The notes beneath the pieces were generated by a model. The model was not told where the DNA came from. It made no database searches and was given only the letters and a program-made list of their open reading frames with translations. From Nitrospira sp. (GTDB lineage Bacteria; Nitrospirota; Nitrospiria; Nitrospirales; Nitrospiraceae), in contig JAOUGT010000009.1 of the NCBI GenBank assembly GCA_029865485.1, positions 1 through 37,074 on the forward strand: 37,074 nucleotides of DNA. The letters run 5' to 3'. Positions 1-37,074 of the stretch are shown here, in pieces. Numbering within the stretch: position 1 is the first letter of the stretch; each line of letters begins with the position of its first letter. The position numbers and the translations under genes are program-made.

Positions 1-1237
1 GCGGAGTCACGATGATCACTAATTCCGTTTCACTCTTCTGGAAGGAGCTACTGCGAAACAAGGCACCGAGAATCGGCACTTCTCCGAGGAACGGAACCTT
101 TTTGACCGATTCCCTGACGTTGTCACGCAGTAACCCGCCGATGGCGAAGCTCTGTCCATCCGCCAATTCGATCGTCGTTGCTGCCCTCCTGGTCGTAATG
201 GCAGGCACTACGAATCCCTGTGTTCGTAACGCATTTGTGAAGTCCAGCTCTGACACTTCCGGCGCGACATTCAGGCTGATGTGCTTGCTATTCAGAACAT
301 TTGGCGTAAAGACCAGCCCCACACCGAATTTCTTGAATTGAATCGTAACCAGACCAAAGGCTTGCGGCACGGGAATCGGAAACTCACCACCGGCAAGGAA
401 GGCCGCTTCCTGTCCATTCAGCGCCATCAAGGTTGGCTTGGCCAATACTTTCAGCAGATTTTCTTCTTTGAGGGCATCGACAAATCCAGTCCAAGACGTG
501 CTCCCGGCATTGAATCCAAACGCGCCTTGGATCACTTGCGTCGCTTCTGTGACTATGGTTGCCGTCTGCCCGATCGGATGACTCAGACTGGCAAGTCTCG
601 TCAGATTCGCCAATAGCGACACACCAAAGTAGTCATTGCCGATTCCAGTAAAATTGATCCCGAGCCGTTTGATCAATTCACGATTCATTTCAGCGACGCG
701 GACTTCCAACATGACTTGCTGCACACCGCCCACTTGCATCGCATTCACTATCTTCTTCGGCGCATAGGCTTCAGCCATGCTCAAGGCCCGATTCAAATTG
801 TTGGCATTCGAGGCAGTGCCCGAGAGCGTGATGTGATCGTGGTCGGAAGTGACCAGGATGCCCTGTTCTTCCGGCAAGATCTTATGTAGGTTTTCTTTCA
901 AACGGGTGACATCCGGCGCGATCACTACGTCGTACATGCCCATCATCTTGCCGCTCTCATTCCAGAGCGTCAGGTTTGTCACTCCGGTCGTCTTGCCCGT
1001 CAGATAGATCTGGGTCGGAGAGAGCACGACCGTGTCGGCGACATCTGGATTGGCCAACGACGCCCGCTTGATCGCTACAGGCAGATCCAATACCTTCGAT
1101 TTCCCCACGGTCAGCTCAAGCTTTTGAATATCGCGCTGCTCAGTAGCTCCCGCAACCGGATCCTGCCCAAAGGCTTGAGCCCCAGCCAAGATCGTGAGGG
1201 TACAGCCCATGATCGTAATCATATTGCGTAAATTCAT
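1..1237 (-). CDS. cpaC: Tad/Flp pilus secretin, CpaC/RcpA family (3' end outside the window)
   Basis: This is an outer-membrane secretin expected to form the channel for the Flp (type IVb) pilus. I translated it from the minus strand; the ORF track missed it because it has no stop in the window. It has an N-terminal signal peptide (MNLRNMITIMGC, ending near AFGQ), then the pilus-secretin N-domain (VGKSKVLDLPVAIKRASLANP), a BON-like segment (DHDHITLSGTA, AEAYAPKKIVN) and the secretin domain, ending in the family hallmark LVIIVTP at the edge. About 412 codons are visible, so little is missing. GGAGG lies 9 nt before the ATG at 1237 but only 3 nt before the ATG at 1243, so I prefer 1237. It is last in the visible flp-cpaA-cpaB-cpaC order and would assemble with CpaB. 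The family assignment is secure. Confidence 0.92.
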   Translation of the reverse strand, partial: MNLRNMITIMGCTLTILAGAQAFGQDPVAGATEQRDIQKLELTVGKSKVLDLPVAIKRASLANPDVADTVVLSPTQIYLTGKTTGVTNLTLWNESGKMMGMYDVVIAPDVTRLKENLHKILPEEQGILVTSDHDHITLSGTASNANNLNRALSMAEAYAPKKIVNAMQVGGVQQVMLEVRVAEMNRELIKRLGINFTGIGNDYFGVSLLANLTRLASLSHPIGQTATIVTEATQVIQGAFGFNAGSTSWTGFVDALKEENLLKVLAKPTLMALNGQEAAFLAGGEFPIPVPQAFGLVTIQFKKFGVGLVFTPNVLNSKHISLNVAPEVSELDFTNALRTQGFVVPAITTRRAATTIELADGQSFAIGGLLRDNVRESVKKVPFLGEVPILGALFRSSSFQKSETELVIIVTP

Positions 1238-1275
1238 CGCCATATTCCTCCAGCTTCCTACCAACCTTCCGATTG

Positions 1276-1908
1276 TTAAAACTTCACTGCATTCACCGAT
1301 GTCCCCTTGATCACTTCGACCGTCACAGACTGCACATCATGAGGCACCTTGGTTCCAGGTGGTTCAGGATAGATCTTCAGAAAGTTCAGGATCTTTTTTG
1401 GCGCATAGGCTTCCGCCACCGCCAAGATCTGGCCCAGGCGGGCCTCACTCGACACGGTCCCGAACACCGTCACATGGTCGTGGGTTCCCCTCAGGCGAAT
1501 ATTCGTCTCATCCGGCAATAATTCTGCCAACTGCTGCTTCAACCGGACGATGTCTACTCCGACATCGAGATCAAGGATGGCGAGCACCTGGCCATCTTGT
1601 CCCCACAAGGTGAGGTTCGTGGTGCCATAGCCTTTCCCAGTCACGTAGATCTGTTTAGGACTCAGCACCATGGCATCGGCAATCTGCGGATCAGCCAGCG
1701 AGGCCCGTTTGATCGCCACAGGCATATCGACCACGGTCGATTTGCCGACTACTAGGTTCAATTGTTGGGCTTCCTTAGACTGCGAGATAAGATGCAGGCT
1801 TGCATTCTTTGCCATGATGGCTGAAGGGCCCGTCAGAAGAACCCCGCTGCACACCAGGACCGTTACCCATCGTCCACGAACACTTGATCGATGCTGTGTG
1901 ACCTGCAT
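1276..1908 (-). CDS. Secretin N-domain-only paralogue (pilus assembly protein, CpaC N-terminal type)
   Basis: A 210-aa exported protein that aligns closely with the first ~150 residues of the adjacent secretin: VGKSTVVDMPVAIKRASL matches VGKSKVLDLPVAIKRASL, and AEAYAPKKILN matches AEAYAPKKIVN. It has a signal peptide, the T2SS/T3SS pilus N-domain and a BON-like segment, but no secretin beta-barrel. Its last residues (VEVIKGTSVNAVKF) instead resemble the C-terminus of CpaB (VEIIKGDVRKEITF). The ORF track starts at 1992, but an ATG at 1908 preceded by GGAGG with a 7-nt gap begins right at the signal peptide and avoids overlapping cpaB. It lies 19 nt downstream of cpaB in the same operon. Inference: an accessory periplasmic ring protein or assembly factor made by partial duplication of cpaC. 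Confidence 0.85.
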   Translation of the reverse strand: MQVTQHRSSVRGRWVTVLVCSGVLLTGPSAIMAKNASLHLISQSKEAQQLNLVVGKSTVVDMPVAIKRASLADPQIADAMVLSPKQIYVTGKGYGTTNLTLWGQDGQVLAILDLDVGVDIVRLKQQLAELLPDETNIRLRGTHDHVTVFGTVSSEARLGQILAVAEAYAPKKILNFLKIYPEPPGTKVPHDVQSVTVEVIKGTSVNAVKF

Positions 1909-1927
1909 TGCCGTGCCTCCCTGACTC

Positions 1928-2743
1928 CTAGAACGTGATTTCCTTACGGACGTCACCCTTGATGATCTCGACCCGGAACCCGCCTTCCCCATTAGTCATC
2001 GGCTTGGGGCGGTATGAACTTAAGAGCGATCCAACCTGAGCGCCCTTGGTCAACACCTTCTCGCTATTGAGCGGATTCCGTAAAGCGAGTCGCAGCTTCC
2101 CTTGATTGGAGGCCAGCGCCAGCTTCTCCGCCTCATCTACATCCACTTCCACGGTAATGACCTGGACCTGTTTGGGTTCTTCATCTTTGCCCTTTCGCTC
2201 CATTTGCGTGCCAGCCGCCAGGACCTTCACGTTCTCCAAGATCATCTTTGCCATCGCATGGCCTTGTTTGCCCGCATCCGGCTCGATCGTCACCATCACG
2301 TCCACGCGATCGGCCGGCTTGATGAACCCAGCGACTCCGATCACATCATCGACTTTCACCGACATGGCTCGCTTGTTCGGATCCGTCACTGCCGCCACTC
2401 CGCCGACCGCCCCTACCGGTGCCAGCTTTGATTCCAGCAGCATCTCGTTTCTCCTTAAATCTACGAGCAATACCCGGTCTTTGACGGCCTCAACACTTGT
2501 AAAGTGTCCTTCAGGAATTATCCCGGTGGGCATCTCCTGAGCCAGCATCATTTCGGGCGTCAATTTCGTTCCCCAGGGAATATCCGCATTGGCCACCAGG
2601 ACTTGCACATTTTTGCCTGTGGGCAATGCAGCTGCCAGCAGCCGGCTTTTCTCGTTCTGGAGCCATGAGAACACGAGGACGCTGGTGATGACCCCCAGCA
2701 CCACCGCCAATCCGAAAAACACCAGAGGCCGATACCGCTTCAT
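1928..2743 (-). CDS. cpaB: Flp pilus assembly protein CpaB/RcpC
   Basis: A 271-aa CpaB-family protein. An N-terminal signal anchor (PLVFFGLAVVLGVITSVLVF) is followed by a SAF domain (VLVANADIPWGTKLTPEMM, about residues 48-110) and the RcpC domain (NKRAMSVKVDDVIGVAGFIKPADRVDVMVT), ending in VEIIKG. CpaB proteins are periplasmic or outer-membrane-associated partners of the CpaC/RcpA secretin. The start at 2743 is supported by AGGAGG about 9 nt upstream. The gene lies between the prepilin peptidase and the secretin genes on one strand, as in canonical tad operons. The length is normal for the family, and I see no disruption. Confidence 0.95.
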   Translation of the reverse strand: MKRYRPLVFFGLAVVLGVITSVLVFSWLQNEKSRLLAAALPTGKNVQVLVANADIPWGTKLTPEMMLAQEMPTGIIPEGHFTSVEAVKDRVLLVDLRRNEMLLESKLAPVGAVGGVAAVTDPNKRAMSVKVDDVIGVAGFIKPADRVDVMVTIEPDAGKQGHAMAKMILENVKVLAAGTQMERKGKDEEPKQVQVITVEVDVDEAEKLALASNQGKLRLALRNPLNSEKVLTKGAQVGSLLSSYRPKPMTNGEGGFRVEIIKGDVRKEITF

Positions 2744-2846
2744 TGCCCTTCCTCCTCTTTCATCGCTGCCATGTGAGTGTTCTTGCTATTCACATTCATG
2801 GTTCTCACTGCCACCTGTCCAACCATAGCCGAGTTCTGTGTAATGC

Positions 2847-3371
2847 CTACCCCCCGAAGGGTTGGATTCCTCCGAGAAACAGTAGGGTGCCGGCAGCAAT
2901 CGCCAGCCCGTACCGTAACTTGAAGGGAAGTTGTAACTCCCCCATCCCGGTCGATCCTCCGGTCACGAATGCGCCATATGCCGCGAATGCCAATTTCCTG
3001 GATGTGGCGGCGAGGCCCCATTGATAGCCCATGGCACCCAGCGCATAGACGCCTCCCGCCATGACTGAAAGGAGGGCGACAGAGGTTGCGCCAAATGAAC
3101 CAACCATTGAACCAACCGCCGCCATTAATTTCACATCGCCGGCTCCGATGGCCTTGAAGGCATAGGGAAGGAGAAACAGCCCCATCCCCACACCAAGTCC
3201 GGCCATGCTAGACAAGGCACCCTCCGGTCCTCCTACCCAGGCCTGAAGCAGAATACCGATGCCGATTGCCGAAAAGGTGAGCCAGTTTGGAATACGAGAC
3301 CATCGAAGATCGTTGTAGACTGCCATGATAAGCAGCATGGTCAGCGCGAGGATCAGTATGGGTTGCATCAT
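2847..3371 (-). CDS. cpaA: Prepilin peptidase, A24 family (CpaA/TadV type)
   Basis: A 174-aa polytopic membrane aspartic protease that would cleave the Flp prepilin leader. Both catalytic-aspartate contexts are present: YNDLRWSRIPN with Asp21, and the GxGD signature GAGDVKL with Asp79. The short length and the absence of the N-terminal cysteine-rich methylase domain of PilD fit the CpaA/TadV branch. About five hydrophobic segments are visible. The likely substrate gene, flp, lies directly upstream, separated by a strong hairpin. The start at 3371 (ATGATG) has only a weak Shine-Dalgarno sequence, consistent with low expression compared with the pilin. Confidence 0.92.
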   Translation of the reverse strand: MMQPILILALTMLLIMAVYNDLRWSRIPNWLTFSAIGIGILLQAWVGGPEGALSSMAGLGVGMGLFLLPYAFKAIGAGDVKLMAAVGSMVGSFGATSVALLSVMAGGVYALGAMGYQWGLAATSRKLAFAAYGAFVTGGSTGMGELQLPFKLRYGLAIAAGTLLFLGGIQPFGG

Positions 3372-3440
3372 GGTCGCTCACATTCTGTTCGCATCACATT
3401 TCGCTTGGTTTTAATAGTACGCCGCTACCCTTCATGATTT

Positions 3441-3468
3441 GGTTGGCCCTACCTGGATAGGGCCAACC
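3441..3468 (-). promoter_or_regulatory. Strong intergenic hairpin between flp and the prepilin peptidase gene
   Basis: A perfect 10-bp inverted repeat, GGTTGGCCCT with AGGGCCAACC, around an 8-nt loop; a T-A pair can extend it to 11 bp. It lies 54 nt beyond the flp stop codon and 70 nt before the peptidase start. On the transcribed strand there is no following U-tract, so it does not look like a classical intrinsic terminator. Inference: an mRNA 3'-stabilising or partial-termination element giving far more pilin message than assembly-gene message. Confidence 0.75.
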
Positions 3469-3521
3469 ATTTCCATGTTAGCGTGGGTTCATTTGCTACT
3501 TAGCTTTTGCCAACGCCATCA

Positions 3522-3701
3522 TTAGGAACCCTGTGATGTGGTGATGGCAGTGGTTGCGTTCGAAAGAGACAGGCCAATGGCGGTGCCAAGTGGCCCAATA
3601 AGTGCGGCGACAGCCACACCCATGATACCCAAGAGAATCGCGTACTCAACTCCAGACGCACCCTCTTCTTCCTTCACAAACTGACGAATTGCATTCAACA
3701 T
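3522..3701 (-). CDS. flp: Flp family type IVb major pilin
   Basis: A 59-aa pilin absent from the ORF track because of its length. The protein starts MLNAIRQFVKEEEG and continues with the processing site and hydrophobic core ASGVEYAILLG. Cleavage after Gly14 would place Glu and Tyr at mature positions +5 and +6, the defining Flp-pilin residues. The C-terminus is short (TTAITTSQGS). An AAAGG sequence lies 9 nt before the ATG. It is the first gene of the minus-strand tad cluster and the probable substrate of the adjacent A24 peptidase. The assignment is very secure from the leader and E/Y signature. Confidence 0.95.
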   Translation of the reverse strand: MLNAIRQFVKEEEGASGVEYAILLGIMGVAVAALIGPLGTAIGLSLSNATTAITTSQGS

Positions 3702-4122
3702 GGTTTATACCTTTCAGTTAATTAAAGTTGTGGGTGATAACAGCGCCTAACATAACTCTGCTTCTTACCCCCCTAGTCGTGCACAGCTTAAGGATGCAGG
3801 AGATTCCCTCATCCTCTTACCCCGGGGTGTCATGCTAGAGGTGTGTTCCGCATTGCTTCCAGACATTGCAATCCATCGGCCAGAACTCGATCCACTCCAA
3901 CTGACTGTTTTCTCAGCATACGCTTGTGCCTCCTTCGTTGACTGCGGCTCCCCGGCCTCAGGTGAGACCTACCAAACCAGCCCCAGATGCGGTTCAGAGG
4001 CCGCAGCCGAGCAGCACATCACCCAAACAACAATTAGAAAATAGGTTTTGTTTGACCGTTGCTCAGCCTCGCGGCATGCTGACGGTACAGAAACGCTGTT
4101 CACACGAGGGAGGCTGACCGTG
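3702..4122. other. Divergent intergenic region between flp and the TPR lipoprotein gene
   Basis: About 420 bp that should hold promoters for both directions. Track ORFs here (3832-4044, 3926-4117) show no recognisable protein. A perfect palindrome ACCCCGGGGT lies at 3819-3828 and could be an operator. I found no convincing sigma-54 -24/-12 pair and no clear sigma-70 promoter. Confidence 0.4.
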
Positions 4123-5127
4123 ATGAGATCGCTACAATCTCTGAGGTTCCTATTGACTGTAGGGCTTGCTGTTGGAGCTGGTACATTCACCGGATGCTGG
4201 GGAGCCAAGGATCAGGCTGCATCGTCAGTGGATATGGCCGAATATCGGAAAATGATGGATGAACAGAAGAAACAGCAAGAACGCCTTGAAGCGGCTACCT
4301 CTTCCACCCCTGAACTCACGGCTGAGGAACATGAACGTAAGGGCGACCTTGATGCACAAGCCCGAAATTATCCATTGGCAAGCCTGCACTATGACAAGGC
4401 CTTGAAGGCCGATCCCACCCGCAACCCCGTTCGTCTCAAGCTCGGTCAGGTGTTCCTACAGCAGGGTCTTCTCGATCAGGCCCTGACGCACTTTCAAGAC
4501 CTACGGACCAGAGAGCCGGAATCTGCACCGGTCCATGAAGGCCTTGGACAGATCTATCTGATGCAAGGCAAGCACCAGGAAGCTGAGAAGGCCCTGACCA
4601 AGGCCATCTCTCTCAACCCAGCCAGCTGGCAAGCGCATAATTTACTGGGGCTCCTGTACGACCAACAGAAACGCCATGCCGAAGCCATCGCGTCCTACCA
4701 CACGGCCTTGACCCATCGCTCGCGCGAGCCAAACGTCTTGAACAATCTCGGCCTCGCCTACGCATTGAGCGGCAACTACGAAGCCGCTATCGACTCTTAT
4801 GAACAGGCTGTATCGGCCGGCTCGAACAATCCCAAACTCTATAACAACCTCGGTATCGCCTATGTGCAGCGCCGACGCTATGCGGACGCGTTGAACACGT
4901 TCAAAAAGGCGATGGATGAACCACGCGCCTATAACAACCTCGGTGTTGCACTTCTTGGCGTCAACAATGCCAAGAAAGCAGTGGTCTGCTTGGAGAAAGC
5001 CATCGAACTCAATCCGCAGTACTATGAAAAAGCCTCGGAGAACCTTCGAATCGCCCGCCAATCCGTTCCTAACACCACCAGTGGAGCAACTGCATCAAGT
5101 ATGGCCGAGACCAGCTCCTGCCCATAG
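4123..5127 (+). CDS. TPR-repeat lipoprotein, TadD-like
   Basis: A 334-aa lipoprotein with a lipobox FTGC (Cys25) after a hydrophobic signal (SLRFLLTVGLAVGAG), then a charged linker and about seven tandem TPR units over residues ~70-310. Repeats are recognisable as LKLGQVFLQQGLLDQALTHF, VLNNLGLAYALSGNYEAAID and LYNNLGIAYVQRRRYADALN. The track start at 4048 is upstream of the signal peptide; the ATG at 4123 has GAGGGAGG about 10 nt upstream, and an adjacent GTG at 4120 is also possible. TadD-type TPR lipoproteins help localise and assemble the tad secretin. The divergent position next to the flp cluster makes a similar role likely, but TPR proteins are generic, so this is an inference. Confidence 0.85.
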   Translation: MRSLQSLRFLLTVGLAVGAGTFTGCWGAKDQAASSVDMAEYRKMMDEQKKQQERLEAATSSTPELTAEEHERKGDLDAQARNYPLASLHYDKALKADPTRNPVRLKLGQVFLQQGLLDQALTHFQDLRTREPESAPVHEGLGQIYLMQGKHQEAEKALTKAISLNPASWQAHNLLGLLYDQQKRHAEAIASYHTALTHRSREPNVLNNLGLAYALSGNYEAAIDSYEQAVSAGSNNPKLYNNLGIAYVQRRRYADALNTFKKAMDEPRAYNNLGVALLGVNNAKKAVVCLEKAIELNPQYYEKASENLRIARQSVPNTTSGATASSMAETSSCP

Positions 5128-5246
5128 TGCGTGAAGCGTATCTCGCCCTTCGATGGGACTCAGGGTCGTCAGCATGTCGAACGGTAAAACGTGAAGCGAA
5201 CAGACAAGATAGCATCCGGCCTTGGGATAGGATGGCTCGGATGCCC
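5128..5246. repeat. Intergenic stretch with a REP-like motif (copy 1)
   Basis: Just after the TPR gene stop is CGTGAAGCGTATCTCG (5130-5145), nearly identical to CGTGAAGCGCATCTCG right after trxB (26964-26979). A second CGTGAAGCG core occurs at 5190-5198. Placement directly behind stop codons and the recurring core resemble bacterial REP-type intergenic repeats. Confidence 0.5.
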
Positions 5247-5531
5247 TTACTGACATGAATCACAAAGCTGTTGCAGCTCTGTTCTTCGGGCTGGATTCAA
5301 GCCGTAGACCTGCTGGCCCGACATACTTCCCCTCCGGAGGAGCCAGTCCCTTGTCGTGAGGTCATTCAGCGCGTCATTCACACTTTGACGATCGACCTTA
5401 GCTCCACGCGCGCGAAGCCACCAATTCTCTATTCCCTCTGCTGTATCTTTGGCGTCGGGATGTGAACAGAGATACCCGAGCAGCAGCCATGCCACTCTGT
5501 TGCTGGTTGAAAACTGATCCGGCCTTTCCAC
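5247..5531 (-). CDS. Small winged-helix-like hypothetical protein
   Basis: A 94-aa protein with a GTG start; an in-frame stop lies 12 nt upstream, so the N-terminus cannot extend further. The sequence reads like a compact helix-rich domain with a hairpin: RVAWLLLGYLCSHP, then VDRQSVNDALNDLTTRDWL, then RRGSMSGQQVYGLN. This is the order of a winged-helix recognition helix and wing. No named family is recognised. It lies downstream of the sigma-54 activator on the same strand (132-bp gap) and could be co-transcribed. No strong Shine-Dalgarno sequence is visible. Confidence is moderate that it is a real gene and low for function. Confidence 0.6.
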   Translation of the reverse strand: MERPDQFSTSNRVAWLLLGYLCSHPDAKDTAEGIENWWLRARGAKVDRQSVNDALNDLTTRDWLLRRGSMSGQQVYGLNPARRTELQQLCDSCQ

Positions 5532-5663
5532 AGTCGCCGGTCAGACGCACGTTTAGTGCCGCGCCACACATTCATCGAACCGCGCGGAATCTTGAAAGAT
5601 GCCCTGTCAGATTATTTACCCTGCGGTAAGCTTTCCTCAGGCAACAAGCTTCCGCCGATCATC

Positions 5664-6674
5664 TTAGGCCGCAGAAAATATGCGGCGATCGAGCCCATGC
5701 TTATGGAGCAACCGCTGGAATGCACGGCGCTCTTTGCGTGCGGCGCGGGCCGCTTGGGAAATATTCCCCTGATGTACGGAGAGCAACTTGCTCAGATACG
5801 TCCGCTCGAATTCGTCGATCATCTTCGCCTTCATCGCCTGAAACCCGCACTGACCTATGACCATCTCCGTTGGCCCCTCCGACACAACCGTCGCTGCGAC
5901 TCCAGCCGGCTCATGATCAGGCAGGTCCAGGTCGGCCGCCTCAAGAACATCGCCTATCGCCATCGCTACCGCGCGATGAATCACCGCTTGCAACTCCCTC
6001 ACATTCCCTGGCCACGCATAGTTCATCAACTTCATCATCGCGTCTGCCGATAGCCGGACTGCTCCCTTACCGAATTCTTCCGCGGAGCGATCCACAAAGT
6101 GCTTGGCCAGATCGGAAATATCTTCCCGTCGGTCACGCAGTGGAGGAAGCACTACGGACAACACATTCAGACGATAGAACAAGTCTTCCCTGAATTGGTG
6201 GGCTTCGACCAAATATCGCAAGTCCGTATTGGTCGCAGCCACGATCTTCACATCGACGGCGCGACTTTTGGTGGAACCCAGCGGCCTGAATTCCTGATCC
6301 TGAAGGACACGCAACAGTTTGCTCTGTGCCACCATGTTGAGACTGTTGATTTCGTCGAGGAACAGGGTCCCGCCATCCGCTTCATGAAACAACCCGTGTT
6401 TCTCGGCGAGGGCACCGGTAAATGCTCCCTTGCTGTGGCCGAATAGCTCGTTCTCCACTAGATGATCCGGCAGGGCCGCGCAATTCACGGGCACGAACGG
6501 TTTACCCCTCCGCTCACTGGAATAGTGAAGCGCTCGCGCAAATAGTTCTTTTCCTGTTCCAGTCTCTCCTGAAATCAAGACTGTCGACTTAGAGGCGCTC
6601 AAGCGCGGGATCATGTTCTTTGCCTTGAGAAAAGATTGGCTATTTCCGATGAATAGTTCGTCCCATTGCGACAT
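5664..6674 (-). CDS. Sigma-54-dependent activator, AAA+ plus Fis-type HTH, no sensor domain
   Basis: A 336-aa bacterial enhancer-binding protein. The AAA+ domain begins almost at the N-terminus: Walker A GETGTGKE (residues 36-43), the sigma-54-contacting loop GAFTGA (83-88), Walker B GGTLFLDEI (101-109) and the WPGNVREL motif. The C-terminal Fis-like helix-turn-helix is NISQAARAARKERRAFQRLL (about 304-323). There is no receiver, GAF or PAS domain, so activity must be controlled by expression, by a partner protein or by DNA context, as in PspF/HrpR-type activators. The ATG at 6674 follows AAAGGAGA with good spacing. A ~120-bp sequence upstream resembles the one upstream of bcsA, which suggests a shared regulatory circuit (inference). 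Confidence 0.93.
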   Translation of the reverse strand: MSQWDELFIGNSQSFLKAKNMIPRLSASKSTVLISGETGTGKELFARALHYSSERRGKPFVPVNCAALPDHLVENELFGHSKGAFTGALAEKHGLFHEADGGTLFLDEINSLNMVAQSKLLRVLQDQEFRPLGSTKSRAVDVKIVAATNTDLRYLVEAHQFREDLFYRLNVLSVVLPPLRDRREDISDLAKHFVDRSAEEFGKGAVRLSADAMMKLMNYAWPGNVRELQAVIHRAVAMAIGDVLEAADLDLPDHEPAGVAATVVSEGPTEMVIGQCGFQAMKAKMIDEFERTYLSKLLSVHQGNISQAARAARKERRAFQRLLHKHGLDRRIFSAA

Positions 6675-7203
6675 ATTTCGATCTCCTTTGCTCTCCTGAT
6701 CGCTCAGTCCGGCGCTCTGCTTTGCAGCGACTCCAGCTTAAAAATACAGATCCAGCTCGATTCCCTGACTAATGAGTACCTCCCCCCGGCTTATTACACT
6801 TATCCACATATGATCCGCTGCCCTGCGGTAACAGATCCTCTGAGGCTTTCTGTGCGCCGCACTTCATGTGACTAAGGCTAGAACAGAACTCACGATCTGT
6901 GCATAGCAAGCTCGTAGGGGGAAGCCTCCACAGAGTAGGTACTCCTTTGGCGGGGCCTCGCGGGATGCGGTGTGCCGCATTGCTTGTGGCAGCATAACAA
7001 AATCACACTTCAGTCGCGGAACAGGGATGAGACCGGCCACTGAGGTTGCTTCTGCACCGCTCGAACCGCATGGGTTATTCTGCTAGATGTAGAAACACGG
7101 TCTCGGTGAAGGCTCTGTGTCAGGGAGAGTTGCTGGTTTCGGAAATCCCTGCCCCTGGTGGGGCTACTGAGGACGGGAAGACATCGTCTGCTATGGATTC
7201 ATC
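6675..7203. other. Long intergenic region upstream of the sigma-54 activator
   Basis: About 530 bp without a credible gene (track ORF 6666-6875 resembles no protein). It contains repeat copy A (6847-6971) and, near bcsS, a GC-rich hairpin GCCCC-TGGT-GGGGC (7151-7164), 40 nt beyond the bcsS stop, which could be a weak terminator for bcsA-bcsS. The length suggests a complex promoter for the activator. Confidence 0.5.
6847..6971 (-). repeat. Upstream repeat, copy A (before the sigma-54 activator)
   Basis: Diverged repeat shared with 10208-10325. Conserved blocks in the same order and spacing are CATGTGACnAAGnCTAGA, CTCGTAGGGG, CAGAGTnGGTACTnCTTTGG and ATGCGGT. Both copies lie upstream of a minus-strand gene in the same orientation, 170-300 bp before the activator start here. 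Probable shared regulatory DNA; whether it acts as a promoter, operator or leader RNA cannot be told from sequence. Confidence 0.7.
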
Positions 7204-7908
7204 TTAGAAGGGAACATACACTTCTAACCCGCCGTATGCTCCATTGAGGAACGTTTGGGAGTATTGATAGCCGCCCTTGAGTGTCAGGTAAAACCACCCA
7301 ATCGGTACCTGGGCAATGGGTCCGGTTTGCACGGCATAGAAATCCTTATTCCCCATACCGGCAATATCCCAGCCAAGATAGAGAGAACAGCAGTTCTGGT
7401 CGTTCTTATACACCAGCCTGGTCGCCCTCAAGCGGCTCCAGACTAACCCATCCAAGTTGGTATAGGAGACGATCGCATGAACAGTTCCCTGTTCATGCCA
7501 CCGAAAGGCTTCCCCTTGCAGTTGGAAACCGATGTCCTGTTCATGGCTCTTGCCTCCGCCCACTAGATCTGCCTGTTTCCATCGCAATTGAGGTCCTGCA
7601 AACCCTAGGACAGTCCAAGGCCCTTGCCGGTATTTCAATCCGAGGGCCGGTGTGGCGAATTGAACCTCCGCATCGCGGATGGTACCGCGATCCTTAAAGG
7701 AATACCCGAGCCCAGCTCCCATAAATTGGACAAAGGGCTGTAGATTCGAAGATGTGGCCATGATGGGAGTCCGGACACCCATGTAGGCGTAATACTGGCT
7801 GTGGTCGTCCATCTGAAACCCGGTAAAGACATCCCCGGCCCCTGCGATGCCAGGCCAGGATAGAACTGCCGCGAATATCATGCCGCACGTGCGGTGAGTT
7901 CTTGCCAC
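7204..7908 (-). CDS. bcsS: Cellulose biosynthesis BcsS-like outer-membrane beta-barrel protein
   Basis: A 234-aa protein with a Sec signal (MARTHRTCGMIFAAVLSWPG, cleavage near AGA) followed by a beta-rich body that opens with GDVFTGFQMDDHSQYYAYMG and ends with aromatic-terminated strands (GGLEVYVPF), typical of small outer-membrane barrels. The pattern and the position directly after bcsA match the BcsS family (CBP_BcsS), whose function is poorly defined. The start is GTG at 7908, with GGGAG 7 nt upstream inside the bcsA 3' end, giving a 31-bp overlap. An alternative ATG at 7881 would form an ATGA overlap but would lose the basic residues of the signal peptide. Recognition of BcsS is from memory of the family pattern. 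Confidence 0.72.
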   Translation of the reverse strand: MARTHRTCGMIFAAVLSWPGIAGAGDVFTGFQMDDHSQYYAYMGVRTPIMATSSNLQPFVQFMGAGLGYSFKDRGTIRDAEVQFATPALGLKYRQGPWTVLGFAGPQLRWKQADLVGGGKSHEQDIGFQLQGEAFRWHEQGTVHAIVSYTNLDGLVWSRLRATRLVYKNDQNCCSLYLGWDIAGMGNKDFYAVQTGPIAQVPIGWFYLTLKGGYQYSQTFLNGAYGGLEVYVPF

Positions 7909-10148
7909 TTTTCGGCTCCCTTCTCTACCCGTTCAATCGTGAATCCAGCCAAGGTCCCATCCTCGCATTGTTGTACCCACTTCCGCTGTACACGCAAGGA
8001 AAATGAGTCAACGTACAACATGCCATTCTTTCCAATATGGTCAGGCGTGCCAGGAATATACACTGAGAGTCCTGCCGGAGAAACCTTATCCACCGTACCG
8101 GTCATGATGCGATCACGAAAGGCAAGGCGACAGTTGTGCCGGTACGGGCGACGACCATGCTGCCGATACGACACTCTGGACTTGGCGAACAGCTTCCGAA
8201 ATGCTCGAACCACAGTCCACAAGCTCCGGAATATCCCGGGCTCACTATCGGCATGATTCCAGACGGAAGAATCCGAAAATGTCATCGCGATCAGCGCTTC
8301 TGTGTGTGCTTCATTCATATGAATGAATTTCAGCCCGAGTTCCCGCAGATTCGGTGAGAGTTGTGTTTGGCGACATATGGTGGCATCCAGCGAAAGTGGT
8401 GCTCCGGTTGGATTCTTGATGATGCATCGCAGATCATCACGATCATTCCGCACCTGGTGACGCACAAGAACCCTAGCACCAGTTTCATTCACGTCGATGA
8501 TGAGGGCCTTGAGATGTTGTTTGTCGGCGACAATGTCACAGGTCATGCGCCGCTTGATGCGGAACTGTGCACGCCATTCCGGTGATTCTGCAGCCGCCAA
8601 GATTGCGACCGTGATAAGCACCAGATTGATACCGCCCCACAACAGGCTGACTCCTAATCCAGGAATTGGGATCTGTTCCCACCAAAGGCGTATTCCCATG
8701 ATTAGCCCCATTAACAGCAGTCCCATGATAGTGAGGTGAGGCAGCACACACGAAACCCGCGACAGACCTCGATTATCCTGTCCAACGCCCTTGGGGGTAA
8801 TGACAAATGGTCGCCGTTTCCGAGGGCGGAGCGCCGTTTTGAGGGTTGCCCAGCTGAGGGCCACACTGTCAGCTGTTTCATAGATATCAGACCAGAACGC
8901 ATTGCGAGTTCCTCGGCTGACGGTACGCAACATGACAAGCGTCGCGAGGTAATATGACCCAAAGAAATTGATAATCGAAGGAACATCTGCCGTGACCGGC
9001 ACAATATTGAACAGCAGTGTGAACAACGGTGCCACCAGGCAGATGACCCGCGGGATTCCATGCAGAAAGTAGAAAATGGATGCAAAATAGCCCAATCGCT
9101 GAGCCAGACTTAGTCCTCTCATCGTGAATGGATTCGACTGAAATAGGATCTGGACATGACCGGTCGCCCAACGAATCCGTTGCTTCATCGTGTTTTCGAA
9201 CGTCTCCGGCATGAGACCGACCGCTAGAACTTTATTGAGGTAACAGGAGCGATACCCTTTGGCATGAATGACCATACTAGTATGGATATCTTCCGTCACG
9301 GTCTCCGTCTGAAACCCACCGACTTCCTCCAAGACGCGACGACGAAGCAGGCCACAACTTCCGGCAAAAAAGGCACTGTTGTGTCGGTCTCGCCCTGATT
9401 GCAGCACCCGATAGAACAGACTCTGCTCATTCTTGAGGATGTGCTCGCTCCTGAGATTCTTCTGGAAAATGTCAGGATTATAGAAATGGTGTGGCGTTTG
9501 AACGATGGCGACTTGCTCATCCTGAAAAAGCCCCACCGTCTCATGCAAAAACTCGCTCACAGGAACATGATCCATATCGAATATGGCAATGAGATCCCCG
9601 TTGGTCTGCAGGAGGGCATGATTTAAGTTTCCGGCTTTGGCATGGAGCCGATTTACTCGTTGTATGTATCCACAGTTGAGGGATGCTGCGAGGTGTCGAA
9701 CCTCATCTCGTTGTCCATCGTCAAGCACGTAAACTCTATAGCGATCTTTTGGATAGCGTTGGTTGATGCAACCAACGAGAGTACGGCGAAGAATGTCGAG
9801 CGGCTCATGCACGACTGGCACAAAAATGTCCACGGTCGGATAGCCAGTCAGAGGCACCGATCTTCGATCAAGCGGAGCCCATGCGTGATAGGCAAAGAGA
9901 ACTACCTGAATAAACGCGTAGATTTCCGCGGCATAGACCATCCCACCAACCAGAAGACTAAGCCAATCGCCGCTATTGAAGGTGTAGAGTCCACGCCACA
10001 CCAGATACCTGGTGTAGAGGAACAGGGTCAACACCAGAATGATCTGCCGCCCTTGCTTTCTCCAGCTCAGCAAGCTGATTGCAGCCAGTACAATCAGTGA
10101 CAGCGGTATAGCGACCGACGGATCATAAAAGTTGTTCATCCAGTTCAT
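7878..10148 (-). CDS. bcsA: Cellulose synthase-like glycosyltransferase BcsA with two PilZ-like domains
   Basis: A 756-aa inner-membrane processive GT2 polymerase. N-terminal TM helices precede the catalytic domain: LDDG (142-145), FDMDH (the DxD motif, 191-193), TED (285-287) and QRIRW (the QxxRW motif, 323-327). Further TM helices follow to about residue 520. A PilZ domain (c-di-GMP receptor) begins near 526 with R530xxxR534 and DVNETG, where the usual Ser is Asn. A second PilZ-like segment follows with R666xxxR670 and KVSPAG (688-693). Tandem PilZ-like domains are unusual for BcsA, which normally has one. No bcsB, bcsC or bcsZ is nearby; only bcsS follows. The product may therefore be cellulose or another beta-glucan. 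The start at 10148 has AGAGG 9 nt upstream. Confidence 0.93.
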   Translation of the reverse strand: MNWMNNFYDPSVAIPLSLIVLAAISLLSWRKQGRQIILVLTLFLYTRYLVWRGLYTFNSGDWLSLLVGGMVYAAEIYAFIQVVLFAYHAWAPLDRRSVPLTGYPTVDIFVPVVHEPLDILRRTLVGCINQRYPKDRYRVYVLDDGQRDEVRHLAASLNCGYIQRVNRLHAKAGNLNHALLQTNGDLIAIFDMDHVPVSEFLHETVGLFQDEQVAIVQTPHHFYNPDIFQKNLRSEHILKNEQSLFYRVLQSGRDRHNSAFFAGSCGLLRRRVLEEVGGFQTETVTEDIHTSMVIHAKGYRSCYLNKVLAVGLMPETFENTMKQRIRWATGHVQILFQSNPFTMRGLSLAQRLGYFASIFYFLHGIPRVICLVAPLFTLLFNIVPVTADVPSIINFFGSYYLATLVMLRTVSRGTRNAFWSDIYETADSVALSWATLKTALRPRKRRPFVITPKGVGQDNRGLSRVSCVLPHLTIMGLLLMGLIMGIRLWWEQIPIPGLGVSLLWGGINLVLITVAILAAAESPEWRAQFRIKRRMTCDIVADKQHLKALIIDVNETGARVLVRHQVRNDRDDLRCIIKNPTGAPLSLDATICRQTQLSPNLRELGLKFIHMNEAHTEALIAMTFSDSSVWNHADSEPGIFRSLWTVVRAFRKLFAKSRVSYRQHGRRPYRHNCRLAFRDRIMTGTVDKVSPAGLSVYIPGTPDHIGKNGMLYVDSFSLRVQRKWVQQCEDGTLAGFTIERVEKGAEKWQELTARAA

Positions 10149-10207
10149 AGTGTTTGCCTCTGTGCGGTCTGTGTGCCCTGCGGATCCAGGACCTCTGTGG
10201 TGTTGGT

Positions 10208-10325
10208 TTTCTGCTTCCTGCGGCTCATGTGACCAAGCCTAGATCAGGAACTGCGTTCCACCCATACTGAACTCGTAGGGGTTTTCATGCGCAGAGTGGG
10301 TACTGCTTTGGAGGGGGTATGCGGT
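10208..10325 (-). repeat. Upstream repeat, copy B (before bcsA)
   Basis: Second copy of the diverged repeat described for 6847-6971. Identical stretches include CATGTGAC, CTCGTAGGGG, CAGAGT and ATGCGGT, in the same order and with nearly the same spacing. It lies 60-180 bp upstream of the bcsA start, in the same orientation relative to its gene as copy A. Confidence 0.7.
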
Positions 10326-10522
10326 AAGATTCATGCAGGTTCGCAGAACTATGGAGGATTCCCCTCCCACGTACGTCTGTCCTATGGGGAAGCCCTCTCG
10401 CCTGAGCTCCGATCACGAGCCTTGCGGCTTGTAGAATCCCTCAAGAAAACGCTCTCTTGGAAGCGTGAATGGGGCAGAGACTGCGGCGTCGCCGTGGCCC
10501 CACATCCATACAGCCGATTCCA

Positions 10523-10550
10523 ATTCTCAAGAATCACTGGATTTCTAGAA
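10523..10550 (+). promoter_or_regulatory. Paired short palindromes upstream of the DsbA-like gene
   Basis: ATTCTCAAGAAT (10523-10534) and TTCTAGAA (10543-10550) are two inverted TTCT/AGAA boxes with centres about 18 bp apart, ending 40 nt before the start codon. They look like tandem operator half-sites, but a chance match is possible. Confidence 0.3.
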
Positions 10551-10590
10551 GGGTGTTGTTACCTTCAAATTATCCGTCGAGGGGGCAACT

Positions 10591-11649
10591 GTGAGAAACC
10601 TATCACTCGCTGGGATGGTTGCTGGCATCGTCGGCTTATCCATACTCTTGTTCATGGCCCCCCCCTTCAGCCTTACCGGTCCATCCGGAGAGACGCCTGA
10701 TTCGGAAGCAAAGACACGGGTGGTCGCTACGGTTGGTACACGCACGATCATGATGTCGGAAGTTGAACAGGCAGTCGCTCTTCCGCTGTATCAGCTGGAC
10801 GAGCGGCGGACAAAGTTGCTGAATGACTCAATCCAGCGACTCATCGATGAGGAACTCCTCGCGGCTGAAGCGGCCAGAAGAGGCATCGCCGTTCCAGACC
10901 TTATCGCTAACGCGAGGGAATCTGAAGCGATTACCAAACTAGCCGGTCTGCCTGGCCCAGTCCGCCAAGCAACGCACCCATCTCAGAAAGAGGCACTGGC
11001 TCTCTCTCTTCAGACCCCGGAGGAGACAGCTCGAATCCGCCAGGCACTCCTAGTCCAATTGCGGCGCAAAACCGCTATCCAAGTGAATCTTCCACAAGCA
11101 GCGCTCCCCCTGCTAGAGGTCCGTGCGGATGACGATCCCTGGACCGGCACAGACCACGCTCCCGTCACGATCATCGAATTCTCTGACTTTGAGTGTCCCT
11201 ATTGCCGACGGAGTGTTCCCACCCTCAAGGAGCTCCTGGATAAATATCCAGGCAAATTGAAGCTGGTCTATCGTGATTTTCCAGGGCTGAATCACCCGCA
11301 GGCCCTGTCGGCCGCTGAAGCGGCCCAATGCGCCGCTGAGCAAAACCGGTTCTGGGACTATCATGATGCGTTGTTCAGCCGCCAACGATCGGAAGACGCC
11401 TGGGATTTTTCTAACCTGGCTGAAACCCTGGGCCTGTCGCCTGAGCCATTCACCAGCTGTATGAACAACCACCGCTATCGAGCAGAAGTGTTGAGTGATC
11501 TGCAGGATGGGCTGAAGCTTGGCGTGACGAGTACGCCGACGTTTTTTATTAACGGACGCCCCTTAGTCGGGGCTCGACCGCTTGCAGATTTTCAAGCCAT
11601 CATTGAGCCGCTTCTCACGAACCCCTCTTCGCCTTACCCCCACTTGTAA
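10591..11649 (+). CDS. Exported DsbA-family thioredoxin-fold protein with a SurA-N-like domain
   Basis: A 352-aa protein with a GTG start preceded by GAGGGGG. A signal anchor (MVAGIVGLSILLFMAPPF) is followed by an alpha-helical region, residues ~44-165 (VATVGTRTIMMSEVEQAV and RLIDEELLAAEAARRGI), that reads like the N-terminal chaperone domain of SurA/PrsA. The C-terminal half is a DsbA/Thioredoxin_4 domain: DFECPYC with the redox pair Cys202/Cys205, and the cis-Pro loop STPTFFING near residue 313. It should act in the periplasm as a thiol oxidase or isomerase, possibly with chaperone function. No dsbB-like partner is visible. The domain assignment is secure for DsbA and tentative for SurA-N. 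Confidence 0.88.
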   Translation: MRNLSLAGMVAGIVGLSILLFMAPPFSLTGPSGETPDSEAKTRVVATVGTRTIMMSEVEQAVALPLYQLDERRTKLLNDSIQRLIDEELLAAEAARRGIAVPDLIANARESEAITKLAGLPGPVRQATHPSQKEALALSLQTPEETARIRQALLVQLRRKTAIQVNLPQAALPLLEVRADDDPWTGTDHAPVTIIEFSDFECPYCRRSVPTLKELLDKYPGKLKLVYRDFPGLNHPQALSAAEAAQCAAEQNRFWDYHDALFSRQRSEDAWDFSNLAETLGLSPEPFTSCMNNHRYRAEVLSDLQDGLKLGVTSTPTFFINGRPLVGARPLADFQAIIEPLLTNPSSPYPHL

Positions 11650-11693
11650 GATTCTGCACTGCTGGACTACTCTCTTTGCAGGAGGACCGGTCT

Positions 11694-12335
11694 ATGGAAG
11701 ACAATCGGCTGACAAGGACTAAAGAACAATGGGCACGTGCTCGGCGAGGAGGAGAAGAACGTGAAGTCTTTTATGAAGGGGATGACCGCCTGCCTCCAGG
11801 CCAACACCTGGTGGAGACCTTTCCCGTTCTGGACCTCGGGTTCAAACCGGATATTCCGTTGAACGAATGGACATTCCACATTAGAGGATTCGTGACGACC
11901 CCTGTGACATGGACGTGGGATCAGTTCCTCACCCAGCCTCAATTCAAAGATCGATCGGATTTTCACTGTGTGACTTCCTGGAGTCGTTATGACAACGATT
12001 GGGAAGGCGTGAGCTTCAAACACATCCTATCCATCGTAAAACCGCTGTCGCTTGCCCGATTTGTCCTATTCAAGTCCTACGACGACTACACGACCAACCT
12101 CCCGCTCGAAGCCTGTGACGATGACGATGTTCTCCTCGCTCATAGTTGGAATGACAAACCCCTGTCACGAGACCATGGTGGACCGGTTCGGGTGATCGTC
12201 CCGAAACGGTATGCCTGGAAAGGGGCCAAATGGGTGAAGGAGATTGTCTTTTCAGATACAGACGAGAAAGGGTTCTGGGAAGTCCGTGGGTACTCGAACA
12301 CCGCGTTCCCTTGGAAGAACGATCGCTACGGATAA
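11694..12335 (+). CDS. Sulfite oxidase-like molybdopterin oxidoreductase
   Basis: A 213-aa stand-alone Mo-cofactor domain of the sulfite oxidase/YedY superfamily. The body contains FHIRGFVTTPVTWTWDQF and the Mo-ligating cysteine motif FHCVTSWSRYDNDWEGV (Cys92), then VIVPKRYAWKGAKWVKEI, typical of family members. There is no signal peptide or Tat motif, so it is probably cytoplasmic, and no C-terminal dimerisation domain. The track start at 11676 is too early; the ATG at 11694 has GGAGG 8 nt upstream. It lies 44 bp downstream of the DsbA-like gene and ends 12 bp from the convergent ydbL gene. The physiological substrate is unknown. Confidence 0.9.
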   Translation: MEDNRLTRTKEQWARARRGGEEREVFYEGDDRLPPGQHLVETFPVLDLGFKPDIPLNEWTFHIRGFVTTPVTWTWDQFLTQPQFKDRSDFHCVTSWSRYDNDWEGVSFKHILSIVKPLSLARFVLFKSYDDYTTNLPLEACDDDDVLLAHSWNDKPLSRDHGGPVRVIVPKRYAWKGAKWVKEIVFSDTDEKGFWEVRGYSNTAFPWKNDRYG

Positions 12336-12347
12336 AGGGGAAGGTGC

Positions 12348-12680
12348 TTACTTCTTCATCCACCCACCAGGACCTTCGATAAAGTTTCCCGGCGCGGTGT
12401 TCTGAATGGCTTTTTCTCCCGCGAGGGTTTCGACGGCTCGGATATCGGTACGGTTTCGTTTTGCGATTTCTTCATACGCCTGTTTCCGCTTCCGGTTCAC
12501 ATCCTCGATCAAGCTTTGCGCTTCGGCATTGGACGGATTCACCGTTCCCAGATAGCCGTTAGGTCGTTCTCCGACGAGCCCCTTGGCCTTGGCTTCATCT
12601 AACGACAGGGCGAACGCGGGAAAAGCAACCGCAGCGCCTAAGACGATCGCACACACCGCAATTGTCAGCCGTATCATCAT
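12348..12680 (-). CDS. ydbL: YdbL family (DUF1318) periplasmic protein
   Basis: A 110-aa exported protein with a signal peptide (MMIRLTIAVCAIVLGAAVAFPAFA), then LSLDEAKAKGLVGERPNGYLG and EVNRKRKQAYEEIAKRN-like helices characteristic of DUF1318/YdbL. GGAGG lies 5 nt before the first of two in-frame ATGs. It is the last gene of a ydbH-ynbE-ydbL operon; in E. coli YdbL is a periplasmic modulator of the YdbH/YnbE lipid bridge. The gene order on the minus strand matches that arrangement exactly, which supports the assignment. Confidence 0.92.
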   Translation of the reverse strand: MMIRLTIAVCAIVLGAAVAFPAFALSLDEAKAKGLVGERPNGYLGTVNPSNAEAQSLIEDVNRKRKQAYEEIAKRNRTDIRAVETLAGEKAIQNTAPGNFIEGPGGWMKK

Positions 12681-12695
12681 TGTCGCCTCCGAAAT

Positions 12696-12911
12696 TTAGA
12701 ACAGTCCGCTGTCCTTCGACAACACCTGATCAAGGTCCTTGTCGACTTTCAACCGAATCTCATGATCAATCTTCACATTGAGGTTGATCGTAATCGGCTT
12801 CTCCGGCGCAGCCACTTCTACACGTGGGGTGCACGCACCGATGGCCAGCAGAAGCCACGCCCCGATCAGCACGTTCGCCCGTTTCAGTGTCGGTATCATG
12901 ATCAACCTCAT
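12696..12911 (-). CDS. ynbE: YnbE-like small outer-membrane lipoprotein
   Basis: A 71-aa lipoprotein with lipobox IGAC (Cys27), followed by the family signature PEKPITINLNVKIDHEIRLK. YnbE forms a beta-strand stack that docks YdbH to the outer membrane in E. coli. The start ATG at 12911 overlaps the ydbH stop codon as ATGA, which implies translational coupling. It sits between ydbH and ydbL, the expected position. Confidence 0.92.
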   Translation of the reverse strand: MRLIMIPTLKRANVLIGAWLLLAIGACTPRVEVAAPEKPITINLNVKIDHEIRLKVDKDLDQVLSKDSGLF

Positions 12912-15712
12912 GAGGATGAGAGTCGTCTATATTTTCGCTCGATCGTGCTTGGTATCTCTTCAATGAGCCGGAGACTTTTCAGAAGGGTCGGAATGTGCTC
13001 TTGCACCGTGAGATTAAAGTGAATGGGTGGGGTCTGTAGCAGATCGGGATTCCGCCCCTCCAATCGGGCACTCAAATATAACATGCCCGTTTCCCCATAC
13101 TTGACTCCCACACGCAGGAACTTGTAGTGAAAGTTATTGAGAGCCTGCGCAACAAGCTGGAGGGACGTATCGGATTCTGACAGTACCGGTGGCGAGTCTA
13201 CGTTTGAGAGGTATCGTATGACGCCGCCTGGAAGCTGCGCCTCGATCACTCCGTCCTCCACCGCCACCCCCCTCGATGTGATCGTAACCGGGAGTGTCCC
13301 GTTGAGCGTCCCGGTTCCCTGCAGTCCCCGTTGCTGTTCCACACTGAGAATCTTCGCGAGATCAAGATTCTGTAGAGAAACCGTCGTGGTGGATGGAGAC
13401 GACGCCAAGTCTACTACAAGACCCGGACTGGTGATCGTCCCTCCAAACGCCTCACACTGAAAGTCTTTCAGCTGAACAATTGGAAGTGGCTCTGTCAATT
13501 TCCACTGTGCCTGATAAACAGTCCTGAGATTGGTCACTTCAATGCCACTCTGGAGGGCCCCGACGAAGAGAGCCGCCGGCTGAGCCGTTACAATGGATTC
13601 CCTCCCGTTAGCACGAAACACCACAGATGTGCTCACCCCCCTCATGCCGTAGTCATGATAGTACCCAGAAACATTCTCGGCCACGACCCGTGCGGTCGCA
13701 GAGGTTATGTGGGTACCCTTGCTGGAATGGCTACCAACTACATTATCCCACGTCACATCGACCGTGGCGCTGACAGTCCCATCAAGAAGATCGGTCGCTG
13801 GGCCAACCGCTCGAATCAATCGGCTGAGCCGCCGTTCGGCCCCATCAAACTGCACCGGACCGATCGTACCATGCAAGACGCCGTATGCGGTCTTCAGCGA
13901 TTGCTCAATCCTGGCTGTCACCACCCCTTCATGATTCGGAAGATCGACCTGTAGATCCGCCCCAATGTTCGTGTGATCAGCCGTGAACGTTGTCACCCAA
14001 TGACTCGGGGACGGAATGACCGTTCCAGCCCCCACACTGACTCCATCCACCACCAACATCCCGCTGCTTGTCCAATTTGTGCCTCGCGTCTCCATCTCCT
14101 GCATGTTGAGTAGTCCTTGGACAACCGTGACAGTTTGACCACCGACTCTAACAGTGGGAGCCCGAATGGTGACGGCCAGCGGTCCCCCGATGCAGTGCAG
14201 TGGAATGAGATCACAGTCTACGGTCAGAGGTTCAGAGAGGTTCAGCGTTGCTCCCGGCACAAAGACCGCACCTTGTCCGATCTGTTTGACCGTAACCGAG
14301 GATGGTGGTAATAGGACTCCCGCGATATGCGCCCGTTCTAATCGTATGGTACCCCGGACGACTCCTGCCGCCTCTTTAGCGGAAAGCCTCTCTGTGAATA
14401 CCCTCGGAAGCACTCCTTCCAATTGATAAGCCCCTTCAGCCAATATGAGTTCATTGCCACGCCCTTCAGCCCTGGTGGTTTCGAACGTGGCAACTAATGG
14501 CCCGGCTGATCTGCCATAGGTCACCTGCAGCGGACCGTGGGCTACGGTGTGGATAGGAGTTTCTTTCCAATAGAGCGTCCCCTTCACGACCTCCTTGTTC
14601 TCAATTCGTACAGGTTGATCGCCATGAGGAAGGATCAACCGAACCACGTCTGGAATCAATCGAGGTTGGGTATTCAGCGTCGCGGTGAGGAGCACGCCGG
14701 GATTCATGTCCCACTCCGCTTGAGCGGCATTGCCGACAAACCTTCCCACATAGGCCAGTGCAATGTCTTTCGCCACTCCTTTCAGTTCGGGCAGAGTGAG
14801 CGTGATACGGACCTGACCGCCTACACGGGTGTGCGCATCCTCCCAAAGCGATCCAAGCGCAGCCCGGGTTGCAGCAACCCCGGCCCAATCGAGTGAGACT
14901 TGTCCCGTGACCTTCTCCAATTCCGGACCGATCGGTACCAGGAGGGCGATGAAGGGAGCCAGTTCTTGCACGTTAATTCGAAGTTGCCCGTCAACTTGAA
15001 TATCCGACCCATCGGTCGGACGCGACCGGGACTGCCAGGAGACAATCGGAACTGCGTGTGGTCGCGTTGATGATAAGGTCGCTGACCACGTACTCGCCGA
15101 ATTCCCCGCCACCACAAGACCATAAGAGCCGGTATCTCGTCCCCGAAATGAAAGATGTCCTCCCACCCCATTGCCGCTAGCGGTCAGCTCTCCATCAATC
15201 GTGACTTTACGAAGCGGCCCCGTCGCTTGCTCACGGAACACGGTCAGATGCTCCAGCTGCAATTCGGCGAAGGGGAGAATGGGAAGACTTCTCAAGAGAT
15301 CACCGGCCGTCAACAATTTCCACAGTGATGACTCGTCAGCATTATTCCCTCCAGCTTGTTTTTCTCCCATGACGGGTTCGGCTGAGCGGACGGTCAGGAC
15401 ATGGATGGCGACATCTCTGAGCAGGATACGATTCACACGACCTTGAAACAGTTGTCCCAAATCATACTGAATCTCTGCATCGGTCAGGGAAATCAGGAGT
15501 CGTTCTTCTCCCAAATCTTGCTGGAAGGAAACGACCGGTATCGTCATCGTGGTCCAGCCGGGATACCCGAGCTGAAGGACGACATGACTGTACCCATACG
15601 AACGGAGCCCATTGGCCAAGACATACGAGGCGCCCAATGGCAACAACAGATAGCATCCGCAGAGCACAACCACGACCAAGAGCACGGCCACTTGATAACG
15701 TTGCGTCAGCAT
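12908..15712 (-). CDS. ydbH: YdbH family AsmA-like intermembrane lipid transport protein
   Basis: A large protein with an N-terminal TM anchor (YQVAVLLVVVVLCGCYLLL) and a long beta-rich periplasmic region of repeating strands, ending in the YdbH C-domain (AQLPGGVIRYLS, ALNNFHYKFLRVGV, GRNPDLLQTPPIHFNLTVQEHIPTLLKSL). In E. coli YdbH is one of three AsmA-like proteins (with TamB and YhdP) moving phospholipid to the outer membrane. The track ORF starts at a GTG at 15862; I prefer the ATG at 15712, which begins immediately before the anchor (934 aa). Neither start has a strong Shine-Dalgarno sequence, so a 50-residue cytoplasmic extension remains possible. The 3' end overlaps ynbE. Confidence 0.9.
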   Translation of the reverse strand: MLTQRYQVAVLLVVVVLCGCYLLLPLGASYVLANGLRSYGYSHVVLQLGYPGWTTMTIPVVSFQQDLGEERLLISLTDAEIQYDLGQLFQGRVNRILLRDVAIHVLTVRSAEPVMGEKQAGGNNADESSLWKLLTAGDLLRSLPILPFAELQLEHLTVFREQATGPLRKVTIDGELTASGNGVGGHLSFRGRDTGSYGLVVAGNSASTWSATLSSTRPHAVPIVSWQSRSRPTDGSDIQVDGQLRINVQELAPFIALLVPIGPELEKVTGQVSLDWAGVAATRAALGSLWEDAHTRVGGQVRITLTLPELKGVAKDIALAYVGRFVGNAAQAEWDMNPGVLLTATLNTQPRLIPDVVRLILPHGDQPVRIENKEVVKGTLYWKETPIHTVAHGPLQVTYGRSAGPLVATFETTRAEGRGNELILAEGAYQLEGVLPRVFTERLSAKEAAGVVRGTIRLERAHIAGVLLPPSSVTVKQIGQGAVFVPGATLNLSEPLTVDCDLIPLHCIGGPLAVTIRAPTVRVGGQTVTVVQGLLNMQEMETRGTNWTSSGMLVVDGVSVGAGTVIPSPSHWVTTFTADHTNIGADLQVDLPNHEGVVTARIEQSLKTAYGVLHGTIGPVQFDGAERRLSRLIRAVGPATDLLDGTVSATVDVTWDNVVGSHSSKGTHITSATARVVAENVSGYYHDYGMRGVSTSVVFRANGRESIVTAQPAALFVGALQSGIEVTNLRTVYQAQWKLTEPLPIVQLKDFQCEAFGGTITSPGLVVDLASSPSTTTVSLQNLDLAKILSVEQQRGLQGTGTLNGTLPVTITSRGVAVEDGVIEAQLPGGVIRYLSNVDSPPVLSESDTSLQLVAQALNNFHYKFLRVGVKYGETGMLYLSARLEGRNPDLLQTPPIHFNLTVQEHIPTLLKSLRLIEEIPSTIERKYRRLSSS

Positions 15713-16017
15713 AATAGCCGGCGATCCGTATGAGTCCTCATCGTCACGGTTGTCAAACAAACCCGTCTGCTCTGTCAAGATGGCCGAACGGCTCTGCCGG
15801 GTGACATGAGCCAACGAACGGCTGGCCACGACTCCCTCATCCGGCTCTCGCAAGACAACCACGTCTCTCTGTGGGAGAAGGGAGGTACGATCTTGATGGT
15901 CCTACCTACACCGACCCGTGGAGTTCGTGATTGATGGACGGGACGTCTCAGCGAAAGCAGTGCGTTCAGTCTACCCTAACCAAACCGGGGCTGACCACTG
16001 CCAATATATTCATGGAC
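15713..16017. other. Gap between the pseudopilin gene and ydbH
   Basis: About 300 bp; the first ~150 could encode a ydbH N-terminal extension, and the remainder presumably carries the ydbH promoter. Plus-strand track ORFs (15918-16202, 15931-16302) are antisense to or beside real genes and look like shadows. Confidence 0.35.
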
Positions 16018-16590
16018 TTATTTCAAGCAGAAATTCATATCGAGCAATCCATCCGCTGCAACCGTTGCTTCACCACCTTTCCGACAATCCTCCTGTTGCG
16101 ACTTCCTCTGTGTTCCAATACTCATCTGCACCTGGCCCTCGGCCCTCGAGGACATCCCGCTCAGAGGATTCAGATCTTGACTCTGGCGAGCCAGAGTCCT
16201 GACATCCCGCTTCTGGAGGGTTGTCCTACCCCTCGTGTGCGTCAATACGAGAGCCGGCTCTGTCCGTTCTCCAGAGAGCGGTATGGCTGCCGCGTGAAAT
16301 GATGCTCCTCCGTCATCTACCCGAACCTCAACCGTGTAATACTTGAGCCTCGGCACGGGATTAAACCCAATGGCAGCAAGATCACCTGAATATGCTGCAT
16401 GATTGGTGTGATAGAGCGTTTCCAATCTGTTGATCTCAGCGAGGGCCGTCTCGGCCTCCAGCCCTCTGGCATGACTCACAACCTGACTGTGCGAGACCAT
16501 CGCCGCCGCAACGAGCACGCTCAGCACAACCAGAACCACCAGCACTTCAAGTACAGTGAATCCACCATTTCGACTTCCTACGCACACCAT
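16018..16590 (-). CDS. Type II/IV pseudopilin-like protein (prepilin-type N-terminal motif)
   Basis: A 190-aa protein with a class III prepilin leader: SRNGG|FTVLEVLVVLVVL, with cleavage after Gly10 and Glu at mature +5, followed by a long N-terminal helix and LETLYHTNHAAYSGDLAAIGF, which resembles PilE/GspG-type pilins with a short globular head. The C-terminus is long and charged, rich in Gln, Arg and Ser. Its start codon overlaps the stop of the upstream HAMP-protein gene (TAATG), so the pair is probably translationally coupled. No other type II secretion or type IV pilus gene is in the window. The adjacent A24 peptidase is of the Flp branch and may not process it. Confidence 0.82.
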   Translation of the reverse strand: MVCVGSRNGGFTVLEVLVVLVVLSVLVAAAMVSHSQVVSHARGLEAETALAEINRLETLYHTNHAAYSGDLAAIGFNPVPRLKYYTVEVRVDDGGASFHAAAIPLSGERTEPALVLTHTRGRTTLQKRDVRTLARQSQDLNPLSGMSSRAEGQVQMSIGTQRKSQQEDCRKGGEATVAADGLLDMNFCLK

Positions 16591-17216
16591 TACATCCTTC
16601 CGAGCCTATGAACGGTCGTGCGAAAGTCAAATTGCTGTAATATCTCTGCGATCTCTTCCAGAGCCTCTCGTGCTTCCTTCACGCTCGTAGGCTCAACCTT
16701 CTCAATCTTATGGAGCATCGCCTGCAGCGCTAGGGTCTGATCCTGAATGCAGCCAAACGATCGTTCGATATTCTCCAAGGCGCAGTTGGCATGATCAGCC
16801 AACTCTTCCAGGCGGTCACTGGGACGAAAGCGCATACGCCAACGAAGGTTCCCTCTCGCCCACTGCTGGAGACTTTCGTCCAGTCGAGAGAGCGGACCCG
16901 CCACACGCCGTGTCACGACAAGACTAAAAATAACGGAACCGAAAAAGAGGACCGGCACCGCCACCCAGACCGTCTGGCTCAACGCCAACATCTCCTCGGC
17001 CGCCGCCTGCCGTTCATCCAATGAATCACTCGTATAGAGCACGACGACGGGCTTCAAATGGGCTCCATAGAAGGCCATGGTGAAAAACAGTGCTGAATAC
17101 AGAAACAGCAGCAATCCGATCCACGCGGCGTAACCCTTTTGGATTCGATGCACGAAGAACCTGGATCGAGGATCGACCGCCGATATCGACGCATGTGTGG
17201 TAGGAGTCATACTCAT
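16590..17216 (-). CDS. Two-TM HAMP-domain membrane protein
   Basis: A ~208-aa protein with two TM helices (YAAWIGLLLFLYSALFFTMAF and VWVAVPVLFFGSVIFSLVV) enclosing a short periplasmic loop, then a HAMP domain (TRRVAGPLSRLDESLQQWAR to about residue 155) and a C-terminal coiled coil (EAREALEEIAEILQQF). There is no kinase, cyclase or MCP signalling domain. The track start at 17297 is unlikely; ATGs at 17216 and 17210 follow GGAGG sequences. Overlap with the downstream pseudopilin start suggests the two act together. A role as sensor or assembly platform for that pilin is an inference. Confidence 0.8.
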   Translation of the reverse strand: MSMTPTTHASISAVDPRSRFFVHRIQKGYAAWIGLLLFLYSALFFTMAFYGAHLKPVVVLYTSDSLDERQAAAEEMLALSQTVWVAVPVLFFGSVIFSLVVTRRVAGPLSRLDESLQQWARGNLRWRMRFRPSDRLEELADHANCALENIERSFGCIQDQTLALQAMLHKIEKVEPTSVKEAREALEEIAEILQQFDFRTTVHRLGRM

Positions 17217-17372
17217 ACCCTCCATTCCTCCCGACGCGACGTCGCGAAAGCGTCGCCTCTCTACAGTATCACCAAGGCCACCATCCACCAAGAACATGAC
17301 AGGTTGTACGAATTGGAAGTGGTCAGGATACGTTTGATGTCGACAATGGGAGAAGCCCTGACTGTGGGCGGG

Positions 17373-17588
17373 TTATGATGAAGCTGGAGGAGCAGCAACA
17401 GCGGGCTCTTCGCACTTTTTACAGTTCAAAAACGTGCCAAGATGCCGTTCACGCCCACCATCGGTGAGAACCCATGGACGGTTGAAGAATGGGGGGTGAT
17501 GTCGAACATGTTGCCCATGCCCACAGGCCAGATCGGCAACCCAGTCGCCCTGCTCATCTTGGTGGTAGCCAATGATAGGTTGCTGCAT
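17373..17588 (-). CDS. DUF3565 family protein
   Basis: A 71-aa protein matching the compact DUF3565 pattern: MQQPIIGYHQDEQGDWVADL, CGHGQHVRHHPPFFNRPW and a C-terminal CKKCE pair. The Cys/His-rich motif suggests metal binding. Function is unknown. It is on the same strand as the genes on either side. No clear ribosome-binding site is visible, but the start matches the conserved N-terminus of the family. Confidence 0.85.
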   Translation of the reverse strand: MQQPIIGYHQDEQGDWVADLACGHGQHVRHHPPFFNRPWVLTDGGRERHLGTFLNCKKCEEPAVAAPPASS

Positions 17589-17691
17589 ATTACGACGTGG
17601 CTCGCTCTTAGATCGTAATCATCGAGTGACGGATACTGAGCTGTATCGTCGAGGTCATTGTTCAAAACATTTCAATCACGCCTGCGCGTCC

Positions 17692-18144
17692 TTATCGTTT
17701 TTCAAACGGCACTTCCGGTCGTTGGAGCGCGGATACATATTTCCAGTGTTGTTCTTGGTCCTGATCGAAGCTCCCAAGAAAGATCACGTCTCGATCGAGA
17801 TGGCGAAATTCCGTCAGGACGGCCTGACAGTTGTGAGGATCAATCACTCGGGCATCGTACTGTCCAACAACATATACTCGGCCCCTCGCCGCCCAATAGA
17901 CGTTCCGCCGACCGGCATAGCCTGTATCTGGAAATAATTCTGTTGAGGAGCGACAGCCTCCTCCCTGGACATTCAGTGTCAGGTTGAATCGCTGAAGAAA
18001 TGGATCGGTTGCCATCCTCACAATGGTCAATCGAAGCTGGATCGCCGTGAGTTCGACTGAGGCCGTCTCGGGAACATTACTATTGCACCCCGTCGCCACC
18101 GCCAACAGGGCACCCCACATGGCGAACCTTGTTGGGACTCTCAC
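17692..18144 (-). CDS. Putative lipoprotein of unknown function
   Basis: A 150-aa protein with a lipobox ATGC (Cys20) after MRVPTRFAMWGALLAV. The mature part contains LTIVRMATDPFLQRFNLTLNV and ends with YVSALQRPEVPFEKR; no family is recognised. The GTG start overlaps the stop codon of the upstream GlcG-family gene (GTGA), implying coupled translation. Possible partner of the exported GlcG/HbpS protein. Confidence 0.75.
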   Translation of the reverse strand: MRVPTRFAMWGALLAVATGCNSNVPETASVELTAIQLRLTIVRMATDPFLQRFNLTLNVQGGGCRSSTELFPDTGYAGRRNVYWAARGRVYVVGQYDARVIDPHNCQAVLTEFRHLDRDVIFLGSFDQDQEQHWKYVSALQRPEVPFEKR

Positions 18145-18686
18145 TTGGCCGGCAAAACCTTGGAAGCCGCACCGACCGCATCCAGGCCCGCCTGCGCGCA
18201 GGCATCATCCAGATGGGTGCCAGGCGCTCCACCAACTCCGATTCCGCCAACCACGTCTCCTTCTATTTCGATGGGGAGCCCACCACCCAGAATCAGAACC
18301 TCACCATTGATATCGCGAAGGGCCTGAAGCGTGGGAACTTTGGTGATGAGATCGCCAAGCTCACTCGTGGAACGCCTCAAGCTGGCGGCCGTATACGCTT
18401 TTTTCCGGCTACTATCGACCGTATGGGGCCCAGCACCGTCGGCACGTCCCATGGCACGAGGAACGCCATCACGGTCTACGACCGAGACACTTACTCGGTA
18501 CCCATCTTTTTTACAGGCCTCTAACGCAGCCTGTATCGCCTTGTTCGCAATTCCCAAGGGCAATACAGATTCTTTAGGCAGGTCATCAGCCAACGTGACG
18601 TAGGGAACTGCGAAACTCATGAGAAGACACAGCGGCACACCGACAACAACTCGATGCATTCGGCTTAAGCGAACCTTTATCAGCAT
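18141..18686 (-). CDS. Exported GlcG/HbpS family protein (heme-binding type)
   Basis: A 181-aa protein with a signal peptide (VVVGVPLCLLMSFAVPYVTLA) and a full GlcG/HbpS domain: ALEACKKDGYRVSVSVVDRDG, SRKKAYTAASLRRST and LPIEIEGDVVGGIGVGGAPG near the C-terminus. Members bind heme or cofactors and often sense oxidative conditions. It is exported here, unlike cytoplasmic GlcG. It is followed directly by the overlapping lipoprotein gene. The family assignment is confident; the ligand is unknown. Confidence 0.9.
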   Translation of the reverse strand: MLIKVRLSRMHRVVVGVPLCLLMSFAVPYVTLADDLPKESVLPLGIANKAIQAALEACKKDGYRVSVSVVDRDGVPRAMGRADGAGPHTVDSSRKKAYTAASLRRSTSELGDLITKVPTLQALRDINGEVLILGGGLPIEIEGDVVGGIGVGGAPGTHLDDACAQAGLDAVGAASKVLPAK

Positions 18687-18757
18687 AGCAGCGCCTCCAA
18701 ACCATACGTTGCGTGAAGACTACGGATGCGCAGAGAGCCTGTCAAGGGAGAGCGCGG

Positions 18758-20776
18758 CTAGCATTGTTGAGTAGCGGATCGTGTATGTCGAACCAAGTTG
18801 GTTGGCTGAGGGGCGATCCGCAGCCCAAGATCCTCGACCAGGGCGCGAAGAGGTTCTGCAACAGACCAGGCCTGTGCCGGGCAACCGCGTGGAGCATGCG
18901 GGTGGTCTCCATCGAATATCTCCGATACGTGGCCAAGGCAGGTTTCCCCGAGACTCACTTCTATTCCTTTCAGAAATGACCGCGCCTCACGTTTAGTCTT
19001 GGCGGTACAGCCGAATGTATTCACCCAAGCGGTCACAAATGATCCCAAGAGGAACGGCCAGACAGTTCCCTGATGGTAGGCGCTATCCCGCTCGGTCGGC
19101 CCCCCTTCGTAGCGTGGCCGATACCGACTGTCCCGAGGTGACAATGTTCGAAGGCCCACCGGGGTAAGAAGTTGTTCTTTGACCATCCGAAGAATCTGCG
19201 TGGCCTGTTCGTTCGTCAACAGATCATCGCACAGAGAGATCGCATACACCTGATTGGGACGGATCGAGATATCGTCCCCTTCCGGTCCATCGATGGCATC
19301 GTACAGATACTGTCCACCCTTGTACCAGAATCGCTGACGGAACGATGTGACGGCTCGTGTTCTATCCTTCCAACAGCCGACTGCGTAGTCCCGATCACCA
19401 AATTTCTCAGCCAAACATGCGCCAACCTGCAATGCCCGAATCCACAAGGCTTGAATTTCTACCGGCTTTCCATGCCGCGGAGTGACGACCCAATCCCCGA
19501 CCTTGGCATCCATCCAAGTCAGCTGTATCCCAGGCATCCCTCCGGTAATCAGCCCATCGGCATCCATCTTGATGTTGTATCTCGTCCCGTGACGATAGCC
19601 GTCGAGAATCTGTCTAATAGCCGGCCACGCGACGACTTGAACACGTTTCGTCTCCTTGCTGTAGGCCAGATAACGATCGACGGCATGGATAAACCAGAGG
19701 GACGCATCAATCGCATTATATTCAGGATCTTGGCCGAGATCGGGGAAACGATTCGGCACCATGCCTTTTGACACAAAAGGGATGAAGGATTGAATGATAT
19801 GCCAGGCAGCCTCGTACTGCCCGGTCACTAAGAAGAGGCCTGGTAATGAGATGAAGGTGTCCCGCCCCCAATCTGTAAACCATGGATATCCAGCGATCAC
19901 CGTCTGCCTCGAACCCTGCTGGGCGAGGAAGGTACCGGAGGCTTGCCGGAGTGCTTCGGCAAAGCGGTCAGGACTCTGTGTGGCCTTGTGATGGCTCACC
20001 CGCCAGGCACGTTGCGTCCGAATGAGTTCTCCAGTCTCACTATCATCAACCGCTTCGCTGGTCAGCACGAGAACCTGTTCCTTGCCAGGCCCCAATTGGA
20101 ACAGCACTTCTCCTGGAGACCACCAGTCTTCTTGAAAATCCAGCCCACGCTCTTGTTCGAGGGGAAACCGCACATGCCGATACCACTCGGAGGCATGGCG
20201 ATACACTCCGGTGTGTCTGCAATGCACGGCAGGAAGGCTCTGGTAGGGCTGCCAGGTCACCCACTGGCCGGTGACCGTCGCTTCAGGAGAAAGCGCTCCG
20301 TTTTCATGGTGAAGAGCATGATAATCTCGGCCGGTGATCTTCGGGCGTACCAGCAGCTCAATTGAATCGGTCGTTGGTGTAAGCAGTCTCCATCTCACCA
20401 CAACCGTGCTTTGATTCCGCACACAGAAGATTTCACGGCTGACAGTGTGATCGTTGACTCTAAACGTCCAGGTTGGCCAAGGTGTCGATGAAAAAGCGAC
20501 GCAATATCTATAGCCTCGAGGATGGATCACACCGGGATACAGATTCGTCGAGATGGAAATCGAGCAGCCATCCAGATGAAGCCATTCCTCTAAGTGATTG
20601 ACCAGCACGTAGCGATGGCGTCCGGGAGATGTCGACACTACCAACAACCCATGATAGCGGCGTGTATTGGCGCCGGCCACGGTGCCTGACGCAAATCCTC
20701 CGCACCCATTCGTCTCCAGCCATTCCAGACTCAGCGCACGATCGAGATCCTGGCATTCGTCTTTACCAATCCGCAT
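18758..20776 (-). CDS. Amylo-alpha-1,6-glucosidase (glycogen debranching enzyme, archaeal/bacterial type)
   Basis: A 672-aa cytoplasmic enzyme that hydrolyses alpha-1,6 branch points of glycogen. The N-terminal domain opens with LEWLETNGCGGFASGTVAGANTRRYHGLLV, the typical GDE_N start. The C-terminal (alpha/alpha)6 barrel has GYPWFTDWGRDTFISLPG and YHQGTVWPFLLGSFVTAW. GAGGG lies about 8 nt before the ATG at 20776. It follows the glucosidase gene by 62 bp on the same strand, which suggests a shared glucan-degradation unit. The length is normal for the family. Confidence 0.92.
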   Translation of the reverse strand: MRIGKDECQDLDRALSLEWLETNGCGGFASGTVAGANTRRYHGLLVVSTSPGRHRYVLVNHLEEWLHLDGCSISISTNLYPGVIHPRGYRYCVAFSSTPWPTWTFRVNDHTVSREIFCVRNQSTVVVRWRLLTPTTDSIELLVRPKITGRDYHALHHENGALSPEATVTGQWVTWQPYQSLPAVHCRHTGVYRHASEWYRHVRFPLEQERGLDFQEDWWSPGEVLFQLGPGKEQVLVLTSEAVDDSETGELIRTQRAWRVSHHKATQSPDRFAEALRQASGTFLAQQGSRQTVIAGYPWFTDWGRDTFISLPGLFLVTGQYEAAWHIIQSFIPFVSKGMVPNRFPDLGQDPEYNAIDASLWFIHAVDRYLAYSKETKRVQVVAWPAIRQILDGYRHGTRYNIKMDADGLITGGMPGIQLTWMDAKVGDWVVTPRHGKPVEIQALWIRALQVGACLAEKFGDRDYAVGCWKDRTRAVTSFRQRFWYKGGQYLYDAIDGPEGDDISIRPNQVYAISLCDDLLTNEQATQILRMVKEQLLTPVGLRTLSPRDSRYRPRYEGGPTERDSAYHQGTVWPFLLGSFVTAWVNTFGCTAKTKREARSFLKGIEVSLGETCLGHVSEIFDGDHPHAPRGCPAQAWSVAEPLRALVEDLGLRIAPQPTNLVRHTRSATQQC

Positions 20777-20838
20777 CAGCAGACCCTCGTCGTCCGTATC
20801 TCGTCGCTTGCGAGATACGTTTCACGAATGACGCCCCC

Positions 20839-23520
20839 CTACTCGCCGCTCTGCTGGATGAGCTTCGCGACTAGTCCGGTCCATCCGGTCTGATGGCTGG
20901 CTCCAATCCCAGCCCCATTATCTCCATGGAAGTACTCATAAAATGGGATGGCATCTCGCCAGCACGGATCATCCTGAAATTTCCTGATCCCGCCGTACAC
21001 GGGACGTCGTCCAGTTGTATCACGGAGAAAGATATGCGTCAGTCGACGAGAGAGCTCCGAGGCCACCTCGTTCAGCGAAACGAAGTGACCTGAACGTACG
21101 GGGTACTCCACCCGATACGCCTCACCGAGAAAGTAATGGAACTTTTGGAGGGATTCGATCAGCAGATAGTTGACGGGAAACCAAATAGGCCCTCTCCAGT
21201 TTGAATTGCCCCCGAAGAGCCCGGTACCAGATTCAGCCGGTTCATAATCCACCCGATAGTCCCTCCCCATGATCGATAAGACATAGGGATGGTCCTTGTG
21301 GTAGCGCGAGAGGGCACGAATGCCATAAGGGGAAAGAAACTCTTCCTCATCAAGCATGTACCGCAACACCGACTTGAGACGCACCGGATTGACGAGGGAG
21401 AGAAACCGTCGTACTTCTCCATCCTGTGAATGGGTCTCAACATGTGCGCTAAAATCCGGCCGGTTCTCAATAAACCACTGCATCCGATGTTTGAATCGCG
21501 GGAGTTGGTCGATCAACTCGGAGTCCAAGGTTTCTACGGCGAACAGCGGAATCAGGCCGACCAGAGACCTCACCCTCAAGGGGCAGGTCTGTCCATTCGG
21601 AAGATGTAGGACGTCATAAAAAAATCCATCGTCTCTATTCCAGAGCTCAATCTTCTCTCCCCCGATGTTGTTCATGGCTCGACAGATATAGACGAAATGC
21701 TCAAAAAACTTGCTCGCCACATCCTCGTACGCTCGATTATCCCGTGCCAGTTCCAGTGCGATCGACAGCATATTGAGACAATACATTCCCATCCAGCTTG
21801 TCGCATCCGACTGTTCAATATGGCCGCCGGTCGGGAGGGGAGCACTTCGATCGAAGACACCGATGTTGTCGAGGCCCAAGAATCCTCCCTGAAAGATATT
21901 TTTCCCTTCGGCATCCTTTCGATTGACCCACCAGGTAAAGTTCAGCAGCAACTTGTGGAACACGCGTTCGAGGAAGACCCGATCCCCGACTCCTCTCCGC
22001 TTCTTCTCGATTTTGTAGACTCGCCAGGCAGCCCAGGCGTGGACCGGAGGATTCACATCTCCAAACGCCCATTCATAGGCAGGCATCTGCCCGTTCGGGT
22101 GCATGTACCACTCACGGAGCATGAGGATCAGCTGCTCCTTGGCGAAGGTCGAATCGACGAGGGCCAAGGGAATACAATGGAATGCCAAATCCCACGCGGC
22201 GTACCAGGGATACTCCCACTTGTCCGGCATTGAAATCACATCGGCATTGTAGAGGTGTGTCCAGTCGGAGTTTCGTCCATGCAGCCGCTCGTGAGGCGGA
22301 TCCGGCATCCCTGGGTCACCCATAAGCCAGCGTTTCAGATCGTAGTGGTAGAACTGTTTGCTCCACAGCAACCCCGCGAAGGCTTGCCGTTGAACGAGCT
22401 TCGCGTCCTCGGAGAGATGTACCGGAGCCAAGTCATCATAGAACTCATCGGCCTCCTGGACCCGTTGGTCAAAGAGTCCGTCGATGTGCTTCTCACTGAA
22501 CACTTTCGGATCCGACTCATTCGTCAGGCAGAGACGAACGCTATCCGATGCCCCAGGAGCTAGGGTCAACATATACTGCGCGGCCGCCTTCGACCCGATC
22601 TTCCCAGGGTTCACCGCATCGATCTGTCGATGGATGATGTAATCATGCATGCTGTCCTTCACGTGCTTTGAGCCTTCCCGATCTCCATACAACCGTCGGG
22701 AGTTCGTCTCGTTTTCCGTGAACAGCAACGGTGGCCTTCGCTCACACCAGAGAAAACGCTTCCCGTAGTACTCATGCTCCAGTTCAATCACACTGAGGTT
22801 CTTCGCCGTGGTTCCTTCACGCATTCGTGGCCGACGGGCATCAAGTCCCCACGACCACGTATTTCTGAACCAGAGGGTCGGCAAGAGGGTCAACTCGGCA
22901 TGTTCAGGCCCCCGGTTCGTGACATGGATCCGGATGAATAGCTCCTCCGGCGTCGTCTTGGCATACTCCACCACGACATCGAAGTAGCGATCCTCATCAA
23001 AGACACCCGTATCAATGAGCTCATACTCCGGATCTTGCCGCCCACGACGGCGATTCTCCTCAACCAACCTGGCATAGGGAAATTCAGCCTGTGGATACTT
23101 ATACAAATACTTCATGTATGAATGGGTTGGCGTTGAATCTAAATAGAAATAGTATTCCTTGACGTCTTCTCCATGATTCCCTTCATTGCCCGTCACGCCG
23201 AACACCCGCTCCTTCAAAATGGGATCCCGGCCATTCCAAAGCGCAATCGCGAAACAGATGTATTGATGACGATCCGAAACACCGGCAAGTCCGTCTTCAT
23301 TCCAGCGGTAGGCACGAGAGCGAGCATGGTCGTGCGGAAATGCTTCCCACGCCGTGCCATAAGGGCTGTAGTCTTCCCGAACCGTCCCCCAGGCCCGTTC
23401 GCTCAGGTATGGTCCCCAGCGCTTCCAATGCCGCTTCCGAAGCGCATCCTCTTCCAGCCGTTGCCGTTCAGCACCATGAGGAGCCTGGGAACGAGAAGAC
23501 TTCTGACCTGGTTTCCCCAT
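20839..23520 (-). CDS. MGH1-like/GH63-related glucosidase
   Basis: An 893-aa protein matching the large bacterial glucosidases with a GH63/MGH1-like barrel: [21 protein letters not shown] near the N-terminus, [86 protein letters not shown]-like segments and a C-terminal [21 protein letters not shown]. No signal peptide, so cytoplasmic. The ATG at 23520 has GGAG 5-6 nt upstream and is preferred over the track start at 23574. Substrate specificity (trehalose-like, glycerate glucosides or maltodextrin) cannot be deduced. Confidence 0.9.
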
Positions 23521-23784
23521 AAGAGCTCCATGCTCCCCACAAAAGCAGGCTGTGCGCGGGTGACTACGATGCACCCAATGGACATCGGAATCAAGCGTGC
23601 AGTCCGTCGAGGCACTTCAACTCAAGTCCCTCTTCGGTCTTTTGCCCCATTGTCTGAATTGCACGGAATCAACCAAGAGCGGAATTCACCCGAGCTCTGG
23701 CGTCAGCCTCGCTGGATAGGGAAGAGTTCCTTGATGGTCCGAGAAGACGATGACGGGAGACAGATAGGGATAATGCTCAGAAAC

Positions 23785-23970
23785 TTAGCTCCAGATTACT
23801 TGTTCCTGGTTCAGGAGATACTCGATCACCTCAATGCTGTTCCGCATCTGAATCTGAGCCTGTTCGGACATGGGAAGCACGGCACCGACCAATTTCCCCG
23901 ACTCCATGTCCATGAGAGAGGGAATTCTCTCACCCGACAGTTTTTCGAGGTTGCTTCGAAAGCTAGCCAA
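23785..23970 (-). CDS. 61-aa hypothetical protein with a TTG start
   Basis: A small protein starting with TTG at 23970, preceded by a near-perfect Shine-Dalgarno AGGAGGTCG 6 nt upstream, which is the main evidence that it is translated. The sequence has an amphipathic helical pattern (SFRSNLEKLSGERIPSLMDM and MRNSIEVIEYLLNQEQ) with no TM or signal. No family is recognised. It is isolated between the glucosidase gene (264 bp away) and the beta-helix protein gene on the same strand. Confidence 0.6.
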   Translation of the reverse strand: MASFRSNLEKLSGERIPSLMDMESGKLVGAVLPMSEQAQIQMRNSIEVIEYLLNQEQVIWS

Positions 23971-24122
23971 GGACGACCTCCTGGTTGAATCTTTCTCGGC
24001 ATGATCAATCCGTTACTTGAGCCGGACAGCTCACGGGAAGGCATCGCACTCGCCTCAAAAGATATCAGACACACCCTGGCCGAAGAATACAGCTGGCTAT
24101 CTCATTGCTTTTAATGGATTTT

Positions 24123-25157
24123 CTATTGAGTTGATCCAGATCGACCAGGCGGGAGCGCTCCAAGATGAGGAAACCCACCCACACCGAGAAGGGTAGAGCC
24201 AGGCTGTAGATGAAAATCATCCCGCTCGACATCAACAAAGCGGGGATCCGCAAAGATATCGGAATTGGCTTTCAACTCGGGAGCGGGACGATTCGGCGAT
24301 CCGGCCCACATATAGTCAGCCTCGCCGTTGAAGAGAAGATTGTATCCAACCTTTGCCTGACTCGATGGAGCAATCAGAAAGCCGATCTTATTGAAACTCA
24401 GAATATTCCCCATGGCTTCAATCCTCGATGCGCCGAGAAATGTCGCGCCACCGCCGTTCTTCACCAACGTGTTGTTCACCAACACTGCGGCAGACTGATC
24501 ACCGATGACGACAGCCTCAAAAAGACTTCTCGTAATGACATTGCGTTCGAGTCGAACCGATGATTTGCCGGTGACATTGACGCCATAATCATTATCGTGG
24601 ATAAAGTTTCCGACCAGGGTGGCGTGAGAATCAGAAAAGTGCGCGCCGGTCGTCTCGCTTCCGACGATCACACAGTCTTCTATTCGGACCTCTTGGACCT
24701 GCTGGCTGAAGACCATGCCCTTGACATGAAGGTGACGGAGCACGATCCGGTTACCATTAAAGATACCAAGCGCATGTCCCCCATGCTCGTTGATCGTCAG
24801 ACCGCTGATGTCAATATCCGTGGCACCATAGGGCCACTTGCCCACATGGAGCACGCCCACCATCTGCCCTCGCCCTTGCAGCACAACCTTCTCTACGCCG
24901 GCTCCGACAATCTTGATCCCTTCCTTACTATGGATGGTCAGGTCCTGGGGATACACTCCTGCCTTGATCAGCACCGTGTCGCCTTTCCCGGCACTGTCGA
25001 CAGCCTCTTGTATCGAAGAGAAATCACCCGAACCGTCCAGTGCAACAGTGATCGTCCGTGGACTGGGTCCCAAGCCATCCGCTCCAGCCACAGCCACCCC
25101 AGCGCTAAGGGCAGAGCAAAAGACGATCAGCAACAATCGATACATGACAAAATTCAT
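24123..25157 (-). CDS. Secreted right-handed parallel beta-helix protein
   Basis: A 344-aa protein with a signal peptide (YRLLLIVFCSALSAGVAVA) and then the DUF1565/pectin-lyase-like opening DGSGDFSSIQEAVDSAGKGD. Coils rich in N and G follow (RLERNVITRSLFEAVVIG, VLVNNTLVKNGG and MGNILSFNKIGFLIAPSS), plus a C-terminal cap ending FADPRFVDVERDDFHLQPGS. Proteins of this type bind or cleave polysaccharides or act as surface proteins. No catalytic residues can be assigned. The start is 25157 or the ATG at 25145; neither has a clear ribosome-binding site. Confidence 0.85.
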   Translation of the reverse strand: MNFVMYRLLLIVFCSALSAGVAVAGADGLGPSPRTITVALDGSGDFSSIQEAVDSAGKGDTVLIKAGVYPQDLTIHSKEGIKIVGAGVEKVVLQGRGQMVGVLHVGKWPYGATDIDISGLTINEHGGHALGIFNGNRIVLRHLHVKGMVFSQQVQEVRIEDCVIVGSETTGAHFSDSHATLVGNFIHDNDYGVNVTGKSSVRLERNVITRSLFEAVVIGDQSAAVLVNNTLVKNGGGATFLGASRIEAMGNILSFNKIGFLIAPSSQAKVGYNLLFNGEADYMWAGSPNRPAPELKANSDIFADPRFVDVERDDFHLQPGSTLLGVGGFPHLGALPPGRSGSTQ

Positions 25158-25226
25158 ACAAGCGGAGAACAGAGGATGTCAATCTCAGTTTGTTGTCAGG
25201 CCCGACGCATGGTAAGCTCCGCCGCG

Positions 25227-25856
25227 ATGATCTTGATCGGACTCACCGGGGGTGTCGCCACCGGGAAAAGCACCGTAGCGAAGATGTTCAAGCAACGCGG
25301 GGCCATTGTCATTGATGCCGACGAATTGGCAAGAGAAGTGGTCCAACCAGGCAAACCGGCGTGGCGAGACATCATCCGTCGATTCGGAACATCCATCTTG
25401 AACGCTGACCGGACGATCAACCGACAAACCCTCGGGCAAATCGTGTTTGGCAATCGTACGAAACTTCGAGAGCTTGAGCGAATCATCCATCCCCGAGTCG
25501 CCCGCGAACAACAGCGGCTGACCAGGAAGGCAGCAACAAAGGATCCGAACGCGGTTGTGCTCTATGATGTCCCCCTCTTATTTGAAGCCGGCATCGACAA
25601 ACGAGTGGACCGAATTATCGTCGTCACCGCCGACCAGCGTACTCAGATCGCCCGTTTGAAGCAACGCAACGGTCTCACCCGCGCTGAAGCGCTCCAACGT
25701 ATTCGTAGCCAAATGCCGCTCTCAAAAAAAATCAGCAGGGCCGATATGATCATTGACGGAACATTGCATCGCGCGATTGGTAGGAAGCGGGTTCGAGACG
25801 CTTTCGTGATGTTCTCTACACTGGCATCATCCACAACTTCTCCTCCGATCAGGTAG
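25227..25856 (+). CDS. coaE: Dephospho-CoA kinase
   Basis: A 209-aa enzyme for the last step of coenzyme A synthesis. It opens with MILIGLTGGVATGKS (P-loop, residues 8-15), then IVIDADELAREVVQPG, IIHPRVAREQQR and VPLLFEAGIDKRVDRIIVV, all CoaE signatures. The track ORF starts at 24597, but that extension is antisense to the beta-helix gene and is rejected. The ATG at 25227 matches the conserved N-terminus; an ATG at 25209 is a weaker alternative. It is the first of three housekeeping genes on the plus strand. Confidence 0.95.
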   Translation: MILIGLTGGVATGKSTVAKMFKQRGAIVIDADELAREVVQPGKPAWRDIIRRFGTSILNADRTINRQTLGQIVFGNRTKLRELERIIHPRVAREQQRLTRKAATKDPNAVVLYDVPLLFEAGIDKRVDRIIVVTADQRTQIARLKQRNGLTRAEALQRIRSQMPLSKKISRADMIIDGTLHRAIGRKRVRDAFVMFSTLASSTTSPPIR

Positions 25857-26033
25857 CTTCCGGTCATTGTTCTCTGGATGAACGCGTGGAGGGATTTGCG
25901 TACCAAGACCCGAACCATTGCCGTTCATAGCTGATCATCCAAGACTACGAACGGTGTGCCACGACTTCTTTCGTTCAGGCAATCACCAGTAGCCTCCTAC
26001 CGCCCTCCCCTCCCGTTATGTTAGAGTCCCCGC

Positions 26034-26954
26034 ATGCGCGACGTCACCATCATCGGTTCTGGACCAGCCGGTTTGACCGCTGCAATCTATACCGCACGGG
26101 CCAATCTGTCTCCTCTGCTCATCGAGGGCTGGCAGTCGGGAGGGCAGCTCACCACCACGACAGAAGTGGAAAACTACCCTGGATTTGCCAAAGGGATCAT
26201 GGGGCCTGAACTGATGAAAGAGATGCGAGCCCAAGCAGAACGCTTCGGCACGGAATTCCTTACCGGTGATGTTTCGGCCGTGAACTTTAGAAACAACCCG
26301 TTGACACTCACCATTGATGGCGAACGCACAGTAGCGTCTCAAACCGTCATCATCGCTACAGGCGCATCAGCCATTCCGATCGGCGTACCGAACGAGAAGC
26401 GACTGATCGGCCATGGTGTATCAACCTGTGCCACCTGTGATGGATTTTTCTTCAGAGGAAAAGACCTGGTCGTGGTGGGCGGAGGCGATAGTGCCATGGA
26501 AGAAGCCACCTTCCTCACCAAATTCGCCACAAAAGTCTTCATTGTCCATCGACGCGACAAACTCCGTGCCTCCAAAATCATGCAAGATCGGGCAATGAAG
26601 AACGAAAAGATCACGTTCGTCTGGAACAGCGTGGTCGAAGATGTGCTCGGGCAAGAGGTCGTAACCGGAGTCCGGCTCAAGAATACGGTAACAGGAAAAA
26701 CAGCAGAGTTGGCTTGTGCCGGTGTCTTTATCGCAATCGGTCATAGGCCGAACACGGCCTTGTTCACTGGCCAGATCGATATGGATGAGAAAGGTTACAT
26801 TCGCACGCTCACTGGCACCAGCACAAATGTTCGGGGAGTCTTCGCTGCGGGGGACGTCCAGGACTCCACGTATCGCCAAGCCGTGACAGCCGCAGGTTCT
26901 GGCTGTATGGCGGCAATTGATGCAGAACGGTTTCTCGAAAAGCTCGGAGAGTGA
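26034..26954 (+). CDS. trxB: Thioredoxin-disulfide reductase
   Basis: A 306-aa flavoprotein reducing thioredoxin with NADPH. Visible motifs are the FAD-binding GSGPAG (residues 8-13), the redox-active CATC (132-135), the NADPH motif GGGDSA (149-154), HRRDKLRAS and the C-terminal FAD segment [10 protein letters not shown]. Length and domain order are typical of low-molecular-weight bacterial TrxB. It could supply reducing equivalents for cytoplasmic thiol systems such as the downstream ThiI. Shine-Dalgarno is weak. Confidence 0.96.
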
Positions 26955-26963
26955 ATCGTCACT

Positions 26964-27029
26964 CGTGAAGCGCATCTCGTTTATGACCATGATCCGCACA
27001 ATCTTGCTTGCCTGCGTTTCACGCTTCAC
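26964..27029. repeat. REP-like inverted motif after trxB (copy 2)
   Basis: CGTGAAGCGCATCTCG (26964-26979) and an oppositely oriented CGCTTCAC (27022-27029) lie within the trxB-thiI gap. The first differs by one base from the motif just after the TPR gene (5130-5145). The arms GTGAAGCG/CGCTTCAC could form a stem over a ~50-nt loop. Confidence 0.5.
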
Positions 27030-27050
27030 AAACGACGAGCCTCGCACGCC

Positions 27051-28238
27051 ATGAAATGCGCCATCGCCCATTATCATGAACTTGCCTTGAAGGGTCACAA
27101 TCGAGACTACTTCGAGCAAAGCCTCATCACCAACATTCGCACAGCCCTGAAAGATTTGGGTATTCGGCAGGTTCAGAACCTCCACAGCCGTATTCGCATT
27201 GAGCTTCCCCCCGAAGTGGACTTGGATGTCATTCGAGACCGGCTTATTCGCGTGTGCGGCATTGCAAACTTTTCGCTGGGTCGCGTGATTCCGTTGCAGT
27301 TAGGTGACCCGGATCTTGAGGCACTCTCCGCAGCTGCAGTTGCCGAGCTCAACGCCAAGTCGTTCCATACCTTTCGAGTCACCGCCAAGCGAGCCGATAA
27401 GCGATTAGCCTTGACCTCGATGGATATTGAAAAGTCCGTCGGCGCAGCCATTTGTGAGAGAACCGGCAAACAAGTTAGTCTGAAACACCCAGACCTGACG
27501 GTCTACATAGAGCTTCTGACGAAGGATGCATTTTGTTCAGCGGAAAAAGTCGAAGGACCCGGCGGTATGCCGACCGGCGTCAGCGGGAAGGTTGCTTGCT
27601 TGACATCAGGGGGAATCGACTCGCCGGTCGCGGCGTATCGCCTGATCAAGCGAGGCTGCCTCGCGACGTTTGTGCATTTTTCTGGCCGACCCCTTGTGAG
27701 CCGAGCGTCGGAAGAGAAAGTTCGTGACCTCGTACGGACGTTGACCCAATATCAATATCACTCACGTCTCTATGTCATTCCGTTTGGAGAAATTCAGCGT
27801 GAGATTGTCCTGACCGCACCGGCCCCCTTCCGCGTGGTGCTGTATCGCCGAATGATGGTCCGGATCACGGAGGAGCTGGCCAGGAGAGAACAGTGTTGGG
27901 CTTTAGTGACTGGCGATAGTCTCGGCCAAGTCGCCTCACAAACCCCTCAGAACCTCTGTGCGATTGAGGAGGCAGCGGAACTGCCGATCCTCCGTCCACT
28001 GATCGGTATGGACAAACGTGAGATCATTGACGAGGCGAGACGACTCGGCACCTATGAGACCTCCATTGAGCCCGACCAGGATTGCTGCAAACTCTTCGTG
28101 CCTCCCCACCCAAACACCAAGACTCGTGTGGATGACGTACTGAGAATTGAACGTACGCTGGATATCGCTGGGCTGGTCAAGCGAGGACTTGAGAAAGTCG
28201 AATTGACTGAGTTCTCGTTCCCTCATTCCGCCACATAA
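27051..28238 (+). CDS. thiI: tRNA 4-thiouridine synthase ThiI (without rhodanese domain)
   Basis: A 395-aa protein: N-terminal ferredoxin-like and THUMP domains (residues ~1-170), then the adenylating PP-loop SGGIDSP (186-192) and TGDSLGQVASQTPQNL, typical of ThiI. It ends at residue 395 without the C-terminal rhodanese domain found in E. coli, so sulfur transfer would rely on a separate donor and on the Cys pair DQDCCK near residue 345. It modifies U8 of tRNAs and may contribute to thiazole synthesis. The assignment is secure. Confidence 0.94.
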   Translation: MKCAIAHYHELALKGHNRDYFEQSLITNIRTALKDLGIRQVQNLHSRIRIELPPEVDLDVIRDRLIRVCGIANFSLGRVIPLQLGDPDLEALSAAAVAELNAKSFHTFRVTAKRADKRLALTSMDIEKSVGAAICERTGKQVSLKHPDLTVYIELLTKDAFCSAEKVEGPGGMPTGVSGKVACLTSGGIDSPVAAYRLIKRGCLATFVHFSGRPLVSRASEEKVRDLVRTLTQYQYHSRLYVIPFGEIQREIVLTAPAPFRVVLYRRMMVRITEELARREQCWALVTGDSLGQVASQTPQNLCAIEEAAELPILRPLIGMDKREIIDEARRLGTYETSIEPDQDCCKLFVPPHPNTKTRVDDVLRIERTLDIAGLVKRGLEKVELTEFSFPHSAT

Positions 28239-28288
28239 TTCGTACCATGTTCTGCGGAAAGTCAGCAGGGGTTAATCGAAGGCTGATC

Positions 28289-28311
28289 TGGTGGAGCGGG
28301 TGGGAATTCGA
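28289..28311 (+). other. Degenerate copy of the tRNA-Ser 3' end (putative att site)
   Basis: TGGTGGAGCGGGTGGGAATTC (continuing GA) resembles TGGCGGAGAGGGTGGGATTCGA, the tRNA-Ser 3' end including CCA at 30601-30622, in the same orientation, with two substitutions and one inserted A. It lies 50 bp after thiI, at the far edge of the accessory segment, where a displaced att copy is expected. Confidence 0.5.
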
Positions 28312-28440
28312 CATCGTGCCACAACTGTTATTCATATTCCTACAGAAGAGGCAGGCCCCTTCTGTGCGCCAAACACTGAAGGTGTGCACCCTACTCCGCC
28401 CCACGATTTCTGCGGTAAAATCCCTTACCGCGCAAAAACC

Positions 28441-28644
28441 ATGTTTAGATATACGAGAATTCACAAAGTCTTAGGCGAAGGCAACTTCGTTCTGACCGTA
28501 AGGGAAGGCGAATGGAGTGTCAAAACGCACGCTTTTTACGACTTACTAAGATTTGAAAATGGATAAGCCGTCGAACATTGGGACACTATTCAAGAGATCC
28601 CAATCAAGAACCTCGCGAACAGCAATGGAATATTTGGATTTTAA
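28441..28644 (+). pseudogene. SnoaL/NTF2-like protein remnant with an in-frame stop
   Basis: The frame reads RIHKVLGEGNFVLTVREGEW, then AFYDLLRFENG, a TAA stop at 28564-28566, and continues in the same frame AVEHWDTIQEIP to a final TAA at 28642. Intact SnoaL-like/NTF2-like proteins have ENGK(I/A)xEHWD here, so a Lys codon AAA has become TAA. The N-terminal half of the family is missing; the track ORF's upstream residues (from 28291) show no similarity. This is a decayed, 5'-truncated gene, AT-richer than the neighbouring methyltransferase gene, which suggests foreign origin. Confidence 0.8.
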
Positions 28645-28660
28645 AGACGTTTTAAAGACG
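28639..28660 (+). repeat. Perfect 11-bp tandem duplication
   Basis: TTTTAAAGACG is repeated directly with no spacer at the end of the SnoaL-like pseudogene. The first unit includes its terminal TAA. Likely a replication-slippage scar or an excision footprint. Confidence 0.8.
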
Positions 28661-28728
28661 AATAGAATGATAGTGCTGTTTCGAGACTTGCTTGATGACA
28701 TCGCCCTTCTTGTAGACGGGCGCTGTTG

Positions 28729-29334
28729 ATGAATTCTTTCGTCCTTCCGATCAACGGCAACGTGGGCGGCGTCATCTTCATCATCGGCCTCTTCGTAGCC
28801 GTCGTACTGATCATGCTACTCCTCGCCACGCTCGTGCGGCCGTCGCTCCGCATCTGGCCGACGCCCGGCGAGAAGTCCTTGCAAAGCTATGTGTTCTGGC
28901 CACTGTTCCGCGGGCTTAACGTGCTCGCGTCCCTATCCGCTGTGGCGGCCTGGCCGGGTGGCGCACTCGGGCTTCCGTTTTGGTTGCGTATTCTGGCTGC
29001 GCTGGTGCTCGCCGTCTCGGTCGCGATTTTCGTCTACGCCTTCCGCGTGCTCGGTCGCGACAACAGCTATGGCGCGTCAGGCGGTCTCGTCACCGGCGGC
29101 ATCTACCAGTGGTCTCGCAATCCGCAGAATGCGATGCTGATCGTCGTGTACGGCGCGCTCGCGCTTACAGCCGACAGCGGCCCCACGTATTTGCTGTGCG
29201 GCGCGATGATGCTCGTCTACGCGCTCATGGTGCTGCTCGAGGAGCCGTGGCTCGCCGCCCGCTACGGCGACGACTACCGCGCCTATTGCCGGTCTGTGCC
29301 GCGGTTCTTCAATGTGCCGCGCATGTTCGGTTAG
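28729..29334 (+). CDS. Isoprenylcysteine carboxyl methyltransferase-like membrane protein
   Basis: A ~201-aa integral membrane protein of the ICMT/PEMT-like family. It has several TM helices (VGGVIFIIGLFVAVVLIMLLL and later), the conserved cofactor-binding segment GGLVTGGIYQWSRNPQNAML and the C-terminal EEPWLAARYGDDYRAYCRSVPRF. Members methylate small molecules, lipids or cysteine carboxyls using SAM; the substrate is unknown. The ATG at 28729 is the likely start (the track uses TTG at 28726). The gene is visibly GC-richer at third codon positions than the surrounding core genes, supporting horizontal acquisition. It stands alone between a pseudogene and an IS. Confidence 0.85.
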   Translation: MNSFVLPINGNVGGVIFIIGLFVAVVLIMLLLATLVRPSLRIWPTPGEKSLQSYVFWPLFRGLNVLASLSAVAAWPGGALGLPFWLRILAALVLAVSVAIFVYAFRVLGRDNSYGASGGLVTGGIYQWSRNPQNAMLIVVYGALALTADSGPTYLLCGAMMLVYALMVLLEEPWLAARYGDDYRAYCRSVPRFFNVPRMFG

Positions 29335-29512
29335 AGCCGTCTTCAACCATGCACGTCAGACTTCAGGTACAATGCGGTCACCAATCGAATCACAGCTTGA
29401 GTTCAAACTCCAAGTGCAACATGACTTGAACCAAAGACGAGAACAGCGATAACTGTGTTGATAACGGCATTCATGAGCCTTTCCTTTTCGTTTTGAAAAA
29501 GCTCTTTGACGT

Positions 29513-29540
29513 TATAGCTAAGCCTTAAATTACTGATGGC
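29513..29540 (+). repeat. IS630 left terminal inverted repeat
   Basis: Begins TATAGCTAAGC and ends TACTGATGGC; pairs with the right end at 30391-30418. Confidence 0.8.
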
Positions 29541-29572
29541 TATGGCAGCTGACGTTGGGCGATGATGGGGGT

Positions 29573-30419
29573 ATGCGATGCTCATCAGACTTACGCCAAC
29601 GAGTGGTGGAGTTTGTCCGCCGCGGAGGCAGCAAAACCGAAGCGGCTCGGCGGTTCCAGGTGGGCGAGGCCAGCGTGTACCGCTGGCTCAAGCTGGGGGG
29701 CCTGACCTACCAGCGTCCCGGCCCGCGCCGTCCCTACAAGCTGGATTGGGAGCAATTACGCCGTCATGTCGACGCCCATCCCGATCAGACCCAAGCCGAA
29801 CGGGCGCGGCACTTCGAGGTCTCCCGGTATTGCATCTGGAACGCGCTACACCGCCTGCAGATCACCCATAAAAACAAGGATCGGGTACCAGGAACGCGAT
29901 CCGCAGCGATGGAAACAGTTCCTGCGCCTGCGGGAGCGGTTCTTTCGCCGCGGCAAACGGCCCGTCTTCATCGATGAGTGTGGCTTTGCGTCGTCGACTG
30001 CGCGGCGGTACGGGTACGCCCCAAAGGGACACCGCGTAGATGGGCTGGTCTCCGGGCATCGTCGACCACGCACCTCACTGCTGGCCGCCCGGATCGACGG
30101 GCGCCTAGAGGAACCGCTGCTGTTCGAGGGGACCTGCGATACGGAGGTCTTCAACACCTGGCTCCAGACCCGGTTGTGCCCCCGGCTGACGACCCAGCAC
30201 CTCGTGATCATGGACAATGCGGCGTTTCATACCTCGCGAGAAACGGCGCAGCTTATTGAGGCCACCGGCGCGACCCTGCTGTTCCTGTCGCCGTACTCGC
30301 CCGACTTCAACCCGATCGAACATGACTTCGCCGCACTCAAGAAACGCCGGGAGTATCAAGCAACCGTACCCCTCGACGAAATCGTCAAAGGCTATCAGTA
30401 CCTATATGCTTGGCTATAA
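29573..30419 (+). pseudogene. IS630-family transposase, disrupted by a +1 frame change
   Basis: The N-terminal frame starts MRCSSDLRQRVVEFVRRGG at 29573 (the track adds six residues) and contains the helix-turn-helix SKTEAARRFQVGEASVYRWL. The C-terminal frame carries the DDE catalytic domain: VFIDECGF, VIMDNAAFH and SPDFNPIEHDF, so all three acidic residues are intact. The frames must join at the run of five A (29870-29874, ITHK|TRIGYQERD); deleting one A restores a full ORF. The shift is +1 rather than the -1 typical of programmed IS frameshifting, so a mutation or sequencing error is more likely. The stop TAA uses the TA of the element end plus one flanking A. Confidence 0.85.
30391..30418 (-). 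repeat. IS630 right terminal inverted repeat
   Basis: Reverse complement of the left end with 7 mismatches in 28; it overlaps the last codons of the transposase (YQYLYAWL). Confidence 0.8.
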
Positions 30420-30495
30420 GACGGATGAAACAAGCGAGGCGCGCACATCGCCACATCATGAAGCCAGCTTGTAGCCAACTTCCGTGATTGCGCGA

Positions 30496-30518
30496 GATGA
30501 AGTGTATGTTACTTCATC
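30496..30518. other. Perfect hairpin between the IS and tRNA-Ser
   Basis: GATGAAGT (30496-30503) and ACTTCATC (30511-30518) form an 8-bp perfect stem with a 7-nt loop. There is no adjacent T-tract on the tRNA-reading strand, so its role is unclear; it could be a remnant of mobile DNA. Confidence 0.5.
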
Positions 30519-30600
30519 CGTGGGATCTCTAGGTGGTTGAAACCTTTTGTTTGTGATTTTCGGGATTTACGTTTTTTTAGCCAAACTCGGCGAATAATAA

Positions 30601-30690
<90 letters not shown>

Positions 30691-30793
30691 GTTCCGGTAG
30701 ATCCTCGGCGGGATTACGTATCGAGCAGGATGATGGAGACATGCCCGACGAATGTGCCGAGCTTACAGTGGCCGATGCCATTTTGCAATGGCT

Positions 30794-32377
30794 TCATGTC
30801 ACGCCCATCATGTGCCCTTCTCCATGACGCTCGGCCTTCCCTCCGAGTACCCGCCTCAGCTCCACCATCGCCAGCGTATCTCGTGCGCAGTACCGTAGCA
30901 GAGCTTCTCGTATGGCCTCCCGCTCCACCCAATCGGTTTCGACAAAGACCATACGGTAATACTCTGCGGCCGCATGTCCTCCTTCTTGAATCGTGAGATC
31001 ACCATAGCCAAGCGAGGGCACGACCGCCGGCAGGACGGATTTGATCGAGTACGATCCCTGAAAAGCAGGGTGGTAGTAATGGTCCTTGATCACAGGAAGC
31101 AGATCCCACAGCCGTTTGCCGATCTCCCGAAACGCTGATTTGAACTCGGGAAACGTGTCCGCCAACTGGCGAATGAGCCCTGCTTCGTAGGCAGAGTACA
31201 CCAGAATGCTGCCGGAGTTACCGAGTGACTCGATCAATGCCTCGGCCCAACGCTTGCGAGGTTCAGACGCTTCGGTATGGAGAAACTCCTGATGCAGGAC
31301 CTCACCGGATTCGAGTTCAATGTGATTGGACCATTGAACCGGAAGAGCCTGATACGGTCTGGTGGAGGGAAACCGGGGGACTGCCAACATCACCGTCTCG
31401 GCATCGAGATGATGGATGGGATAGCTGAGGGAGCGAAGCAGTGGGCCTAACTCCGACGAAACCCATTCCACGTTGTTCTTGACCTTTTGTTGGGCATCCG
31501 TCAGCTGGGTTCCGGCCGGAATATCATCAATCATCATCACCCCTTGACGAACCAGGCGACTGACCAGCTCTTTCTTCCCCGGCAGGTGATAGATCCAGCG
31601 TTCCGGCTTATCTTTGGTACAGTAGGCCCAAAACGGACATTCGTAGGGGCTGTGGCAATGCTGATCAGGCTCAATCGCCGGAATTTGGGACTCCGCCAAC
31701 ATAGCCTTCATGGCAGCCAATCGTTCCGGCACCAGCATTCGCCTCGCGGTCACGGCCTCCGAAACGTTTTCAACCGAAAAGAGTGCCTGCAGATCAACCA
31801 TGCCACCATCGTAATGGTAGCCGGTATTGATATGCAGCAAGCAGGTCCCCTCCAGCGTTACTCCAGCCCCTTGGACGATAAGGCTCTGAATGGATAAATC
31901 ATCAAGATGCACATCTTTTACTCTCGTCGAGGACTTCACCTCGATCAAACGCCAGGAGGGCGATCCCATCGAACCAGTTTTGACGCGCTCTAGAATATCG
32001 ACGCGGACAAGTACGCCATCGTGCTCAAACGCTCCCTCGAAGATTGCCGGAATCGTCGAATCTTGCAGTAAGCCAGCCGTCTCCGCGACCGCCGCCTCTC
32101 GCTGACGGAACCCGGCCTTCACGAGGACACCTCCAGGGAAACGCTGCTGTGCCAGGACACCGATTTCGGTGCCCATATCCAAGATCGCCTGCGTCGACGC
32201 ATCCGGCGGCGTTGCAAGCGCGGGCTGATAAATTTCCAAATAGAGGCGTTTGTGACATTGCAATCCAGAGAGAAACTTCGACTTTGACAGTCGCGGTGTT
32301 GCGGGAACCGGAGAGAGCCCGTCCTGAGAATCCACTATCAGTTTTCTATCCATGCTGTGATCGGTGATTTCGCACAT
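30794..32377 (-). CDS. DUF2779 protein: Cas4-like Fe-S PD-(D/E)XK nuclease plus DEDD-like nuclease domain
   Basis: A ~527-aa protein with two nuclease-like modules. The N-terminal half has VRVDI (Asp127) and LIEVKSST (Glu146, Lys148), a PD-(D/E)XK active site. A lone Cys41 (LQCHKRLY) with Cys241, Cys247 and Cys253 (CHSPYECPFWAYC) forms a Cas4/AddB-like 4Fe-4S arrangement. The C-terminal DUF2779 region has HLDAET (Asp325, Glu327), LVYSAYE and YCARDT (Asp500), an RNase H-like DEDD exonuclease pattern. The track start (32629) runs antisense into the MATE gene; I chose the ATG at 32377, with 32353 as an alternative. It is divergent from the MATE gene, with no CRISPR or recB partner nearby. Its biological role is unassigned. 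Confidence 0.85.
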   Translation of the reverse strand: MCEITDHSMDRKLIVDSQDGLSPVPATPRLSKSKFLSGLQCHKRLYLEIYQPALATPPDASTQAILDMGTEIGVLAQQRFPGGVLVKAGFRQREAAVAETAGLLQDSTIPAIFEGAFEHDGVLVRVDILERVKTGSMGSPSWRLIEVKSSTRVKDVHLDDLSIQSLIVQGAGVTLEGTCLLHINTGYHYDGGMVDLQALFSVENVSEAVTARRMLVPERLAAMKAMLAESQIPAIEPDQHCHSPYECPFWAYCTKDKPERWIYHLPGKKELVSRLVRQGVMMIDDIPAGTQLTDAQQKVKNNVEWVSSELGPLLRSLSYPIHHLDAETVMLAVPRFPSTRPYQALPVQWSNHIELESGEVLHQEFLHTEASEPRKRWAEALIESLGNSGSILVYSAYEAGLIRQLADTFPEFKSAFREIGKRLWDLLPVIKDHYYHPAFQGSYSIKSVLPAVVPSLGYGDLTIQEGGHAAAEYYRMVFVETDWVEREAIREALLRYCARDTLAMVELRRVLGGKAERHGEGHMMGVT

Positions 32378-32411
32378 GGTCCACGAAGAAACTCTGCTAG
32401 GATAGCGCCCC

Positions 32412-33737
32412 ATGGGTAACGGTGTCACCCAAATCAGACGGGCCGTGATGACTTTAGCCCTTCCCGTCACGCTGACCACGCTGCTCCAGCGGGCGGAAGG
32501 CATTGTGGCTGTCTTTTTAGTCGGCGGACTCGGAGCCACCTCAATCGCCGCCGTCGGCCTCGGCCAGCTATTGGCGTTCGTGGCCACCACGTTGGTTTCA
32601 GGAATTTCGGTTGGAACAAATGTGGTCATCGCTCAGCTCTGGGGAGCCAGACGCCGACAGGACGCAGGAGAAGCAGCCCGCCACTTTTTATGGCTGTCAA
32701 TCGGCATCTCGATTCTGTTGGCCTGTCTCGGGATCGCCGGCAATCGGTTCGTGATGCAGCAACTTGGTGCAGAGTCCGCCGTCATCGCGCTCGCCCTCCC
32801 CTATTCAACACTCGTCTTTCTGGTAATCCCCTGTACGATCCTCATCCAGGTCCTGTCCTCGATTCTCCAGGGTACCGGCGACACCAAGACCCCCATGTAC
32901 GGTCTGATCGCCGTCAACCTCCTGCATGTCGCCCTTGCCTATCCGTTGATCTATGGGCGATGGGGAATGCCCGCATTGGGATTGAAGGGTGCGGCAATTG
33001 CCGTCGGCCTTGCCGAAACGGCAGGGGTGCTCTATCTCTTGCTCCGTTGTCGTCCCATCTTAAAAGAGTCCTCCCGATTGCGCCTGGACCTCATTCGATC
33101 GATCTGGGACGTGGGGGCCTCTGTGTCCGGGGAACGCATCGTTCAACAAGCCGGCATCTTTATCTACACCAAACTCGTCCTCCTGTATGGCACCGTCGCC
33201 TATGCGGCGCACCAAGTCGGATTATCAATCGAATCCTTTTCCTTTCTCCCGGGCTACGGACTAGCCATAGCCGCCGCCACCATGGTCGGGCAGAGCATCG
33301 GGGCAGGCAAGTACACCAGGGCGAAGTTGGAAAACTGGGAAGCCAGCCGGTTGGCAATCGTGATCATGACCGGAATGGGACTCCTCTTTTTCTTCGTTCC
33401 CGCTACATTGTTTCGTGCATTCACCACCGACGAAGCTGTGGTCGAACTCGGAACGATGTTTCTCAAGATCGTCGCCCTGTTGCAGATCCCTCTGGCCCTC
33501 ACCATGGTCTTAGCTGGATCCCTGCGCGGCGCCGGCGACACACGCTTCATCATGGGCGCCACCATGATCGGCATGTGGGGCGTCCGCGTCCCATTGGCGC
33601 TTCTAGCCGCGCTCGGAACACGCCAATCGGTCTTCTACATCTGGGCTGCCATGATCGCAGACTGGACCGTACGCATGGGCCTGTTGCTCTGGCGCTATCA
33701 GTCGGAACGCTGGCGGCAGATACAGGTCATCAGATAG
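32412..33737 (+). CDS. MATE family multidrug/Na+-driven efflux transporter
   Basis: A 441-aa inner-membrane protein with 12 predicted TM helices in two homologous halves. Diagnostic segments are LALPVTLTTLLQRAEGIVAV at the start, QGTGDTKTPMYGLIAVNLLHV in the first half and GSLRGAGDTRFIMGATMIGMW in the second, the paired G(A/T)GDT motifs of MATE proteins. It exports cationic or organic compounds using a Na+ or H+ gradient. The start at 32412 lies only 34 bp from the divergent DUF2779 start, so promoters overlap. It ends convergent to nhaD with a ~215-bp gap. Confidence 0.93.
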   Translation: MGNGVTQIRRAVMTLALPVTLTTLLQRAEGIVAVFLVGGLGATSIAAVGLGQLLAFVATTLVSGISVGTNVVIAQLWGARRRQDAGEAARHFLWLSIGISILLACLGIAGNRFVMQQLGAESAVIALALPYSTLVFLVIPCTILIQVLSSILQGTGDTKTPMYGLIAVNLLHVALAYPLIYGRWGMPALGLKGAAIAVGLAETAGVLYLLLRCRPILKESSRLRLDLIRSIWDVGASVSGERIVQQAGIFIYTKLVLLYGTVAYAAHQVGLSIESFSFLPGYGLAIAAATMVGQSIGAGKYTRAKLENWEASRLAIVIMTGMGLLFFFVPATLFRAFTTDEAVVELGTMFLKIVALLQIPLALTMVLAGSLRGAGDTRFIMGATMIGMWGVRVPLALLAALGTRQSVFYIWAAMIADWTVRMGLLLWRYQSERWRQIQVIR

Positions 33738-33952
33738 TGGTCACGCAAAAACGGGTTATTTTTTGCCAGACGACCTTGCATGGTCCATCCTCTCTCGATT
33801 ATCCCTATTCGCCCCTCCCAGCACTCTGTTGATCGTCAAACTCCTGCATGACGCTCGAAGAGACCACGTCACCATACGTGATAGGGACAAGTTTATGCGC
33901 GAGGAACCTGCAAAGATGGAGAACCATGCGGACAACAGATAGGAGATCCGTG

Positions 33953-35314
33953 TCAGGGCGTGAACAATTGACCGTTCATCATCCAGTGAACACCGATACT
34001 GGCCGCGTACCCCAACGCGATCGCCCATGTCCATTTCAGGTGGGCAAAGAAGGTATAGACACCTCGTGCTTGCCCCATAAGTGCCACACCAGCAGCTGAC
34101 CCGATCGAGAGAAGTGATCCTCCAACCCCTGCTGTCAATGTGACCAGAAGCCACTGACCAAGGTTCATATCCGGATTCATGCTCAAAACGGCAAACATAA
34201 TAGGGATGTTGTCTATCACTGCTGATAAGATCCCAACGAGGATATTGGCGGCCGTTGCGCCTAGGTCTTGGTACAGAAGGCTGGACAGAACAGCCAGATA
34301 GCCCAGCGCCCCAAGACCACCGACACAGAGCATAATGCCGTAGAAAAACATCAGCGTGTCCCATTCCACGCGTTTCATGCTGATGAAAATATTGAACGGT
34401 TTGACGGCTGGTTTCCATCGCGCAGGCCTCCGTCCCGATTGTTCGTCATCAAACATGGGAATGTCCGTCCATTCAACCAATTCCTTCCGCCGTATCCAAT
34501 GCCCATAGGATTTGAGAAGCCCCAGGCCGGTCATCATGCCGAGAAACGGAGGCATCTCCAGAAAATGATGCATCATCACAGTACCCGCTATGGTCATGAG
34601 AAACAGAAGTACGATGATGTAGCCGCCGTGTTTCACATCCACCGGCTCCATGGTGGCCGTCGGCTTGTCGCCTCCGATTGTCATTGCCATGACTATTGCC
34701 GGCACAAGCCAGTTCACGAGCGAGGGAACAAACAGCGCCGCAAACTCTCCGAATTTGATCATGCCTTTTTGCCAGACCATCAGCGTCGTGATATCCCCGA
34801 ACGGGCTAAACGCGCCACCGGCATTGGCGGCCACGACCACATTGATGCAGCCCAAGGCGATGAAGCGCCCGTTCCCTACCCCGATCGCCATCACCACAGC
34901 ACCCATGACCAACGCCGTCGTGAGGTTATCGGCAACTGGCGAAATGAAAAACGCCAGGATGCCTGTGAGCCAAAATATACTGCGCAGTGATAAGCCCAAC
35001 GAAACAAGCCGGGCCCGCAACGCCTCAAAGAGGTTGCGCTCACTCATCGTATTGATGAAGGTCATGGCGGACAGGAGGAACAGCATCAGCTCAGCATATT
35101 CAAGGAGGGTATGCCGCAGAATTTCCGCAGCGGCATGAGATTGGTGTTGCGTGCTGTATGCCACCGCCGTTACGATCCAGATTCCCCCCGCTGCCACCAG
35201 GACCGGTTTGGATTTACGTAGGTGAATGGACTCTTCCACGATAACCAAAATATACGCGGCGACAAACACGGCGAGCGCCGCATAGCCAGTCCAATGGTTT
35301 ACAAAACTCGTCAT
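33953..35314 (-). CDS. nhaD: NhaD-type Na+/H+ antiporter (ion transporter superfamily)
   Basis: A ~453-aa polytopic membrane protein. The N-terminal half has HTLLEYAELMLFLLSAMTFI and FFISPVADNLTTALVMGAVV; the centre has NAGGAFSPFGDITTLMVWQKG, and the C-terminal half SAVIDNIPIMFAVLSMNP and GVGGSLLSIGSAAGVALMG. All are hallmarks of NhaD. It pumps Na+ (or Li+) outward in exchange for H+. The ATG at 35314 (MTSFVNHWTG) has GAGGG just upstream and replaces the track start at 35359. It is convergent with the MATE gene. A second, unrelated Na+/H+ antiporter lies at the window end. Confidence 0.93.
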   Translation of the reverse strand: MTSFVNHWTGYAALAVFVAAYILVIVEESIHLRKSKPVLVAAGGIWIVTAVAYSTQHQSHAAAEILRHTLLEYAELMLFLLSAMTFINTMSERNLFEALRARLVSLGLSLRSIFWLTGILAFFISPVADNLTTALVMGAVVMAIGVGNGRFIALGCINVVVAANAGGAFSPFGDITTLMVWQKGMIKFGEFAALFVPSLVNWLVPAIVMAMTIGGDKPTATMEPVDVKHGGYIIVLLFLMTIAGTVMMHHFLEMPPFLGMMTGLGLLKSYGHWIRRKELVEWTDIPMFDDEQSGRRPARWKPAVKPFNIFISMKRVEWDTLMFFYGIMLCVGGLGALGYLAVLSSLLYQDLGATAANILVGILSAVIDNIPIMFAVLSMNPDMNLGQWLLVTLTAGVGGSLLSIGSAAGVALMGQARGVYTFFAHLKWTWAIALGYAASIGVHWMMNGQLFTP

Positions 35315-35819
35315 CTGATCCCTCTCATTGTGGCGGGGGTACTGACATAGAGCACACATGGCTGGTAACCCCCCAAGCGGCGCCCATTCACTGTAATATT
35401 GTGCATGCCGGAGCTGAATAAGGTCCTTACATCCGCTTCTCCCCTCCTATTCTTTTGCTCTTTCCATGAACGCATGAACATGTTACACAAGGGCATGTGA
35501 AAGTGATCACCCGCAAGTAAGCGCACTTTGAAGATACAGCAAGTGAAAGGGAGCCCATGATGCGCGCATCTGTTGTTGCAAATCCGTCCCGAGGTTCTCA
35601 CTAAAGAATTGTATATTGGGTTTCACCGCTGGTACCCCAGACACGGCGAAGAATTTTTCATTGAAGCTGGCAGCGTAGCACCCGTTCAGGCTTGTCCTGT
35701 CATCTGAGACCTTCGTCTCAATTTAACCAACGCACCGAACATAGTTGATCTAGACTTCGCAAGCTTGCCACTGGGCAAGTACCACCTCCCTTGCCCTGCA
35801 CCTTGAGTAGCCGAGCCAG
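35315..35819. other. Gene-free stretch upstream of nhaD
   Basis: About 500 bp with no credible ORF (track ORF 35311-35601 is low-complexity and resembles nothing) and no clear structured element. It should contain the nhaD promoter. Confidence 0.4.
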
Positions 35820-36119
35820 CTAGAGCCGCTCAATAGCCGTGAGTTTGGAAGTGATCTTCGATAAAGCCACCGGTGGTTCTACCGTGAGCGGCAGGGAGTC
35901 ATCAGGCTCCCTTACCAAATGACTTTGAAGATACGCGTTGTCAAAATTCTCCAGCATGCCTCGCACAAGTTCGTTTCCGCGCATCCTCGTAATCTCCTCC
36001 GCGACCTTCGTCTGAAGGTCTTCCGCCTCGCGGAACGTATTGGATGAGGCCCCCTCATCCAATACATAGTGATGTTCGCTGGCACGAGATAATTGATTGG
36101 AATGCTCTACGTTCATCAT
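35820..36119 (-). CDS. Hypothetical protein, 99 aa
   Basis: A predicted soluble, acidic, helix-forming protein: FREAEDLQTKVAEEITRMRGNEL and MLENFDNAYLQSHLV precede a C-terminal VEPPVALSKITSKLTAIERL. The ATG at 36119 has GGGGG 6 nt upstream. No TM, signal or known family. It is flanked by gene-poor DNA between two antiporter genes. Its coding status rests on the ribosome-binding site and plausible composition only. Confidence 0.5.
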   Translation of the reverse strand: MMNVEHSNQLSRASEHHYVLDEGASSNTFREAEDLQTKVAEEITRMRGNELVRGMLENFDNAYLQSHLVREPDDSLPLTVEPPVALSKITSKLTAIERL

Positions 36120-36345
36120 GTCGTTCCCCCGCCATTCGCAATGGCTTGTGCCACCTGATGCACAATATCAATTTGACTTCCAGAGCAAGCATGACCATAG
36201 ATAGCCGCCAGAAATTCGGTGCTTGCTGACAATCGGCCCTTAAGACGGATCGCGATAGCACACACTGTGTCTCACCGCACACAAAGACCTATCTCAAACA
36301 ACTCAGTCCTACATCCGCACAAGTTCGAGAGGTTAGAAACGAGGG

Positions 36346-36639
36346 CTACCCTTGGGGAGGGCGGAAGATGGAGGTCGAAAAGATTGGGAGGTACACAAGT
36401 CCCTTAAACTCCATGCAGAAAGCACTGCGGCTGAGCGTACCAGGGTTCAACGTGATCGGAAGAATTGAGAAGTCTGCAGAGAGAGATTCTATCGGTGAAT
36501 CCGACGTGAGCAAGGCAAGCAACGTGACTGGGACTCCAAGCATCTGAACAATCACGCAGAGACAGAGGAACAAGACCAAACAGGCTACACCCAAACCTCG
36601 CGGTGAAAAGAGAACGCCCTCCAGCTCAATTCTCCTCAT
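36346..36639 (-). CDS. Hypothetical small membrane protein, 97 aa
   Basis: Contains one strong hydrophobic segment (LGVACLVLFLCLCVIVQMLGVPVTLLALL), then a polar tail with FSILPITLNPGTLSR and FKGLVYLPIFSTSIFRPPQG. No family is recognised and no clear ribosome-binding site precedes the ATG, so both start and coding status are uncertain. Same strand as the neighbouring orphan ORF. Confidence 0.45.
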   Translation of the reverse strand: MRRIELEGVLFSPRGLGVACLVLFLCLCVIVQMLGVPVTLLALLTSDSPIESLSADFSILPITLNPGTLSRSAFCMEFKGLVYLPIFSTSIFRPPQG

Positions 36640-36964
36640 GCCTGCAAGCTACCGGCTACCATGGCCAGGAGTCAAGTGATCTTGTGCCGGAGTTGTTTTC
36701 AAGTGCATTTCACTGAATAGGTTATGGTGAAACCTGTGTGATGGATTTCGCACGAGGCCGAGTTGAAGCTTTACATCTGCAGTTGCGGTCCTTTGGCAAC
36801 CACTTTGGAGCGTGCCATGCTCGTGCTTGGTATCGTGATCGAGAAAGAGGGAGTTCCACCCAATAGCACGTGCCCCACATCAAAAACATCTCACCGTGGG
36901 TGTCACGTCTCATCTTCGGACATCCATGCCCCGATATCCGTCCCGGTATATGGGCTGAGGAGTG
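36640..36964. other. Gap before the CPA1 antiporter gene end
   Basis: About 325 bp; track ORFs 36722-36913 and 36763-36990 overlap each other on opposite strands and show no recognisable protein. Nothing else supported. Confidence 0.35.
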
Positions 36965-37074
36965 CTAAGAGACCCCTACCACCCGGTTGATGGTCACCCC
37001 CTGCACCAGGATTGAAAACACCACGACGGCATAGGTGATCGTCACGAGGGCGTCACGGGAGGGACTTGGTGGGA
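36965..37074 (-). CDS. CPA1/NhaP-type cation:proton antiporter, C-terminal end only
   Basis: Not in the ORF track. Reading the minus strand from the window edge gives RDALVTITYAVVVFSILVQG, then VTINRVVGVS and a TAG stop at 36965. The segment (R/N)(E/D)ALxxxTYxVVVFSILVQGLT is the characteristic last TM helix of CPA1 (NhaP/YjcE) sodium/proton exchangers. Thirty-six codons are visible. The rest of the gene lies beyond the window. Confidence 0.85.
   Translation of the reverse strand, partial: PPSPSRDALVTITYAVVVFSILVQGVTINRVVGVS

Follow-up and report, generated by a model that had tools for sequence, protein, structure and literature searches.

The window, the whole stretch of 37,074 nucleotides that was analysed, is an entire contig (G000:C182) of a Nitrospira-like draft genome. 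One end of a Tad pilus locus lies in its first 3.7 kb on the minus strand, with genes for a Flp pilin, CpaA, CpaB, a short protein and CpaC (Table 1).

Table 1. Features at the end of the Tad locus in the window
Feature	Position	Strand	Basis
Flp-type pilin, 59 aa	3522..3701	-	sequence reading
cpaA, prepilin peptidase	2847..3371	-	PF01478
cpaB (RcpC family; SAF and RcpC domains), inner-membrane alignment ring subunit, directly upstream of the short gene	1928..2743	-	TIGR03177, 4.6e-65
CpaB tail VEIIKGDVRKEITF and stop, counterpart of the short-protein tail	1928..1972	-	translation, terminal pattern
Gene of the short, bridge-like protein (210 aa), with a signal-like start, pil_N, a BON/N3-like domain, a linker rich in Pro and a tail of the CpaB type	1276..1908	-	ORF and Pfam
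Signal-peptide-like N-terminus of the short protein (basic, hydrophobic, ends AIMA; no lipobox cysteine)	1810..1908	-	translation judged by eye
pil_N domain (PF13629) of the short protein, residues 47-116, with a fold like that of VirB9-NTD; candidate socket for the tail of CpaB	1561..1770	-	Pfam, model, Foldseek
BON/N3-like domain of the short protein, residues ~123-180	1369..1542	-	weak Pfam BON; alpha/beta fold in models; same region as the secretin BON
C-terminal tail of the short protein, VEVIKGTSVNAVKF and stop; predicted beta-hairpin	1276..1320	-	terminal pattern, matrix; hairpin of low confidence
cpaC secretin (pil_N, BON, Secretin), directly downstream of the short gene; truncated at base 1, where the contig ends	2..1243	-	Pfam
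CpaC pil_N domain; proposed socket for the short-protein tail	920..1126	-	domain coordinates

In the Pfam search, the short protein was matched by PF13629 (T2SS-T3SS_pil_N) at 5.4e-23, and its BON match was sub-threshold. The Secretin domain (PF00263) was absent from it in the same search, as were the SAF and RcpC domains; the adjacent secretin has pil_N, BON and Secretin. The two proteins are 45% identical across residues 14-179, i.e. over the pil_N-BON part, and a BON-like domain is contained in all full-length short proteins. The earlier note had read this gene as a repeat of the secretin N-domain that lacks the barrel, and the reading was borne out: the repeat comprises the pil_N and BON/N3-like domains of a 210-residue protein encoded on the minus strand.

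When each species was represented by one genome, close relatives were found at 70-91% identity to the short protein, and further ones at 58% and 47%. Among 236 genomes of the order, 63 gave a match. A separate short gene is present in at least 23 genomes, a lower bound that comes from our own reading of the loci, many of the genomes being drafts. These are 21 of the 31 positive genomes of the window's family (f1), the single positive genome of family f2 and one of the 31 of family f3; by our own tally, the other 30 positive f3 genomes are without it. Wherever the contig continues, the gene lies beside cpaB and/or cpaC, and between them where both are on the contig. Against five relatives, its dN/dS was 0.10-0.13, with no stops, and the last 15 codons had accumulated 3-6 synonymous as compared with 0-2 amino-acid changes. 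The short gene is a real gene under purifying selection.

A few loci met in the scan deserve mention. A contig binned as Verrucomicrobia (L009, JAJNBN010000556.1) carries a near-identical Nitrospira-type cpaB-short gene locus that falls inside the Nitrospira clade, and it is probably mis-binned. In one genus of family f3, orphan pil_N-BON proteins of 191-192 amino acids were found, ending in FLKFIHE/Q and having neither barrel nor tail (L029 1513-2088, L030 1504-2082 and L073 1479-2054, all on the minus strand); there was no cpaB or cpaC within the 3.4-3.5 kb fetched around them. An 873-residue frame in G361 was dismissed as a chance open frame across cpaB.

The C-terminus of the short protein resembles that of CpaB. 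Exactly two genes of the 3.5-Mb genome, the short gene and cpaB, end in V-[DE]-[IVM]-I-[K/R/S/N]-G-x7-F-stop; the chance expectation of this pattern is ~0.001 by a rough base-frequency estimate, and the reversed-pattern controls gave none. The match exceeds chance. A position matrix trained solely on CpaB tails from loci without a short protein was then applied to 2,666 ORF ends, and all 19 distinct short proteins scored at least 20.9, the best of ~2,550 unrelated ends reaching 11.8; two unclassified ends above 30 turned out to be C-terminal fragments of CpaB. Six tail positions (V197, V199, I200, G202, V208 and F210) do not vary among 12 relatives, and the linker ahead of the tail differs in sequence and length. 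TIGR03177 matches the window's CpaB as far as position 261 of the 262 in the model, which makes the tail region a general part of CpaB. The CpaB-like tail that the earlier note had described is thus confirmed by the genome-wide pattern and by the matrix separation, and its conservation by the short proteins of the 23 genomes, which always end with the V-x-V-I-x-G tail. When tails were compared in sets, the short and CpaB tails of the same locus were the least alike (5.4, as against 10.6 and 11.0), and such a divergence would be expected if each fitted a socket of its own. The idea that short tails would lie closer than the co-resident CpaB tails to the CpaB tails of loci lacking the short gene was not borne out as stated (10.6 vs 11.0), and of this comparison the divergence within the locus stands.

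Two AlphaFold2 models were made, in each of which natural neighbours were read through the stop codon as a single, artificial chain. The pil_N and BON domains folded well (pLDDT ~80-95, with 91-95 for the pil_N of the short protein). In Foldseek, this pil_N matched 7o3t with an rmsd of 2.1 over 74 columns; the matches comprised VirB9 N-terminal domains and the Tad secretin 9wfd. In the model of the CpaB tail with the short protein, both tails formed two-strand hairpins (pLDDT 45-55) separate from the folded core, and in that of the short protein with the CpaC N-domain the tail reached a pLDDT of ~30. Outside this core, the tail is modelled as an extension that tends to form a hairpin. Of the structure prediction proposed for CpaB, the N-domain protein and the secretin, the folding of the domains stood, whereas the tails were of low confidence and their docking was not demonstrated.

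Work on other Tad systems gives these modules a possible function. RcpC of P. aeruginosa, the equivalent of CpaB, was found to form a dodecameric periplasmic ring, and its C-terminal beta-hairpin was modelled as completing the sheet of the RcpA N-domain (PMC12307814). Deletion of the hairpin abolished Tad-dependent biofilm formation and aggregation, RcpC that had lost just the hairpin still co-purified with the RcpA N-domain, a point against the bridge reading given below, and it was proposed that the hairpin serves as a lid before the secretin is bound (PMC12307814). Caulobacter CpaI combines the fold of the RcpA N-domain with C-terminal strands, and it was modelled as a bridge in which the CpaB hairpin sits on the N-domain of CpaI and the strands of CpaI on the N-domain of CpaC. 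Many Tad systems are without a clear CpaI (mBio 2026). A common docking signal, as the earlier note had suggested from the shared tail, is well supported, though indirectly, by the published, function-critical CpaB/RcpC hairpin and the same conserved tail on the short protein.

Each of the known components shares a part with the short protein. The C-terminal hairpin tail is common to it and CpaB/RcpC (TIGR03177, PF16976), but the transmembrane, SAF and RcpC domains of the latter are missing. The VirB9-like pil_N and the BON/N3-like domain are shared with the CpaC/RcpA secretins (PDB 8odn; 8jvb, 9wfd), the barrel being replaced by the CpaB-type tail. GspC, through its HR domain, and PilP are inner-membrane partners of secretin N-domains. 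The task of linking inner-membrane parts to a secretin N-domain would be analogous; unlike these partners, the short protein looks soluble and of the signal-peptide type. CpaI (Caulobacter crescentus; Sinorhizobium smc04115 and sma1580) is likewise a small protein of the Tad locus with an RcpA/CpaC-type N-domain and a C-terminal tail, which is stranded in CpaI and predicted with low confidence to be a hairpin in the short protein, and the role of CpaB-CpaC bridge proposed for it is the one proposed here for the short protein. The short protein differs in having a BON/N3-like domain and a Pro-rich linker between N-domain and tail, in a tail of the CpaB sequence type (V-x-V-I-x-G...F) where the CpaI end contains cysteine, in the position of its gene between cpaB and cpaC, and in its grouping with the Nitrospirota secretins. 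By this analogy, it probably works like CpaI. It is not classed as CpaI, because it has the BON domain and appears to group with the Nitrospirota secretins; it is better regarded as a new form of the proposed Tad bridge, one whose tail is of the CpaB type.

The question of descent was addressed with trees; two alignments with rows mis-registered by MAFFT were left unused. With pil_N and BON together, the short proteins formed a paralogue group adjoining all Nitrospirota secretins, apart from the proteobacterial CpaC (96/94), and a single clade of short proteins was not rejected (p-AU 0.565). With pil_N only, the best tree placed them among the Nitrospirota pil_N domains (84/80). By sequence, the short protein appears to group with the Nitrospirota secretins, a placement that is not statistically decisive. 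The alternative that it is an orthologue of CpaI, with the BON domain gained here or lost in the alphaproteobacterial relatives and with no independent origin, is somewhat unlikely. It would account for the same proposed role and the same plan of an N-domain followed by C-terminal strands, and a short-plus-CpaI clade was not rejected in the pil_N-only tree (p-AU 0.241); both tree placements argue against it, however, as does the absence of BON from the five CpaI proteins sampled. A Nitrospirota cpaC, by its N-terminal half, is the probable source of the pil_N-BON part, and cpaB that of the tail. The gene-fusion origin mentioned in the earlier note is plausible. On our reading, the simplest route would be one tandem duplication that began at the end of cpaB and took in the N-terminal half of cpaC, which would yield both the arrangement of the genes and the chimera at once; the tree covers the pil_N-BON part, which it places as a paralogue of the Nitrospirota secretins.

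Taken as a whole, it seems rather likely that the short protein serves the Tad machine as a bridging subunit in the periplasm, in a chain of CpaB, short protein and CpaC. This reading builds on its domains, the conserved place of its gene, the purifying selection, the tail shared with CpaB and a natural fusion described below. The CpaB hairpin would add a strand pair to the pil_N of the short protein, whose own CpaB-type hairpin would plug into the pil_N of CpaC; the BON domain may act as a spacer or a ring-contact module, and the chain would connect the ring in the inner membrane with the pore in the outer membrane. This pairing of tails and sockets was proposed because the short protein has both the socket and the plug of CpaI; we infer the two docking steps, the stoichiometry and the spacer role. 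As many Nitrospirota Tad loci are without a separate short gene, the bridge is not always needed.

A natural fusion was found on contig C159 of genome G038 (L065 3055-4116, minus strand). Its 353 residues run from the CpaB core through a BON domain to a short-protein-type tail, which ends in VKIEMIKGTSVSNVKFSPQANQ; both CpaB's own tail and the pil_N of the short protein are absent. This is what the chain model predicts, since a covalent link between CpaB and the bridge makes these two parts redundant. The fusion was seen once, on a 6.8-kb contig of a draft MAG, and a second Tad locus of the same genome (C186) has a separate short gene. Its BON domain is 65% identical to that of its own secretin and up to ~66% to those of short proteins, and either could be the source. 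A second fusion suspected at G395:C21 was a secretin cut by the contig end.

The fusion bears on two other functions that could be given to the short protein. As a gate or assembly checkpoint, it would bind the CpaB tail or the CpaC N-domain competitively and keep the rings apart until assembly; with a socket and a plug it could occupy either partner, and the lid proposal for the RcpC hairpin (PMC12307814) points the same way, but the covalent joining of CpaB core, BON and tail is more in keeping with a structural link than with a cap that can be taken off, and the published CpaI data favour a bridge, so that this function is improbable. Still less probable is a self-assembling ring under the secretin, with each tail in the pil_N of the next copy. 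Plug and socket do lie on one chain, as in donor-strand systems, and ring formation is considered possible for the N-domain of RcpA, which resembles VirB9 (PMC10499894); on the other hand, the short tail has diverged from a CpaB tail that would be using the same socket, and the pil_N socket is missing from the fusion. As for the distinct ring that the earlier note had thought possible, it is more specific to read the protein as a tier that bridges the CpaB ring and the secretin. That the gene is a broken secretin duplicate in decay, as the missing barrel and the identity to its neighbour might suggest, is practically out of the question and was refuted by the same boundaries and tail in 23 genomes, the low dN/dS and the lack of stops.

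Models of the connection between the inner-membrane ring and the secretin of Tad pili are only beginning to appear, and they come from two proteobacteria. The short protein is a candidate connector outside the Proteobacteria, visibly built from both modules that are thought to dock, and the natural fusion offers a direct test of the pairing of plug and socket. With less than even confidence, a general Tad code may be suggested in which a CpaB-type hairpin plugs into pil_N, the Nitrospirota having independently built an extra periplasmic tier, through fusion of the N-terminal half of CpaC with a copied CpaB tail, that one lineage fused into CpaB. If so, the distance from inner ring to secretin would be set by swapping modules, namely the short bridge, the CpaB-BON fusion or a longer CpaB linker.

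The f1 loci without a short gene have a long, low-complexity CpaB linker before the hairpin, of ~72-149 residues (L048, L050, L058, L071, L099, L108 and L109); the values are 102-149 residues, with ~72 in G370 and G435. In f1 loci with a short gene, the linker has 37-45 residues, and it has 38 and 44 in L103 and G038:C186, which both carry short genes. Linkers of 40-48 residues were found in family f3 and in an f34 locus (L062), all without a short gene, and the length pattern, which does not hold throughout, is taken as a hint concerning reach.

Beyond the Tad genes, the window encodes a TPR protein (4108-5127, plus strand) that has a lipobox-like TGC close to its beginning, divergent to the adjoining Tad genes and a candidate TadD-type pilotin. 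A cellulose-synthase-like glycosyltransferase of 756 amino acids is found at 7878-10148 (minus strand), followed by a gene for a small outer-membrane-type protein. A sigma54-activator-like ATPase with a C-terminal helix-turn-helix (5664-6674, minus strand) adjoins the pilus genes, and a similar gene also lies beside the fused locus of G038 (L065 5731-6726, minus strand).

Follow-up and report, generated by a model that had tools for sequence, protein, structure and literature searches.

The structurally characterised cellulose synthases of E. coli (type II) and Rhodobacter sphaeroides (PDB 9b8v, 4hg6, 4p00) have, in common with the protein considered here, a GT2 core, channel helices, a gating loop, the R580/E371 tether and a PilZ domain following the membrane region. 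They have a single PilZ domain, four N-terminal transmembrane helices and an obligate partner, BcsB, to which E. coli adds the BcsC porin. In Rhodobacter BcsA, E371 and R580 are the residues of the autoinhibition bridge (PMC5567048), and in E. coli the BcsB anchor is held in a groove formed by TM1-3 of BcsA, with at least this tail anchor being required for activity in vitro (PMC11470070). BcsA proteins that dispense with BcsB are already known. The cyanobacterial BcsA/XcsA (type IV; XcsA-XcsB-TolC) bears PilZ and lacks BcsB (PMC12430437), and has a single PilZ domain, an HlyD-like partner and an endoglucanase. Clostridial ccsZABHI likewise includes a BcsA-like GT2 with PilZ, and is without BcsB, BcsC or BcsZ homologues (PMC7710045); it is Gram-positive and has a CBM-type CcsB partner and O-acetylation genes. 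BcsS figures in the literature as one of the extra components encoded at bcs loci (PMC9693552). Proteins with two PilZ domains are known too, and PilZ is expanded in Nitrospira moscoviensis, to as many as 33 PilZ-like genes (PMC11800159).

The locus described here is in a window of 37,074 nucleotides, the whole stretch of DNA that was analysed, from a Nitrospira MAG. Nitrospira are key nitrifiers living in flocs and biofilms. A bcsA-type gene there overlaps a bcsS gene (Table 1), and from sequence and structural modelling its product is probably the catalytic subunit of a cellulose synthase that lacks BcsB, is controlled by c-di-GMP and is encoded by a two-gene operon, bcsA-bcsS. In contrast to the E. 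coli and Rhodobacter proteins it has two PilZ domains, three N-terminal helices and no BcsB. The tandem PilZ domains and the pairing with BcsS set it apart from the cyanobacterial and clostridial systems, and BcsS (PF17036), elsewhere an extra bcs-locus component, is its sole recognisable partner. Two consecutive PilZ domains also occur in YcgR-like proteins and others of the double-PilZ kind, but in Nitrospira they form part of a cellulose synthase, and both had full motifs in the ancestral form. The open-access literature searched yielded no description of a tandem-PilZ BcsA paired only with BcsS, nor of cellulose machinery in Nitrospira, and while the lack of BcsB has precedent, the combination of tandem PilZ with BcsS-only pairing appears to be undescribed.

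Table 1. Features of the bcsA-bcsS locus (window coordinates; residue numbers are those of the synthase)
Feature	Coordinates	Strand	Basis
bcsA-type cellulose synthase catalytic subunit, tandem PilZ	7878..10148	minus	756 aa ORF
Three N-terminal transmembrane helices (residues 10-89), BcsA TM1 absent	9882..10121	minus	AF2 helices 10-29, 34-55, 62-89; hydropathy
GT2 catalytic domain (residues 105-330), DDG, DMDH, QTPHHF, TED, QRIRW	9159..9836	minus	Pfam PF13641 E 2e-24; motifs kept in alignments
E315, equivalent of Rhodobacter E371 (gating-loop tether)	9204..9206	minus	phmmer alignment to 4hg6
C-terminal transmembrane helices and gating loop FVITPKG (residues 364-518)	8595..9059	minus	AF2 secondary structure; alignment to solved BcsA
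PilZ domain 1, PilZ1 (residues 526-624)	8277..8573	minus	Pfam PilZ 43.7 bits alone; AF2 strands 535-609 and helix 613-624
RxxxR of PilZ1 (R526, R530; R526 = Rhodobacter R580)	8559..8573	minus	invariant in 28 sequences; 4hg6 alignment
PilZ1 second motif DVNETG (D552..G557), DxNxxG instead of [D/N]x[S/A]xxG	8478..8495	minus	motif comparison
Linker helix between PilZ1 and PilZ2 (residues 639-654)	8187..8234	minus	AF2
PilZ domain 2, PilZ2 (residues 662-755)	7884..8165	minus	AF2 strands 667-743 and helix 745-755, pLDDT ~88
RxxxR of PilZ2 (R662, R666)	8151..8165	minus	invariant in 28 sequences
PilZ2 second motif KVSPAG (K688..G693; D to K, S and G retained)	8070..8087	minus	motif comparison
bcsA end / bcsS start overlap, 31 bp	7878..7908	minus	coordinates; translational coupling inferred
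bcsS, predicted outer-membrane 12-strand beta-barrel, 234 aa, GTG start	7204..7908	minus	orthologue PF17036 matches; AF2

By sequence and modelled fold the window protein is a BcsA-type GT2 synthase. It matches TIGR03030 (NCBIfam) with an E-value of 3.7e-168 and 560.8 bits, which is below the equivalog cut-off of 699.1; the tandem-PilZ relatives tested score 553-599 and BcsB-linked Nitrospirota BcsA proteins 804-814. Pfam identifies GT2 domains and PilZ, the latter matched in two stretches. The solved folds closest to its AlphaFold (AF2) model (mean pLDDT 86.4) are, by Foldseek, those of E. coli and Rhodobacter BcsA, with TM scores up to the 0.79 reached with E. coli BcsA. The core sequences VLDDGQ, FDMDH, VTED and QRIRW and the gating-loop FVITPKG are all conserved. 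E315 and R526 line up with the two residues of the Rhodobacter autoinhibition bridge, and the glutamate at the former position, within PET or PES, is retained throughout the tandem-PilZ family.

Evidence on the product comes from sister lineages. BcsG is a phosphoethanolamine transferase of cellulose, and a tandem-PilZ BcsA adjoins it in four sister Nitrospirota lineages (G067, G108, G212 and G303) whose synthases form one clade (96/95). BcsG was scored in three of the four neighbours (E 8e-133 to 6e-143) and the G108 neighbour is the same 506-aa gene, judged by the start of its sequence. Since these synthases adjoin a cellulose-modifying enzyme, the product of the synthase family is most likely cellulose. 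A sequence-only reading of the window had raised the prospect of a different beta-glucan synthase, and a precedent is Sinorhizobium BgsA, a PilZ-less BcsA relative that is c-di-GMP controlled and makes a different, mixed-linkage glucan (PMC5567048). The score below the CelA equivalog cut-off and a genome without BcsB or BcsZ are in keeping with such a product, but it is unlikely given that every BcsA motif is kept, that the best fold matches are true cellulose synthases, that the BcsS family carries a cellulose biosynthesis annotation and that the sister clade is linked to BcsG, even though BcsG is absent from the Nitrospira genomes tested.

The same reading had remarked on the lack of bcsB and export genes nearby, and this extends well beyond the window. 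PF03170, the BcsB family model, has no match in the genome itself (an 86%-complete MAG), in 13 further genomes, 10 of them with this synthase and including the complete N. moscoviensis genome and others 99% complete, or among the Nitrospira genomes listed from a phylum sample. Searches of the genome itself for BcsC (PF05420) and BcsZ (PF01270) gave no match either; BcsB and BcsC or BcsZ are the components by which canonical bcs systems (types I-III) are recognised. Positive controls are provided by 20 genomes of other groups in the phylum sample, where PF03170 scores above its cut-off, with E-values down to 1e-122. That sample comprises 296 Nitrospirota genomes, 59 of them with BcsA. BcsB above the cut-off is found in none of the 24 genomes with tandem-PilZ BcsA versus 17 of the 35 with other BcsA, an anticorrelation with p 1.6e-5 among the 59 BcsA-bearing genomes by a statistic that ignores relatedness; across all 296 genomes it is not significant (p 0.48). 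It is possible, if somewhat doubtful, that an equivalent of BcsB is encoded elsewhere, by a gene in the 14% of the genome that is missing or by one too diverged from, or unrelated to, the Pfam model. Non-homologous stand-ins exist in cyanobacteria and Clostridia (HlyD-like XcsB, and CcsB), and the MAG is incomplete, but the family has no match even in the 13 relatives, and the model performs well elsewhere in the phylum.

The N-terminal membrane region bears on the same issue. The TIGR03030 match begins at profile position 39 in the window synthase and at 35-58 in tandem-PilZ proteins, compared with 7-10 in BcsB-linked Nitrospirota BcsA, the late start being due to absence of the first N-terminal helix. 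As TM1 forms part of the groove for the BcsB anchor, its loss from the tandem-PilZ family fits the loss of BcsB, by analogy with the E. coli groove. Because that anchor was needed in vitro, a BcsB-less synthase may require some other helix. A cellulose synthase that functions without BcsB would reveal what the catalytic subunit itself needs for chain start and export.

The two PilZ-like segments noticed in the sequence, at residues 530-560 and 666-693, were placed correctly to within a few residues. In the AF2 model each is a complete PilZ fold of six strands and a helix (535-624 and 667-755). A single PilZ fold, or an adjacent bcs operon, had been named beforehand as an outcome that would overturn the proposal; neither was seen. 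For PilZ2, the six-strand barrel with C-terminal helix and the motifs are present in the model, with K in place of D. Searched alone, PilZ2 of the window protein scores just 18.8-18.9 bits, under the Pfam cut-off of 22.5, and the same segment in relatives reaches 54.7 bits, with 7 of the 10 tested above the cut-off. RxxxR is kept in both domains, and the deviations reported earlier (NETG and KVSPAG) are borne out, the second motifs being DxNxxG and KxSxxG in the window copy.

These deviations are local. Both second motifs are [DN]xSxxG in ten distant relatives (L076, L081, L078, G165, G213, G067, G108, G212, G172 and G303), and N. moscoviensis has the canonical form in both domains. The S to N change in PilZ1 is found in most Nitrospira, while the D/N of PilZ2 is lost (to K, Q or E) in the window's subclade only. 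With canonical pairs in deep relatives and in N. moscoviensis, two sites are taken as the older state. Most simply, on the basis of sequence, two canonical c-di-GMP sites would be ancestral and the window copy an eroded version. The proposal of altered c-di-GMP control, like those of two PilZ folds and a missing BcsB, has the support of the model and of the family and genome searches; the motif deviations belong to Nitrospira or the window's subclade and not to the ancestral form. With S to N in one motif and D to K in the other, the affinity of the window protein for c-di-GMP may be low.

The conserved motifs and fold suggest that the GT2 domain would polymerise UDP-glucose into beta-1,4-glucan and thread it through the protein's own membrane channel. 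In the absence of c-di-GMP, R526 of PilZ1 would tether E315 and keep the gating loop closed, in the manner of R580-E371 of the Rhodobacter enzyme, and c-di-GMP at the RxxxR motifs would free the loop. PilZ2 could be a second c-di-GMP module, or a docking surface, at the far end of the tail; the protein would ancestrally have had two sites, and the motifs are weakened in the window copy. PilZ2 probably makes the response sharper or favours the open state, tasks that fall to BcsR, BcsQ and BcsE in E. coli. The genome encodes c-di-GMP signalling genes, with 6 GGDEF and 27 PilZ matches. It is quite conceivable, though short of an even chance, that PilZ2 has lost c-di-GMP binding and serves instead in protein interaction or dimerisation, leaving control to PilZ1 alone. 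Non-binding PilZ domains that act through protein contact are known (PMC11800159), and both the weak Pfam score and the loss in the window's subclade of the acidic or amide residue from the first motif position would suit such a role. Against this, the RxxxR of PilZ2 is unchanged in all 28 aligned sequences, almost every one has the S and G, and most relatives retain [DN]xSxxG. Paralogues and close relatives differ in whether the motifs of each PilZ are intact or eroded, and offer a natural series on the role of a second c-di-GMP site.

Judged by its orthologues, the gene at 7204-7908 probably belongs to the BcsS family, as the sequence-only reading had it. A Pfam search of the window copy itself gave no match, and PF17036 (CBP_BcsS) matches 8 of 10 aligned orthologues (best E 1.5e-8) that are 43-77% identical to it. 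The AF2 model (pLDDT 84.8) has an N-terminal signal-like helix followed by the 12 strands, and its Foldseek neighbours are outer-membrane barrels with TM scores of just 0.3-0.56, so no closer relationship is claimed. BcsS accompanies the synthase in 14 of the 16 synthase-bearing Nitrospiraceae genomes of the phylum sample, and the synthase is present in 14 of the 15 genomes with a strong BcsS match (Fisher p 5e-21, a statistic that ignores kinship). The pairing is not strict. Tandem BcsA occurs without adjacent bcsS in G307 (on 2 contigs) and on G013:C103, and G250 retains bcsS with the synthase gone. No BcsS match was found in plasmids. The barrel most likely aids exit of the chain or anchors it, replacing BcsC. 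A stronger proposal, of a minimal two-gene cellulose machine in which a two-sensor synthase works without any BcsB, BcsS is the sole dedicated outer-membrane exit and two-site binding replaces BcsE, BcsQ and BcsR, is speculative and rather unlikely to hold in full.

The bcsA-bcsS pair is present in dozens of Nitrospira MAGs and in the complete genome of N. moscoviensis NSP M-1, where the synthase gene is intact, and such conservation argues against a chance arrangement. Beyond Nitrospira it is sparse (L076, from Myxococcota/Deltaproteobacteria, L081, G165 and G213). It is very improbable that the window copy is a non-functional gene in decay. The second motifs of both its PilZ domains deviate, PilZ2 is lost in G285 and bcsS is missing in G307, but the 756-aa frame is intact with all catalytic residues present, and same-length copies 67-73% identical to it share the identical 31-bp overlap with bcsS (L049, L050, L053 and L055). 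A tree of catalytic domains has a weakly supported split with the tandem forms together on one side; a BcsB-linked clade (100/100) and a clade with fused GH8 (100/100) are separate from them. The tandem form L078 falls elsewhere, and so a single origin is not proven.

Several relatives differ in their organisation. Between bcsA and bcsS, L038 (5875-6654), L079 (10271-11026), L072 (10271-10741) and L074 (2994-3794) have an extra gene that is a free copy of the PilZ tail, with two PilZ-like domains in L038, L079 and L074, the first being degenerate in L038, and a partial version in L072. The 893-aa BcsA of L062 (8001-10682) has a third PilZ-like domain (762-845) at its C-terminal end. A 60%-identical BcsA in the complete genome G285 (L133:5829-8364) is without PilZ2 and part of PilZ1, and is followed by a weakly MinD/ParA-like gene, with no BcsS there. 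In the BcsB-less genome G146 a BcsS gene sits between two BcsA genes (L129:3705-8688). In L136, L137, L138 and L140, from BcsB-less Nitrospirota genomes, the tandem-PilZ BcsA is immediately next to BcsG. A second kind of BcsA, a GH8 cellulase-GT2-PilZ fusion of about 1130-1230 aa, occurs in L042 (5386-10407), L043, L044, L045, L046 and N. moscoviensis (G059); the next gene encodes a TPR protein that matches BCSC_C weakly, and there too BcsB is absent.

Elsewhere in the window, Pfam identifies Flp/Tad pilus genes at 1-3371 on the minus strand (pilus-formation N-domain, RcpC/CpaB and A24 prepilin peptidase). Downstream of bcsS, at 5664-6674 on the minus strand, is the gene for a 336-aa NtrC-type sigma-54 activator that has no receiver domain and stays next to the synthase in the close relatives L033 and L051. 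A search for sigma-54 promoter sites gave one match, with 6.4 expected by chance, and none upstream of bcsA, so no regulatory claim is made. The divergent neighbour of bcsA, at 10591-11649 on the plus strand, encodes a protein whose SurA-like N-terminus is joined to a thioredoxin domain of the DsbA type, and L032, L033 and L034 also have this gene next to the synthase. Further away, at 18758-23574 on the minus strand, genes for a glycogen-debranching enzyme and a GH63/MGH1-like glycosidase are in tandem; L035 has relatives of these immediately upstream of bcsA, and L042 has them near its GH8-BcsA fusion.
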